NCBI RefSeq assembly: GCF_002192255.1
Contig: NZ_CP021768.1
Span: forward strand, 3,304,001 to 3,368,000
Length of the DNA stretch: 64,000 nt
Source of the DNA: Stenotrophomonas sp. WZN-1
GTDB taxonomy: Bacteria; Pseudomonadota; Gammaproteobacteria; Xanthomonadales; Xanthomonadaceae
Direction: 5' to 3'
The notes under the pieces were generated by a model that had not been told where the DNA came from, made no database searches, and worked only from the letters and a program-made list of their open reading frames with translations. Both the position numbers and the translations under genes were made by a program. Below are positions 1-64,000 of this stretch, piece after piece; within the stretch, counting starts at the first letter, position 1; each line of letters opens with the position of its first letter.

Positions 1-248
1 AGGCCGCCGAGGATCACCCGCTTGCGGCCCCAGGCATCGGACAGCGGGCCGTGTGCCAGGCTCATCAGGCCGTAGAACAGCAGGTACACGCTGATGGTCT
101 GCTGCACCGCCACCTCGTCCACCGCCAGGCGCTGGGCCAGCTGCGGGAACGCCGGGAAGATGGTGTCGATCGAGAACGGACCGAACATGGCCAGGCCGGC
201 GAGCAGCAGGGCCATGCGGCGGGTGGAGGGAGCAACAGCGGCGGTCAT
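1..248 (-). CDS. Bcr/CflA-type MFS drug efflux transporter, N-terminal part
   Basis: The 5' part of a gene that runs off the left edge. About 82 residues are visible. They contain the first membrane helix (LLLAGLAMFGPFSIDTIFPA) and the loop motif SDAWGRKRVILGG, the MFS signature between helices 2 and 3. The Asp and aromatic residues in helix 1 and the GPLSDxxGRK motif are typical of the Bcr/CflA (DHA1) family of drug:proton antiporters in the inner membrane. An in-frame ATG 24 bases further upstream (272) is an alternative start; neither has a clear ribosome binding site. The family call rests on the N-terminus only, so the substrate cannot be inferred. Confidence 0.8.
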   Translation of the reverse strand, partial: MTAAVAPSTRRMALLLAGLAMFGPFSIDTIFPAFPQLAQRLAVDEVAVQQTISVYLLFYGLMSLAHGPLSDAWGRKRVILGG

Positions 249-480
249 GGGGAAGGCGTCCGGCAGGGCCATGCGTTGCACGCACGGCGGGCGCCGGTCC
301 CCCTGCAGCAGGGACGGCGCCAGATGAATTCGGGTATCCCGCCATCATAGGTGGGGATTGCGCCCGATGCCATGCAGCGGTGCACAAAACGCACGACCGG
401 GCCATCGGCCATTCAGGCGCAGCGGCCGGGCCCGGAGGCGGCTGGCGCGCCCGCAACGGGCTATAATCGGCGGGCAACAC

Positions 481-644
481 GGTGGGAGAAGCGGAACACC
501 GCTGCCGAAGGCGCAACGCCCGTAATCGCTCAGGCCCGATACCACCCGTAACACAACTCTGGAGAGACCGGTTCGATCCGGCGCCGAAGGGGCACGAAGC
601 CGCGGTTTTCCGCGCTTCCAAACTCTCAGGCAAAAGGACAGAGG
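481..644 (+). promoter_or_regulatory. Tandem glycine riboswitch upstream of gcvP
   Basis: Two glycine aptamers in series. Aptamer 1 (about 481-546) has closing arms ggtggg/ccacc, the core gctgccgaaggcgcaa and cgctcaggc. Aptamer 2 (about 557-644) opens with ctctggagag, has the core gcgccgaaggggc and ends with aactctcaggcaaaaggaca followed by gagg. These cores are the classic glycine riboswitch consensus. It lies 70 bases upstream of the glycine decarboxylase start, so glycine is expected to turn on its own breakdown. The expression platform between 645 and 713 contains the short palindrome ggggcgcccc, but I cannot tell from sequence whether control is at transcription or translation. Confidence 0.95.
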
Positions 645-713
645 GGCGCCCCGCAGACCGCCGACCGGCGGCTTGTGCCCGTGCGTGTGCCCTTTCCTGA
701 CGGATCCTTCGCC

Positions 714-3581
<2,868 letters not shown>

Positions 3582-3602
3582 TTCCTCCCTGCATCGGTAA
3601 AG

Positions 3603-3630
3603 AAAACGGCCCGCGCAAGCGGGCCGTTTT
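3603..3630 (+). terminator. Rho-independent terminator of gcvP
   Basis: Perfect 12-base arms AAAACGGCCCGC and GCGGGCCGTTTT with a GCAA loop, 22 bases past the gcvP stop. The A and T runs on both sides let it work in both directions, so it may also end the converging VOC gene. Confidence 0.9.
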
Positions 3631-3673
3631 CATAAGGACGTGTGGACCAGGGGCCACACCCACATACTTCCGA

Positions 3674-4084
3674 TCACGGATCCGGCATCTGCCCCAGGCT
3701 CAACTGCCACGACACGCCGAAGCGGTCCTGCACCCAGCCATAGCGGTTGCTGAAATCGTAATCGCCCACCGGCATCAGCCAATGGCCGCCCTCGCCCAGC
3801 ACGCGTGCGGCTCGTTCGAACTGCTCGGCGCCGGAACACTCGACGAACAGCGAGATCGACGGCGAGAAGGTGAAGTCGTGCACGTCCAGGCTGTCGAAGC
3901 ACAGGTAGTGGGTGCCACCGAGCAGGAAAATGGCCTGGCGCACCTGCCCGGGCACGCCGGCGCCGGCGCCCTCGGGGTGGCGTTGCAGGGCCAGCAGGCG
4001 GAAATCGGCAAAGGCTTCGGCGTACAGGGCCAGCGCGGCCTCGGCCTGGCCGGTGAACATCAGGAAGGGACGGCTGCGCAGCAT
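3674..4084 (-). CDS. VOC-superfamily (PhnB-like) protein
   Basis: 136 residues. Visible signs are the opening LRSRPFLMFTGQAEAALALY, the central QAIFLLGGTHYLCFDS, and the ending YDFSNRYGWVQDRFGVSWQL. That last motif is characteristic of PhnB/YjdN-like members of the vicinal-oxygen-chelate (glyoxalase/bleomycin-resistance) fold, once labelled 3-demethylubiquinone-9 methyltransferase. Such proteins are small cytosolic dimers, and most have no proven substrate. The start is set by AGGAG 8 bases before the ATG at 4084. An in-frame codon further upstream has no ribosome binding site. It stands alone, convergent with gcvP. No specific function can be assigned. Confidence 0.85.
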   Translation of the reverse strand: MLRSRPFLMFTGQAEAALALYAEAFADFRLLALQRHPEGAGAGVPGQVRQAIFLLGGTHYLCFDSLDVHDFTFSPSISLFVECSGAEQFERAARVLGEGGHWLMPVGDYDFSNRYGWVQDRFGVSWQLSLGQMPDP

Positions 4085-4154
4085 GCGGTGCTCCTGTTCG
4101 ACGGGCCGATGACGGCCCACGCGATCAGGATGGCACGGCGGATGTATGCCTGCT

Positions 4155-4220
4155 GTAGAGCCGAGCCCGCGCTCGGCTGGCGGCCACGCGAACAGCAGCC
4201 GACCGTGGGGTCGGCTCTAC
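4155..4220. repeat. SMAG/REP pair (GTAG palindromes, inverted)
   Basis: Two GTAG-headed palindromes facing each other: GTAGAGCCGAGC...GCTCGGCT (4155-4178) and its inverted partner ending GGTCGGCTCTAC (4197-4220). This is the common dimer arrangement of S. maltophilia SMAG elements. It lies 8 bases beyond the stop of the permease gene. Confidence 0.85.
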
Positions 4221-4228
4221 AACAGCAA

Positions 4229-5596
4229 TCAGGCCTCGCGCATGCGCCGCGCGATGGCGCTGCTGGCGGCGATCGTGGCGGTCAACGCCACCATCGACAG
4301 GAACTGCAGCCGGGTATGCGCTTCACTCAGCAGCAGGCCGAAGATCAGCGCCAGGATCGCCAGTGCACAGCAGGTCAGCCACGGGAAGCCGGCCATGCGG
4401 AACGGCAGGCGGGTGCCCAGGCGATCCGCGCGCCGGCGCAGCACCAGCTGCGAGACCAGCGACAGCGTCCACACCAGCAGGCAGGTGGAACCGACGATGT
4501 TCAGCAGCACCGGCAGCACCCGGTCCGGGAACAGCAGTTCCATCACCGTGGCGGCAAAGCCGAACAGCACGCTGGCCAGCACGGCGATCACCGGCACCTG
4601 GCGCGGGTCGGTCCAGCCGAGCACAGCCGGCGCTTCGCGGCGCTGCGCCAGCGAATACATCATGCGCGAGGCGCCATAGAGGTTGGCATTGAGCGCCGAC
4701 AGCAGCGCAATCACGGCGATCAGGGTGATCGCAGTACCGGCGCCCGGGATGCGGGCGATGTCCAGCACGGCGGCGAACGGCGACTTCAGCGCCTCGCTGG
4801 TCCACGGCACCACGGCGATGATCACGCTCAGCGAGCCGATGTAGAACACCAGGATGCGCCAGGCCACGGTGCGGATGGCACGGGCGATGCTGCGCTCGGG
4901 ATCTTCGGTTTCGGCCGCTGCCACGGCCACGATCTCGGTGCCACCGAAGGCAAAAACGACAACCAGCAGCGCCGCACCGATCCCGGCCAGGCCCTTCGGT
5001 GCGAAGCCACCATGCTCGGTGAAGTTGCTCAGGCCCGGCGAGGTCACCTGCGGCAGCCAGCCCATCAGCAGCGCCACGCCAATGGCGATGAAGGCCAGGA
5101 TCGCCGCCACCTTGAGGATGGCGAACCAGAATTCGAACTCGCCGAAGTTCTTCACTCCGAGCAGGTTGATCGCGGTGAAGAACAGCATGAAGGCCAATGC
5201 CGCCATCGGTACCGGTATCGCCGGCCAGACCGTGGCCAGCAGCCCCGCTGCGCCCACTGCTTCAGCGGCGATCACGATCACCAGCTGCACCCACCACAGC
5301 CAGCCCACGGTGGCACCGGCGGTAGCGCCCATGGCGTCGGCTGCATACACCGAGAACGCGCCGCTGGTGGGCTTGGCCGCCGCCATCTCACCCAGCGCGT
5401 TCATCACGATGATCACCAGCGCGCCAGCCACCAGGTACGACACCAGCACCGCCGGACCGGCCGCCTGCACACCCACGCCCGAGCCGAGGAACAGGCCGGC
5501 GCCGATGGCGCTGCCCAGGCCCATCATGATCAGCTGGCGGGGCTTGAGCGAATGTCCGAGGCGGGACGGCGAAGCGGTCGGAATCGAGTTGGGCAT
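4229..5596 (-). CDS. APC-family amino-acid permease
   Basis: 455 residues with about 12 hydrophobic helices. The N-terminal motif LKPRQLIMMGLGSAIGAGLF is the signature of the amino acid-polyamine-organocation superfamily (AAT subfamily: AroP, GabP, CycA, AnsP). The LPVLLNIVGSTCLLVWTLSLVSQ region is also typical. It would import an amino acid with protons across the inner membrane. The start at 5596 (MPNSIPTASPSRLG) is chosen because the upstream open frame is proline/arginine-rich with no family similarity. Substrate cannot be read from sequence; a GABA, Asn or aromatic permease is possible. It is not in an operon: the next minus-strand gene lies 82 bases upstream. Confidence 0.92.
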   Translation of the reverse strand: MPNSIPTASPSRLGHSLKPRQLIMMGLGSAIGAGLFLGSGVGVQAAGPAVLVSYLVAGALVIIVMNALGEMAAAKPTSGAFSVYAADAMGATAGATVGWLWWVQLVIVIAAEAVGAAGLLATVWPAIPVPMAALAFMLFFTAINLLGVKNFGEFEFWFAILKVAAILAFIAIGVALLMGWLPQVTSPGLSNFTEHGGFAPKGLAGIGAALLVVVFAFGGTEIVAVAAAETEDPERSIARAIRTVAWRILVFYIGSLSVIIAVVPWTSEALKSPFAAVLDIARIPGAGTAITLIAVIALLSALNANLYGASRMMYSLAQRREAPAVLGWTDPRQVPVIAVLASVLFGFAATVMELLFPDRVLPVLLNIVGSTCLLVWTLSLVSQLVLRRRADRLGTRLPFRMAGFPWLTCCALAILALIFGLLLSEAHTRLQFLSMVALTATIAASSAIARRMREA

Positions 5597-5678
5597 CGGC
5601 GGGGCTGGCGGCGGGCTACAGGGGCGACACCTTACCCTGTCCCGTGCCCACGGGGATAGGCACAGCGCAGCAGGCGGC

Positions 5679-6401
5679 TCAGGCCAGCGCCGGCTCGCCG
5701 ACGTTCCCACCGATACGGGCGCGGTAGGCGCGCGGCGAGAAACCGGTTTCAGCCTTGAACTTGCGGGTAAAGGCGCTCTGGTCGCTGAAACCACAGGCCT
5801 GGCCGATGCAGGCGATGCTGTCGTCGCCATGCAGCAGATGCATGGCCATCTGGATCCGCAGCCGGGTCAGCACCTGCTGCGGGGTCATCTGGAACACCTT
5901 GCGGAAGCTGCGCTCCAGCTTCGACAGCGAGAAACCGGTGATGTCCAGCAGGGTCTGCATGCGCACGTTCTCGGCGTAGTGCGCGTTGAGGTGGGCCAGC
6001 GCCAGCCGCAGCTGCTCGTACTGGGTGCCGAGGCTGTCCTTCTGGCCGAGGTCGCGGGAAATGCCGATCAGGCCCTCGATGGCTCCATCGACCACCAGCG
6101 GGCGCTTGCAGGTCAGGCACCAGCCCGGTTCGCGGTTGGCGAACAGGTGCAGCTCCATCAGGTTCTCGATCACTTCGCCGGACAGCACGCGGGCGTCCTG
6201 GTCGACGTAGTCCGCACTGAGGCCGGTCGGGTAGATCTCGGCCGCGGTGCGCCCGATCACGTCCTTGCGCGCGCGCAGGCCCAGCCGTCGCAGCATGGTC
6301 TGGTTGACGTGGGTGTAACGCCCCTGAAGGTCCTTGATGAAGAACAGCACATCCGGGATGGCGTCGAATAGGGCTTCGATGTCGGCGGGCTCGACTCGCA
6401 T
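5679..6401 (-). CDS. PAS-domain AraC-family transcriptional regulator
   Basis: 240 residues. Residues about 5-125 form a PAS sensor (IEALFDAIPDVLFFIKDLQG, then YPTGLSADYVDQDARVLSGE). The C-terminal third is an AraC/XylS DNA-binding domain with two helix-turn-helix units, the second ending ACGFSDQSAFTRKFKAETG and FSPRAYR, the AraC signature. This order (PAS then AraC) is found in single-component regulators. It is divergent from the catalase gene with 114 bases between the starts, where a palindrome lies, so it may control katE, itself or both. The ligand is unknown. Note the Cys-containing stretch EPGWCLTCKRPL in the PAS part, which could bind metal or sense redox; that is inference only. Confidence 0.88.
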   Translation of the reverse strand: MRVEPADIEALFDAIPDVLFFIKDLQGRYTHVNQTMLRRLGLRARKDVIGRTAAEIYPTGLSADYVDQDARVLSGEVIENLMELHLFANREPGWCLTCKRPLVVDGAIEGLIGISRDLGQKDSLGTQYEQLRLALAHLNAHYAENVRMQTLLDITGFSLSKLERSFRKVFQMTPQQVLTRLRIQMAMHLLHGDDSIACIGQACGFSDQSAFTRKFKAETGFSPRAYRARIGGNVGEPALA

Positions 6402-6447
6402 GGGGCAAGCATACCCGAGCCTGCTTTTGCCTGTACGTTCACCTTTG

Positions 6448-6472
6448 CCGGACCTGGGTTTAACGGGTCCGG
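6448..6472. promoter_or_regulatory. Palindrome between PAS-AraC gene and catalase
   Basis: Inverted repeat CCGGACC (6448-6454), 11-base spacer, GGTCCGG (6466-6472), in the shared regulatory region of two divergent genes. Size and position fit a dimeric regulator site, but a hairpin in the leader is also possible. Confidence 0.4.
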
Positions 6473-6515
6473 TTCCAGTGTCGTGGTTCTCTTTGATGAT
6501 CCGGAGCCACCATCC

Positions 6516-8606
6516 ATGGCCGCCAGCAAGCCGACCGGCAAGCGCGCAACCGCCCAGACCGAGAACCATCGCCGGGGCAATGGCGATGAACTGCACCAGC
6601 AGGCCGGGGGCAGCCACCCGACGATGACCACCGACCAGGGCATCCCGGTGGCGGACAACCAGAACTCCCTGCGGCAGGGACCTCGAGGGCCCACGCTGCT
6701 GGAGGACTTCATCCTGCGCGAGAAGATCACCCACTTCGATCACGAACGCATTCCCGAGCGCATCGTGCACGCACGTGGCAGCGCAGCCCATGGCTACTTC
6801 GAGCTGACCCGATCGCTGAAGGCGCATACCCGAGCGCGCGTCTTGACCGAGGTAGGCGTGAAGACACCCGTGTTCACCCGCTTCTCGACGGTAGCCGGTG
6901 GCGCAGGCTCGGTGGACACCCCGCGCGACGTTCGCGGCTTCGCGGTCAAGTTCTATACCAGGGAAGGCAACTGGGATCTGGTCGGTAACAACATCCCGGT
7001 GTTCTTCATCCAGGACGCGATGAAATTCCCGGACCTGGTGCACGCGGTGAAGATGGAACCGGACCGTGCGTTTCCACAGGCGGCCACGGCCCACGACACC
7101 TTCTGGGATTTCATCTCGCTGATGCCCGAGTCGATGCACATGATCATGTGGGCAATGAGCGACCGTGCCATTCCGCGTTCGCTGCGCATGATCGAAGGCT
7201 TCGGCGTGCACAGCTTCCGCCTGCTGAACGAGGCGGGTGACTCGACCTTCGTAAAGTTCCACTGGCGGCCAAAGCTGGGCATCCAGTCCACGGTGTGGGA
7301 CGAAGCGCTGAAACTGCAGTCGGCCGACAACGACTTCCATCGCCGCGACCTGTTCGAGGCCATCCAGCGCGGCGACTTCCCGGAATGGGAACTGGCAGTG
7401 CAGCTGTTCACCGAAGAGCAGGCAGACAGTTTCCCGTTCGATCACCTGGATCCGACCAAGATCATTCCCGAATCGCTGGTGCCGTTGCAGGTGATCGGGC
7501 GCATGGTGCTGGACCGCTGGCCGGACAACTTCTTCGCCGAGACCGAACAGGTGGCGTTCTGCCCGGCCAACGTGCCGCCGGGCATCGACTTCAGCAACGA
7601 CCCGCTGCTGCAGGGCCGTCTGTTCTCCTACCTGGACACCCAGCTGCTGCGCCTGGGCGGCCCGAACTTCCACCAGATCCCGGTGAATGCGCCCAAGTGC
7701 CCGTTTGCCAATCATCAGCGCGACGGCCACATGCAGATGCAGGTGCCCAAGGGCCGGGTGGCGTACGACCCCAGTTCGCTGCAGGACGACACACCGCGCG
7801 AGACCCCGAGCGGCTTCCGTAGCCACGCCACTGCGGACGACGGTCGCAAGGGGCGGACACGCGCGGAGAGCTTCGCCGACCACTACAGCCAGGCGCGCAT
7901 GTTCTTCCGCAGCCTTGAAAAGCCGGAGCAGGCGCACCTGGCATCGGCGCTGGTGTTCGAACTGTCGAAGGTGGAAACGCTGAAGGTGCGGGTACGCACC
8001 GTCAGCCATCTGCGCAACATCGATGACGCGTTGGCGCAGCGCGTGGCCGATGGACTGGCACTGCCTGCGCTGCCCGACCCGGCGCCTACCGCCACCCCGG
8101 CACGCGACATGCCGCCGGCCCCCGAGGTGCGCGTGATCGGCCGCACCAAACCCACCCTGCAGGGGCGCTGCATCGGCATCCTGTTCGACGAAGGTTCTGA
8201 CGCCCGCATGATCGCTGGCCTGAGCAAGGCCGCACGGAAGGCAGGTGCAGACGTGAAGCTGGTCGCGCCGAAAGTGGGCGGCGCCACGCTCAGCGACGGC
8301 ACGTTGCAGGCGGCGGATGGGCAACTGGCGGGCACCCCATCGGCCGTGTTCGATGCGGTAGCCGTGGTGCTCAGCCTTGACGCCGCGAAGGCCTTGTCGA
8401 AAGAGAGTGCCGCCATCGAGTTCGCCAGCCAGGCGTGGGCTCACCTGAAGGCCATCGCCAGCGATGCCGGCGGCCATGCACTGCTGAAGGCAGCAAGGGT
8501 CGGCAACGATGCCGGCATCGTCGAAGCGGAAGACGCCAAGGCCTTCCTGACGGTCGCCGCCACCCGCCAATGGGCGCGTGAGCCCAAGCTGCGCCTGCTG
8601 GCGTGA
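6516..8606 (+). CDS. katE: Large-subunit monofunctional catalase (HPII type)
   Basis: 696 residues, the length of clade-2 large-subunit catalases. It dismutates hydrogen peroxide with heme. The heme-distal His85 ([12 protein letters not shown]), Asn158 ([11 protein letters not shown]) and the proximal Tyr372 (RLFSYLDTQ) have the same spacing as His128, Asn201 and Tyr415 of E. coli HPII. Residues from about 540 on ([20 protein letters not shown]) form the C-terminal flavodoxin/GATase-like domain that only large catalases have. The start at 6516 has CCGGAG 9 bases upstream; an in-frame codon at 6483 lacks one. It is followed after 23 bases by a lysine-rich DNA-binding-like protein, probably co-transcribed, and is divergent from a PAS-AraC regulator. 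Confidence 0.95.
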
Positions 8607-8629
8607 ATACAACAACAGGAGAACCTGTC

Positions 8630-9115
8630 ATGCCCCGTGGTGACAAATCTGCATATACCGACAAACAGAAGCGCCAGGCCGAGCACATCGAGGAAAGCGA
8701 GCGCGAGCGCGGTGCCAGCGAAGGCACGGCCGAGCGTATTGCCTGGGCTACCGTGAACAAGCAGGATGGCGGCGGCAAGCGTAGCGGCAGCGCGCGCAAG
8801 GGTACGAAGAAGGCGACCCGCAAGACAGCTGCCAAGAAGGCGCCTGCCAGGAAGTCCGCTACAAAGAAGGCCACACCCAAGACGGCAGCGAAGAAGGCAC
8901 CTGCGAAGAAGGCGGCGGCAAAGAAGGCACCGGCTCGCAAGACAGCCACAAAGAAGGCGACAAAGAAGACGACAAAGAAGACGGTGGCCAAGAAGACCAG
9001 CACTCCCGCCTCGCGTAGTGCTGCCGCAAAGAAGGCGGCCAAGACGCGTGCGGCGAAGAAGACCGTGCGCAAGGTGGCGGCGAAGAAGGCAGCGCGTACC
9101 CGCGCGCGCGGCTGA
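8630..9115 (+). CDS. Lysine-rich histone H1-like protein (plasmid-stabilization-like N-terminus)
   Basis: 161 residues in two parts. Residues 1-45 (MPRGDKSAYTDKQKRQAEHI, then ERIAWATVNKQDGGGK) match the short conserved domain often labelled plasmid stabilization protein. Residues about 50-161 are a low-complexity tail of KKA, KKAP and TKKAT units, rich in Lys, Ala and Thr. The tail resembles the C-terminus of eukaryotic histone H1, AlgP and Hc1. Such tails bind DNA without sequence preference. The AAG/GCA-rich repeats are expected to vary in copy number between strains. AGGAGA 7 bases upstream supports the start. Its position behind katE suggests DNA protection in stress or stationary phase, which is inference. 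Confidence 0.82.
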   Translation: MPRGDKSAYTDKQKRQAEHIEESERERGASEGTAERIAWATVNKQDGGGKRSGSARKGTKKATRKTAAKKAPARKSATKKATPKTAAKKAPAKKAAAKKAPARKTATKKATKKTTKKTVAKKTSTPASRSAAAKKAAKTRAAKKTVRKVAAKKAARTRARG

Positions 9116-9124
9116 TCCTGCCGA

Positions 9125-9826
9125 TCAGGACGACAGCGTCCTCATCCACGCGGCGACTTCGGCTGCAGCTGCGTCAGCGCGTGCCTGCAGCAGCAAGTGT
9201 GGCCCCTCCAGCGAAACATGCCGGGCATCGGGCAACAACGCCTGCAGCTCGGCCACGCTGGGTGGCCACAGCAGGTGGTCCTGCAGGGCATGCAGGCATA
9301 GCGTCGGCACCACCAGTTCCGGCAGCAACGTACGAACATCCGCGCGCAGCGTCGTCGCAGCACGCTGGCGCAGGGTTGCCGCCGGCACCTGCGCGATTGC
9401 CAGGCCCAGCTCACGCAGGCTCCCGCGCGTTCGCCATCGCCCCAGCAGCAACCGGACCATCAACCCGAGTGGCGGCAACGGCCACGCCGGAGCCAGCATC
9501 CGTGCGCTCGCCGCAGGCAGCGGCACCGGCCGCCGTGCGAAGGTCGTACTCAGTACCAGCCCTCGCAATCCAGGCTGCCCGGCCACCGCCAGTTCGATGG
9601 CCAGTGGCCCGGCGAACGATTCGGCCAGCAGCACAAAAGGAGATGCCGGAAGCTGCGGGCGCAGGATCGACGCCAACGTGGTGTAGTCCTGTGGCCCCCG
9701 CGCGGGCATCGGCAGCACCTGCATCTGGATGCCCCGCGCCTGCATCGCCTCTACGAAGTGCGCCGACAGCAGGCCGGTGCCATCCAGGCCTGGCAGCATC
9801 ACGACCGGCAGCATCACGGCACTCAT
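9125..9826 (-). CDS. Alpha/beta-hydrolase
   Basis: 233 residues. The strand-turn-helix nucleophile motif is AESFAGP (Ser; G-X-S-X-G-like with Ala first). The oxyanion region VVMLPGLDGTG and the C-terminal ALQDHLLWP plus EGPHLLLQ provide the Asp and His of the triad. This is a compact alpha/beta hydrolase, perhaps a thioesterase or esterase, in the cytoplasm. AAGGG lies 11 bases before the ATG at 9826; a GTG at 9838 is possible but directly abuts it. The gene converges with the histone-like gene with 9 bases between stops. The substrate is unknown. Confidence 0.85.
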   Translation of the reverse strand: MSAVMLPVVMLPGLDGTGLLSAHFVEAMQARGIQMQVLPMPARGPQDYTTLASILRPQLPASPFVLLAESFAGPLAIELAVAGQPGLRGLVLSTTFARRPVPLPAASARMLAPAWPLPPLGLMVRLLLGRWRTRGSLRELGLAIAQVPAATLRQRAATTLRADVRTLLPELVVPTLCLHALQDHLLWPPSVAELQALLPDARHVSLEGPHLLLQARADAAAAEVAAWMRTLSS

Positions 9827-9958
9827 CACGCTGATCACCCTTCAGGTCTGTTCGCACTATTCCCTGCCTGCAGCATCACTCATGGGCTCGGCCCAAGGAA
9901 GTGCACGGCGGCGCACGCCGCGCTACGCTGGTGGCCCCGACGGAACGGAGAAGGCGGC

Positions 9959-10246
9959 ATGCGCAAGCCACGCTGGATCAGCTGGACCGGCATTGCCGTA
10001 TGCACACTCTATCTCGCGCTGACCGCCTGGCTGGTACTCGATGCCCAGGCCCACAGTGACCCCAAGAGCGCCTACATCCTCATGCAGCTGCCGGTAATGC
10101 TGCAGACCGCAGCACTCAACGTCATCGGCATGGGTGGGTGGCTTTCCGGAAAGACCTGGACGACCGTTTACCTGCTGGTGATGCCCCCTACCCTGGTCGC
10201 GCTGTATGCCGTGGGGGCCATGCTCGGCAGTGTTCTGGAGCAATGA
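9959..10246 (+). CDS. Small integral membrane protein, unknown function
   Basis: 95 residues with three hydrophobic stretches: WTGIAVCTLYLALTAWLVL (about 8-27), a middle segment around LQLPVMLQTAALNVIGMGGW, and TVYLLVMPPTLVALYAVGAM. The short loop between the first two is polar (DAQAHSDPKSA). A strong GGAGAAGG precedes the ATG. It ends 35 bases before a bidirectional terminator shared with the converging chemoreceptor. I do not recognise a family; it looks like a lineage-specific inner-membrane protein. Confidence 0.7.
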   Translation: MRKPRWISWTGIAVCTLYLALTAWLVLDAQAHSDPKSAYILMQLPVMLQTAALNVIGMGGWLSGKTWTTVYLLVMPPTLVALYAVGAMLGSVLEQ

Positions 10247-10281
10247 TGGCCATGCTTCCCACTGCCTGAGCCGGCCATTGA

Positions 10282-10308
10282 AATACGGCCGCCCAAGGCG
10301 GCCGTATT
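10282..10308. terminator. Bidirectional terminator between small membrane protein and chemoreceptor
   Basis: Perfect 12-base arms AATACGGCCGCC and GGCGGCCGTATT with a CAA loop, placed between two converging genes. Confidence 0.75.
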
Positions 10309-10331
10309 CCTGTCACTGCGGTGGCAGCAGC

Positions 10332-12455
10332 TCAGGCTGCGCGACGCGGCACAACCGACGCTGCTTCGCCCTCCACCTTGAACACCGACACCGACGTGGT
10401 CAGTGCATGCGCCTGTTCTTCCAGCGCGCGGCTGGCGGCGGTGGCTTCTTCCACCAACGCCGCGTTCTGCTGGGTCACCTGGTCCATCTGAACCACCACC
10501 TGGTTGACCTGTTCGATACCGGCTGCCTGCTCCTTGCTCGCCGCAGCGATGTCGCTCATCAGCTGGGTCGTGCGCGAACTTGCCTGTGCCACGCGCGCGA
10601 TCGCGGCTTCCGATTCAACCGTCACTGCCAGGCCGCTCTTCACCTTGGCAGCGGCATCTTCGATCAGTTCCTTGATCTCCTTGGCGGCGACACCGGCACG
10701 CTGCGCGAGCGTGCGCACTTCACTGGCGACCACGGCGAAACCACGGCCCTGCTCACCTGCACGCGCAGCTTCCACCGCAGCATTCAGCGCCAGGATGTTG
10801 GTCTGGAACGCGATGCCGTCGATCACCGTGGAGATTTCCGAGATGCGTGCCGAGGACTGGTCGATCTCACCCATGACCGACGCCATCTGTGCCATCGCTT
10901 GTTCGGTCTCGCGTACGGCTGCACCGGCCGCATGCGCTTCACTGTCGGCCTGGCGCGCCAGCTCGGCATTCTGGCGCACGGTGGAAGTCAGTTCCTCCAT
11001 CGATGCAGCGGCTTCTTCCAGGTTGGCCGCCTGCTGCTCGGTGCGGCGCGACAGGTCGTTGTTACCGGCGGCCAGTTCCTGCGCCGCGTTGTTGATGCTG
11101 TCGGCAGCCACCTGGATGCCCCGCACGATGCCGGTCAGCTGTGCGGTGGTGGTGTTGGCATCGTCGCGCATACGGGCGAACACGCCGTCGTACTCGCCGT
11201 CCATGCGTGCGGTCAGGTCGCCGTGCGAGATCGCGCGCAGCACGTCGGAGACATCGGCGATGCTGGCCTGCGAACTGGCCATCATGCCGTTGAGGTGCTC
11301 GACCATCGCCTTGAACTGGTACTGGAACGCATCGGCATCGCCACGCATGCTGAAATCACCGGCGCGCGCGGCGCGAGCCAGTTCATCAATCTGCGCGTTG
11401 ATCGCCATCAGGCTCTGCTTCACCGCGGCCAGGGTGCGGGTCAGCGTGCCCTTCTCGCCCGGGTAGTCCGGCAGGTCGCGGCTGAGGTCACCGATGGCGT
11501 AGCGCTGCATCACCTCGGCCATCAGCAGTTCCACCTCCACGTGCGATTCGACCAGGCTGTTGGTGGCCTGCACCATGCGGCCGAAATCACCGGGGAAGGC
11601 GCTGGCGTCCATGCGATAGCGGATCGCACCGGCCTCGTGCTGTTCGGCCATCTGCAGCTGCGCGCCGATCGCCGCCTGCACGCTCTGGCGCACGCTGGCC
11701 ATGGCCTCGCCCAGCTGGGTCAGCTCGTCGCGGCCACCGAGGCGGAACTCCTGGTCCAGCTGGCCCTTGGACAGGCGCTCGGCCAGGTTCACCGCGCGGG
11801 CCAGTGGGCCGGTCAGGCTGCGGCCGATCATCACCGAGGCACCGATGCCGACCAGCAGCGCGACGCCGCCCAGCACCAGCAGCTGCAGCAGGCTGCGCTC
11901 GCCCAGGCGGATCGCCTCGGCGGCTGCATCGCGGCTTTCCTTCTCTTCGAAGTCCACGCCATCGGAAAGCGCCTTGTTCCAGCCGTTGGCCGCCTCCTGC
12001 ACCGGGCCCAGGGTCAGCGCCACAGCGCCCGGGTAGTCGCCCTGCTCCATCAGCTCGCTGGTCTGCTTGTTGAGCGGGCGGGCGATGGCACGCTTGGCCG
12101 CGATGGTTTCCGCGATGGCCTTGCCGTCTGCATCACCCGGTAGTGCCTGATAAGCGGTCCAGCTGGCCTCGTAGCGCTTGACCAGATCGGCGATGCGCTG
12201 CTCGTCGCTACCGCGGTCTTCGCCCTGGCGGATCAGCATTTCGCGGCGCACGACCATCATCTGGTTGTTGGCATCGAGCATCTGCGATAGCAGGCGCACC
12301 TTGGCCACGCTGACGTCGACCACCTGCTGCATCGCGCGCTTCTGCACGACACTGGCGGTGGCGCCGGTGGCCACCACGGCAGCAACCAGCAACAGCAGCA
12401 GGCCAAAGCCCAGCCCAAGACGCCAGGCAACCCTGACGTTCCTCAAGTAGTTCAT
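10332..12455 (-). CDS. Methyl-accepting chemotaxis protein
   Basis: 707 residues. TM1 is about residues 10-35 ([19 protein letters not shown]). A four-helix-type periplasmic domain follows, then TM2 near 190-215 ([20 protein letters not shown]). Next come a HAMP domain and two further HAMP-like blocks ([13 protein letters not shown] and [18 protein letters not shown]). The signalling hairpin at about 560-620 carries the conserved tip [20 protein letters not shown] and [14 protein letters not shown], where CheA and CheW bind. Glu/Gln pairs flanking the tip suit methylation by CheR/CheB. There is no C-terminal CheR-binding pentapeptide. The ligand is unknown. A probable sigma-28 promoter lies just upstream, placing it in the motility regulon. 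An ATG four codons upstream is an alternative start. Confidence 0.94.
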
Positions 12456-12484
12456 CGGTACATCCAAAACGGGGGGATGAGGCC

Positions 12485-12512
12485 TTATCGGCCGCTACCC
12501 GATGTGGCTTGA
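12485..12512 (-). promoter_or_regulatory. Probable sigma-28 (FliA) promoter of the chemoreceptor
   Basis: Reading the minus strand, TCAAG (12512-12508), a 15-base spacer and an exact GCCGATAA -10 element (12492-12485). The -10 is a perfect flagellar consensus; the spacer is about one base longer than usual. It is about 30 bases before the start codon. Confidence 0.65.
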
Positions 12513-12601
12513 TGGCGGCCGCAGCGTTCGGCCGGACACGGTTCAGGCAGATGACGACTACCCACAAGAATTGACCGATTGAAATCGGTTGCATGACAGC
12601 T

Positions 12602-13153
12602 TCAGTCAGCCCGCGTCCGATCTTCCGGTGGTCGATCAAAATCGACGTTGCGCAGAAACAGCAGTATGAACACCACCATATGCGTCATTCCCAATAACGA
12701 TTCGAACACCACCATCCATCGCCCATGTACTGTAATCGGTACGATGTCACCAAAGCCAAGTGTGGTGAACGTCGCTGTCGAGAAGTAGAAGGCCTCGGCC
12801 AATCCGGTGATGATTCGATCATCCTTGCTGTAGGCGACCCAACTTAGTTTCGCGTAGTAGGCAGACAAGACCAGAATCAACAGAACAGACGTGACGACGA
12901 AGATCAACGGGGTGAGTACCAGCTCTGCCCTCGTATATCTCAAGTGACGATGGCTTACCAGGGCGAAACTGATGTAACCCGCCAATATCAGCAACACTCC
13001 AAACCAGAGAATCGCCGTATGGGACAGATGCTTTTCCTGAAATGGCAACAAAACGGCCGGCAGGAAAAATACTGCACCGATATACATCCGTGCGCGTCCG
13101 GCCGGATCCTTCACATCGATCCAGTTGATTAGCCTCAGCAGATGCTTTCTCAC
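12602..13153 (-). CDS. Two-pore-domain-like ion channel (K+ channel family)
   Basis: 183 residues, four hydrophobic segments (about 24-38, 47-66, 78-100, 145-167). The pore loop before the last helix holds the filter TTLGFGD (residues 130-136), the GFG variant of the potassium-channel TVGYGD signature. The layout fits the Pfam Ion_trans_2 family in the inner membrane, a tetramer in practice. No cytoplasmic RCK or cyclic-nucleotide domain follows. The stretch from here to about 13340 is visibly richer in A and T and uses more AT-ending codons than its neighbours, suggesting more recent acquisition. The adjacent chemoreceptor has its own promoter. Confidence 0.88.
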   Translation of the reverse strand: MRKHLLRLINWIDVKDPAGRARMYIGAVFFLPAVLLPFQEKHLSHTAILWFGVLLILAGYISFALVSHRHLRYTRAELVLTPLIFVVTSVLLILVLSAYYAKLSWVAYSKDDRIITGLAEAFYFSTATFTTLGFGDIVPITVHGRWMVVFESLLGMTHMVVFILLFLRNVDFDRPPEDRTRAD

Positions 13154-13342
13154 ACCATCCCTCCTTGAATTGTGACGTCACGGGACGAGATATCGGAAGT
13201 TCTGCACAGTACTTGAGCACTGGCGCTCTTTATCTGGCGCCCATCGATTCCCAGTCTCCCATCATCTACGTATCAGGAATTTTTCACGGAGCTTCTGCGG
13301 GGTTTCAGGGCAATGTGGATCTGCTTGTCATTGGAGTCGTCA

Positions 13343-14299
13343 ATGCCGTCAATCCGCGCAACTGTATTGTCCCTCGCCCTGCTGGCCCCCGCCGCCTTCG
13401 CACAGGCTGCAATACCCAGCCTTCCCACGCCGATCCCCGAGAAAGCCGGGCCGGATGTGGCCCCACGCTCCGACCTGCACGCCCAGGTGCTGCTGGATCG
13501 CGCGAATTTCTCCCCTGGCCAGATCGATGGCGAGGTGGGCAGCAACCAGCGACGCGCAGTGTCGGGTTTTCAGGCGGCGCATGGGCTTACCGTAACCGGC
13601 GAACTGGACGACGCCACCTGGAAGGCTCTGCAGGTTGATACGGTGGGGCCGCTGGCCAGCTACACGCTGACTGCTGAGGATGTTGCCGGTCCGTTCCAGC
13701 CCATACCGAAAGGACCCGCCGCCCAGGCCAAGCTCAAATCGCTGGGCTACGGCAGTGTGGAGGAAGCCCTGGGTGAGCGTTTCCACGCGTCTCCTGAGCT
13801 GCTGAAGCTGCTCAATCCGGGCGTGGATCTGGCCAAGGCTGGCAGCCGCATCCAGGTCCCCAACATTGCGCCGGCCGCATTGCCAAAGGCGGCGAAGATC
13901 GTGGTCGATAAATCCGACTCCACCCTGCAGTTGCTGGATGCGCAGGGCAAGGTGATTGCTCAGGTCCCGGTGTCGTCGGGCAGCCAGCACGACCCGTTGC
14001 CAATCGGCGAATGGAAGATTCTGGGCGTGTACCGCGACCCGCCGTTCCACTACAACCCGAAGCTGTTCTGGGATGCACGCAAGGGCGAGAAGAAGGCCAC
14101 GCTGCCGCCGGGCCCGAACAATCCGGTCGGCCGGGTCTGGATCGACCTGTCCAAACCGCATTACGGCCTGCACGGCACGCCTGAACCCGGCCATGTCGGC
14201 AAGACCGAATCGCATGGCTGCGTACGCATGACCAACTGGGATGCGGTGCGTGTGGCCGATGCAGTGGATACTTCGGTACCCGTGGTGATGCAGGAGTGA
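13343..14299 (+). CDS. L,D-transpeptidase with peptidoglycan-binding domain
   Basis: 318 residues. Signal peptide at 1-23 (MPSIRATVLSLALLAPAAFA). Residues about 40-95 are a peptidoglycan-binding-1-type domain (AQVLLDRANFSPGQIDGEVG). The C-terminal half is a YkuD/ErfK catalytic domain with HGTPEPGHVGKTESHGCVRM, containing the His and catalytic Cys. These periplasmic enzymes make 3-3 crosslinks in peptidoglycan or attach proteins to it. GGAG 8 bases upstream sets the start; an in-frame codon at 13313 is not used. It is followed after 4 bases by an M23 peptidase, so the two form a cell-wall remodelling pair. Confidence 0.93.
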   Translation: MPSIRATVLSLALLAPAAFAQAAIPSLPTPIPEKAGPDVAPRSDLHAQVLLDRANFSPGQIDGEVGSNQRRAVSGFQAAHGLTVTGELDDATWKALQVDTVGPLASYTLTAEDVAGPFQPIPKGPAAQAKLKSLGYGSVEEALGERFHASPELLKLLNPGVDLAKAGSRIQVPNIAPAALPKAAKIVVDKSDSTLQLLDAQGKVIAQVPVSSGSQHDPLPIGEWKILGVYRDPPFHYNPKLFWDARKGEKKATLPPGPNNPVGRVWIDLSKPHYGLHGTPEPGHVGKTESHGCVRMTNWDAVRVADAVDTSVPVVMQE

Positions 14300-14303
14300 G
14301 CCG

Positions 14304-14960
14304 ATGCGTCTTCCGCACCTGATCGTACTGGGCGTGGTGTTGGGACTGGGCCTGGGTTGGTGGCTGCACCGTGATGGGCAACCAGCACCGGCAACAACGG
14401 CCTTGTCTTCCACAACCGCGACTGCGGTGCAGCGCGCAGCATCACCGACACCCACCGCCGCGCTGTCGGCCCAGAAGGCTGTGGACGCACCATCCGGGCT
14501 GCTGCTACCGGTGCAGGGCGTAGCTGCCTCGCAGCTGCGCGACACCTTCACCGATGCGCGCAGCGAAGGGCGCGTACACGATGCCATCGACATCATGGCC
14601 GACGCCGGTACGCCGGTGCTGGCGGTGGCCGATGGCACGGTCGAAAAACTGTTCGACAGTGCGCGCGGCGGCTTGACGATCTACCAGTTCGAACCCAGCG
14701 GACGCTGGTGCTACTACTACGCACACCTGCAGCGCTATGCCGATGGCCTGGCGGAAAAACAGGTGATCAAACGCGGGGATGTGATCGGTTACGTCGGCAG
14801 CACAGGCAATGCCAGTGCCGACGCGCCGCACCTGCATTTCGAAGTACATGTGCTCGGACCGGAAAAACAGTGGTGGAAGGGAGAGTCGATCAACCCCTAT
14901 CCCCTGCTGAAGTCGGCGGCGTTGATGCCCGGCGCTGCCAGCGCCGCAACGCCAGAGTAA
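14304..14960 (+). CDS. M23-family peptidase (LytM domain)
   Basis: 218 residues. A single N-terminal membrane anchor or signal (LPHLIVLGVVLGLGLGWWL), a Thr/Ala-rich linker to about 60, then a LytM domain. Zinc ligands are visible in GRVHDAIDIMADAGTPVLA and in the closing HLHFEVHVLG, with YYAHL between them. The metalloendopeptidase is expected to be active because the HxH motif and upstream His...Asp pair are intact. Co-transcribed with the L,D-transpeptidase 4 bases upstream. Its last 71 bases overlap the end of a converging gene on the other strand. Confidence 0.92.
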   Translation: MRLPHLIVLGVVLGLGLGWWLHRDGQPAPATTALSSTTATAVQRAASPTPTAALSAQKAVDAPSGLLLPVQGVAASQLRDTFTDARSEGRVHDAIDIMADAGTPVLAVADGTVEKLFDSARGGLTIYQFEPSGRWCYYYAHLQRYADGLAEKQVIKRGDVIGYVGSTGNASADAPHLHFEVHVLGPEKQWWKGESINPYPLLKSAALMPGAASAATPE

Positions 14961-15534
14961 AGACAGCCAGCACTACCCCTGGAATCAGCAGGAACAGTGC
15001 CGCCATCTTCCAGAAGAAGAACGGCCACAGCCAGATGTAATCCAGATCGGTCAGCTTCAGCAGATCCAGCGGTGGCTGCAGCTCGATGTCTGCCACATGC
15101 CCCACCAGTGCCGGGTCCACCTCCAGCACGGTGACCCGCAGCCATGAGCGCCCGCGTGGCAATGCATCGCCGCGGCCATGACCAAAGTAGGACGCCATGA
15201 GGCCGCTGGACTCAACCGATACCAGCGCGCGGTTGATGCCCTGCCCGACCACTCCCGAGCGCTCCCCTGCGCGGAAGTCTCCATGATCGGTGGGAGTTTC
15301 GATGCGCAGCAGCACTTCAGGGTCAACCCCGGTACCGTCTGCTGCATACCGCAGGCGCAGCCGCAGACGATCATCGATGAGGCGGTAGACGGTGATCTGG
15401 GCGGTTGCACCAGGACTCATCGCCAGCGGCACCGTCTGCGTGCGCGAAGCCAGGGCATTGGCGGCTGCACCCAACAAGAGTGCCAGGCAGGCGATGCCCC
15501 ACAGGCTCCACGACACCCAGAGGGTGACCCGCAC
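14890..15534 (-). CDS. Membrane protein of unknown function, two terminal helices
   Basis: About 214 residues. One N-terminal helix (SLWGIACLALLLGAAANALA), a mostly beta-like periplasmic part of about 130 residues with no Cys, and a C-terminal helix (FFFWKMAALFLLIPGVVLAV) followed by a short basic tail. No family recognised. The start is uncertain: GTG at 15534 follows AAGGGCGAG, whereas the frame stays open to a GTG at 15600, which lies beside the purA terminator and has no ribosome site. The 3' end overlaps the M23 peptidase gene by 71 bases in antiparallel fashion. Confidence 0.65.
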   Translation of the reverse strand: MRVTLWVSWSLWGIACLALLLGAAANALASRTQTVPLAMSPGATAQITVYRLIDDRLRLRLRYAADGTGVDPEVLLRIETPTDHGDFRAGERSGVVGQGINRALVSVESSGLMASYFGHGRGDALPRGRSWLRVTVLEVDPALVGHVADIELQPPLDLLKLTDLDYIWLWPFFFWKMAALFLLIPGVVLAVFTLALRRWQRRASTPPTSAGDRG

Positions 15535-15603
15535 TACCGTCTCGCCCTTCACGCTGACATCCTGGTCATCGCGTCGCTTTCCCGCTGGCCCTGGCGACAC
15601 AGT

Positions 15604-15630
15604 AACGAAAAAGCCCCGCTTTCGCGGGGC
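15604..15630 (-). terminator. Terminator of purA
   Basis: On the minus strand, arms GCCCCGC and GCGGGGC with a 4-base loop, then TTTTTCG. It lies 45 bases past the purA stop, beyond a SMAG repeat. Confidence 0.75.
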
Positions 15631-15647
15631 GGGGCTCTTCCTGTCAC

Positions 15648-15673
15648 CTACGCCGGGCAGCGCCCGGCGCTAC
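15648..15673. repeat. SMAG/REP element touching the purA stop
   Basis: Minus strand GTAGCGCCGGGC...GCCCGGCGTAG. GTAG begins one base after the purA TGA. Confidence 0.8.
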
Positions 15674-15674
15674 C

Positions 15675-17174
<1,500 letters not shown>

Positions 17175-17202
17175 TCACCGGCCGGTCAGCCGCCCTCCGG
17201 TG

Positions 17203-17252
17203 GTGCCGGCCGCTGGCCGGCAATGCCGGGTCGCCGGCCAGCGGCCGGCACA
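17203..17252. repeat. REP pair without GTAG heads
   Basis: GTGCCGGCCGCTGGCCGGCA (17203-17222) faces its inverted copy CGGCCAGCGGCCGGCAC, 6 bases past the DUF2065 stop. The flanks read tg/gg instead of GTAG, so this is a diverged SMAG copy. Confidence 0.7.
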
Positions 17253-17258
17253 CCCCTT

Positions 17259-17444
17259 TCAATGCCGCACCCACCACAGCAGGCTCAGGCCGGCCAGCAG
17301 CACCAGCCCGCCGAAGCTGCGCAGGGCCGGGCTGGGCAGGTCCAGCAGGCGTTCGGCCATGCGCTTCCAGGCAAACGGGGCGACGAACAGGAACAGGCCT
17401 TCCAGCACCGCCACCAGGCAGACGGCGGCGAACAGATCTTTCAT
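17259..17444 (-). CDS. DUF2065 (YjeT-like) small membrane protein
   Basis: 61 residues. Two hydrophobic segments (FAAVCLVAVLEGLFLFVAPFA and SFGGLVLLAGLSLLWWVRH) joined by the polar KRMAERLLDLPSPALR. This is the YjeT/DUF2065 family, regularly placed beside hflC and purA. GGAG precedes the ATG at 17444; an upstream in-frame ATG at 17465 lies close to the hflC terminator. Function is not known; the constant gene neighbourhood suggests a link to HflKC membrane quality control. Confidence 0.85.
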   Translation of the reverse strand: MKDLFAAVCLVAVLEGLFLFVAPFAWKRMAERLLDLPSPALRSFGGLVLLAGLSLLWWVRH

Positions 17445-17456
17445 GGGGGACTCCGG

Positions 17457-17493
17457 AAAAAGCACGGGGCCCGGCGTCTGGCCGGGCCCCGTG
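17457..17493 (-). terminator. Strong terminator after hflC
   Basis: Perfect 13-base arms CACGGGGCCCGGC and GCCGGGCCCCGTG with loop GTCTG; on the minus strand a run of five T follows. It separates hflC from the DUF2065 gene, so the latter depends on read-through or its own promoter. Confidence 0.85.
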
Positions 17494-17511
17494 GGGTACT
17501 GCCCTGCGACC

Positions 17512-18375
17512 TCAGCGGTCGTTCTTCAGGTACTGCAGGAACGGGTCGTTCTTGTCGAGCACGATCACGCCGTTGCCGTCTGTCATGGAGCCACGGTAGG
17601 CCTCCAGGCTGCGGTAGAACGCATAGAACGACGGATCGGCCGAACCGGCCTTGCCGTAGATGCGGGCCGCATCGGCATCGCCTTCACCGCGCAGGCGCTG
17701 GGCATCACGCTCGGCCTCGGCGATCAGCACGGTGCTGTCACGGTCGGCCTGGGCGCGGATGGTCAGCGACTGCTCCTCGCCTTCGGCGCGCAGCTTGGCG
17801 GCCTCCTGCTTGCGCTGCGCGCGCATGCGCTCGTACACGTCGTTGATCACCTGGCTGTCAGTCGGCAGGTCCACCTGCTTGATGCGCAGGTCGATCATCT
17901 GCATGCCAAGGCCGGCCACCGCTTCGTTGATCCCCTTCAGCTGCTCGGCGATCAGCTCGCTGCGGTCGCCGGACACCAGCTGCTGCAGCGTGCGCGAGTT
18001 GATCTGGTTGCGCAGGGAGTCGGTGATGATCGGTGCAAGGCGGGCATTGGCGATGCGCGGATCGCCGCCAGTGGCACGGAAGTAGTCACCCACGTTGGAG
18101 ATGTAGCCGATGGCGAAGAAGTCGACGCTGACGTCCTTCTGCTCGGCGGTGAAGTAGCGCGCCGGCGCGGTGTCGAGCACCTGGAAGCGGCGGTCGAAGA
18201 CCTTCACCGTTTCCACCACCGGCACCTTGAAGTGCAGGCCCGGCTTGATGTCCGAACGCACCACCTTGCCCAGGTTCAGGACCATGGCGGTCTGGTCCTC
18301 GCGGACCACGTACACCGAGCCGAGCAGGCCCAGCACCACCGCCACGATCACGGCGATCCAGATAGGACTCTTCAT
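17512..18375 (-). CDS. hflC: HflC, SPFH/prohibitin membrane protein
   Basis: 287 residues. An N-terminal membrane helix (SPIWIAVIVAVVLGLLGSVYVV) and the start of the SPFH domain, EDQTAMVLNLGKVVRSDIKPG. A long coiled-coil stretch rich in Ala, Glu and Arg follows (RMRAQRKQEAAKLRAEGEEQ). With HflK it forms the large cage around the FtsH protease in the inner membrane and limits its access to membrane substrates. Its ATGA start overlaps the hflK stop, so translation is coupled. The C-terminus is KNDPFLQYLKNDR, typical of HflC. Confidence 0.97.
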   Translation of the reverse strand: MKSPIWIAVIVAVVLGLLGSVYVVREDQTAMVLNLGKVVRSDIKPGLHFKVPVVETVKVFDRRFQVLDTAPARYFTAEQKDVSVDFFAIGYISNVGDYFRATGGDPRIANARLAPIITDSLRNQINSRTLQQLVSGDRSELIAEQLKGINEAVAGLGMQMIDLRIKQVDLPTDSQVINDVYERMRAQRKQEAAKLRAEGEEQSLTIRAQADRDSTVLIAEAERDAQRLRGEGDADAARIYGKAGSADPSFYAFYRSLEAYRGSMTDGNGVIVLDKNDPFLQYLKNDR

Positions 18376-19505
18376 CGGCTGCCCTCCTCACGGCCGCTCG
18401 GTCGCCCGGTCGGGCGGCCCACCGGCCGGCCCGGATCACGGGAAGCTTCCACCGCTGCACCCGGCAGCGACGGCATCACCACGTCCGGGTTGGCCACTAC
18501 GGCCGGGGCCGACGTGGTGGGACGGGTGTCGCCGGTCATCGGCACGTAGATCAGCTGGCGGCCATCGCCACCGATCACCTTGCGGTTCTCGCTCAGCACC
18601 TGCTGCACGGTCTCCAGCCACAGGCGCTTGCGGGTCACTTCCGGGGCGTCCTTGTACTGGGCCTGCAACAGGCTGAAGCGCTGCGCGTCACCCTCGGCCT
18701 TGGACACCACGGCCTGCTTGTAGCCTTCGGCGGTGGTACGGGCGCGCGAGGCCTGGCCTCGGGCTTCCGGCACGACCTTGGCGGCGTAGGCCTGGGCTTC
18801 GTTGATCAGGCGTTCCTTGACCTGCTGGGCACCGTTGACCTCATCGAAGGCCGGCTTCACTTCCTCCGGCGGACGGGCGTCCTGCAGGGTCAGGCCGGTC
18901 ACGGTCAGGCCGGTCTTGAACGCCTTCAGCAGCGCCTGCAGGCGCTCCTCGGCGGCCACGGCCAGCGGGCCACGGTTGTTCAATACCGCGTTGAGGTCGG
19001 CGCGGCCGACTTCCTCGCGCACCGCGCTCTGCGCCGACTGCTCCAGCACCTGGTTGGCATCGACGGTGCCGAACAGGTACAGCTGCGGGTCGTCGATGCG
19101 GTACTGGACGTTCAGCGAGACGTTGACGATGTTCTCGTCGCGGGTCAGCACCGGCACCTGGATCGAGAAGGTTTTGATCTCGGTGGCATTGACCTTGGTG
19201 ACCGATTCGATCGGCCAGGGCAGCTTGAAGTTCGGGCCGGGCTGCAGGATGCGCGAGAACTGGCCGAAGCGCAGCACCACGCCGCGCTGCTGTTCGCCGA
19301 TCAGCTGGAAGCTGGAGAACAGCACCAGCAGCACCACGGCCGCCACCACCCAACGCATGATGCCGCCGTCGAACAGGTCCTTCAGCGGCCCGGGCAATCC
19401 GCCCCAGCCACCACCATTGCCACCGCCGCGCGACCCGAACGGCCCGCGTCGATTGTCCTCGGGGCCTTGTCCGCCCTTGTTGCCGCCGGGTGTATTCCAG
19501 GCCAT
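18372..19505 (-). CDS. hflK: HflK, SPFH/prohibitin membrane protein
   Basis: 377 residues. A Gly/Asn-rich N-terminus (MAWNTPGGNKGGQGPEDNRR) is followed by a single helix at about 50-68 (MRWVVAAVVLLVLFSSFQLI) and the SPFH domain from EQQRGVVLRFGQFSRILQPG. Partner of HflC in the FtsH-regulating complex. The last 20 or so residues are a run of Gly-Arg-Pro units (RDPGRPVGRPTGRPSGREE), more extended than usual and encoded by a GC-only repeat that may change length between strains. It is the first gene of the hflKC group. Confidence 0.96.
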   Translation of the reverse strand: MAWNTPGGNKGGQGPEDNRRGPFGSRGGGNGGGWGGLPGPLKDLFDGGIMRWVVAAVVLLVLFSSFQLIGEQQRGVVLRFGQFSRILQPGPNFKLPWPIESVTKVNATEIKTFSIQVPVLTRDENIVNVSLNVQYRIDDPQLYLFGTVDANQVLEQSAQSAVREEVGRADLNAVLNNRGPLAVAAEERLQALLKAFKTGLTVTGLTLQDARPPEEVKPAFDEVNGAQQVKERLINEAQAYAAKVVPEARGQASRARTTAEGYKQAVVSKAEGDAQRFSLLQAQYKDAPEVTRKRLWLETVQQVLSENRKVIGGDGRQLIYVPMTGDTRPTTSAPAVVANPDVVMPSLPGAAVEASRDPGRPVGRPTGRPSGREEGSR

Positions 19506-19658
19506 GCACGCTCCATCAAGATGTGGGCTGCGGCGCGGGCCCTTCCCGCGGCGCCAGCCGTGAAACCATTACCGATCATACAAGATGGGGCGGATCGGCA
19601 GGATCGAAAGGGGGGCGACGGGGTAAGGTGGCGTTTTCCTCGAAGTCAGGCAACGCCG

Positions 19659-20654
19659 ATGGCCCCCACCACCCCGTTCACCGCCTTCCGCATCGAAAAC
19701 GACGACGCCGGCTACCGTAGCGGCCTGGCCCAGCTCGGTGTCGACGACCTCAACCCCGGCCAGGTGCTGATCCGCGCCCACTGGTCCTCGGTCAACTACA
19801 AGGACGCCCTGGCCGGCACCGGCAAAGGCAGGATCCTGCGCCGCTTCCCGCTGGTGGGCGGCATCGACGTGGCCGGCACCGTGGTCGCCAGCACCGATCC
19901 GACCTGGCGTGAAGGCGACGCAGTGCTGGCCACCGGCTGCGGCCTCAGCGAGACCCGTGACGGCGGTTACAGCCAGTATGTGCGGCTGGAGTCGCGTGCG
20001 GTGATTGCCCAACCGGCCGGGTTGAGCCCGCGCGAGGCAATGGTGCTGGGCACCGCCGGCTTCACGGCGGCGCTGGCCCTGCTGCGCATGCAGGACAACC
20101 GCCAAACCCCGGAACTCGGCCCGCTGGCGGTCACCGGCGCCAGCGGCGGCGTCGGTGCGCTGGCGCTGTCGATCTTCAGCCGTGCCGGCTATACCGTGCA
20201 CGCGATCAGCGGCAAACCCGACCAGACCGATTTCCTGCGCGCCATCGGCGCCAGCGAGGTGCTGCCGCGCGAGGCGCTGTCCGACACCGGTCCGCTGCAG
20301 TCGGCGCGCTTCGGCGGAGGCCTGGACAATGCCGGCGGCGGAATGCTGGCCAGTCTGCTGGCGCAGACCGTGCCCTACGGCAGCGTGGTCAGTGCCGGCC
20401 TGGCGGCCAGTCCGGCGCTGGACATGACGGTGATGCCCTTCATCCTGCGCGGCGTGTCGCTGCTGGGGGTCTCTTCGGCCAATGCACCGCGTGCACTGCG
20501 CGAAGAGGTGTGGTCGCGCCTGGGCGGCGAATGGAAGCCACAGCACCTGGACCGCATCTGTACCGCCGAGGTCGGCCTTGATGGCCTGCCGGCGGTGTTC
20601 GAGCGGATGCTGGCCGGTGGCTCGCTGGGCCGCACCGTGGTGCGGATCGACTGA
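19659..20654 (+). CDS. YhdH/AcuI-type medium-chain oxidoreductase (acryloyl-CoA reductase family)
   Basis: 331 residues. MDR fold: substrate domain with SSVNYKDALAGTGKGRILRR and FPLVGGIDVAGTV, then the NADPH-binding VTGASGGVGALALSIFSRAG. No zinc-binding cysteines are present, as in the quinone-oxidoreductase branch. These motifs are those of YhdH/AcuI, which reduces acryloyl-CoA to propionyl-CoA with NADPH. The product would feed the methylcitrate pathway encoded at 32.5-42.6 kb, but the genes are 12 kb apart and the link is inference. The start at 19659 is the first with family similarity; there is no strong ribosome site. It is divergent from hflK. Confidence 0.9.
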   Translation: MAPTTPFTAFRIENDDAGYRSGLAQLGVDDLNPGQVLIRAHWSSVNYKDALAGTGKGRILRRFPLVGGIDVAGTVVASTDPTWREGDAVLATGCGLSETRDGGYSQYVRLESRAVIAQPAGLSPREAMVLGTAGFTAALALLRMQDNRQTPELGPLAVTGASGGVGALALSIFSRAGYTVHAISGKPDQTDFLRAIGASEVLPREALSDTGPLQSARFGGGLDNAGGGMLASLLAQTVPYGSVVSAGLAASPALDMTVMPFILRGVSLLGVSSANAPRALREEVWSRLGGEWKPQHLDRICTAEVGLDGLPAVFERMLAGGSLGRTVVRID

Positions 20655-20742
20655 ACGTCGCAGGCAGGCGACGGACGGCAGATGCGCCCCTCCCGCCGGT
20701 AATGAGCCCGCACTACACTGCGGGCATTACATGGGGAACAAC

Positions 20743-21114
20743 ATGGCACGCATTCTGATTGTCGACGACTCACCGTCGCAGCTGTTGGGGATACAGCGCA
20801 TCGTCGAGAAGCTCGGGCACCAGATCCTGACCGCCACCGATGGCGCCGCCGGGGTCGAAACCGCCAAGGCCGAGCTGCCCGACCTGGTCCTGATGGACGT
20901 GGTGATGCCCAACCTCAACGGCTTCCAGGCCACCCGCACCCTCGCCCGCGACGAGGCGACCCGGCATATCCCGGTGATCCTGGTGACCACCAAGGACCAG
21001 GACACCGACCGCATGTGGGGCATGCGCCAGGGCGCCAAGGCCTACATCACCAAGCCGTTCTCGGAAGACGAGCTGTCCGAGGTGCTGGAGCGCGTGTTCG
21101 CCGGGCAGGGCTGA
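20743..21114 (+). CDS. Single-domain response regulator (CheY/PilH-like)
   Basis: 123 residues, a bare receiver domain. Acidic pocket Asp8/Asp9, phospho-acceptor Asp52 (LVLMDVVMPNLNGFQ), Thr82 and Lys104 are all present. The N-terminus MARILIVDDSPSQLLGIQRI is closest to PilH and related twitching-motility regulators. No output domain follows, so it acts by protein contact. No kinase is adjacent. An alternative ATG lies at 20731, four codons upstream; GGGGAA in front of 20743 favours the later one. A SMAG pair begins 10 bases after the stop. Confidence 0.88.
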   Translation: MARILIVDDSPSQLLGIQRIVEKLGHQILTATDGAAGVETAKAELPDLVLMDVVMPNLNGFQATRTLARDEATRHIPVILVTTKDQDTDRMWGMRQGAKAYITKPFSEDELSEVLERVFAGQG

Positions 21115-21124
21115 GACCGCCCTG

Positions 21125-21183
21125 GTAGGTGCCAACCTTGGTTGGCACGCGTTTGAAACCGCCGGGCATGGCCCGGAGCTACC
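21125..21183. repeat. SMAG/REP pair
   Basis: GTAGGTGCCAACCTTGGTTG (from 21125) faces GCCGGGCATGGCCCGGAGCTAC (ends about 21183 as CTAC). The two members have different stem sequences: one of the CCAACC/GGTTGG class and one of the GCCGGGC class. Located between two converging genes. Confidence 0.85.
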
Positions 21184-21193
21184 GCACACGTGG

Positions 21194-22087
21194 TCAGATT
21201 GACTCGCCGAACGCCTTGGCCAGATTCCGGTACGCCTTCTTCTGCGCCTCGTCGGTCGCGGCCGGAGCCACGATCTCGATCTCGACGATCTGGTCGCCCT
21301 CCGGATTGCCCGGCAGGCCACGACCGCGCAGGCGCAGCTTGCGACCGGCATCGGAATCGGCCGGGATCTTCAACTCCACCGCACCGCCCAGGGTCGGCAC
21401 GCTGATGCTGGTACCCAGCGCGGCCTGCCACGGCGTCACCGGCAACGTATAGAGGATGTTGCGGCCATCGACTTCGAACTGCGGGTGTGCGGCGTACTCC
21501 ACTTCCAGCAGCAGGTTGCCGCCATGGTTGCCCTGCCCGGCCAGGCGGATCACCTGGCCCGGACGGATGCCCTTGGGCACGCGCACGTCCAGCTGCTTGC
21601 CATTGACGGTGATGCGCAGGCTGTCGCCGCTGTAGGCCGCTTCCAGCGGTACCGACAGCTTGGCGCGGGTATCGCGGTTGGGCGCATGTCCCTGGCTGCT
21701 GAAGCCCGGCCCCGGACCAGCGCCACCACCGCCACGCTGGCGCGCGAACAGGCTTTCGAAGAAGTCGCTGAAGCCGCCGTTGGGGCCACCACCGCCGAAC
21801 ACTTCCTCGAAATTGAAACCACCGGCGCCGCCGTAGTTCGGCGGCACGTTGAACTCCTCGCCCGGGCGATAGCCCTGCGCGCGCAGCTGGTCGTAGGCCG
21901 CGCGCTTTTCCGGATCGCGCAGCGCCTCGTAGGCCTCGTTGACCGCCTTGAACTTGTCTTCCGCCCCGGCCTCCTTGCTGACGTCCGGGTGGTACTTGCG
22001 TGCCAGCCGGCGGTAGGCGGTCTTGATCTCCGCCTCGCCCGCGCTCGGTTCCACCCCCAGGGTGGCGTAGTAATCCTTGAATTCCAT
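21194..22087 (-). CDS. cbpA: DnaJ-type co-chaperone CbpA
   Basis: 297 residues. J-domain at 1-70 with the HPD motif at 33-35 (ARKYHPDVSKEAG). A Gly/Phe-rich linker follows (GGAGGFNFEEVFGGGGPNGG), then the two C-terminal client-binding beta domains. The cysteine-rich zinc fingers of true DnaJ are absent, which separates CbpA from DnaJ. It stimulates DnaK ATPase and can also bind DNA in E. coli. No cbpM follows. It is divergent from the peroxiredoxin gene with about 260 bases between, containing no clear motif. Confidence 0.93.
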   Translation of the reverse strand: MEFKDYYATLGVEPSAGEAEIKTAYRRLARKYHPDVSKEAGAEDKFKAVNEAYEALRDPEKRAAYDQLRAQGYRPGEEFNVPPNYGGAGGFNFEEVFGGGGPNGGFSDFFESLFARQRGGGGAGPGPGFSSQGHAPNRDTRAKLSVPLEAAYSGDSLRITVNGKQLDVRVPKGIRPGQVIRLAGQGNHGGNLLLEVEYAAHPQFEVDGRNILYTLPVTPWQAALGTSISVPTLGGAVELKIPADSDAGRKLRLRGRGLPGNPEGDQIVEIEIVAPAATDEAQKKAYRNLAKAFGESI

Positions 22088-22348
22088 CCAGCTACCTCGA
22101 TCTGCTTCGGCCGCGCCGGTGGCGCCGCCCCGGGTTCATTCTACGCGCCGGCGATGCTACGCCGCCCCTCGTGCGGCCCCGGTGAGGCCGACTGATCCTG
22201 CGCAATGCGGCTGCCATCCCGATGCCCCAGGCTGTGGCTGGAAGCCGGCGCTTCAAAGCCTGAAGATGGGGCCTGCACACCGGTTTTCCAATGTCTTGAC
22301 GTCCCTGTCCCATCCGGCCCACTAGCCTGCCCCAGCAAGGAGTTCCCC

Positions 22349-22831
22349 ATGACCATCCATGTCGGCGACCGCATTCCGGAAGTGACCCTCAAGCGCATCC
22401 GCGAGGGCATCGAAACGCTCGATACGCATTCGCTGTTCGACGCGCGCAAGGTGGTGCTGTTCGCCGTGCCCGGCGCGTTCACCCCGACCTGCTCGGCGCG
22501 CCACCTGCCCGGCTACGTCGAGACGTTCCAGGCGTTCCGCCAGCGCGGCATCGACGTCTACTGCATGGCCGTCAACGATCCGTTCGTGATGAAGGCCTGG
22601 GCCGCCGACCAGAGCGTGCCCGAGGGCCTGCTGATGCTGTCCGACGGCAATGCCGAACTGACCCGCGCGCTTGGCCTGGAACTCGATGCCAGCGCCTCGG
22701 GCATGGGCATCCGCTCGCGGCGCTTCGCGCTCTACGTGGTCGATGGCGTGGTGCGCGCAGCCTGGATCGAGCAGCCGGGCCAGTTCGAGGTGTCTTCGGC
22801 CGAGTACGTGCTGGAGCACCTGCCTACCTGA
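22349..22831 (+). CDS. Peroxiredoxin (Prx5 type)
   Basis: 160 residues. The active-site motif PGAFTPTCS places the peroxidatic Cys at 48, with Thr45 and a downstream Arg (GIRSRRFALYV) as the usual partners. The opening MTIHVGDRIPEVTLKRI and the loop MAVNDPFVMKAWA are typical of the Prx5 group, a cytosolic peroxide and alkyl-hydroperoxide reductase. The only other Cys is at about 72, so resolving depends on glutathione or another thiol. AAGGAG precedes the ATG by 8 bases. It is followed after 30 bases by a ferritin-like gene, a sensible pair for peroxide and iron control. Confidence 0.93.
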   Translation: MTIHVGDRIPEVTLKRIREGIETLDTHSLFDARKVVLFAVPGAFTPTCSARHLPGYVETFQAFRQRGIDVYCMAVNDPFVMKAWAADQSVPEGLLMLSDGNAELTRALGLELDASASGMGIRSRRFALYVVDGVVRAAWIEQPGQFEVSSAEYVLEHLPT

Positions 22832-22861
22832 TTCCCCCACCGCAAGAGGAAACGGCCAGCC

Positions 22862-23437
22862 ATGTCCAGCAAGCCAGCCAAAACCGCAAAGCCCGCCGCA
22901 ATGGTGCCCGGCATCAGTGACCGCAAGACCCTGCGCGACCGCGCCCGGCGCAACATCGAAGACGGGGCGATCACCGACAGCTACAGCGCCGACCGCAAGG
23001 TGGTGATCAAGCTGCTCAACGACGCACTGGCCACCGAATACGTGTGCGTGCTGCGCTACTACCGGCACTACTTCATGGCCAAGGGCATGCTGGCCGACGC
23101 GGTCAAGGCCGAGTTCCTCGAGCATGCGCAGCAGGAACAGGCGCATGCCAGCAAGCTGGCCGAGCGCATCGTCCAGCTTGGCGGCGAGCCGGATCTCAAC
23201 CCCGACACGCTGACCGCGCGCTCGCATGCCGAATACAAGGAGGGCAGCGACCTGCGCGACATGGTCCGCGAGAACCTGGTGGCCGAACGCATCGCCATCG
23301 ACAGCTACCGCGAGATGATCAACTTCATCGGCGACCGCGATACCACCACCAAGCGTATCCTCGAAGAGATCCTGGCGCAGGAAGAGGAACACGCCGACGA
23401 GTTTGCCGACCTGCTGGATGGATGGATCGGGGAATGA
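22862..23437 (+). CDS. Bacterioferritin-like / ferritin-like diiron protein
   Basis: 191 residues, four-helix bundle. Metal-site motifs are visible: ALATEYVCVLRYYRH in helix A (Glu), EHAQQEQAHASKLAERI in helix B (E-x-x-H), ENLVAERIAIDSYREMI in helix C (Glu), and EEILAQEEEHADEFADLL in helix D (E-x-x-H). This is the bacterioferritin/DUF455-like branch of ferritin-like proteins, with a Lys/Ala-rich N-terminal extension (MSSKPAKTAKPAA). Likely iron storage or peroxide-consuming iron oxidation. The spacing to the peroxiredoxin gene suggests one transcript. Confidence 0.9.
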   Translation: MSSKPAKTAKPAAMVPGISDRKTLRDRARRNIEDGAITDSYSADRKVVIKLLNDALATEYVCVLRYYRHYFMAKGMLADAVKAEFLEHAQQEQAHASKLAERIVQLGGEPDLNPDTLTARSHAEYKEGSDLRDMVRENLVAERIAIDSYREMINFIGDRDTTTKRILEEILAQEEEHADEFADLLDGWIGE

Positions 23438-23474
23438 GCTGGCAGATGCCCACCTTGGGGGGGCGCCTTTGCCG

Positions 23475-23500
23475 CGTGCCAACCAGGGTTGCCACCTACC
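23475..23500. repeat. SMAG/REP element overlapping the pbpC stop
   Basis: Minus strand GTAGGTGGCAACCCTGGTTG. Its GTAG supplies the TAG stop of pbpC (23498-23496). Confidence 0.75.
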
Positions 23501-25877
23501 GGAGGACGTTGAACCGCACCTGCGTCCACGCGCCGTCGGCCGCCAGTGCGGTCAGCGTATGTGCACCCGGTTCGGCGAATTCGCGCTGCATCAACTGCGC
23601 ACCGTGGGTCTGCGCGATCCAGCGTCCATCCAGCAACCAGTCCACCGCCTGCTCGCTACCCAGCGCGCGCAGCTGCAGGCGTACGCCATGTTCCGAATTC
23701 GGCGCGCGCGCCAGGGTAGCGCCATCATTGAGCCCGTCCACATGCAGCGCCACGCTCGCCTCACGCCCATCGTCGCGGCAGTCCGGCGACAGCGCCGGCA
23801 GCTGCGAAGCCTCGCGCATGGCCTTGGGCAGCCACGGTGACAACAACGCCGGCCAACGCGCGATCTCTCGCGCGACTTCCTCATGCGGCAAACGGCAATC
23901 AGCGGATACACGCAGACCGGTCCGCGCGTCGGCCAGGTAACGCTGCCGCCCCGGCTGCCAGCGCCGCGCTTCGCGCTCGGGGAAGGTCGGCGGCACCGCG
24001 CCGTCCAGCAGATAGGCCGACATCCGCCGTTGGCACAGCGCCGCCGGGAGACCCTCGGCGCGTTCGCCGGTGGGCCAGCAGATGTCTTCCTGGCTGACAC
24101 TGGCCGGCATCGGTGCGGCCGCAGAATCACCACGTTGGCGCGGCAGGCTGTCCACCACCTCGAACATCAGCGGCAGCGCAGTGACCGCGCCGTACTGGCC
24201 CGGCAACGGCGTGCCGTCCGGCCGGCCCACCCACACGCCCACGGTGTAGTGGCGGGTACTGCCGATCGCCCACGCATCGCGATAGCCATAGCTGGTGCCG
24301 GTCTTCCACGCTACCCGCGGACGGCCACCGACATCGAAGGTGCCGACGCTGTAGCCCGGGCGCGGGTTCGATTCCAGCATCTCGCGCACGATCCAATTGG
24401 CGCCCGGCGAGGCAAGTCGCCGCTCGATCATCGGCTCGTCGTTGGTGTAACGCACACGGCCGGCGATGCCGTTGCGGTTGAGCGCGGCGAAGGCGCCAAC
24501 CAGATCCTCCAACCGCGCGCCGGTACCGCCCAGGATCAGCGACAGGTTGGGCGTGCTGCCGGGTGGGAAGCGCAGCTGGATGCCAGCGTGCGACAGGCGA
24601 GCAGCGAAGCGCGCCGCGCCCACCCGCTGCAGCAGGTCCACCGAGGGCACGTTGAGCGACAGCCGCAATGCGCTGGAGGCACCAATCGGCCCATTGAAGG
24701 CCATGTCGAAGTTGCCGGGGCGGTAGCTGCCGAAACTCTGCGGCGCATCGACCAGCAGGCTTTCCGAATGGATCAGGCCATCGTCCAGCGCCATCGCATA
24801 CAGGAACGGCTTGAGCGTGGAGCCCGGCGAACGCCAGGCCTGCACCATGTCCACGTGGCCCAGCCGCTGGCGGTCACCGAACGCCAAGGTGCCAACATAG
24901 GCACGCGCCTGCAGGGTCTGGTTGTCGACCACCAGCAAGGCGGCCGAGGTGCGCTCGGGCAGCGTCGAGAAATAGCTGGCCACGCGTTCTTCCAGCGTGC
25001 GTTGCAGGCCGATGTCGATGCTGCTCTGGATGCGTGCCTGGCCGGGGTACGCCGAATGCAGTCGCTGCGCCAGCAGTGCGGCATGCAGTGGCGGCCGCAG
25101 CGAGCGCGCCACCACATTCTCGATGCGCGCGTCCTCCACCTCCTCCGGTGTCCACGCGCCCAGTTCGGCCATGCGTGACAGCACCTTGTCACGCGCCTTC
25201 TGCGCCGCTTCCGGGTGACGATCCGGGCGCAGCCGGCTCGGCGCCTGTGGCAGCACCGCCAGCAACGCGGCTTCGGCATGCGACAGCTGCGCCGCCGGCT
25301 TGCCCAGATAGGCCCAGCTGGCCGCTTCCACGCCCTCGATGGTGCCGCCGTAGGGCGCGCGCTCCAGATACAGGGCCAGGATCTGCTGCTTGCTCAGGTG
25401 CACTTCCAGCTGCACCGCGCGCAGCATCTGCTTGAGCTTGCCCCAGGGCGTGCGCGTATGCGGATCGAGGATGCGGGCGACCTGCATGGTCAGGGTCGAG
25501 CCACCGGACACAATGCGGCCGCCGCGCAGCAGCTGGCCGCTGGCACGCAGGATCGCCAGCGGGTTGATGCCCGGATGGCGCCAGAACCAGCGGTCCTCGT
25601 AGGTCAGCAGCGCCTGCAGGTACAGCGGCGAGACGCTGTCGATCGATGCCGGATAGCGCCACACGCCCTCGGCATCGGCAAACGCGCGCAATGGCGTGCC
25701 GTCGGCAGCCACCACCAGGGTGCTGGTATCGCGCTGCTTCGGCAGCGGCGGCGGGAAGGCGAAATCCAGCACCAGCAGCAGCGCCAGCGTGGCGGCCGTG
25801 CCCCAGCGCAGCCACGGCCACAGCGGCCGCAGCCGGCGGCGCAGGGCCGCCAGCCGGGTCGTCATCGTGTTGTTCAT
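23496..25877 (-). CDS. pbpC: Penicillin-binding protein 1C
   Basis: 793 residues. Short cytoplasmic N-terminus, one helix (WGTAATLALLLVLDFAFPPP), a GT51 glycosyltransferase domain (LTYEDRWFWRHPGINPLAIL with the catalytic Glu; then IVSGGSTLTMQVARI), and a transpeptidase domain with SPGSTLKPFLY (Ser-x-x-Lys) and AWKTGTSYGYRDAWAIG (Lys-Thr-Gly). The last 100 residues are the PBP1C-type BiPBP_C domain. It polymerises and crosslinks peptidoglycan at the inner membrane. The 64-base gap after the alpha-2-macroglobulin gene and shared direction indicate one operon, as in E. coli yfhM-pbpC. The TAG stop is part of a SMAG repeat. Start uncertain by four codons (25877 or 25865). Confidence 0.96.
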   Translation of the reverse strand: MNNTMTTRLAALRRRLRPLWPWLRWGTAATLALLLVLDFAFPPPLPKQRDTSTLVVAADGTPLRAFADAEGVWRYPASIDSVSPLYLQALLTYEDRWFWRHPGINPLAILRASGQLLRGGRIVSGGSTLTMQVARILDPHTRTPWGKLKQMLRAVQLEVHLSKQQILALYLERAPYGGTIEGVEAASWAYLGKPAAQLSHAEAALLAVLPQAPSRLRPDRHPEAAQKARDKVLSRMAELGAWTPEEVEDARIENVVARSLRPPLHAALLAQRLHSAYPGQARIQSSIDIGLQRTLEERVASYFSTLPERTSAALLVVDNQTLQARAYVGTLAFGDRQRLGHVDMVQAWRSPGSTLKPFLYAMALDDGLIHSESLLVDAPQSFGSYRPGNFDMAFNGPIGASSALRLSLNVPSVDLLQRVGAARFAARLSHAGIQLRFPPGSTPNLSLILGGTGARLEDLVGAFAALNRNGIAGRVRYTNDEPMIERRLASPGANWIVREMLESNPRPGYSVGTFDVGGRPRVAWKTGTSYGYRDAWAIGSTRHYTVGVWVGRPDGTPLPGQYGAVTALPLMFEVVDSLPRQRGDSAAAPMPASVSQEDICWPTGERAEGLPAALCQRRMSAYLLDGAVPPTFPEREARRWQPGRQRYLADARTGLRVSADCRLPHEEVAREIARWPALLSPWLPKAMREASQLPALSPDCRDDGREASVALHVDGLNDGATLARAPNSEHGVRLQLRALGSEQAVDWLLDGRWIAQTHGAQLMQREFAEPGAHTLTALAADGAWTQVRFNVLR

Positions 25878-25941
25878 TGCGGCGTGCCGGATTGGAGCTT
25901 GCCAGCAGGACGGGCCGCGCCGTCGCGGCCCGTCCGCGCGG

Positions 25942-28900
25942 TCACGGCTGTACCACCGTGATCGTGGTCGGGTTGCTGCGGCCGACGCCGCGCAGCTGCG
26001 GCCGGTACATGTCCTCCACCAGCGGCGGCGGCACCGAGTAGGTCCCCGGCGTCACCGCGCGCACCAGGTAGAACACGTTGGCCTTGCTGCCACGCGAGAG
26101 CTTCAGCGCGGCCACGTAACGGTCGTCGCGGAACTCCTCGTGCTTGGTATCGGCGGCTTCACCACGATCGCTGATGGTGATGCCATCGACCACCACGTCG
26201 GCCCACTGCTTGGCATCGCCCAGGTTGAAGTTCTCGATCTCCAGGCCCGCCGGCAGCAGGTCGGTCAGCAGTGCATCGGGCATCGTGGTGTCGGCGGTGA
26301 CGGTGACGCGCACGATCAGTGCTTCGCCCTCCTTCAGTGGGCGCGGCGACCACGGCTTGCCATCGGTGCCGTAGTAGCTGCGCTCGACGCCCAGCACGCT
26401 GTTGTCCGGCGCCGGTGCGCTGCGCGGAATGCCGGCCACGTCGATGCTGGCGAACATCGGCGGCTGCCCCTGCGGGGTGAAACGCACGCCGCTGGCCAGC
26501 TCGCTGGCGCTGAAGTTGCGGCCGAACAGCTTGCGCTCGCCGATGGCTTCGGTGTTGCCACCGATCACCAGCTCACCGGCCACCAGCGCCTTCTGGTTGG
26601 CAGCAAGCGCCTTGCCGAGGCGGGCAATCGCCACCTGTTCCTGCGTGCTCAGCCACATCCAGCCGGCACTGCGGCGGGCATCCAGGCCACGGCCGAGATC
26701 CACCGCACGCGCGTCCCACGCCGGCTTGGCCAGCTTGTTTTCGTGGGTCAGCGCGATCATCAGCGCGTCATCACGGATCGCACTGCCGTAGTCGCCGAAG
26801 TACGAGGGGCGTTCGCTGCTGGACTTGGCGAAGGCCGCCGCCAACGCGGCCTGGCCACGCTTGGCATCGCCCTGCAACGACAGCGCCACGCCCAGGTGGA
26901 CCAACGACAGGCCGCCGACCGCCTTGCTGCGCTCGTTGTCGTACAGCGTGCGCAGGGTACCCAGCGGCGCACGGTTGACCCGGGCCAGCACGTAGCCCGA
27001 ATACGCCTGGTTGGCGAACTTCAGCTTCTCGCGGTCGTCCTGGCCGTAGAACTGGTTGCCGCCGGAAAGCAGATCCTCGCTGAGACGGTTGAGCGCCTTC
27101 TGCAGCACGTTGTCGGGCACCGCGAAACCGGCGTCCTTGGCATCGAGCAGGAACTCGGTGATGTACGGGGTCAGCCACGGGTTCACGTAGCCGTCGTCAC
27201 CCCACATCGAGAAGTTGCCATTGGCCACCTGCATCGACGCCAGGCGACCGAACGCACCTTCCATGCGTTCGCGACGGGTCTTGGCATCCAGGCCGTCGGC
27301 ACCGAGCATCGACGACGTCGCCTGGTCCAGGATCAGCGCGGCGTAGCCCTTGCTGGTGGTCTGCTCGGCACAGCCGTACGGGTAGTTCAGCGCGCCCTGC
27401 AGCGCACTGGCGAACGGGATCGGCGGCAGCGGGCTGACCAGCAGGCGGGCATTCACCGACTCGGACATCAGGCCATCGGTCAGGCTGTTGTCGAGACTGA
27501 CCGCGGCCAGCGGATCAAGCGTGCGCACCTGCGAACGCAGCACCTGCGGCCACGCCGCACGCACCGGCAGGTCGTAGCGGCGGTCGGCCTTGAAGCCGTT
27601 GCCATCCACCCGCACGCGCACCTTGGCCACGCTGTGGCCCTCGCGCGCCGACAACGGGAAGCTCAGCGTGGTCTTGGCATCGGCATTCAACTGCACGCTG
27701 CGGCTGCCCTCGCCCAGGTTCAACGGGCCTTCGCTCTCTACCTTCACGTTGAACTGGCCCGGCTTGCCGGTGAAGTTCTGCACGTCCAGTGTCACCGTGC
27801 TGCGGTCGCCCGGGGCCAGCACGCGCGGCATGCTGGCTTCGGCCAGGATCGGCGCGCGCACAATGGTTTCCACGTCGCGCTTGCCGTACTGGTCATCGCT
27901 GTAGACCAGCGCCGACACGCGCAGGGTGCCGTTGAAGTCCGGCACCTTCAGGCGGATGCGGGCATTGCCCTTGGCATCGAGCTGCACCGGGCCGGAGAAC
28001 AGGTCCACGGTCTGCACGCGTGCCGTTGGGCGCTTGGCCTGCGGCAATGCCTGCAGCGCCATGTCGCCACCGAACTTCAGCTTGCCGCTGCCACCATCGA
28101 AGCTTTCGATCACGCGGCTGTAGATGTCATAGGCATCGATGCCGAGGCGACGCTGGGCGAAGAAGTGCGCGCCAGCGTCGGGCACCGGGAAACGGGTGAT
28201 GTTGAGGATGCCCACGTCCACCGCCGAGACGGTCACGTGCGCGGTCTTGCCGGCCAGCTGCGGCGCGCTGACCGTCACCGGCAGGTCCTGTTCCGGCCGC
28301 ATCTGCTTGGGTGCGACCAGGCCGACGGCCACGGTGCGGCCCTTGCGGTCCATCGGCACATGCACCACGCCCACGGCACGGGCCGGGGTGATCTTGCTCG
28401 GCGCACTGCCGCCGCGGAACACCAGCGCGGTGATGTAGACATCGTGGCGTTCCCAGTCGGCGGTGACCGGAATCTTGAAGGTCGAACCCGGCTTGGCCTC
28501 GATGTCCTGCACGTACAGCATGCGATCGGTCTCGACCATCAGGATGCCCTTGCCGGCATGCGGCGGGGTCACCGTCACTTCCAGGGTGTCACCGGCTTTG
28601 TAGCCGGTCTTGTCCAGGCCCAGCTTGACCTTGTCCGGACGTGCATCCAGGCCACGGTTGTCATCGCCCCAGCTCCAGCCGGCGCGGAACGGGTAGCGGC
28701 TGGTCAGGCCGGTGGACGGATCGAACACGTCCACCCGGTACTCGCCCCACTCCACCGGGAAATCGAAGGCGACCGCGCTGCTGCCGGCATCGACGGTGCG
28801 GGTTTCCTTGTTCTCGAAACGGCGGGTGAAATCGTAATCCCAGCGATTGTCGTTGAAGGTCCAGTGGTAGTCGCGCAGTTCGCGCACCAGGGTGATCTTC

Positions 28901-30849
28901 AGGCCCTTGGCTGGCTGCGGCGCACCGGCAGCATCCACACGCATCAGCTCGAAGCGCGCGTTGCCGTTGGAATCGGCACCATCGTCAGGGTTGAACAACG
29001 GGCGTACACCGACCAGCGCGTTGGCCGGCCACATCACCCGCTTCAGGGTACGGGTGACCGTGCGGCCACCGGTTTCATACAGGCTGCCGGACAGCACCAC
29101 GGCGATCGGTGCCTTGGCCTTGGCCGCCTCTTCCGGCAACGCCACGTCCTCACGCAGCTGGCCATTGGCCGGCAGCGTGGTATCGATCACGTCCTTGGCC
29201 TCGCGCGGCAGCTGCAGGGTCGGGTCACCGAAGAAATAGCCCGGCAGGCCGTCCACCGGCTTCTGCTCGGCGGCCACCGCCATGCGCGCGGTGAAGCGGT
29301 TGCCATCGGCCGGCGCCCCATACAGATAGGCGCCATTGGCCTGCAGGCGCAGGTCCTCACCCGGCTTCAGCGTCTTCTGCGCGCTGTCCAGGTCAAGCTT
29401 CATGCGCTCGGGCAGGAACTCTTCGATGCGCAGGGTCATGCCTTGGATCGCTTCCTTGCTGGCAGGGTCGGTGCGGAACTCGACCTGCCAGCGCCCGGTC
29501 GGCGCCTCGGCGGGGATGACCTGCTCGAAATTGATGTAGCCCTGGTCACCCGGCTGCAGCCGGGTCTCGCGGAAGGTCTTGCCATCGGGCTGCTTCAGGC
29601 GCAGGAACACCGGCTGAGCCTTGACCGGCTTGCCGTCGTTGTCGCGCAGCAGCGCGGACAGGCGCACGGTTTCGCCCGGCCGGTACAGGTCGCGCCCGGA
29701 CCAGGCATAGACGTCGAACCAGGCATTGTCACGGCCGGCCACGGCGAATTCGCTCAGGTCCAGCGCCGGCTGGTTGAACGGCAGGAAGCTGGTGTCCTTG
29801 CCACTGCTGGCGACCAGCACGTGGGTGGCATCCAGAGTGTAGTTCAGCAGCGCATTGCCATTGCCGTCGGTGCTGCCCTTCATTACCACCTCGCCCTTGG
29901 CGTCGAGCACGCGCAGGTCGATGCCCTTCAGCGGCGCACCGTCCTTGAGGCCGGCGGTGTGCACGAACAGCTTGTCCTTGTAGGCGCGGGTATGCAGGCC
30001 GATGTCGCTGACCGAGAAGAACGCGGTATCGAACTCGCCTTCGTAGTCACCGGTGCGCTTGAGCAGGGCGAAGTACAGGCCCGGCTCCTGCAGCTCCTTG
30101 ATGTCCTGGGTCGGCAGGTAGGTCAGCACCCGCTCGTTCTTCTTGCCGCCGAGGATGAAGCGGTTGACGTAGACCGGCTCGGCCAGCTTGTTGATCGGGC
30201 TGCGCTCGTAGTCGCTGCTCAGCTCCCAGCTGCCGCGGCGGCCGCCGCGCTGGTACTGGCTGAAGAAGGTCGGCAGGTCCTTCTCGCGCACGCGCAGGAA
30301 CTCGACGTCGACCTCGGGCACGTTCACCGACACCACCGGCAGGCCGCGGCTGTCCTTGGCCGGCAGCACGCTGCCCTGCGAGGCGAAGCCCACCACCGGC
30401 TTCAGCTCGCCGCTGAACACCTTCTGCTTCAGTTCCTTGCCCAGCCGGCTGCCATCGGCGGCCAGCAGGTCGGGCGAGACCACCAGGCTGAACTCCTTGC
30501 CGGCCTCGACGAACGGATAGCGCAGGGTCAGGCCGTCATCGGACAGCGTCCAGCTGCTGTCGTCGGTGCCGACCTTCTCCTCGAAGCGCACCAGCTTGTC
30601 GAAATCCTGGGTGCCGACCAGTGGGCGCGAGAACTCCAGCGCGAGCGACAGGCCGTCATTCTTCTGGTCCGGGTAGGCGCGCAGCAGGGTGAACTCCTTC
30701 ACCTGCTCGGCCTTGGTGGTGATGGCTTCACCACTGGCCTTGGGCAGCTGCCCGCTGTCATTGCGGCAGCCGGCCAGGCCCAGCAACAGGCCTCCTGCCA
30801 GTATCGCCGCCGCCCATCCCCACCGCTTCCGCCGTGCCGGACCGCTCAT
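25942..30849 (-). CDS. Bacterial alpha-2-macroglobulin (YfhM type)
   Basis: 1635 residues. Lipoprotein signal peptide: AAILAGGLLLGLAGC with lipid attachment at Cys28 or so, anchoring it in a membrane facing the periplasm. Many macroglobulin (MG) beta-domains lead to the thioester site YPYGCAEQ at Cys1160 inside the helical toroid. The reactive Cys-Glu-Gln triad is intact, so it should trap proteases covalently after bait-region cleavage. The length matches E. coli YfhM (1653). Translation would start at 30849; the gene is first in an operon with pbpC, and the pair is thought to guard and repair the cell wall after attack by host or rival proteases. Confidence 0.96.
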   Translation of the reverse strand: MSGPARRKRWGWAAAILAGGLLLGLAGCRNDSGQLPKASGEAITTKAEQVKEFTLLRAYPDQKNDGLSLALEFSRPLVGTQDFDKLVRFEEKVGTDDSSWTLSDDGLTLRYPFVEAGKEFSLVVSPDLLAADGSRLGKELKQKVFSGELKPVVGFASQGSVLPAKDSRGLPVVSVNVPEVDVEFLRVREKDLPTFFSQYQRGGRRGSWELSSDYERSPINKLAEPVYVNRFILGGKKNERVLTYLPTQDIKELQEPGLYFALLKRTGDYEGEFDTAFFSVSDIGLHTRAYKDKLFVHTAGLKDGAPLKGIDLRVLDAKGEVVMKGSTDGNGNALLNYTLDATHVLVASSGKDTSFLPFNQPALDLSEFAVAGRDNAWFDVYAWSGRDLYRPGETVRLSALLRDNDGKPVKAQPVFLRLKQPDGKTFRETRLQPGDQGYINFEQVIPAEAPTGRWQVEFRTDPASKEAIQGMTLRIEEFLPERMKLDLDSAQKTLKPGEDLRLQANGAYLYGAPADGNRFTARMAVAAEQKPVDGLPGYFFGDPTLQLPREAKDVIDTTLPANGQLREDVALPEEAAKAKAPIAVVLSGSLYETGGRTVTRTLKRVMWPANALVGVRPLFNPDDGADSNGNARFELMRVDAAGAPQPAKGLKITLVRELRDYHWTFNDNRWDYDFTRRFENKETRTVDAGSSAVAFDFPVEWGEYRVDVFDPSTGLTSRYPFRAGWSWGDDNRGLDARPDKVKLGLDKTGYKAGDTLEVTVTPPHAGKGILMVETDRMLYVQDIEAKPGSTFKIPVTADWERHDVYITALVFRGGSAPSKITPARAVGVVHVPMDRKGRTVAVGLVAPKQMRPEQDLPVTVSAPQLAGKTAHVTVSAVDVGILNITRFPVPDAGAHFFAQRRLGIDAYDIYSRVIESFDGGSGKLKFGGDMALQALPQAKRPTARVQTVDLFSGPVQLDAKGNARIRLKVPDFNGTLRVSALVYSDDQYGKRDVETIVRAPILAEASMPRVLAPGDRSTVTLDVQNFTGKPGQFNVKVESEGPLNLGEGSRSVQLNADAKTTLSFPLSAREGHSVAKVRVRVDGNGFKADRRYDLPVRAAWPQVLRSQVRTLDPLAAVSLDNSLTDGLMSESVNARLLVSPLPPIPFASALQGALNYPYGCAEQTTSKGYAALILDQATSSMLGADGLDAKTRRERMEGAFGRLASMQVANGNFSMWGDDGYVNPWLTPYITEFLLDAKDAGFAVPDNVLQKALNRLSEDLLSGGNQFYGQDDREKLKFANQAYSGYVLARVNRAPLGTLRTLYDNERSKAVGGLSLVHLGVALSLQGDAKRGQAALAAAFAKSSSERPSYFGDYGSAIRDDALMIALTHENKLAKPAWDARAVDLGRGLDARRSAGWMWLSTQEQVAIARLGKALAANQKALVAGELVIGGNTEAIGERKLFGRNFSASELASGVRFTPQGQPPMFASIDVAGIPRSAPAPDNSVLGVERSYYGTDGKPWSPRPLKEGEALIVRVTVTADTTMPDALLTDLLPAGLEIENFNLGDAKQWADVVVDGITISDRGEAADTKHEEFRDDRYVAALKLSRGSKANVFYLVRAVTPGTYSVPPPLVEDMYRPQLRGVGRSNPTTITVVQP

Positions 30850-30931
30850 GTCGTCACTCCTTGATCGAGGCGGCCATTATAGGCAGGCCGCGTCAAGGTG
30901 TTGGCGCGAATCCGGCAATTGCCCGGGGCGG

Positions 30932-31013
30932 GTAGTGCCGGCCGCTGGCCGGCAGGACCGGTAGCCGCCAACCTCGGTTGGCGATAGCCGTGGCAACCAA
31001 GGTTGGCACCTAC
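30932..31013. repeat. Three SMAG/REP units in a row
   Basis: GTAGTGCCGGCCGCTGGCCG (from 30932), GTAGCCGCCAACCTCGGTTG (from 30961) and an inverted unit ending GGTTGGCACCTAC (to 31013). Two stem classes lie side by side in the non-coding region upstream of the macroglobulin gene. Confidence 0.85.
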
Positions 31014-31120
31014 CCAAGCGCCCCTCCCCCGCCGCGCCAGGCACAGGCCGATGCCGGCAACCTGTCTGGCTTGGGATCGGGCGCCCCTCCCAATCGTGGC
31101 CCGCAACGTCCCGGCGGAGA

Positions 31121-31186
31121 GAAGGCCGAAGTCGCCCCAAAGTGACGGGTTCAACCCTCGATTGAGCGACTTCCCAATCGGCCTTC
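31121..31186. other. Nested inverted repeats upstream of the WGR-propeller gene
   Basis: GAAGGCCGA / TCGGCCTTC outside, GAAGTCGC (31128-31135) / GCGACTTC (31166-31173) inside it, and GGGTT-c-AACCC at 31148-31158 in the centre. The outer and middle arms are separated by a bulge on one side. It ends about 54 bases before the WGR gene. It may be an RNA leader structure or a repeat; the rest of the 390-base gap holds only the SMAG units. Confidence 0.5.
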
Positions 31187-31239
31187 AGTCGCCGCTGTAG
31201 CATCGGCATCAGGCCTTCTGAACAGCAGTGAACATTGCA

Positions 31240-32376
31240 ATGACACGAGTACGCATGATTCAGGATCCAGCGACCGGTAAGGTCTGGGGTACGCGATGTG
31301 ACCGAGGTACTGTCGAAGTCACCTCCGGAAGCCCCGGGAAGCTGAAGTCACAGTTGAAAGACTTCCCGAGTCCCGACGAGGCACTGAAATGGGCCATCAA
31401 ACAGGAGTGGTCGCGGCTGAAAAAGGGCTTCGTACTCGTGAACCCTGCTGCTGCCGCAGGCGAACCCTGCATGCATCGTTACATTGGCGGGGGGTACACG
31501 GGAGCCCTGATGATTGCGGGTTGCAATGGGAAGCTGGCGACCAATCAGCACCAGGACGAAGACACGCATGGTGCGGCAACCGACATGTTGCTGCTCATTG
31601 GTGAAGACGCTGAGATCATCCATGGTTGGCGATCAAGCAAAACGGACCTTGCCTGGTCGGCACTACCTACGGATGACCGGACAGGATTCCTGATTCGATT
31701 CGACTCTGGAATCTACCTTTGGACTTCAGATGGCAGTCCTCCCCAGCGGATCAGCGATGCATCCGTACTGTCATCGCCCTTCCTGACAAGGTCCAACGGG
31801 CATGCCGCATGGCATGACGGTGAGCAGGTAACGGTAATGAGACTCGACGATGGAAGGCACATCATGCAGCTGGCGCGCTCCCCTGCGATGGTTGGCGGGC
31901 ATTCCGAGCAGATGATGGGCACGCTCTCAGCGGATGCCACGATGCTTGCCTGCTGTGCCAATCCCGGTGAGATCGAGTACATCGATGTCGCCCAGGCCAA
32001 GACCGTGCGCCGACATCAGGCTGATTTTGAAATGATCGTCAAGATGGAGTGGAGCGCGGATGGACGCTGGTTGTTGGCCTTGGAAGAGTATGGACGGTGG
32101 CGCCTGCTGTGCCTGGACGCGGCAACAGGCGAATCCCGCCCCGGGTGGCCGGAGTTCACTGATATGACACGAACTGACTTTGCACTGGACTGCGATAGCA
32201 AGCGATTGGCCGTCATGCACCGCGGTCATATTGCACTTTATGACTTTGCAGACATGAGGGAAATTCGACGCTTTCCCGTCGATCATGTGGTCCGTACCGC
32301 GCATATTGCATGGACGGGAGACAATGCCATTTCGGTACGCACCGACTATGGATGCCTTTCCACATATGCGATCTGA
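31240..32376 (+). CDS. WGR-domain protein with C-terminal WD-like propeller
   Basis: 378 residues. Residues about 1-66 resemble a WGR domain: RVRMIQDPATGKVWGTRCDR, later SPDEALKWAIKQEWSRLKKG and FVLVNP. WGR domains bind nucleic acid or act in PARP- and MolR-type proteins. Residues about 90-378 look like a beta-propeller, with repeated strands such as GTLSADATMLACCANPGEIE and EWSADGRWLLALEEYGRWRL. No catalytic motif is visible. The gene is clearly richer in A and T than its neighbours and uses codons they avoid, a sign of horizontal transfer. A GTG four codons upstream (31228) is an alternative start; neither has a clear ribosome site. It stands alone. The role is unknown; sensing or binding is all that can be inferred. 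Confidence 0.7.
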   Translation: MTRVRMIQDPATGKVWGTRCDRGTVEVTSGSPGKLKSQLKDFPSPDEALKWAIKQEWSRLKKGFVLVNPAAAAGEPCMHRYIGGGYTGALMIAGCNGKLATNQHQDEDTHGAATDMLLLIGEDAEIIHGWRSSKTDLAWSALPTDDRTGFLIRFDSGIYLWTSDGSPPQRISDASVLSSPFLTRSNGHAAWHDGEQVTVMRLDDGRHIMQLARSPAMVGGHSEQMMGTLSADATMLACCANPGEIEYIDVAQAKTVRRHQADFEMIVKMEWSADGRWLLALEEYGRWRLLCLDAATGESRPGWPEFTDMTRTDFALDCDSKRLAVMHRGHIALYDFADMREIRRFPVDHVVRTAHIAWTGDNAISVRTDYGCLSTYAI

Positions 32377-32458
32377 TCCGGCTTAGTCGATCGCTATCGC
32401 GGGATTACACTATCTCTGAGGAACCTCTGCAGACTGCAGCGTGGACCAAAGCATCCCG

Positions 32459-32511
32459 GTAGATGCCAACCCTGGTTGGCGTCGGCCGTGCCAACCAAGG
32501 TTGGCACCTAC
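32459..32511. repeat. SMAG/REP pair
   Basis: GTAGATGCCAACCCTGGTTG facing a unit ending AAGGTTGGCACCTAC, 83 bases past the WGR-propeller stop and 60 bases past the prpD stop. Confidence 0.85.
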
Positions 32512-32571
32512 CAAAGCAGGTGCAGCCACGTGCCCAGCAAGCAGGCGCAGCGCCATATCCGGCGAAGCCCC

Positions 32572-34032
32572 CTACCCCGGCAGGTACAGGTCCACGTAGT
32601 CGGTCACCGGCATTGCCGCCAGCGCCACCGGGTCCAGCGATGCGGCCAGGATGCGTTGCTGCTGGGCGGTCGGGAAGCGGTGGGCCAGGTGCCGGCGGAA
32701 CTTGTCCATCAGCAAGGGGATTCCCTCCTCGCGGCGACGGGCGTGGCCAAGTGGATATTCCACCAGCACCTCCGGCAGTTCGCTGCCATCGCTGAAGCGG
32801 ACGCTCAGGCCATTGGCGATACTGCGCTTGTCCGGGTCCAGATAGTCGGCACTGAGCTGCGGATCCTCATGGCAGGCCATCTTCGCACGCAGTGCGTCGA
32901 TGCGTGGATCCGCCGCCACGTCGTCCTCATAGTCCTCGGCCACCAGCCGCCCATGCAGCAGCGCGATGGCGACCATGTACTGCACGCAGTGGTCGCGGTC
33001 GGCCGGGTTGTGCAGCGGCCCCTGCTTGTCGATGATGCGGATGCAGGCTTCCTGGGTCCGGATCGCGATATGCGCGATGTCCTCGACCCGCCGCCCCATC
33101 GCACGCAGCTGCTGGTGCAGCACGATCGCTGCCTCCACTGCGGTCTGCCCGTGGAACTCGGCCGGGTAGCTGATCTTGAACAGCACGTTCTCCATCACGT
33201 AGCTGCCCAGCGGTCGCCCCAGCGTCAACCTCTGGCCATGCATGGACACCGCCTCGAAACCCCAGGTCGGCGCGCTCAGCACGCTGGGGTAGCCCATCTC
33301 GCCGCTGGCCGCCATCAGCGCCAGGCGCACGCCACGGCTGGTGGCGTCGCCGGCCGCCCAGCTCTTGCGCGAACCGGTGTTGGGCGCATGCCGGTAGGTT
33401 CGCAGCGCCTGGCCATCGACCCAGGCCAGCGACAGCGCATTGAGCATGCGTTCGCGATCCAGCCCGAGCAGCTGCGCCACCACCGCGGTGGTGGCCACCT
33501 TGACCAGCACCACGTGGTCCAGCCCAACCCGGTTGAAGGAATTCTGCAGGGCCAGCACGCCCTGGATCTCGTGTGCCTTGATCATCGCCAGCAGCACGTC
33601 ATGCAGGGTCGGCGCCGGGCGATGCAGGGCCTGCGCGTTGCGCCCCAGCCAATCGCAGACAGACAGGATGCCGCCCAGGTTGTCCGACGGGTGGCCCCAT
33701 TCGGCGGCCAGCCAGGTGTCGTTGAAATCCAGCCAGCGCACCATCGCGCCCAGGTTGAAGGCCGCCTGCACCGGGTCCAGCACGTAGTGCGTACCCGGCA
33801 CGCGCGCACCGTTGACCACGCTGATGCCCGGCACCAGTGGACCGAGCAGCTTGCTGCAGGCCGGGAAGGACAGCGCTTCCAAACCGCAGCCCAGCGTGTC
33901 GAGCAGGCAATGGTGCGCGGTCTGGAAAGCAAGCGGTGAGTCGATGCGCGCGTCGCGCACGTAGTCGACGATGTCCACCAGCAGCGCATCCCACGCTGCA
34001 CGCTCGTTGGAGGGGGTGTGGCTGTCGGACAT
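32572..34032 (-). CDS. prpD: 2-methylcitrate dehydratase
   Basis: 486 residues, normal PrpD length (MmgE/PrpD family). It removes water from 2-methylcitrate to give 2-methyl-cis-aconitate. Typical motifs include LLDTLGCGLEAL, PVQAAFNLGAMVRWLDFNDT and the segment AAGDATSRGVRLALMA. The start at 34032 has GAGGAGATC directly upstream. It lies last in the prp locus. A SMAG pair sits between it and prpF in the 151-base gap, where some transcripts may stop or be processed. The locus also has AcnD and PrpF, so there may be two dehydration routes, a known feature of some bacteria. Confidence 0.93.
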   Translation of the reverse strand: MSDSHTPSNERAAWDALLVDIVDYVRDARIDSPLAFQTAHHCLLDTLGCGLEALSFPACSKLLGPLVPGISVVNGARVPGTHYVLDPVQAAFNLGAMVRWLDFNDTWLAAEWGHPSDNLGGILSVCDWLGRNAQALHRPAPTLHDVLLAMIKAHEIQGVLALQNSFNRVGLDHVVLVKVATTAVVAQLLGLDRERMLNALSLAWVDGQALRTYRHAPNTGSRKSWAAGDATSRGVRLALMAASGEMGYPSVLSAPTWGFEAVSMHGQRLTLGRPLGSYVMENVLFKISYPAEFHGQTAVEAAIVLHQQLRAMGRRVEDIAHIAIRTQEACIRIIDKQGPLHNPADRDHCVQYMVAIALLHGRLVAEDYEDDVAADPRIDALRAKMACHEDPQLSADYLDPDKRSIANGLSVRFSDGSELPEVLVEYPLGHARRREEGIPLLMDKFRRHLAHRFPTAQQQRILAASLDPVALAAMPVTDYVDLYLPG

Positions 34033-34075
34033 CGTCGATCTCCTCTTCAGAAAGCAGGTCAGGCCGCGCATCCCG

Positions 34076-34151
34076 GTAGTCGCCAACCTTGGTTGGCGCT
34101 GGACGTTGCCCAGCGGGTGCCGATGCCATGCCAACCAAGGTTGGCATCTAC
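34076..34151. repeat. SMAG/REP pair inside the prp operon
   Basis: GTAGTCGCCAACCTTGGTTG (from 34076) facing a unit ending AAGGTTGGCATCTAC (to 34151), in the gap between prpF and prpD. REP pairs in such positions can stabilise the upstream mRNA. Confidence 0.85.
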
Positions 34152-34183
34152 CGAAGCGTGTGATGCCAGCGCCGACCGCCTGG

Positions 34184-35362
34184 TTACTCGACCGGCACCC
34201 GCACCTTGCCTTCCATCAGCACACGAGCGCTGCGGCTCATGATGGCCTTGGTCACTGTCCACTGGCCGTCAACGAGCCCTGCCTGCGCGCCGACACGCAG
34301 CGTGCCGGAGGGGTGACCGAAGGTCACCGCTTCGCGTTCACCACCACCGGCCGCACGATTGACCAGGGTGCCCGGAATCGCCGCTGCGGTGCCGATCGCC
34401 ACGGCCGCAGTGCCCATCATCGCGTGGTGCAGCTTGCCCATCGACAGCGCACGTGCGTGCAGGTCGATGGCTGAGGCCGGAATGGCCTTGCCGCTGGACG
34501 ACACGTAGTCCTGCGCCGGCGCCACGAAGGCCACCTTCGGCGTGTGCTGGCGGGTCGCTGCGTCTTCCAGGCTCTTGATCAGCCCCATGCGCAGCGCGCC
34601 ATGTGCGCGGATGGTCTCGAATTTCTGCAGTGCGGCCTTGTCCTCGTTGATCGCCGGCTGCAGTTCGGTGCCGGTGTAGCCCAGGTCGGCGGCGTTGAGG
34701 AAGATGGTCGGGATGCCGGCGGTGATCATCGTCACCTCGAAGTTGCCCACGTCGGGGACCTCGAGGGTATCGACCAGGTTGCCGGTCGGGAACATCGCGC
34801 CCGCATCGCCGTCATCGGACGGATCGATGAATTCCAGCTGGATCTCGGCCGCCGGGAAGGTCACGCCATCCAGCTCGAAATCGCCGATCTCCTGCACTTC
34901 GCCATCGCGCATCGGCACGTGGGCGATGATGGTCTTGCCGATGTTGGCCTGCCAGATGCGCACGGTGCACAGGCCATCGCGCGGTATGCGGGCCGGATCG
35001 ATCAGCCCATTGGCGATCGCGAACGGACCCACCGCAGTGCTGAGATTGCCGCAGTTGCCGCTCCAGTCGACGAAGGCGGTGTCGATCGACACCTGGCCAT
35101 ACAGGTAGTCCACGTCGTGGTCAGGCACCGAGGCGGTGGAAATGATCACGCACTTGCTGGTGCTGGAGGTGGCGCCGCCCATGCCATCGGTCTGCTTTCC
35201 ATACGGATCGGGCGAGCCGATCACGCGCATCAGCAGCGCATCGCGCGCGGCGCCGGGCACCTGTGCGGCTTCGGGCAGGTCCTGCAGGCGAAAGAACACG
35301 CCCTTGCTGGTGCCGCCGCGCATGTAGGTGGCGGGAATACGGAGTTGCGGGAGGAAGGTCAT
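34184..35362 (-). CDS. prpF: PrpF, AcnD-accessory isomerase
   Basis: 392 residues. The opening IPATYMRGGTSKGVFF and GSPDPYGKQTDGMGGATSST are hallmarks of PrpF, a diaminopimelate-epimerase-fold protein. It isomerises trans-2-methyl-aconitate made by AcnD to the cis form. The partner acnD is in the same operon, as expected. The ATG comes 3 bases after the parE toxin stop, so it is translated off the same message and probably coupled to the toxin gene. AGGA about 10 bases upstream lies inside the parE coding end. Confidence 0.95.
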   Translation of the reverse strand: MTFLPQLRIPATYMRGGTSKGVFFRLQDLPEAAQVPGAARDALLMRVIGSPDPYGKQTDGMGGATSSTSKCVIISTASVPDHDVDYLYGQVSIDTAFVDWSGNCGNLSTAVGPFAIANGLIDPARIPRDGLCTVRIWQANIGKTIIAHVPMRDGEVQEIGDFELDGVTFPAAEIQLEFIDPSDDGDAGAMFPTGNLVDTLEVPDVGNFEVTMITAGIPTIFLNAADLGYTGTELQPAINEDKAALQKFETIRAHGALRMGLIKSLEDAATRQHTPKVAFVAPAQDYVSSSGKAIPASAIDLHARALSMGKLHHAMMGTAAVAIGTAAAIPGTLVNRAAGGGEREAVTFGHPSGTLRVGAQAGLVDGQWTVTKAIMSRSARVLMEGKVRVPVE

Positions 35363-35365
35363 GGA

Positions 35366-35728
35366 TCAGTATCCTGGGTGCGACGAACCAATATCGGGGT
35401 TGAGCTCCTCGTCTTCGAACAGTGCTTCCATGCCCCGCGAAGCATTCCAGATGCGCACGATGGAAACGTGCGCAGGTAGCTCCACGTAGTAAACCAGGTA
35501 GCCGTCGAAGCGACGAACCGGATGAAAACGCAACGGCGCTGGCAGCAAGGTCAACAGACCCGCATGCAGTGCGGAACCAGCACCTGGGTGGGCCTCGATC
35601 AGCTTTACAACGGATTCCACCGCATCGATGAAGCCGATTTCCAGCACTTCTCCGCCTTGATCTGCATACCAGCCTGCTGCCTGGTCAAGATCTCGAACCG
35701 CTGCGGGGGACCAGTGCGAGGGCTTCAC
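35366..35728 (-). CDS. parE: ParE/RelE-type toxin
   Basis: 120 residues. WSPAAVRDLDQAAGWYADQG and PVRRFDGYLVYYVE, then VSIVRIWNASRG are the ParE/RelE fold signature. ParE toxins poison DNA gyrase; RelE toxins cut mRNA at the ribosome. The RHLPF-like C-terminal residues needed for RNase activity are not evident, so a ParE assignment is favoured. Its ATG overlaps the antitoxin stop by four bases (ATGA). The C-terminal part is longer than usual (EALFEDEELNPDIGSSHPGY). Its stop lies 3 bases before the start of prpF, so this toxin gene is transcribed with the prp operon. Confidence 0.9.
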   Translation of the reverse strand: MKPSHWSPAAVRDLDQAAGWYADQGGEVLEIGFIDAVESVVKLIEAHPGAGSALHAGLLTLLPAPLRFHPVRRFDGYLVYYVELPAHVSIVRIWNASRGMEALFEDEELNPDIGSSHPGY

Positions 35729-35967
35729 TTGCGGTTCCGTGCACGCTCACGCAGCTTGTCGAAGTGATCCGGCGGCAGAGGCGCCGAAGGCCCCGACGCC
35801 AGCCCCTCGGCTATCAACTGCTTGAGCAGCTCTTCAGCCTTGCTGCGCTGACGCTGGCGGATCAGGTCACGCACGTAGTCCGACGTACTGGAGTAGCCGC
35901 CTTCGCGCACTTCTTCGTCCACGAACTGCTTGAGCGGATCAGTCAGCGAAATGTTCATGGTGGCCAT
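35725..35967 (-). CDS. parD: ParD-type antitoxin
   Basis: 80 residues. The N-terminal ribbon-helix-helix (MATMNISLTDPLKQFVDEEV, then GGYSSTSDYVRDLIRQRQR) is the DNA-binding part; the C-terminal tail is the toxin-neutralising region, disordered until bound. AAAGGAG precedes the ATG. It is placed 100 bases after the acnD stop, in the same direction. ParD would bind its own promoter in that gap and could influence downstream prpF and prpD expression; this is inference. Confidence 0.92.
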   Translation of the reverse strand: MATMNISLTDPLKQFVDEEVREGGYSSTSDYVRDLIRQRQRSKAEELLKQLIAEGLASGPSAPLPPDHFDKLRERARNRK

Positions 35968-36067
35968 GGAACTCTCCTTTGGCAGTTTTTGCCAAGTCAG
36001 TGTGCGCCCCGCCCTGGTGTCGGACAAGCCCGCCCCCGGCCGCCGGGGGCAGGCATTCAGCCCGGCA

Positions 36068-38686
36068 TCACGCCACCTTGGCCCCTTCCAGGAAGTCCTG
36101 GGCGAAGCGCTGCAGCACGCCGCCGGCTTCGTAGATCGCCACTTCCTCGTCGCTGTCCAGGCGGCAGGTGACCGGCACGATCACGTCCTGGCCGTCGCGG
36201 CGGTGGATGACCAGGGTCAGGTCGGCACGCGGGGTGCGCTCGCCGATCACATCGAAGGTCTCGGTGCCGTCGATGCCCAGGGTCAGGCGGGTGGTGCCCG
36301 GCTTGAACTCCAGCGGCAGCACGCCCATGCCGATCAGGTTGGTACGGTGAATCCGCTCGAAGCCTTCGGCCACGATCGCCTCCACGCCAGCCAGGCGCAC
36401 GCCCTTGGCGGCCCAGTCACGCGAGCTGCCCTGGCCATAGTCGGCACCGGCAATGATGATGAGCGGCTGCTTGCGGTCCATGTAGGTCTCGATCGCCTCC
36501 CACATGCGCATCACCTTGCCTTCCGGCTCCACGCGCGCCAGCGAACCCTGCTTCACGCTGCCGTCGTCGTTGCGCACCATCTCGTTGAACAGCTTCGGGT
36601 TGGCGAAGGTGGCGCGCTGCGCGGTCAGGTGGTCACCGCGGTGGGTGGCGTAGGAATTGAAGTCCTCTTCCGGCAGGCCCATCTTCGCCAGGTACTCACC
36701 GGCGGCACTGGACGCCAGGATCGCGTTGGACGGCGACAGGTGGTCGGTGGTGATGTTGTCCGGCAGCACCGCCAGCGCGCGCATGCCAGACAGCGTGCGC
36801 TCACCGGCCAGTGCGCCCTCCCAGTACGGCGGACGGCGGATGTAGGTGCTCTGCGGGCGCCAGTCATACAGCGGGCTGACCGCTGCGCCATGCTCCACGC
36901 GCACGTTGAACATCGGGTTGTAGACCTTGCGGAACTGCTCCGGCTTCACCGAAGCCTTCACCACCGCATCGATCTCGGCGTCACTCGGCCAGATGTCCTT
37001 CAGGCGCACTTCGTTGCCATCGGCATCCACGCCCAGCACGTCCTTCTCGATATCGAAGCGCACGGTGCCGGCGATGGCATAGGCGATCACCAGCGGCGGC
37101 GAGGCCAGGAAGGCCTGCTTCGCGTACGGGTGGATGCGGCCATCGAAGTTGCGGTTGCCCGACAGCACGGCGGTGGAATACAGGTCGCGATCGATGATCT
37201 CCTGCTGGATCGCCGGATCCAGCGCGCCACTCATGCCGTTGCAGGTGGTGCAGGCGAAGGCGACGATGCCGAAGCCGAGCTTTTCCAGGTCCGGCAGCAG
37301 GCCCGCCTCTTCCAGGTACAGCTGCACCGCCTTCGAGCCCGGCGCCAGCGACGACTTCACCCACGGCTTGCGCAGCAGGCCACGCTCGTTGGCCTTGCGC
37401 GCCAGCAGTGCGGCGGCGATCACGTTGCGCGGATTGGACGTATTGGTGCAGCTGGTGATGGCGGCGATGATCACCGCGCCATCGGGCATCAGCCCCTGCG
37501 CCTGCTCGGCCTTGCCCGCTTCCAGCTTGGCTTCGTCGGCAATGCCGCGCTCGGCCAGCTCGGCGGTGGCCACGCGCTTGTGCGGGTTGGACGGGCCGGC
37601 CATGTTGCGCACCACGCTGGACAGGTCGAAGCGCAGCACGCGCTCGTACTGCGCGGTGGCCAGATCATCAGCCCACAGGCCGGTGGTACGCGCGTAGTTC
37701 TCCACCAGCGCCACCTGCGATTCCTCGCGGCCGGTCAGGCGCAGGTAATCGATGGTCTGCCCGTCGATGTAGAACATCGCGGCGGTCGCGCCGTACTCCG
37801 GGCACATGTTGGAGATGGTGGCGCGGTCACCGATGGTCAGCGCCGCGGCACCCTCGCCGAAGAATTCAAGATACGCACCCACCACGCGTTCCTTGCGCAG
37901 GAACTCGGTCAGTGCCAGTACCACGTCGGTGGCAGTGATGCCCGGCTGCGGCCTGCCGGTCAGCTCGACACCGATGATGTCCGGCAGGCGCATCCATGAC
38001 GCGCGCCCCAGCATCACGTTCTCGGCTTCCAGGCCGCCAACACCAATCGCGATCACGCCCAGCGCATCCACGTGCGGGGTATGGCTGTCGGTACCCACGC
38101 AGGTATCCGGGAAGGCCACGCCGTCCTGCACGTAGACCACCGGCGACATTTTCTCCAGGTTGATCTGGTGCATGATGCCGTTGCCCGGCGGAATCACGTC
38201 CACGTTCTCGAACGCCAGCTTGGTCCAGTCGATGAAGTGGAAACGGTCTTCATTGCGGCGATCTTCGATGGCGCGGTTCTTCTCGAACGCCTGCGGATCG
38301 AAACCTCCGCACTCCACCGCCAGCGAGTGATCGACGATCAGCTGCACCGGCACCACCGGATTCACCTTGGCCGGGTCACCGCCCTTGTCGGCGATCGCAT
38401 CACGCAGGCCGGCCAGGTCGACCAGTGCGGTCTGGCCGAGGATGTCGTGGCACACAACGCGCGCCGGAAACCACGGGAAATCGAGGTCCCGGCGGCGCTC
38501 GATCAGCTGCTTCAGCGAATCCCCGAGCGTGGCCGGATCGCAGCGGCGCACCAGGTTCTCGGCCAGCACGCGCGAGGTGTACGGCAGGGTGGCATAGGCG
38601 CCGGGCTGGATCGCATCGACAGCGGCGCGCGCGTCGAAATAATCCAGCGCGCTGCCGGGGAGGTTCTTGCGGTAATCGGTATTCAT
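36068..38686 (-). CDS. acnD: Fe-S-dependent 2-methylcitrate dehydratase AcnD
   Basis: 872 residues, aconitase A family. The three cluster cysteines are visible in SCTNTSNPRNVIAA and FACTTCNGMSGALD. VCHDILGQTALVDLAGLRDA and GTDSHTPHVDALGVI are substrate-side motifs. It dehydrates 2-methylcitrate in the methylcitrate cycle and needs PrpF for its product. Third gene of the operon after prpB and prpC. The N-terminus MNTDYRKNLPGSALDYFDAR is typical of AcnD rather than AcnA. A ParDE pair follows it instead of the usual direct junction with prpF. Confidence 0.96.
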   Translation of the reverse strand: MNTDYRKNLPGSALDYFDARAAVDAIQPGAYATLPYTSRVLAENLVRRCDPATLGDSLKQLIERRRDLDFPWFPARVVCHDILGQTALVDLAGLRDAIADKGGDPAKVNPVVPVQLIVDHSLAVECGGFDPQAFEKNRAIEDRRNEDRFHFIDWTKLAFENVDVIPPGNGIMHQINLEKMSPVVYVQDGVAFPDTCVGTDSHTPHVDALGVIAIGVGGLEAENVMLGRASWMRLPDIIGVELTGRPQPGITATDVVLALTEFLRKERVVGAYLEFFGEGAAALTIGDRATISNMCPEYGATAAMFYIDGQTIDYLRLTGREESQVALVENYARTTGLWADDLATAQYERVLRFDLSSVVRNMAGPSNPHKRVATAELAERGIADEAKLEAGKAEQAQGLMPDGAVIIAAITSCTNTSNPRNVIAAALLARKANERGLLRKPWVKSSLAPGSKAVQLYLEEAGLLPDLEKLGFGIVAFACTTCNGMSGALDPAIQQEIIDRDLYSTAVLSGNRNFDGRIHPYAKQAFLASPPLVIAYAIAGTVRFDIEKDVLGVDADGNEVRLKDIWPSDAEIDAVVKASVKPEQFRKVYNPMFNVRVEHGAAVSPLYDWRPQSTYIRRPPYWEGALAGERTLSGMRALAVLPDNITTDHLSPSNAILASSAAGEYLAKMGLPEEDFNSYATHRGDHLTAQRATFANPKLFNEMVRNDDGSVKQGSLARVEPEGKVMRMWEAIETYMDRKQPLIIIAGADYGQGSSRDWAAKGVRLAGVEAIVAEGFERIHRTNLIGMGVLPLEFKPGTTRLTLGIDGTETFDVIGERTPRADLTLVIHRRDGQDVIVPVTCRLDSDEEVAIYEAGGVLQRFAQDFLEGAKVA

Positions 38687-38783
38687 GGGCTGGCGGAGTG
38701 CTTGGGGCGGGCCGGGTGCCGGCGGTGCGGCGGCGAAAGCATCCGGCCGGCACGCGGCCGGCCGGATGGGTACAGCAGGTGGA

Positions 38784-39941
38784 TCAGACGCGCTTGTCGA
38801 TGGCGACGAAGTCGCGGTCTTCCGGACCGATGTAGTTGGCGCTCGGGCGGATGATCTTGCCGTCGATGCGCTGCTCGACGATGTGCGCGCTCCAGCCGGC
38901 GGTGCGGGCGATCACGAACAGGGGAGTGAACATCGCGGTCGGCACGCCCATCATGTGGTAGCTGACGGCACTGAACCAGTCCAGGTTCGGGAACATCTTC
39001 TTGATGTCCCACATCACCGATTCCAGGCGCTCGGCGATGTCGTACATCTTCATGCTCGACTGCTCTTCGGACAGCTCGCGGGCCACGTCCTTGATCACCT
39101 TGTTGCGCGGATCGGAGACGGTGTAGACCGGGTGGCCGAAACCGATCACCACTTCCTTGCGCTCGACGCGGGCCTTGATGTCTTCCTCGGCCTCATCGGG
39201 AGTGTCGTAGCGCTTCTGCACTTCGAACGCCACTTCGTTGGCGCCGCCATGCTTCGGGCCGCGCAGCGCGCCGATGCCACCGCAGATCGCGCTGTACATG
39301 TCGCTGCCGGTGCCGGCGATGACGCGGCAGGTGAAGGTCGAGGCGTTGAACTCGTGCTCGGCGTACAGGATCAGCGAGGTGTGCATCGCCTTCACCCACG
39401 ACTCCTGCGGCTTCTCGCCGTGCAGCAGGTGCAGGAAGTGGCCACCGATCGAGTCGTCGTCGGTTTCCACGTCGATGGCGCGGCCGTTGTGGCTCCAGTG
39501 GTACCAGTACAGCAGCATCGAACCGAGGCAGGCCATCAGCTTGTCGGCGATGTCACGCGCGCCCGGATGGTTGTGGTCGTCCTTCTCCGGCGCCACGCAG
39601 CCGAGCACGGACACGCCAGTGCGCATCACGTCCATCGGGTGCGCCGACGGCGGCAGTTCTTCCAGCGCGGCCTTCACCGCGGCCGGGATGCCACGCAGCG
39701 ACTTCAGCTTGGCCTTGTACGAAACCAGCTCGGCGCGGGTCGGCAGCTTGCCGTGCACCAGCAGGTAGGCGATTTCCTCGAACTCGCTGGTGTTGGCCAG
39801 GTCCAGGATGTCGTAGCCACGGTAGTGCAGGTCGTTGCCACTGCGGCCCACGCTGCACAGCGCGGTGTTGCCGGCAGCGGTGCCGGACAGGGCGACGGAC
39901 TTCTTCGGCTTGAAGGTCGGGGTTGCGGTCGTATCGTTCAT
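38784..39941 (-). CDS. prpC: 2-methylcitrate synthase
   Basis: 385 residues. It condenses propionyl-CoA with oxaloacetate. Citrate-synthase catalytic motifs are intact: [34 protein letters not shown] and [22 protein letters not shown] residues hold the two His and Asp. AGGGAAAC precedes the ATG. It follows prpB by 36 bases. The N-terminal stretch [20 protein letters not shown] is the PrpC form rather than GltA. Confidence 0.96.
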
Positions 39942-39977
39942 GTTTCCCTCCGAAAACTTGATGGTGCAGGGTACTGC

Positions 39978-40871
39978 TTATTTCTTGGCGGCGAACAGTG
40001 CGTCGAGCTGCTGCTCGAAGGCGTGGTAGCCGATGCGGTCGTACAGTTCTTCGCGGGTCTGCATGGTTTCCACCACGCTGCGCTGGTGTCCATCGCGGCG
40101 CACCGCTTGGTAGACGTTTTCGGCGGCCTTGTTGGCCGCACGGAACGCCGACAGCGGGAACAGCTGGATGGCGACGCCAGCCGAGGCCAGTTCGTCGCGG
40201 CTGAACAGCGGGGTGGCACCGAATTCGGTGATGTTGGCCAGCACCGGCACCTTCACCGCGTCGACGAAGCGGCGGTAGGTATCCAGGTCGTAGGCGGCCT
40301 CGGCGAAGATGCCATCGGCACCGGCCTCGACACAGGCGATGGCGCGCTCGATGGCCTTGTCCACGCCGTCCACCTGGATGGCGTCGGTACGTGCGATCAG
40401 GAAGAAGTCCGGATCGGTCTTGGCATCGGCGGCCGCCTTCACCCGGTCGACCATTTCACCCTGCGAGACGATCTCCTTGCCCGGGCGGTGACCGCAGCGC
40501 TTGGCGCCGACCTGGTCCTCGATGTGGCAGGCGGCCGCGCCGGCCTTGATCAGCGACTTCACGGTACGCGCGATGTTGAACGCGCTCGGGCCAAAGCCGG
40601 TGTCGATGTCGACCATCAGCGGCAAGTCGCAGACATCGGTGATGCGGCGCACGTCCACCAGCACGTCTTCCAGGGTGTTGATGCCCAGGTCCGGCAGGCC
40701 CAGCGAGCCCGCGGCAACGCCGCCACCCGACAGGTAGATGGCGCGGAAGCCGGCGCGCTTGGCCAGCAGGGCGTGGTTGGCGTTGATCGCGCCGATCACC
40801 TGCAGCGGCGATTCGGCAGCCAGCGCCTCACGGAAGCGGGCACCGGCGGAAAAAGGAGTGGAAGCAGTCAT
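39978..40871 (-). CDS. prpB: 2-methylisocitrate lyase
   Basis: 297 residues, isocitrate lyase/PEP mutase superfamily. It splits 2-methylisocitrate to pyruvate and succinate, the last step of the cycle. The catalytic loop [10 protein letters not shown] contains the essential Cys, and MVDIDTGFG holds metal ligands. The start at 40871 ([17 protein letters not shown]) is chosen because homologues begin there. It is the first gene of the operon, read from a sigma-54-type promoter at 40906-40920, with a leader of about 23 bases. Confidence 0.96.
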
Positions 40872-40905
40872 GCGGCAATCCAGGTTGAAGAACGGATGGG
40901 TAGGC

Positions 40906-40920
40906 GCAAGCACCATGCCA
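40906..40920 (-). promoter_or_regulatory. Sigma-54 (-24/-12) promoter of prpB
   Basis: Minus strand TGGCATGGTGCTTGC fits TGGCAYRN4TTGC with no mismatch. GC at -12 lies at 40907-40906, predicting transcription start near 40894. This agrees with a sigma-54 activator (PrpR) encoded on the other side. Confidence 0.85.
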
Positions 40921-40964
40921 AGCTGCAAGCCGTTGATTTCACTGGAATGACCGTCGCACCATGG

Positions 40965-41004
40965 TGAAACATATGAAACACTGAAACAGATGTATCATGA
41001 AACA
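40965..41004. promoter_or_regulatory. Probable PrpR upstream activating sites (four TGAAACA repeats)
   Basis: TGAAACA occurs at 40965, 40974, 40982 and 40998; the last is half of the near-palindrome TGTATCATGAAACA (40991-41004). They lie about 70-110 bases upstream of the prpB transcription start and just before the prpR start, suited to activation and self-control. Confidence 0.7.
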
Positions 41005-41025
41005 TTCCACCCGACCCCACCCGCC

Positions 41026-42609
41026 ATGTACCTGCCCCGCTCACCCCTGCGCCATGCCGATGCCGACCCCGGCCGCCCGGTGATCTGGACGGTCAGCGTC
41101 TCGCGGCTGACTGGCCTGCTCGGCGACGTCATTCCCGAGTTCGACCGCCGCGCGCGCATCGAGCAGATCAATCTCGGCTTCGAGGAAGCGGTGGAGGTGA
41201 TCGGCCAGCGCCTGCGCCGCGAGCATTGCGATGTGGTGATTGCCGGCGGCTCCAACGCCGCCTGGCTGCGCGGCCGGCTGGAGCTGCCGCTGGTGCCGAT
41301 CCAGGCCAACGGCTTCGACCTGATGGAAGCACTGGCCCGTGCCCGCCGCATCGCCAGCCGCATCGGCCTGGTCACCCACGCCAGCGACGTGCCGGTGTTC
41401 AGCAACTTCCAGCAGAGTTTCGGCCTGGATATCGAGCATCGCCGTTTCGTCACCCGCGAGGACGCGCGCGACTGCATCGCCGATCTGCGCGCCAACGGCA
41501 TCGAAGTGATCGTCGGCACCGGCATGGCCATCGACCATGCCGAGCAGGCCGGGCTGCCCGGGGTGCTGCTGTATTCGGCCGACTCGGTGCGGCAGGCGTT
41601 CGAACATGCGCTGGAACTGACCCAGACCCTGGCACGTTCCGGCAGCAACCGCCCTGCCCCGCGCCGGCGCCCGGCAGCGCGTGCCGATGCGCATGAACTG
41701 CTCGGCGACAGCGACGCGATGGCGCAGGTGCGCGCGCAGATCGCGCTCTACGCCCCACATGACAGCACCGTGCTGGTCAGCGGCGAAACCGGCACCGGCA
41801 AGGAACTGGTGGCGCGCCAGCTGCACGCCGCCAGCGGTCGTCGCGGACGCTTCGTGGCACTGAACTGCGGCGCGATCAGCGAATCGCTGCTGGAAGCGGA
41901 GCTGTTCGGCTACAGCGATGGCGCCTTCACCGGCGCACGCCGTGGCGGCCGCGTCGGCCTGGTTGAAGCCGCAGACGGCGGTACGCTGTTCCTGGATGAG
42001 ATCGGCGAACTGCCGCTACCACTGCAGACCCGCCTGCTACGTGTGCTGGAGGAACGTGAAGTGCTGCGTGTGGGTGCCACCGAACCGACACCGGTGGACC
42101 TGCGCGTGGTCGCCGCCACCCTGCAGTCGCTGGAGCAGCGCGCGGCCGTCGGCAGCTTCCGCCGCGACCTGTACTACCGCTTGGCAGCGCTACGCATTGC
42201 CCTGCCCTCGCTACGTGCCCGGCGCGGTGACATCCCGCTGCTGGCACAACATTTCTTCCGCCAGCTGCGTGGCATCGACGCGCCATTGGATGAGGATGCG
42301 CTGGCGGTGCTGACCGCCGCCGAGTGGCCAGGCAACGTGCGTGAGCTGCGTAATCTGGTGGATCGCCTGCGCATCCACTGGCAGCCAGGAGAAGGCCTGA
42401 TTGATGCCGCGCGACTGCTGCAGCTGGCACCCGAGCTTGTGAATGAAGGTGTCGCGGCATTGACGGTGGAAAGCAACGGCAAGCGGCCACCGCGTGCGCA
42501 GCTGGAAACACTGCTGCAGGAACACCGCAATGACCGCGAGGGGATGGCGCAGGCGCTGGGCGTCTCACGCACCACGCTATGGCGCTGGCTGCGCGCGGAG
42601 GGCTTGTAA
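41026..42609 (+). CDS. prpR: PrpR, sigma-54-dependent activator of propionate catabolism
   Basis: 527 residues. N-terminal PrpR sensor domain at about 10-200 ([40 protein letters not shown]), expected to sense 2-methylcitrate. The AAA+ core has a Walker A site GETGTGKE, the sigma-54 contact loop [10 protein letters not shown] and Walker [12 protein letters not shown] Fis-type helix-turn-helix ends the protein ([20 protein letters not shown]). No clear ribosome site precedes the ATG at 41026. An earlier in-frame ATG (40990) is disfavoured because it would put the reading frame across the operator repeats. Divergent from prpB. Confidence 0.95.
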
Positions 42610-42623
42610 CCACTCGTTGTCTG

Positions 42624-42691
42624 GTGGGTGCGAACCCTGGTTCGCACCGCTCTTCCGTCAAGCATCTCGTCCACGCATGGCGTGGATCTAC
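42624..42691. repeat. SMAG/REP pair, one diverged
   Basis: GTGGGTGCGAACCCTGGTTC (GTGG instead of GTAG) from 42624 faces a unit ending GCGTGGATCTAC (42691), after prpR. Confidence 0.7.
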
Positions 42692-42745
42692 CGGAACACA
42701 CCAGATGCTACAGACGCGCTCCGGCTGCGTGCGGACGAGGAACGC

Positions 42746-43231
42746 TCACCGCGCCCAACGCGCCTCGAAGGCGAACCGACCGCTCCCCACCGCAGCAATC
42801 CACAGCAACAGCACGCCCAGCGGCACTTCGCTGAGGTAGAAGAACCAGCTCAACCAGTCCGGCACGCTCAGCCCCGCAGGAATGCGCGCTATGCCATCGG
42901 TAAGCGCCGCCACCGCGCAGATCCCCGCCAGCAGCAGGGCCGAAGGCCGGCTGAGCAGGCCCAGCACCAACATCCCGCCGGCGATCCATTCGATGCCGCC
43001 GAGGACCGGCGCACTGAACAGCGGGAACGGAATGCCCGCATCAACCAGCGTGTGCACCATGCGCTCGCGCCCCGCGTCGGTGAACACCTTGTTCCAGCCG
43101 GATACGCAGAACATCACGCCGGCGACGATGCGGGCAAGCAGCAGCAGGAAGGCTTCCACGCCGCGGCGCGGTGGAGGCACGGCAAACAGACAACGCCAGG
43201 AAGGCACGGCAATTCCGGAAGTCGAGAACAT
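42746..43231 (-). CDS. DoxX-family membrane protein
   Basis: 161 residues. Four hydrophobic helices: AFLLLLARIVAGVMFCVSGW, SAPVLGGIEWIAGGMLVLG, ALLLAGICAVAALTDGIA and SWFFYLSEVPLGVLLLWIAA. The motif ARIVAGVMFCVSGWNKVF at helix 1 is DoxX-like. DoxX proteins are inner-membrane proteins linked to thiol or quinone redox, with no defined activity in most cases. The start at 43231 (MFSTSGIAVPSW) is the last before the first helix with a plausible N-terminus; the frame is open further upstream across a SMAG element. No operon partner. Confidence 0.82.
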   Translation of the reverse strand: MFSTSGIAVPSWRCLFAVPPPRRGVEAFLLLLARIVAGVMFCVSGWNKVFTDAGRERMVHTLVDAGIPFPLFSAPVLGGIEWIAGGMLVLGLLSRPSALLLAGICAVAALTDGIARIPAGLSVPDWLSWFFYLSEVPLGVLLLWIAAVGSGRFAFEARWAR

Positions 43232-43303
43232 TCGTTGGAGTGTGCCGGTTGGTTGCCTGCCGGCAGATGAAGCGCATGGGCCCGAATGCGACAATCCGCT
43301 CTT

Positions 43304-43372
43304 GTAGAGTCGAGCCATGCTCGACTGCTTTACGCGCCAGAGCAAAAGCAGCCGAGCATGGCTCGGCTCTAC
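43304..43372. repeat. SMAG/REP pair overlapping a stop codon
   Basis: GTAGAGTCGAGCCATGCTCG (from 43304) faces a unit ending GGCTCGGCTCTAC (43372). The GTAG at 43372-43369 on the minus strand supplies the stop of the NIF3-like gene. Confidence 0.85.
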
Positions 43373-43728
43373 AACAGCCGCCCGTCGGCCAGCAGCAGCT
43401 CGATTTCCTCCACCTGCACCACCGGCACCTGCCACGGGTGATGCGGCACGATGCCCTGTTCGAAGATGCGCTGCAGCCGCTGCGGATTACGAGGCAGGCA
43501 GAACTCCAGACGCACGCTGTCGACCACCTCGGTGCGACCCGCCTCACCCTGCCCGGGCGACGCGCCCACGCGCGGACGGAACTGCTCGAACCCCGGCGCC
43601 GACCACCACATTCCGTGCTCGTAGTCGCCGGCCGCCAGCGCGTCCACTGCGAGGATGCCCTGCTTCACCGCATCCAGTGCTGCCGGCGGCACGAACACCA
43701 CCACACGGTACAGCGGCAGGCGTTGCAT
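43369..43728 (-). CDS. NIF3/YqfO-like protein
   Basis: 119 residues. YRVVVFVPPAALDAVKQGIL, AGDYEHGMWWSAPGFEQFRP and the C-terminal HHPWQVPVVQVEEIELLL match the small YqfO/NIF3 insert-like (CutA-resembling) family. These are alpha/beta oligomers with no established function, sometimes said to bind metal. It lies 9 bases after pdxH in the same direction, so probably co-transcribed. The stop codon comes from a SMAG GTAG; without the repeat the protein would continue. Confidence 0.82.
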   Translation of the reverse strand: MQRLPLYRVVVFVPPAALDAVKQGILAVDALAAGDYEHGMWWSAPGFEQFRPRVGASPGQGEAGRTEVVDSVRLEFCLPRNPQRLQRIFEQGIVPHHPWQVPVVQVEEIELLLADGRLL

Positions 43729-43737
43729 CGCGCAGCC

Positions 43738-44337
43738 TTACGGATACAGCAGGCGCTTGCTCCAACGCCCTTCGGCACCGGCTTCATAGCACCAGCGTTC
43801 ATGCAGGCGGAACTGCGCGCCGTACCAGAACTCGATGCGGTCGGGCACCACGCGCAGGCCGCTCCAGCCATCCGGGCGCGGCACGTCCTTGCCCTCGAAG
43901 CGGGCTTCGATCTCGGCCACGCGCGCGTCGAATTCCTCGCGCGTCGACAGCGTCTTCGACTGCTGCGAGGCCCAGGCGCCGATCTGGCTCATGCGCGGGC
44001 GGCTGGCGAAATAGGCGTCGGCCTCGGCGTCGGCAACCTGCTCGACACGGCCTTCGATCCGCACCTGGATGCCGGCCTCGCGCAGGCTGCGCCACAGGAA
44101 CAGCAGTGCAGCCTGCGGATTGGCCTGCAGTTCCTGGCCCTTGTGGCTGTCCAGGTGGGTGTAGAAGACGAAGCCGCGCTCGTCGAAGGCCTTCAGCAGC
44201 ACGGTACGCGCCGAGGGACGGCCCTGCGTATCGGCGGTGGCCACGGTCATCGCGTTCGGCTCGACCTCGCGGCTCTGCTTGGCCTCTTCGAACAGGCCGG
44301 CAAACGTGGACAGGGCTTCGGCGTACAGGTCGCTCAT
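43738..44337 (-). CDS. pdxH: Pyridoxine 5'-phosphate oxidase
   Basis: 199 residues, normal length. It oxidises PNP or PMP to pyridoxal 5'-phosphate with FMN in the cytoplasm. FMN and substrate motifs: [40 protein letters not shown], and the C-terminal [10 protein letters not shown] and RLLYP. PLP is the cofactor of GcvP and MetB encoded elsewhere here. Starts at MSDLYAEAL; 40 bases separate it from the divergent kinase gene. Confidence 0.96.
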
Positions 44338-44377
44338 GATTGCGTTCTTCTCACACGGATTGGGCTATTGTGGCTGC

Positions 44378-45205
44378 ATGGCCGCTGCTGCGTATATGCC
44401 CCAGGTGAAAGGATTCCCCGAAACATTGGCCGAGCAGGCGCTGGATGATGCGCTGGACAGCGGTGCAGCGGTTCCAGTATTGGCGATCAGCGGCCTGCAG
44501 GGGAGTGGCAAATCGACGCTGGCCGCGCAGGTGGTGGCGCGCGCCCAGGCACGCGGCCTGAACGCGGCCACGCTGTCGATCGATGACGTCTACCTCACCC
44601 GTGCACAGCGCCAACGGCTGGCCCGCCAGGTGCACCCGTTGCTGATCACCCGCGGCCCGCCCGGCACCCACGACCTGCCGCTGGCCCACGCCGTGCTGGA
44701 CGCCGTGGCCGCACGCAAGCTCTTCGCCATGCCGCGCTTCGACAAGCTGGCCGATGAACGCCTGTCCGAAGCGCAATGGCCGCAGCTGCAGCAACCATTG
44801 GACCTGCTGGTATTCGAGGGCTGGTTCCTGGGCACGCCCGCGCAGCATGACGATGCGCTGGACAGCCCGCTGAACGCGCTGGAACGCGAGGCCGACGCCG
44901 ATGGCCGATGGCGTCGCTGGTGCAACCAGGCACTGGCCCGTGACTACCCGGCGCTGTGGCAGCGCTGCGACCGCCTGTGGTTCCTGCAGCCGCCGGATTT
45001 TTCGGTGGTGCCGCGCTGGCGCTGGCAGCAGGAGCAGAACCTGCAGGCCGCGCAGCCGGGCCGGCACGGAATGAGCCGGCCACAGCTGGAGCGCTTCGTG
45101 CAGTACTACGAGCGGGTCAGCCGGCAGGCACTGCGCGCCCTGCCCGGCCTGGCCGACCACGTGGTGGTGCTGGACGGCCAGCGCCAGGTGCAGGACGTGC
45201 GCTGA
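44378..45205 (+). CDS. P-loop kinase, D-glycerate 3-kinase-like
   Basis: 275 residues. Walker A GLQGSGKST (39-47) is followed by LSIDDVYLTRAQRQRLARQV and by GPPGTHDLPLAH, both diagnostic of the GLYK/YggC-type glycerate kinase family. FEGWFLGT is the Walker B-like strand, and RLWFLQPPDF precedes the lid. It would phosphorylate D-glycerate to 3-phosphoglycerate; other small substrates cannot be excluded. The start at 44378 is chosen by family length. It converges with the dodecin gene, 6 bases between stops. Confidence 0.85.
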   Translation: MAAAAYMPQVKGFPETLAEQALDDALDSGAAVPVLAISGLQGSGKSTLAAQVVARAQARGLNAATLSIDDVYLTRAQRQRLARQVHPLLITRGPPGTHDLPLAHAVLDAVAARKLFAMPRFDKLADERLSEAQWPQLQQPLDLLVFEGWFLGTPAQHDDALDSPLNALEREADADGRWRRWCNQALARDYPALWQRCDRLWFLQPPDFSVVPRWRWQQEQNLQAAQPGRHGMSRPQLERFVQYYERVSRQALRALPGLADHVVVLDGQRQVQDVR

Positions 45206-45211
45206 GCGCGC

Positions 45212-45415
45212 CTACTCCACCAGGAAGGTCACCCGCAGGTTGACCCGCCATTCGGTGATCTCGCCGCTGCCGTTGGTGACCACCTTGGTCTCGTTCACCC
45301 AGGCGCCCTGGATGCCCTTGACCGTCTCGGAGACCTTCTTCAGCCCGCTGCGTACGGCGTCTTCCACGCTCTTCGGCGAGGAGGCGGTGATTTCGATGAC
45401 CTTGGCGACCGTCAT
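45212..45415 (-). CDS. Dodecin
   Basis: 67 residues, complete. MTVAKVIEITASSPKSVEDA, then KGIQGAWVNETKV and RVNLRVTFLVE are the dodecin signature; the conserved Trp in the AWVNE loop stacks on flavin. Dodecins form hollow dodecamers that store flavins, and coenzyme A in some species. The start at 45415 is the known family start; the upstream frame is not related. Confidence 0.95.
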   Translation of the reverse strand: MTVAKVIEITASSPKSVEDAVRSGLKKVSETVKGIQGAWVNETKVVTNGSGEITEWRVNLRVTFLVE

Positions 45416-45513
45416 GGCCTGTACTCCGGCTGGCGCGGGAGACCCCGCAGGAACGCCTACCCTGACGTGAAGAACGTAAAGGCCAGGGCACGGAGGTGTT
45501 AGCATCAGAGGGC

Positions 45514-46056
45514 ATGAATCCTGCTCCGAACCTGATCCTGATCGGCCCGATGGGCGCCGGCAAAACCTGCATCGGCCGTCGCCTGGCCGAGCGATTCACG
45601 CTGGACTTCGTCGATGTCGACCAGGCCATCGTCGATGCCGCCGGCGCCAGCATTCCGACCATCTTCGAGCACTCCGGCGAAGCCGGCTTCCGCAGCCATG
45701 AACGCCAGGCGCTTGCGCGGGTGCTGGAAGGCCGCGGCCAGCTGGTCTCCACCGGTGGTGGCGCGGTACTGGATCCGGACAACCGTGCACTGATCGCCCG
45801 GCGCGGCTTCGTGGTCTATCTGCGGGTCAGCGTGGCCGAACAGCTGGAGCGCCTGGCCCGCGACAAGGGCCGGCCGCTGCTGCAGCGTCCGGACCGCGAG
45901 CAGGTGCTGCACGATCTGGCCGCACACCGCGACCCGCTGTACCGCGAGCTGGCCGACCTCATCCTCGACACCGACCCGTACACCGCTGCCGATGCGACCG
46001 CCCAGCTGGTGGTCAAGCTGGCCACGCAATGGCAGCGCCAGGACCTGACCGCATGA
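45514..46056 (+). CDS. aroK: Shikimate kinase
   Basis: 180 residues. Walker A GPMGAGKT (11-18), shikimate-binding [11 protein letters not shown] and the lid [13 protein letters not shown] are visible. It phosphorylates shikimate in aromatic amino-acid synthesis. AGAGGGC just upstream of the ATG. The stop overlaps the aroB start (ATGA), giving coupled translation, the usual aroK-aroB arrangement. Confidence 0.97.
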
Positions 46057-47165
46057 CCTCCCCCGCCCTGCTGCAGGTCGCCGTTGGCGGCGACCGCCCC
46101 TACTCCATCACCATCGGCGCCGGTGCCCAGGCCGACGGCACCGCGCTGGCCTCGCACGTGCGCGGCCGTCATGTGCTGCTGCTCAGCGACAGCGAAGTCG
46201 CCCCGCGCTATCTGGCGTCGGTCAAACAGACGCTGCTGGCCGCACGCCCGGACCTGATCATCGGCGAGCACGTGCTGGCCGCCGGCGAAGCCTCCAAGAC
46301 CCTGGCCGAGTTCGGCCGCGCGATCGAAGCGCTGGCCGCGCTTGGCGCCACCCGCGACGCCTGCGTGTTCGCCCTGGGCGGCGGCGTGGTCGGTGACCTT
46401 GCCGGTTTCGCTGCCGCCTGCTGGATGCGCGGGGTGGACTGTCTGCAGCTGCCGACCACCCTGCTGGCGATGGTTGATTCGTCGGTGGGCGGCAAGACCG
46501 CGGTCGACATCCCGGCCGGCAAGAACCTGGTCGGCGCCTTCCATCCTCCGCGTGCGGTCATCGCCGATACCCGCGTACTGACCACCCTGCCGCCGCGCGA
46601 GCTGCGCGCCGGCCTGGCCGAAGTGGTGAAGTACGGTGCACTGGGCGACGCGGTGTTCTTCGAATGGCTACAGCAGCATGCCGATGCACTGCTGGCCAGC
46701 GAAGACGCAGTGCTGGCCGAAGCCATCGCGCGCAGCTGCCGGCACAAGGCCGCCATCGTCGAACGCGATCCGTTCGAGAAGGGCGAGCGTGCCCTGCTCA
46801 ACCTCGGCCACACCTTCGGCCACGCCATCGAGACCGAACAGGGCTATTCGGCCCCGGGCCGCGATGCGCTGAACCATGGCGAGGCGGTGGCGGTGGGCAT
46901 GGTGCTGGCGGCGAAGCTGTCCACCGACCTGGGCCTGGCCGACGATGCCGACCGCGCACGCCTGCAGGCCCTGCTTGAGCGCCTCGGCCTGCCGGTGGCG
47001 ATCCCGGCCGGGCTGGACCCGCAGGCCCTGCTCGGCCGCATGCGTCTGGACAAGAAGAACGTGGCTGGCCGCCTGCGCCTGGTGCTGTGGCGCGGCATGG
47101 GCCGCGCCGAAGTGGTGCCGGACGTGGATGAGGCGGCGGTGCTGAAGGTGCTGGGCGCGGCCTGA
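46053..47165 (+). CDS. aroB: 3-dehydroquinate synthase
   Basis: 370 residues. It closes DAHP to 3-dehydroquinate with NAD+ and zinc. Motifs: [20 protein letters not shown] (NAD binding), [20 protein letters not shown], and [11 protein letters not shown] with the zinc-binding His. Starts with [12 protein letters not shown] inside the aroK stop. A SMAG pair follows the stop by 14 bases. Confidence 0.97.
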
Positions 47166-47179
47166 CCGTTTCCGCGTTC

Positions 47180-47240
47180 GCCGGGCATGGCCCGGCGCTA
47201 CCGGGGAGGTTTCATGACGTTGCCGGCCAGCGGCCGGCAC
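47180..47240. repeat. SMAG/REP elements after aroB
   Basis: Inverted unit ending CCGGCGCTAC (47180-47201) and a headless unit TTGCCGGCCAGCGGCCGGCA (from 47219), different stem classes. Confidence 0.75.
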
Positions 47241-47287
47241 GACCGCGTTGCGGCCGGGGTCACCCTGGCCCCGCTACAATCTGCACC

Positions 47288-47527
47288 ATGCACGTCTACC
47301 TGCAACATCCCGGCGCCGGTGCGCAGGCACCGCGCTTCCTGCGCCTGAGCCTGCTGCCGGACCTGTTCGGCGGCTGGGAGCTGCTGCGCGAGAGCGGCCG
47401 CGTCGGCAGCCGCTCGCAGCTGCGGCGCGAACTGTTCCTGCAGGCCGACGAAGCCCGCCGCGCCTTCGAGAAGGCCCGCGATGCCGAACTGCATCGCGGC
47501 TTCCAGATCCTTTCGCACGGCGACTGA
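47288..47527 (+). CDS. Small stand-alone WGR-domain protein
   Basis: 79 residues, nearly all of it one WGR domain: [20 protein letters not shown], then [16 protein letters not shown] and [20 protein letters not shown]. The domain usually contributes nucleic-acid binding. The core here reads [13 protein letters not shown], where Trp and GR are the named residues. No other domain is present. It lies between aroB and hemE, 35 bases before the hemE start and in the same direction, so it may share hemE transcription. No function is known for these short forms. Confidence 0.82.
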
Positions 47528-47562
47528 CGCCGCTGCCAACTTTCGTCCAAGGAATGCCCATC

Positions 47563-48636
47563 GTGACCAGCCCTCTCCGCAACGATCGCCTGCTGCGCGC
47601 CCTGCGCCGCGAACCGGTGGACTGCACCCCCGTCTGGCTGATGCGCCAGGCCGGACGCTACCTGCCGGAGTACCGCGCGACCCGGGCCAAGGCCGGCAGC
47701 TTCCTGGCCATGGCCAAGAATCCGGAGATCGCCTGCGAAGTCACCCTGCAGCCGCTGCGCCGCTTCCCGCTGGACGCGGCCATCCTGTTCTCGGACATCC
47801 TCACCATTCCCGATGCGATGGGCCTGGAGCTGTACTTCGTCGAAGGCGAAGGCCCGAAGTTCCGCCATCCGGTACGTGATGAAGCGGCCATCGCCAAGCT
47901 GGCGGTGCCGGACATGGAACAGGACCTGGGCTACGTGATGGATGCGGTTCGCCTGATCCGCCGCGAGCTGGACGGCCAGGTGCCGCTGATCGGCTTCTCC
48001 GGCAGCCCGTGGACGCTGGCCTGCTACATGGTGGAAGGTGGCGGCAGCAAGGATTTCGCACGCATCAAGGCGATGGCGCTGAACCATCCGCAGGCCCTGC
48101 ACCGCCTGCTGGAGGTCACCACCGACGCGGTGATCGCCTACCTCGGCGCGCAGCGCGCGGCCGGTGCGCAGGCGCTGCAGGTGTTCGACACCTGGGGCGG
48201 CGTGCTGTCACCGGCGATGTACCGCGAGTTCTCGCTGCGGTACCTGCAGCGGATTGCGCAGGGCCTGGACCGTGGCGAGGGCAGCGAGCGCACGCCGTTG
48301 ATCCTGTTCGGCAAGGGCACCGGCCTGCACCTGGAAGCGCTGTCGCAGACCGGCGCCGATGCACTCGGCCTGGACTGGACGCTGGACCTGGACGAAGCGA
48401 TGCGCCGTACCGGTGGCCGCGTCGCCCTGCAGGGCAACCTTGACCCGACCACGCTGTACGCCTCGCCGGATGCGATCGCCGCAGCCGCCGCGCGCGTGCT
48501 CGACACCTATGCGGCCGGCAACGGCGGTTCGCGCGAGGGCCATGTGTTCAACCTCGGCCATGGCATGTCACCGGACATGGACCCTGCGCACGTACAGGTC
48601 CTGGTCGACGCGGTGCACGCGCACAGCCAACGCTGA
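47563..48636 (+). CDS. hemE: Uroporphyrinogen decarboxylase
   Basis: 357 residues. It removes four carboxyl groups from uroporphyrinogen III to make coproporphyrinogen III in heme synthesis. Signature [15 protein letters not shown] and [16 protein letters not shown], plus GTGLHLEAL later, are present. The start is GTG at 47563 ([14 protein letters not shown]): AAGGA sits 9 bases ahead, while an ATG three codons upstream (47554) directly abuts that site. Xanthomonas homologues start at the same MTSPL. Confidence 0.97.
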
Positions 48637-48695
48637 GCATTCCGCATGCAGGTACGGCGCGACCTTGATCGCGCCGTGACCCGCATTGCGCGATC

Positions 48696-50138
48696 ATGAC
48701 GACCCCCACGCTGCACCGGCCGCACGCCATGCCTACATCGTCATCGACCTACAACCGCCACCGCCCCCTGCTGTGGCTGGTGTCCTTGGCGATCTTCATG
48801 CAGATGCTGGACTCGACCATCGTCAACACGGCGTTGCCGGCGATGGCGGCCAGCCTGGGCGAGAGCCCGCTGCAGATGCAATCGGTGGTGTTCAGCTATG
48901 CGCTGGCGGTCGCGACCTTCATTCCCGCCTCGGGCTGGATCGCCGACCGCTACGGCACCCGGCGCACCTTCCTGGTGGCGATCATCCTGTTCACCCTCGG
49001 CTCGCTGGCCTGCGCGCTGGCCCAGCACCTGCACCAGCTGGTCGGCGCGCGCGTGCTGCAGGGCATCGGCGGTGCGATGCTGCTGCCGGTCGGCCGGCTG
49101 GCGGTGATGCGTTCGGTGCCGCGCGAGGATTTTCTGCGCGCGATGAGCTTCATCGCCATCCCCGCGCTGGTCGGTCCGCTGATCGGCCCGACACTCGGCG
49201 GCTGGCTGGTCGAGATCGCCTCATGGCACTGGGTGTTCCTGATCAACCTGCCGATCGGCGTGATCGGTTTCATCGCCGCGATGAAGATCATGCCCGATCA
49301 CTACGCCAGCCATCGCACCCGCTTCGACCTGCGCGGCTACATCATGCTGGCCTTCGCGATGGTGGTGCTGTCACTGGCACTGGACGGCATCTCCGGGCTC
49401 GGCACGCCACACGCACTGGTGATGCTGATGACCGTGGCCGGCCTGGCCGCACTGGTCGGCTACTGGCTGCACGCGGCAAACTCGACTGCGCCGTTGTTCT
49501 CGCTGGCCCTGTTCCGCGTGCCCAGCTACCGCATCGGCATTCTCGGCAACCTGTTCTCGCGCATCGGCAGCAGCGCCATGCCGATGCTGATTCCGCTGCT
49601 GCTGCAGGTCGGCCTCGGCCTGGGCCCGATGCATGCCGGCCTGATGATGGTGCCGGTGGCGGCGGCCGGCATGGTCTCGAAGAAGCTGGCGGTCAAGCTG
49701 GTTGAGCGCTATGGCTACCGCCGCGTGCTGATGGTCAACACCATGCTGGTGGGCCTGGCGATGGCCAGCTTCATCCTGATGACACCCGGCCAGCACCTGG
49801 CCTGGCGCCTGCTGCAGCTGGCGTTCTTCGGTGCGGTCAATTCCCTGCAGTTCACCGTGATGAACACCGTGACCCTGCGCGATCTTGACCGCGAATTCGC
49901 CAGTTCCGGCAACAGCCTGCTGTCGATGGTGATGATGCTGGCCGCCGGTTTCGGCGCAGCCGCCGCCGGCAGCCTGCTGGCCGCGTTCGGCACCCACCTG
50001 GACAGCACCGATGCTACTGCGGCGTTGCATGCCACGTTCCTGTGCGTGGGCGCGATCACGCTGACTTCGACGATGATCTTCTGGCAGCTGCCCGACACCA
50101 AGCCCGAACCGCGGCAGGTCGAACACGTTGCGGAGTGA
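48696..50138 (+). CDS. DHA2-type MFS efflux pump
   Basis: 480 residues with about 14 helices. Motif MLDSTIVNTALPAMA in helix 1 and GPTLGGWLVEIASWHWVFLI in helix 5 (motif C) are the EmrB/QacA (DHA2) signature; GWIADRYGTRRTF is motif A. It exports small hydrophobic compounds with protons; MdtD-like pumps are closest. No membrane-fusion gene (EmrA) and no regulator are adjacent. An in-frame ATG at 48729 is an alternative start. Confidence 0.92.
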   Translation: MTTPTLHRPHAMPTSSSTYNRHRPLLWLVSLAIFMQMLDSTIVNTALPAMAASLGESPLQMQSVVFSYALAVATFIPASGWIADRYGTRRTFLVAIILFTLGSLACALAQHLHQLVGARVLQGIGGAMLLPVGRLAVMRSVPREDFLRAMSFIAIPALVGPLIGPTLGGWLVEIASWHWVFLINLPIGVIGFIAAMKIMPDHYASHRTRFDLRGYIMLAFAMVVLSLALDGISGLGTPHALVMLMTVAGLAALVGYWLHAANSTAPLFSLALFRVPSYRIGILGNLFSRIGSSAMPMLIPLLLQVGLGLGPMHAGLMMVPVAAAGMVSKKLAVKLVERYGYRRVLMVNTMLVGLAMASFILMTPGQHLAWRLLQLAFFGAVNSLQFTVMNTVTLRDLDREFASSGNSLLSMVMMLAAGFGAAAAGSLLAAFGTHLDSTDATAALHATFLCVGAITLTSTMIFWQLPDTKPEPRQVEHVAE

Positions 50139-50230
50139 GGGTGGTTCGGCAGGACCTGCGGCCCTGCACCCGCAGAGGCCGAAGCCGAAGCAACAGCAAC
50201 AGCAACAGCGAGCATTCCGTGGGTTGGCGA

Positions 50231-50324
50231 GGCGGTGTGGGCTTGCAGGACACGCCGTAAACCCGTCCATGGGGGCTCGATGGCGCCATCCATGGCGCCA
50301 ACGGTCCTGCAAGCCCACACCGCC
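50231..50324 (-). repeat. Structured repeat element, copy A
   Basis: Perfect 21-base outer arms (50231-50251 and 50304-50324), inside which are a 9+9-base hairpin with the core CATGGATG (50281-50300) and the 13-base block GGGTTTACGGCGT (minus strand 50264-50252). The same plan occurs inverted in copy B. It is not a SMAG element. Whether it is RNA or DNA structure cannot be told from sequence. Confidence 0.8.
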
Positions 50325-50357
50325 CCACCTCTGACAGATGGTCGCTGCTGTTGGTGG

Positions 50358-50377
50358 GTGTCGACCTTGGTCGACAC
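50358..50377. repeat. Headless REP-like palindrome
   Basis: GTGTCGACCTTGGTCGACAC, a perfect palindrome of the SMAG stem type, but preceded by GTGG rather than GTAG. Confidence 0.6.
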
Positions 50378-50402
50378 ATCTGTCAGATATCGAAATACAT
50401 CT

Positions 50403-50443
50403 GGGGTCAGATCCGTTTTCCGAAGGAAAACGGATCTGACCCC
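50403..50443. repeat. Perfect 19-base-pair hairpin between the two structured repeats
   Basis: Arms GGGGTCAGATCCGTTTTCC (50403-50421) and its exact reverse complement (50425-50443) with a 3-base loop. No T run follows, so an intrinsic terminator is unlikely; a repeat unit is more probable. Confidence 0.75.
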
Positions 50444-50479
50444 GAGAGTCGTTCCAACAGATCGCGGAAAACTGTCGAA

Positions 50480-50581
50480 GGCGGGGTGGGTCCGGTTGCG
50501 GGAGTGTCCGCGGCATGGATGCCGCGGCCAAGCCCCCAGGGAGGGGTTTACGGCGTCTCCCGCCACCGGGCCCACCCCGCC
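50480..50581 (+). repeat. Structured repeat element, copy B (inverted to A)
   Basis: Outer arms of 25 bases with two mismatches (50480-50504 and 50557-50581), a 9+9 inner hairpin with the same CATGGATG core (50508-50527), the shared AGCCCCCA block, and the identical GGGTTTACGGCGT (50544-50556). Arms and inner stem differ in sequence from copy A but remain paired. Confidence 0.8.
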
Positions 50582-50620
50582 ATCCCACGGATTGCACGCT
50601 TTTGACGTTGATCCGGCAGG

Positions 50621-50641
50621 TGCAGGGCTGCAAGCCCTGCA
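50621..50641 (-). terminator. Hairpin after the last hybrid kinase
   Basis: Arms TGCAGGGCT and AGCCCTGCA with a 3-base loop, 8 bases past the kinase stop. No T run follows, so terminator function is only possible. The rest of 50139-50648 outside the listed repeats contains a short CAACAG run (about 50188-50210) and nothing else I can support. Confidence 0.4.
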
Positions 50642-50648
50642 ATAATCC

Positions 50649-53600
50649 CTACCTTCCCATCACCCTGGCGATCGCTTCCACCAGCAGTTCGCCGGTCACC
50701 GGCTTGCGCAGGAAGCCGCCGATGCCGGCCGCTTCCACCTGCTGCTGAAGGTCCGGATCGGTGCGCGCGGTCACCGCCAGCAACGGCAGCATGTAGCCCT
50801 GGTTGCGCAGGTGCTGGGCCAGTTCGAAGCCGCTCAGGCCCGGCAGGTCCAGATCCAGCAGGCCGACGTCGAAATCGCCGGCACTGATCTCGCGCAGCGC
50901 CGCCAGCGCATGGCCGGCATGCACCACCTCGTGGCCGCGTGCACTCAGCAGCCCCCGCACCACATCGGCCACGGTGGCATCGTCCTCGACCAGCAGCACC
51001 CGCAGCGGTGGCATGTTCGCCGCCTCGTCGCGATGCCCCTCCCCGGACGCCTCGGCATCACTGTCCACCACCAGTGGCAACGGCAGGGTCACGCCGAAAC
51101 AGGTGCCTCGGCCCAGCTGGCTCTCCACCTGGATCCGCCCCTGCATCGCATGTGCCAGCTCGCGGCAGATCGCCAGGCCGAGGCCGCTGCCACCGTACTG
51201 CGCTGCGGTACGTGCACCGTCGGCCTGCTCGAAGCGGCGGAACAGGCGCTGCTGCTGTTCCTGGCTGATGCCGGGGCCGGTATCGCGCACTTCGAAATGC
51301 AGCGCGCGCAGCTCGCCATCGCAACGTGCGTGCAGGGTGATGGTGCCGCGGCTGGTGAATTTCACTGCGTTCGACAGCAGGTTGAGCAGGATCTGCCGCA
51401 CGCGCATGGCATCACCAGTGGCCTGCAGGCCCGGCGGCAGCTGGTTGTCGAGGGTGAAGCGCAGGCCCTTCTGTGCGGCCAGTGGGCCCATCAGCGCCGC
51501 CAGATCCTGCAACAGGCCATTCAACGCAAACGACTGCGACTGCAGTTCCAGGCGCCCGGACTCGATCCGCGCCAGGTCCAGCGCATCGTTCACCAGGTGC
51601 AGCAGGTGCTCGCCAGCATGCCGGATCGACTGCGTGTAGCCGCGCTGCTGCGGGTCCAGTGGCGAGGCCAGCAGCAGTTCGCTCATGCCCAGCACGCCGG
51701 TCATCGGCGTACGGATCTCATGGCCAAGGTTGGCCAGGAAGCGGGTCTTGGCCGCCGAGGCCTGCTCGGCCAGTTCCTGCTTGTGCAGCGCCAGCTGGTA
51801 GGCGTGGCGCCGCTGCAGGCGGCGTCGGTACAACCAGGCGAACCAGCTGGTCAGCAGCAGCCCGACCGACGCCAGCACCAGCAGGCCCGACAGGCTGCGC
51901 CACCACGGCGGCTGCACGCGGAATTCCAGGCTCTGCACCCGCGACCACACATGGTCGGCCGAGCGTGCCTGCACCTCCAGCCGGTAGCTGCCCGGCGCCA
52001 GGCGCGAGAACAGGCGCTCGCCAGCCGGCCCGACTTCGACCCAATCCGGGTCGTAGCCGGCCAGGCGGTAGCGATAGGTATTGGACGCCGAGTCGGCGAA
52101 GGACAACAGTCGCGCGACGATGCGCAGGTCGCGGTCGCCATCGGCGATCTGCAACGGCGCATCGTGGGTCATGTCCAGCACCTGCTCGTTGCGGCGCACT
52201 TCCACCCGCTCGATCACCAGTGGCGCGCGACGTACCGAAGGCCGCACCTGCTCCGGATCGAACACCACCGCGCCTGCCGCCGTTCCAGCCACCAGGTGGC
52301 CATCGGCCGCTGCAATCAAAGTGTGTTCGCGGAATTCCTGGCTTGGCAGGCCGTCGTGCACGCCGTACAGGCGCACGCTCTGCCCATCGGCACTGACACG
52401 GACCAGGCCGCGTGCGCTGGTCGCCCAGGCCACACCCTGCGCATCCACCACCAAGCCGGAGGCGGAGATCGCCGGATAGCCCTGTTCGGCACCGACCACC
52501 GCCTGCCGTTCCAGGCGCCCCTGGCTCCAGCGGTATCGCGACAGGCGCCCGTCCTCGGACAACCAGACCTGGCCGTCGCGGCCTACGTGCAGCGCATGGA
52601 TGGCCGTTGCCGGCGCACCCGGCACCGGCTGGAAGCGCTCGCTTTCCGGCAGCCACTGCAGCAGGCCACGGCTGCTGGCCAGCCAGATATGGTCCTGCGG
52701 ACCGCATTCCACATCGAGGTTGAGCTGGCCCTGCTGCAGGCCACGCTGGCCATTGTCCAGCTCGCGCCGCACGCGCCCGTCGAGGTCGCGCTGCTGCAGG
52801 CCCGCAGGCAGCATCAGCCAGAGGCTGTCGCCGTCGCAGGTCATCATCGCTTCGATGACACCTTCCATCGCCGCATCGGCGCCAGCGTCACGCCCCCAGC
52901 GGCGCAGCTCGCGCCGTTGCGGGTCGTAGCGCACCAGCGCATCGGTCGAGCCGATCCAGACCTGGCCACGCCGGTCCTCGCGCACCGACGACAGCCAGTG
53001 CATGCCGTTGACCCAGGTACGGTGCTGCTCGATCCTGCCGGTTTTCGGATCGAAGCGATCCAGCGCACCATGGCTGCCCACCGTCCAGACGCCGCCATTG
53101 CTGGATGGGCTGGTGCCCAGCACGAGCGCATTGCGCAGCGAGCTGGGGTCGTCCTCCAGGCGCGACAGCACCGAGAACTGCCACCAGCGTGGCAGCAGGT
53201 GCCACAGCCCGGCATTGGTGCTGGCCAACCAGATGCCACCTTCGCGGTCCTCGTAGGCACCGGTCCAGTTCGGCCGCACCGGACCGCGCGCGATCGCGCT
53301 GTACAGCGGCACGGTCTGGTACTGGCCATCAACCGCCCGCCCCAGACCGGTGCGCGTGTCCAGCCAGTGCCCGCCCTGCTCGTCGCGCAGCATCATGCCC
53401 AGCACCTGCTCGCCCGCCGGCAGCTTCCACGGGGGGGCTTCGAAGCGCCCATCCGGGCGGCGCACGGTGGCCCCGGCCAGCGTGCTGATCCACAGGCTGC
53501 CATCCGGTTCGGCGGTCAGCCCGTTGATCAGCAGGCTGGGAATGACGTCCGTACCGACACGCTCGAAGTCGGTCCCGGTCCAGCGCGCCACGCCATGCTT

Positions 53601-54206
53601 GGTCCCGATCCACAGGCTGCCATCGGCCAGCGTGGCCAGGTAGGGCACCGACGACGAGGGCAGGCTGCGCGGATTGTTCGGCTCAGGCAGGAAGCGCTGC
53701 AGGCGGTCCTGGCTGTCCAGGCGGTACAGGCCGCCTTCGTGGGTGCCAAACCAGATCGAGCCATCGGGCGTGCTGGCCAGGCTCCAGACCGTGTTGGTGC
53801 CCATCAACGGCTGGCTGCTGCGGTCGTAGAAGTGCAGCTGCCGGCGGTCGGCGGACATGCGCACCAGGCCGGCATTCTCGGTCCCTATCCACAGCTGGTT
53901 GCGGGCATCGACCAGCACCGTCCAGATGCGGTTGTCCCGCAGCCCGTCCTCCGAGCGCCACACCCGGTAGGTACGACCGTCATAACGGGCCAGGCCATCG
54001 TTGGTGGCGATCCACAGGTAGCCGTACCGGTCCTCGGCCATGCGGTTGACGGTATTGGACGGCAGGCCATCGAACACCGTCACCTGCCGCGGGCTCGGAG
54101 GCACCGGCTGTGCCGCAGCGGGCAACGCGCAGCACAGAAGGACCAGCAGCAGCATCGCCGCCCGCAGATACACCACCGATTGCCTCCTCACGCTGGTCCT
54201 GATCAT
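50649..54206 (-). CDS. Hybrid histidine kinase-response regulator with propeller sensor (downstream paralogue)
   Basis: 1185 residues. Signal peptide (MLLLVLLCCALPAAAQP). Two seven-bladed Reg_prop propellers fill about 40-700, with repeated units such as EDRYGYLWIATNDGLARYDG. A Y_Y_Y beta-sandwich follows, then one membrane helix (SGLLVLASVGLLLTSWFAWL). HisKA has the phospho-acceptor His829 in [20 protein letters not shown]. HATPase_c (LLNLLSNAVKFTSRGTITLH) follows, and a C-terminal receiver ([31 protein letters not shown]). No HTH follows, unlike the Bacteroidetes HTCS type. The ligand would be periplasmic, perhaps a sugar. 66 bases after its paralogue, so one operon. Confidence 0.94.
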   Translation of the reverse strand: MIRTSVRRQSVVYLRAAMLLLVLLCCALPAAAQPVPPSPRQVTVFDGLPSNTVNRMAEDRYGYLWIATNDGLARYDGRTYRVWRSEDGLRDNRIWTVLVDARNQLWIGTENAGLVRMSADRRQLHFYDRSSQPLMGTNTVWSLASTPDGSIWFGTHEGGLYRLDSQDRLQRFLPEPNNPRSLPSSSVPYLATLADGSLWIGTKHGVARWTGTDFERVGTDVIPSLLINGLTAEPDGSLWISTLAGATVRRPDGRFEAPPWKLPAGEQVLGMMLRDEQGGHWLDTRTGLGRAVDGQYQTVPLYSAIARGPVRPNWTGAYEDREGGIWLASTNAGLWHLLPRWWQFSVLSRLEDDPSSLRNALVLGTSPSSNGGVWTVGSHGALDRFDPKTGRIEQHRTWVNGMHWLSSVREDRRGQVWIGSTDALVRYDPQRRELRRWGRDAGADAAMEGVIEAMMTCDGDSLWLMLPAGLQQRDLDGRVRRELDNGQRGLQQGQLNLDVECGPQDHIWLASSRGLLQWLPESERFQPVPGAPATAIHALHVGRDGQVWLSEDGRLSRYRWSQGRLERQAVVGAEQGYPAISASGLVVDAQGVAWATSARGLVRVSADGQSVRLYGVHDGLPSQEFREHTLIAAADGHLVAGTAAGAVVFDPEQVRPSVRRAPLVIERVEVRRNEQVLDMTHDAPLQIADGDRDLRIVARLLSFADSASNTYRYRLAGYDPDWVEVGPAGERLFSRLAPGSYRLEVQARSADHVWSRVQSLEFRVQPPWWRSLSGLLVLASVGLLLTSWFAWLYRRRLQRRHAYQLALHKQELAEQASAAKTRFLANLGHEIRTPMTGVLGMSELLLASPLDPQQRGYTQSIRHAGEHLLHLVNDALDLARIESGRLELQSQSFALNGLLQDLAALMGPLAAQKGLRFTLDNQLPPGLQATGDAMRVRQILLNLLSNAVKFTSRGTITLHARCDGELRALHFEVRDTGPGISQEQQQRLFRRFEQADGARTAAQYGGSGLGLAICRELAHAMQGRIQVESQLGRGTCFGVTLPLPLVVDSDAEASGEGHRDEAANMPPLRVLLVEDDATVADVVRGLLSARGHEVVHAGHALAALREISAGDFDVGLLDLDLPGLSGFELAQHLRNQGYMLPLLAVTARTDPDLQQQVEAAGIGGFLRKPVTGELLVEAIARVMGR

Positions 54207-54272
54207 TCCCGCGCTGCGGGCGTCGGCATGGTAAACCGAAAGTCGCGCCGTTCACGCCCGGCGCCGGCGCAG

Positions 54273-57815
<3,543 letters not shown>

Positions 57816-57979
57816 CCTGAACCCCCTGTCCTGGACCGATTGTCACACAGGGCCGGGTTCATGGCTGCAACAGCCCGTTTCCAGCGGTGGCACCACCACG
57901 AACTGTTGCAGCCATGCACGCAACGTTGGCAGGGGGCTGTGCGTATGATCACAGCGTCCCCTTCCGGAGCCCGCCATCG

Positions 57980-58624
57980 ATGCGTCCCTGCCTGGCCCTG
58001 CTGCCGATGCTGCTCGCCACCGCCCCCGCCTGGGCGGCCACCGACACCTATCGCCTCGATCCGGTGCACACGCGGGTGCTGTTCTCCATCGACCACGCGG
58101 GCTACTCGCAGGCCATGGGCACGGTGTCCGGCAGCGAAGGCCGCGTGCAGTTCGATCCCGACAACTGGCGCGACGCCACCCTGCAAGTGGACATCCCGGT
58201 GTCGCGTCTGGACCTTGGCGACGCCAAGTGGAACCAGGCCACGCTGGCCCGCAGCCTGCTCGACGGCGAGCGATTCCCCAGCGCACGCTTCGTCTCCAGC
58301 CGGGTCGAGCCGATCGACGCCAAGCGTGCGCATGTGATCGGCACGCTGACCCTGCGCGGGGTCAGCCAGGAAGTCACCCTGGACGTGACCCTCAACGCGC
58401 TCAAGCGCTACCCGCTCCCTCCATTCCGACGCACCGCCGGGTTTTCCGCCAGCACGACGCTGAGCCGGCGCGCGTTCGGCATCACCGCCTGGCCGGGCGT
58501 CATCGGTAATGCGGTACAGGTGCGGATCGAGGCTGAGGCCACCCTCGACCGCAGCGACGCGCCGGGAACTCCGGCTCCCGTTCCACACTCCGACCACACG
58601 ACGGCCCCCAAGGACCCTTCATGA
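57980..58624 (+). CDS. YceI-family periplasmic protein (first copy)
   Basis: 214 residues. Signal peptide (LALLPMLLATAPAWAATDTY), then a YceI lipocalin-like beta barrel: YRLDPVHTRVLFSIDHAGYS, GTLTLRGVSQEVTLDVTLNA. YceI barrels bind long isoprenoid or amphipathic molecules. A proline/histidine-rich C-terminal tail is unusual. Translation is coupled to the cytochrome b561 gene by a four-base overlap (ATGA), which suggests that the two act together, perhaps on quinone-like molecules. The start at 57980 is set by the signal peptide. Confidence 0.93.
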   Translation: MRPCLALLPMLLATAPAWAATDTYRLDPVHTRVLFSIDHAGYSQAMGTVSGSEGRVQFDPDNWRDATLQVDIPVSRLDLGDAKWNQATLARSLLDGERFPSARFVSSRVEPIDAKRAHVIGTLTLRGVSQEVTLDVTLNALKRYPLPPFRRTAGFSASTTLSRRAFGITAWPGVIGNAVQVRIEAEATLDRSDAPGTPAPVPHSDHTTAPKDPS

Positions 58625-59193
58625 CCGCCAAGAACACCCCCGCCGCCTGGGGGAGTGTCAGCCAGATACTGCACTGGTTGATCGCACTGCTGATCCTCGC
58701 CCTGGGCGTGGTCGGCCTGACCATGGGCGAACTGCCCAAGACGCCCAAGTACTTCTGGGTCTACACCGCGCACAAGTCGATCGGCATCACCGTGCTGGCG
58801 CTGGTGCTGTTCCGTCTCGGCTGGCGCCTGTATGCCGGGGCACCGAAGCCGGTGCCGGGCGTGCCCAGCTGGCAGGAACGCATCGCCAGTGCCACCCACG
58901 TGCTGTTGTATGTGCTGATGTTCGCCATCCCGCTGTCGGGCTGGCTGTACGATTCGGCCAGTGGCCTGCGCCCGTTCCGTTGGTTCGGCCTGGTCGACGT
59001 GCCCAAGCTGAGCGGCCCCGACCCGCAGGTCGTCGCGGTGTCCCATGCCCTCCACGAATACGGCTTCTGGCTGTTGATCGCGGTGGTGCTGGCCCATGCC
59101 GGCGCTGCTTTCTACCACCACCTGTTCCAGCGCGATGCAACGCTGTCCCGCATGTTGCCGCGCGGCTGGCTCGCCTCCCCTCAGAAGGACTGA
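58621..59193 (+). CDS. Cytochrome b561 (YodB/CybB type)
   Basis: 190 residues, four helices. Heme-ligand His residues lie in VSQILHWLIALLILALGVV, VYTAHKSIGITVLALVLF, LALVLAHAGAAFYHHLF and similar positions, the pattern of the bacterial di-heme b561 family. It moves electrons between quinol and periplasmic partners. It overlaps the upstream YceI by 4 bases and precedes the second YceI by 3 bases: a tight three-gene operon. Confidence 0.92.
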   Translation: MTAKNTPAAWGSVSQILHWLIALLILALGVVGLTMGELPKTPKYFWVYTAHKSIGITVLALVLFRLGWRLYAGAPKPVPGVPSWQERIASATHVLLYVLMFAIPLSGWLYDSASGLRPFRWFGLVDVPKLSGPDPQVVAVSHALHEYGFWLLIAVVLAHAGAAFYHHLFQRDATLSRMLPRGWLASPQKD

Positions 59194-59196
59194 CCG

Positions 59197-59769
59197 ATGA
59201 ACCTGAAACTGACCACTCCGGCCGCCGTGGCCGCCGCCCTGGCCGGCATGCTGGCAACCGCCCCGGCGCTCGCTGCGGACTATGCGCAGGCCCCGGGTGC
59301 CGGCTCGATCCTGGTGTTCGCCACCAAGTACGACGGCGAAGTGTTCACCGGCAGCTTCCCGGGCTTCGCCACCAAGCTCAGCTTCGATCCGGCCAACCCG
59401 GCCGCCGGTTCGCTGGATGTGGTGATTCCGCTGGCAGGCGCCAAGAGCGGCAACAGCGACCGTGACTCGACCCTGCAGGGCGCCGACTTTTTCAATGTCG
59501 GCAAGTTCGCCACTGCGCGTTACACCGCCAAGGGCTTCCGCGCCGTGGGCAACGATCAGTTCGCCGCCGATGGCACCCTGGAGCTGCGCGGCGTCAGCAA
59601 GCCGGTCACCCTGACCTTCACCTGGAAGCCGGGCACCCAGCCGGTGCTGACCGGCAAGGCCACGGTCAAGCGCCTGGACTTCGGCGTCGGCGGTGGTGAC
59701 TGGGCTGATACCAAGACCATTCCGGACGACACCGCGATCAGCACGATCGTGAAGTTCGACGCGAAGTAA
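59197..59769 (+). CDS. YceI-family periplasmic protein (second copy)
   Basis: 190 residues. Signal peptide (AAVAAALAGMLATAPALAADY) and a YceI barrel: SILVFATKYDGEVFTGSFPG, ADFFNVGKFATARYTAKGFR, DGTLELRGVSKPVTLTFTWK. It is only loosely similar to the first YceI of the operon, so the two likely have different ligands or partners. AAGGACTGACCG lies before the ATG. It ends the YceI-b561-YceI operon, followed by a REP pair. Confidence 0.93.
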   Translation: MNLKLTTPAAVAAALAGMLATAPALAADYAQAPGAGSILVFATKYDGEVFTGSFPGFATKLSFDPANPAAGSLDVVIPLAGAKSGNSDRDSTLQGADFFNVGKFATARYTAKGFRAVGNDQFAADGTLELRGVSKPVTLTFTWKPGTQPVLTGKATVKRLDFGVGGGDWADTKTIPDDTAISTIVKFDAK

Positions 59770-59782
59770 GACGCTTCCGGTT

Positions 59783-59844
59783 GTGCCGGCCGCTGGCCGG
59801 CATTAACGGATATCGGGTGGTTGCCGGCCAGCGGCCGGCACTAC
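59783..59844. repeat. SMAG/REP pair, one unit coding
   Basis: A headless unit (59783-59802) faces a GTAG unit on the minus strand (59844-59821). The GTAG unit lies inside the reading frame of the glutaredoxin-like gene. Confidence 0.85.
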
Positions 59845-60075
59845 CTGACCGCCTTCGGCCAACCACGCCTGCACCGTGGCCGCATCGAACGGCCAGTCCA
59901 GCTCGCGCTCGCCGCGCTCGTCACGCAGCACCGGCACCCGCGCGCCATAGCGCGCTTCCAGCGCCGGCTGGTCATCCAGGAACACCGATTCGAACTCCGG
60001 CGTCCGCGCTTTGGCCAGTTCGGCCAGGGCCAGGTCGCACAGGTGGCAATCGTCACGCTGGATCAGGGTCAACAC
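59803..60075 (-). CDS. Glutaredoxin-like thiol protein (DUF836)
   Basis: 90 residues. MLTLIQRDDCHLCDLALAEL holds a CHLC redox motif near the N-terminus, followed by VPVLRDERGERELDWPFDAA with the cis-proline. It is the short DUF836 glutaredoxin family. The last 13 residues ([13 protein letters not shown]) are translated from a SMAG unit and the spacer behind it, and have no family counterpart; the domain would end before them. The stop is in the spacer between the two REP units. The tail is likely harmless, but is a clear case of a repeat captured by a gene. Confidence 0.85.
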   Translation of the reverse strand: MLTLIQRDDCHLCDLALAELAKARTPEFESVFLDDQPALEARYGARVPVLRDERGERELDWPFDAATVQAWLAEGGQVVPAAGRQPPDIR

Positions 60076-60174
60076 CAGTCAGGCTCCCGTGGCGGAAATG
60101 CTGCGCCGCAGCCATCGGATGGCCCGGCAAGCCGCTAGAATAGCCGCTTGTCCGGTACCCGCAGTTTGGCATCC

Positions 60175-61557
60175 ATGGCTGTCAGCACGTTCGACGTTTT
60201 CAAGATCGGCATTGGCCCGAGTTCCTCGCACACCGTCGGGCCGATGAAGGCCGCCGAGCGATTCATCCATCGCTGGCTGCTCGATCCGGGCCGCCTGCAC
60301 GAGGTCGCACGCATCCGCGCCGATGTCTATGGCTCGCTGGCGCTGACCGGCCGCGGCCATGGCACCGACAAGGCGATCCTGCTGGGCCTGGAGGGCCAGC
60401 GGCCGAACCTGATCGACCCGGACATCATCCCGGCCACTCTGGAGCGCATCCGCAGCAGCAAGCGCATCCAGTTGATGGGCCAGCATGAGATCGCCTTCGA
60501 CGAGAAGCGCGACCTCGGCATGAACAAGCGCCAGAAGCTGCCGTACCACACCAACGGCATGCGCTTCACCGCGTACAACGCCGAGGACGAAGTGATCGCC
60601 ACCCGCGATTACTACTCGGTCGGTGGCGGCTTCGTGGTCAACCAGGACGACGCCGCCGATGACCGCATCGTGCCCGACGAGACTCCGCTGCCCTATCCGT
60701 TCAAGAGCGGCGACGAGCTGCTGGCGCAGACCGCACGCAGCGGCCTGAGCATCGCCCAGCTGATGTTCGAGAACGAGAAGTGCTGGCGCAGCGAAGACGA
60801 GATCCGCGCCAACCTGCGCGAGATCTGGAGCGCGATGCAGTCGTGCGTCGCGCGTGGCATCCGCGAGGAAGGCGTGCTGCCGGGTGGCCTGAAGGTCGGC
60901 CGTCGCGCACCGGCGCTGTACCGTGAGCTGTCGTCGAAGCCGGAAGCGGCGATGCGCGATCCGCTCACCACGCTGGACTGGGTCAACCTGTACGCACTGG
61001 CGGTGAACGAAGAGAACGCCGCCGGTGGCCGCGTGGTGACCGCACCGACCAACGGCGCCGCTGGCGTGCTGCCGGCGGTGCTGCATTACTTCGACCGTTT
61101 CTGCCCCGGCGCCAACGAGCAGCGCGTGTTCGACTTCCTGCTGACCTCGGCGGCGATCGGCATCCTGTACAAGGAAAACGCTTCGATTTCCGGCGCCGAG
61201 GTGGGCTGCCAGGGCGAAGTGGGCGTGGCCTGCTCGATGGCGGCCGGTGGCCTGGTCGCGGCGCTGGGTGGCAACCCGAGCCAGATCGAGAACGCCGCGG
61301 AAATCGGCATGGAACACAACCTCGGCCTGACCTGCGACCCGATCGGCGGCCTGGTGCAGATTCCGTGCATCGAGCGCAACGCGATGGGCGCGGTGAAGGC
61401 GATCAATGCCTCGCGCATGGCGATGCGTGGCGACGGCAAGCACAAGGTGTCGCTGGACAAGGTCATCAAGACCATGCGCGATACCGGCCGCGACATGCAG
61501 GACAAGTACAAGGAAACCAGCCGCGGTGGCCTGGCGGTGAACGTCATCGAGTGCTGA
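60175..61557 (+). CDS. sdaA: L-serine ammonia-lyase (Fe-S type)
   Basis: 460 residues, single-chain iron-sulfur enzyme: it deaminates serine to pyruvate. The N-terminal beta domain has [20 protein letters not shown], which is diagnostic. Cluster cysteines lie in [20 protein letters not shown] and [24 protein letters not shown] is the usual start; a further ATG at 60148 is disfavoured. With gcvP it completes glycine to serine to pyruvate use. GTAG of a SMAG unit begins 4 bases after the TGA. Confidence 0.97.
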
Positions 61558-61560
61558 GTT

Positions 61561-61588
61561 GTAGCGCCGGGCCCATGCCCGGCTCTAC
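61561..61588. repeat. SMAG/REP element after sdaA
   Basis: GTAGCGCCGGGCCCATGCCC followed by GGCTCTAC: both ends carry GTAG in opposite orientation, enclosing a short stem. Confidence 0.8.
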
Positions 61589-61650
61589 ATCGAACGACAC
61601 CGTCACCGCGTTCCGGTTAGGCTCGGGGCTCCCTCGCCCCGGATTGCCCC

Positions 61651-62646
61651 ATGCGCGTGATCGCTGCCGCCCTGATTGCCTGCCTTCCGCTGCCTGCCCT
61701 GGCCGCGCCCACTTACGGGCCGCGGCTGGAGGGTTTCGATTACGGCTATCCGGTGAAGACCTTCGCGCTGGAGTCGCAGCGGCAGCCGCTGGAGATGGCG
61801 TACCTGGACATCGCGCCTAAGAAGGCGCCCATCGGCGTGGTGGTGCTGCTGCACGGCAAGAACTTCTGTGCCGCCACCTGGAAAGAATCCATCAAGCCGC
61901 TGGTTGCCGCTGGCTACCGGGTGATCGCCCCGGACCAGGTGGGTTTCTGCAAGTCCAGCAAGCCGGAGCGCTATCAGTACACGTTCGCGCAGCTGGCGGC
62001 CAATACCCATGCGCTGTTGCAGCAACTGCAGCTGGGGAATGTACCGGTGCACCTGGTCGGGCACTCGATGGGCGGCATGCTGGCGGTGCGCTACGCGCTG
62101 ATGTTCCCGCAGGACCTGCGCAGCCTGTCGCTGGTCAATCCGATCGGCCTGGAAGACTGGAAGGCGCTGGGCGTCCCCTGGCGCAGCGTGGACGCGTGGT
62201 ACGCCGGCGAAATGAACATCAGCTATGACAGCATCCGCCGCTACCAGCTGGAGGTGTACTACGACGGCAAATGGAAGCCGGCGTATGAGCCGTGGGCGCG
62301 GATGCAGTCGGGCATGTACGAAGGCCCAGGCAGGCAGGCCGTTGCATGGAGCCAGGCGCTGGCCTCGGACATGGTGTTCAACCAACCGGTGGTGTACGAA
62401 CTGAAGAACCTGCAGGTGCCGACCACGCTGTTCATCGGCCAGAAAGACCGCACCGCGATCGGCCGCGACCAGGCACCGCCTGCGGTGAAGGCGGCGCTGG
62501 GCAACTATCCGGTACTCGGCAAGGCGGCGGCCGCAGCGATTCCCGGCGCGACGCTGGTCGAGTTCGCCGAACTGGGCCATTCGCCGCAGGTGCAGGACCC
62601 GAAGCAGTTCAACGCCGCATTGTTGAAGGCCTTGAAGTCCCGCTGA
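61651..62646 (+). CDS. Secreted alpha/beta-hydrolase
   Basis: 331 residues. Signal peptide (AAALIACLPLPALAAPTYGP). The nucleophile motif GHSMGG and the preceding VVLLHGKNFCAATW (oxyanion hole) are clear; a downstream Asp in GQKDRTAIGRD and His in ELGHSPQVQDP complete the triad. A periplasmic or secreted hydrolase similar to the haloalkane dehalogenase/epoxide hydrolase and proline iminopeptidase-like branch, but without the usual Trp pattern; the substrate is unknown. Flanked on both sides by SMAG units. Confidence 0.9.
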   Translation: MRVIAAALIACLPLPALAAPTYGPRLEGFDYGYPVKTFALESQRQPLEMAYLDIAPKKAPIGVVVLLHGKNFCAATWKESIKPLVAAGYRVIAPDQVGFCKSSKPERYQYTFAQLAANTHALLQQLQLGNVPVHLVGHSMGGMLAVRYALMFPQDLRSLSLVNPIGLEDWKALGVPWRSVDAWYAGEMNISYDSIRRYQLEVYYDGKWKPAYEPWARMQSGMYEGPGRQAVAWSQALASDMVFNQPVVYELKNLQVPTTLFIGQKDRTAIGRDQAPPAVKAALGNYPVLGKAAAAAIPGATLVEFAELGHSPQVQDPKQFNAALLKALKSR

Positions 62647-62660
62647 CCGACGGCTCCCTT

Positions 62661-62688
62661 GTAGAGCCGAGCCCATGCTCGGCTCTAC
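62661..62688. repeat. SMAG/REP element
   Basis: GTAGAGCCGAGCCCATGCTC then GGCTCTAC, between the hydrolase and hom; the stem matches the copies at 4155 and 43304. Confidence 0.85.
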
Positions 62689-62701
62689 ACAAGCGATGCG
62701 A

Positions 62702-64000
<1,299 letters not shown>

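Follow-up and report, generated by a model that had tools for sequence, protein, structure and literature searches.

An intergenic three-way-junction repeat with paired ANGGAY loops in Stenotrophomonas, a candidate docking RNA for RsmA/CsrA

Two copies in one gap and the fold they share

The window, i.e. the whole stretch of 64,000 nucleotides that was analysed, spans positions 3304001-3368000 of the 4.51-Mb genome of Stenotrophomonas sp. WZN-1 (G000, hereafter the own genome). A 510-bp gap between convergent genes (by eye, an ORF resembling a transporter, which stops at 50138, and one of 1185 aa resembling a kinase, which stops at 50649) is occupied by two structured repeats in inverted orientation (copies A and B), both present as an earlier note on this DNA had described. 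A low-power scan, for which none is also the chance expectation, found no promoter-like site in the gap. The features are as follows.

50226..50329, minus strand: copy A, whole three-way-junction element (P1 of 26 bp, P2 and P3); match to model R1, genome 3354226-3354329
50254..50276, minus strand: copy A hairpin P3, hexaloop AUGGAC at 50265-50270, 5-nt bulge UUUAC
50281..50300, minus strand: copy A hairpin P2, loop CATGGATG, hexaloop AUGGAU
50330..50479, no strand: spacer of the divergent pair, with two further palindromes (50358-50377 and 50403-50443)
50480..50581, plus strand: copy B, whole element (P1 of 25 bp with one mismatch, P2 and P3); match to model R1, genome 3354479-3354582
50508..50527, plus strand: copy B hairpin P2, loop CATGGATG
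50532..50554, plus strand: copy B hairpin P3, loop AGGGAG at 50538-50543

The fold of the family is a three-way junction made of an outer stem (P1, ~26 bp) and two hairpins: P2, of 6-10 bp with the loop CATGGATG, and P3, in which a GCY/RGC stem, a UUYAC bulge and three further pairs lead up to a hexaloop. P3 reads GCCCCCANGGA.GGGTTTACGGC, with an upper stem CCC/GGG, the bulge TTTAC and a lower stem GCC/GGC, and its 3' side, 5-nt bulge included, is the GGGTTTACGGCGT block; a register ending in an octaloop was replaced by the hexaloop register. A 13-base block said to be identical in the two copies does occur in both (50252-50264, minus; 50544-50556, plus). It had been considered unpaired together with a 16-base stretch, but the two form P3, with compensatory changes in wider alignments. 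The 20-base inner hairpin described earlier exists, but P2 is longer at its base by as many as three pairs (columns 13-38, 14-37 and 15-36, the last unpaired in 17 of 36 sequences). Outer arms of 21 and 25 bp had been reported; the latter figure holds for copy B (25 bp, including one wobble and one mismatch), the former does not for copy A, whose 26 bp (24 Watson-Crick and 2 wobble) close the element at 50226-50329. Copy A is also matched by the core model R2 (genome 3354240-3354315, minus). The GGA sites of the two loops lie 23 nt apart in either copy, and the last base of the P3 loop of copy B deviates from ANGGAY. Folds of both strands of both copies are 6.6-9.5 s.d. below dinucleotide shuffles, none of 200 shuffles being as good.

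The two spacer palindromes are also seen in the spacers of other pairs; the longer one (GGGGTCAGATCCGTTTTCC...GGAAAACGGATCTGACCCC, 50403-50443), which recurs there, is terminator-like on the minus strand. By eye, the outer flanks of the pair (50140-50225 and 50582-50648) are likewise inverted (GCATTCCGTGGG and CCCACGGA(A/T)TGC), with hexanucleotide repeats (CAACAG and GCTGTT) present in many copies, and GCAGGG...CCCTGC hairpins adjoin the gene ends.

Selection for structure, surmised earlier from the two copies, is supported by two alignments in which covariation was measured by pair counts against shuffles. The first (A3) aligns, without gaps, 36 copies from 14 genera; seven belong to the own genome, and the remaining 29 represent 13 further genera of the family. 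In it, 93.9% of cells are paired, the covariation score is 0.583 versus 0.156 when shuffled (reached by 0 of 500 shuffles), both sides have changed in 25 of 28 pairs versus 16.8 in shuffles, and sliding the partners by 1-3 columns makes the score fall to 0.06-0.11. The arms thus do co-vary in this 36-sequence alignment, the upper stem of P3 covaries (C-G/U-A and C-G/A-U), and its lower stem shows one change of C-G to G-C and four of C-G to U-A. The second alignment (A4) has 131 matches, fitted to model R2, on 100 loci of other genomes, of which 28 came from a search of the class and 72 from a DNA pattern specifying P3 only; echoes (L226) and partial rows are among them. Here, 93.2% of cells are paired, 1043 cells have changed on both sides versus 295 in shuffles and the score is 0.721 versus 0.182. 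Pairs changed on both sides (26 of 28) are barely above shuffles (24.1; 4 of 500 reach 26), and the discriminating measures in A4 are the changed cells and the score, the pair count hardly so.

Copy number, placement and turnover

Further copies with the same plan are numerous. For the exact core pattern that includes both blocks there are 55 occurrences in the own genome, versus 0 for a reversed control pattern, and the core recurs repeatedly in S. maltophilia records among the matches listed in a DNA pattern scan. R1, a covariance model built from 16 copies, finds at least 128 copies in the own genome (137 rows minus nine reverse-strand echoes; a few copies are partial). With genes predicted by a homemade gene finder, 0 of the 128 overlap a gene by more than 30 bp, and the genes on either side are convergent in 50 cases, co-directional in 66 and divergent in 12.

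This intergenic placement, with its 50 convergent versus 12 divergent sites, and the very stable stems would suit transcription terminators or mRNA 3'-end stabilisers with a REP-like role. However, TTTT follows the outer stem within 10 nt in 0 of 124 copies on either strand, on which ground intrinsic terminators were rejected, orientation relative to the genes is not evidently fixed and the fixed ANGGAY loops discussed below would be left unexplained; such a role is very improbable.

Neighbouring copies within 1.5 kb are arranged as in the window, with '-' followed by '+' in 43 of 43 pairs, 41 of which have gaps under 450 bp. Pairs are undercounted, since a 'single' copy (1115128) has a degenerate plus-strand partner. 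Degenerate partners with P3-loop inserts can place such copies in hidden pairs; longer inserts replace the P3 loop at genome 590352 and 3436584 (L096, L055) and at L098 1774-1846. By eye, copies at genome 3272401, 3376085 and 3418169 (L111, L115, L117) have a P2-loop insert of ~90 nt, which apparently contributes extra hairpins whose loops are AGGAC and AGGACA. In another genus of the family (G064), pairs within 600 bp are '-+' in 33 of 46 cases, '+-' in 11, '--' in one and '++' in one (94 of 120 matches). Pairing is not required, since in G065 the sole neighbouring pair is '--' and no -+ pair lies within 600 bp (56 of 63 copies).

The history of the copies was followed at one site, the orthologue in other genomes of the genus of the place that the pair occupies in the window; its flanking gene was found in 37 of 41 genomes. 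Thirty loci (L284-L313) scanned with R2 gave 26 rows, part of them elsewhere in the loci. Among the gaps read by eye, other subtypes stand at the same place and in the same orientation in L285 and L289, L288 and L290 have loop inserts, L295 retains a stem-base remnant and L296 has lost the copy. From L302 on, more distant species have short gaps without copies; the contigs of L292-L294 end at the site, so no gap is readable there. None of these gaps showed a clean insertion flanked by a target duplication, and the variation resembles turnover of copies and conversion of one by another more than it does clean transposition. Spread of the copies must have taken place at the DNA level, by a mechanism that their number still calls for.

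It is here that an explanation at the DNA level has to be considered, in which the repeat is a palindrome of REP/BIME- or MITE-like type, mobile or convertible, and its hairpins would be recognised as single-stranded or cruciform DNA, with any RNA role incidental. It would account for the high copy number, the divergent pairs, the 5' and 3' flanks common to unlinked copies (by eye) and the state of the orthologous site, where subtypes are swapped, copies partly lost and loops enlarged by inserts. Against it, -+ pairs are missing from the G065 copies counted above and no transposase is visible by eye inside the two widest (~1-kb) pairs, where the enclosed genes look ordinary: an aldolase-like ORF (KDPG aldolase, by eye) and a 257-aa ORF. 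The earlier note had offered either a structured RNA or a transposable palindromic element moved by an unknown transposase; the latter half has found no support so far, while the RNA half is upheld by the covariation, by the identity of the loops with RsmA/CsrA sites and by a wobble asymmetry, to which we now turn.

Loops, strand and related RNA families

The idea that the conserved loops are likely recognition sites gains support from their sequence, since both hairpins typically end in hexaloops CANGGAYG, which is the consensus of P. aeruginosa RsmA; AUGGAUG is the CLIP consensus of E. coli CsrA (both according to PMC7705225). A script whose pattern requires GGA found CA.GGA.G near the P2 position in 124 of the 128 copies of the own genome and at P3 in 119 of those 124, the exceptions being nine copies, several of which carry inserts. 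The P2 loop is CATGGATG in 121 of the 124 and P3 is CANGGAYG in 117 of the 119, with N being T (67), G (39), A (10) or C (3). Paired CANGGAYG hairpin loops are thus found at the level of the family; in the window, copy A fits with both loops and copy B with the first only.

The constancy of the loops in A3 is not evidence because its rows were picked with a pattern requiring them. In A4, the P3-loop columns are biased for the 72 pattern-derived loci; the P2 loop was unspecified in the DNA pattern scan, but aligned to a model expecting it. It starts with A (117 of 124), followed by N (T 73, G 37, A 9, C 2), G (123 of 125), G (122 of 125), A (126 of 126) and a last position with T 94, C 25, A 5 and G 1, and the letters of the P2 stem vary, including those of the closing pair (C-G 111, G-C 6, A-U 4). 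The plain pattern CA.GGA.G is present at P2 in 101 of 131 rows; the other 30 include partial ones, some with another closing pair and some with other loops (CTGGACG, CCGGACG, CAGGATG). The loop letters are the positions most resistant to change.

The P1 stems of the own genome have 65 G-U versus 18 A-C cells, or 57 versus 18 once repeated contexts are removed (p = 7e-6, the copies being not fully independent), an excess that points to selection on one folded strand, the one with GGA, most simply as RNA. Strand-specific single-stranded DNA, bound by a transactor on one folded strand, could also yield this asymmetry. Yet a palindrome acting as DNA sits badly with a fixed part that is ANGGAY in two loops, i.e. 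the consensus of an RNA-binding protein, and with the similarity to RNA families described next, and we regard it as rather unlikely.

The nearest known family is TwoAYGGAY (RF01731, clan CL00106), which has been proposed to bind CsrA and is described with tandem G-A pairs in one stem (PMC4333381); it is reported from human gut, gammaproteobacteria and Clostridiales (PMC2864571) and has a table row in PMC11701678. Both have an external stem (changed on both sides in 12 of 12 counted P1 pairs in A3) followed by a pair of successive hairpins whose loops are of AYGGAY type; in cmscan alignments of copy A and L141, P1, P2 and P3 are in register, and GUUUACG is common to both in the 3' strand of the second hairpin. 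The second hairpin of the RF01731 consensus has a UCGUAAAC/GUUUACGA segment, whereas here the 5' strand of it is absent, which leaves UUYAC as a bulge, and here there are >100 copies, mostly as divergent pairs. Tandem AYGGAY loops are present in copy A (AUGGAU, AUGGAC) but not in copy B (AUGGAU, then AGGGAG), the second loop position being T, G, A or C in the family. An Rfam scan at the gathering cut-off gave no match at copies A and B. In permissive mode, copy A scores 38.1 bits over 50219-50336 (cut-off 43) and copy B has no match at E<=5. Across the own genome, 15 of 128 copies match RF01731 at E<=1, versus 0 of 14 control genomes, and one is above the gathering score (46.9 bits on a short stretch; unlisted when the whole locus is scanned); the cut-off is also passed, at 44.0, by L141, which comes from a different family within the class. 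Since permissive Rfam gives unrelated stem-rich miRNA families similar E-values, the case rests on the alignment and the copy above cut-off. With copies A and B below the gathering score and one of 128 above it, the copies are best called relatives or variants of TwoAYGGAY rather than members.

The second related family is Ysr224 (RF02770), for which no clan is listed, unlike RF01731 with CL00106, and whose model represents the opposite strand. When reverse-complemented, its consensus carries both GGA loops (CAGGGATG, CATGGATG) and the GAGCCTACATGGATGTATTTACGGCGTC / TTTACGGCGT block, and its annotated strand has no GGA loops; on this comparison of consensus sequences, RF01731 and RF02770 appear to model opposite strands of one kind of element. 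Searched at E<=1, RF02770 has 119 matches in the own genome, none above cut-off (best 43.0 of 70 bits), which hit 117 of the 128 copies, 117 of 117 in antisense, with two of the 119 on no listed copy; weak matches also occur in 5 of 14 control genomes. Neither the gathering score nor the strand allows membership of Ysr224. The functional transcript could then be the opposite strand, as these 117 antisense matches and the description of Ysr224 as an expressed, multi-copy sRNA of Yersinia would have it; Ysr224 is said to be among the most prevalent sRNAs and temperature-responsive (PMC9029176) and, in Yersinia ruckeri, multi-copy with several copies expressed as transcripts (PMC12112432). But every match is below cut-off, the wobble asymmetry favours the GGA strand and the two GGA loops are found in the reverse complement of the Ysr224 consensus only, so that this possibility is hardly credible.

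In the related genus Xanthomonas, RsmU of X. campestris is an RNA with GGA motifs that binds RsmA, but it differs in being located in the 3' UTR of comEA and having its own terminator (PMC7694677). R2 has no match (E<=1) in four comEA loci (L314-L317, from G000, G017, G064 and G118), and identity with RsmU was rejected. With all four GGA motifs changed, RsmU is reported still to bind RsmA (in a smaller complex) and to keep its overexpression phenotype (PMC7694677), which by analogy warns that GGA motifs alone may not settle function. The claim that the repeat is not of the GTAG (SMAG) family proved correct, the consensus of 26 copies being ~104 nt without a GTAG tag. Like it, GTAG/CGTC REP including SMAG are many-copy intergenic palindromes, often dimers, but they are said to measure 20-40 bp and to bear a GTAG/CGTC tag (PMC3733652), compared with ~104 nt, branched and untagged here. 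No earlier description of the element for Stenotrophomonas was found in searches of an open-licence collection of papers.

Occurrence in the class and a possible role

Copy number, intergenic placement, covariation, strand asymmetry, loop identity and similarity to TwoAYGGAY and antisense Ysr224 are all computed features, and they are best explained, with a probability that we put at about two in three, by the element being a divergent, multiplied TwoAYGGAY-type RNA that docks RsmA. The strand with the CATGGATG loops would encode an RNA three-way junction showing two C-ANGGAY-G hexaloops, 23 nt apart, which would suit the pair of RNA-binding surfaces on a single RsmA/CsrA dimer and clamp it. 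For transcription in this organism, we infer that the intergenic copies are most likely read through from neighbouring genes; the pairing would then mean that a transcript from either side holds one sense copy of a divergent pair. As RsmA docking sites, >100 copies could titrate it, exert local effects in the 3' parts of mRNAs, or both.

A docking RNA of this kind presupposes its protein, and one CsrA is found in the own genome. For the distribution of the element, the best 12-33 candidates per genome were scored with R1 and R2. R1 matches at least 38 of 119 genomes of the family, and R2 at least 74 of 369 genomes and at least 65 of 271 genera of the class (E<=0.01); among 398 genomes of the phylum, of which the share outside the class is not given, R2 matches at least 34 (E<=0.001), 34 of 34 being in the same class. 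Records with the DNA pattern include, among the matches listed, Stenotrophomonas, Xanthomonas, Arenimonas, Microbulbifer, Marinobacter and Rheinheimera as well as Cellvibrionaceae, Methylococcaceae, Ectothiorhodospira, Alteromonas and Vibrio, and R2 too matches loci of each of these taxa. An uncultured Saccharophagus record (L179 3122-3735) has four same-strand copies in tandem, with a period of ~180 bp.

CsrA is found in 69 of 74 element-positive versus 243 of 295 element-negative genomes of the class (p = 0.012, overlap read by eye, confounded by phylogeny) and, for complete genomes, in 60 of 61 with the element versus 219 of 253 without (p = 0.003, likewise confounded by phylogeny). A CsrA match is absent in five element-bearing genomes, four of which (G126, G186, G217 and G458) are <90% complete and one (G312) 98%; a genus mate (G029) has two CsrA matches, yet no R1 or R2 match among the scored candidates.

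A wider proposal, possible but in our estimation doubtful, is that in several lineages of gammaproteobacteria such repeats have made the intergenic space a distributed network for RsmA/CsrA. Each genome would have dozens to >100 docking modules, which in some lineages are mostly arranged as divergent pairs, and read-through from either side would expose one sense module and couple genome-wide transcription to free RsmA; TwoAYGGAY and antisense Ysr224 (with no clan link between them) would describe parts of this single element. If the docking reading is right, RsmA/CsrA would meet, beyond a few dedicated sponge RNAs, a dispersed family with >200 candidate loops in one genome (124 + 119), which would change the modelling of Csr regulation in these bacteria. 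It would also join two Rfam families annotated on opposite strands, for an element present in at least 65 of the 271 class genera sampled, and provide a family of intergenic palindromes with a function open to direct test.

Elsewhere in the window, a glycine riboswitch aptamer (RF00504, 66.9 bits) lies at 549-651 on the plus strand.
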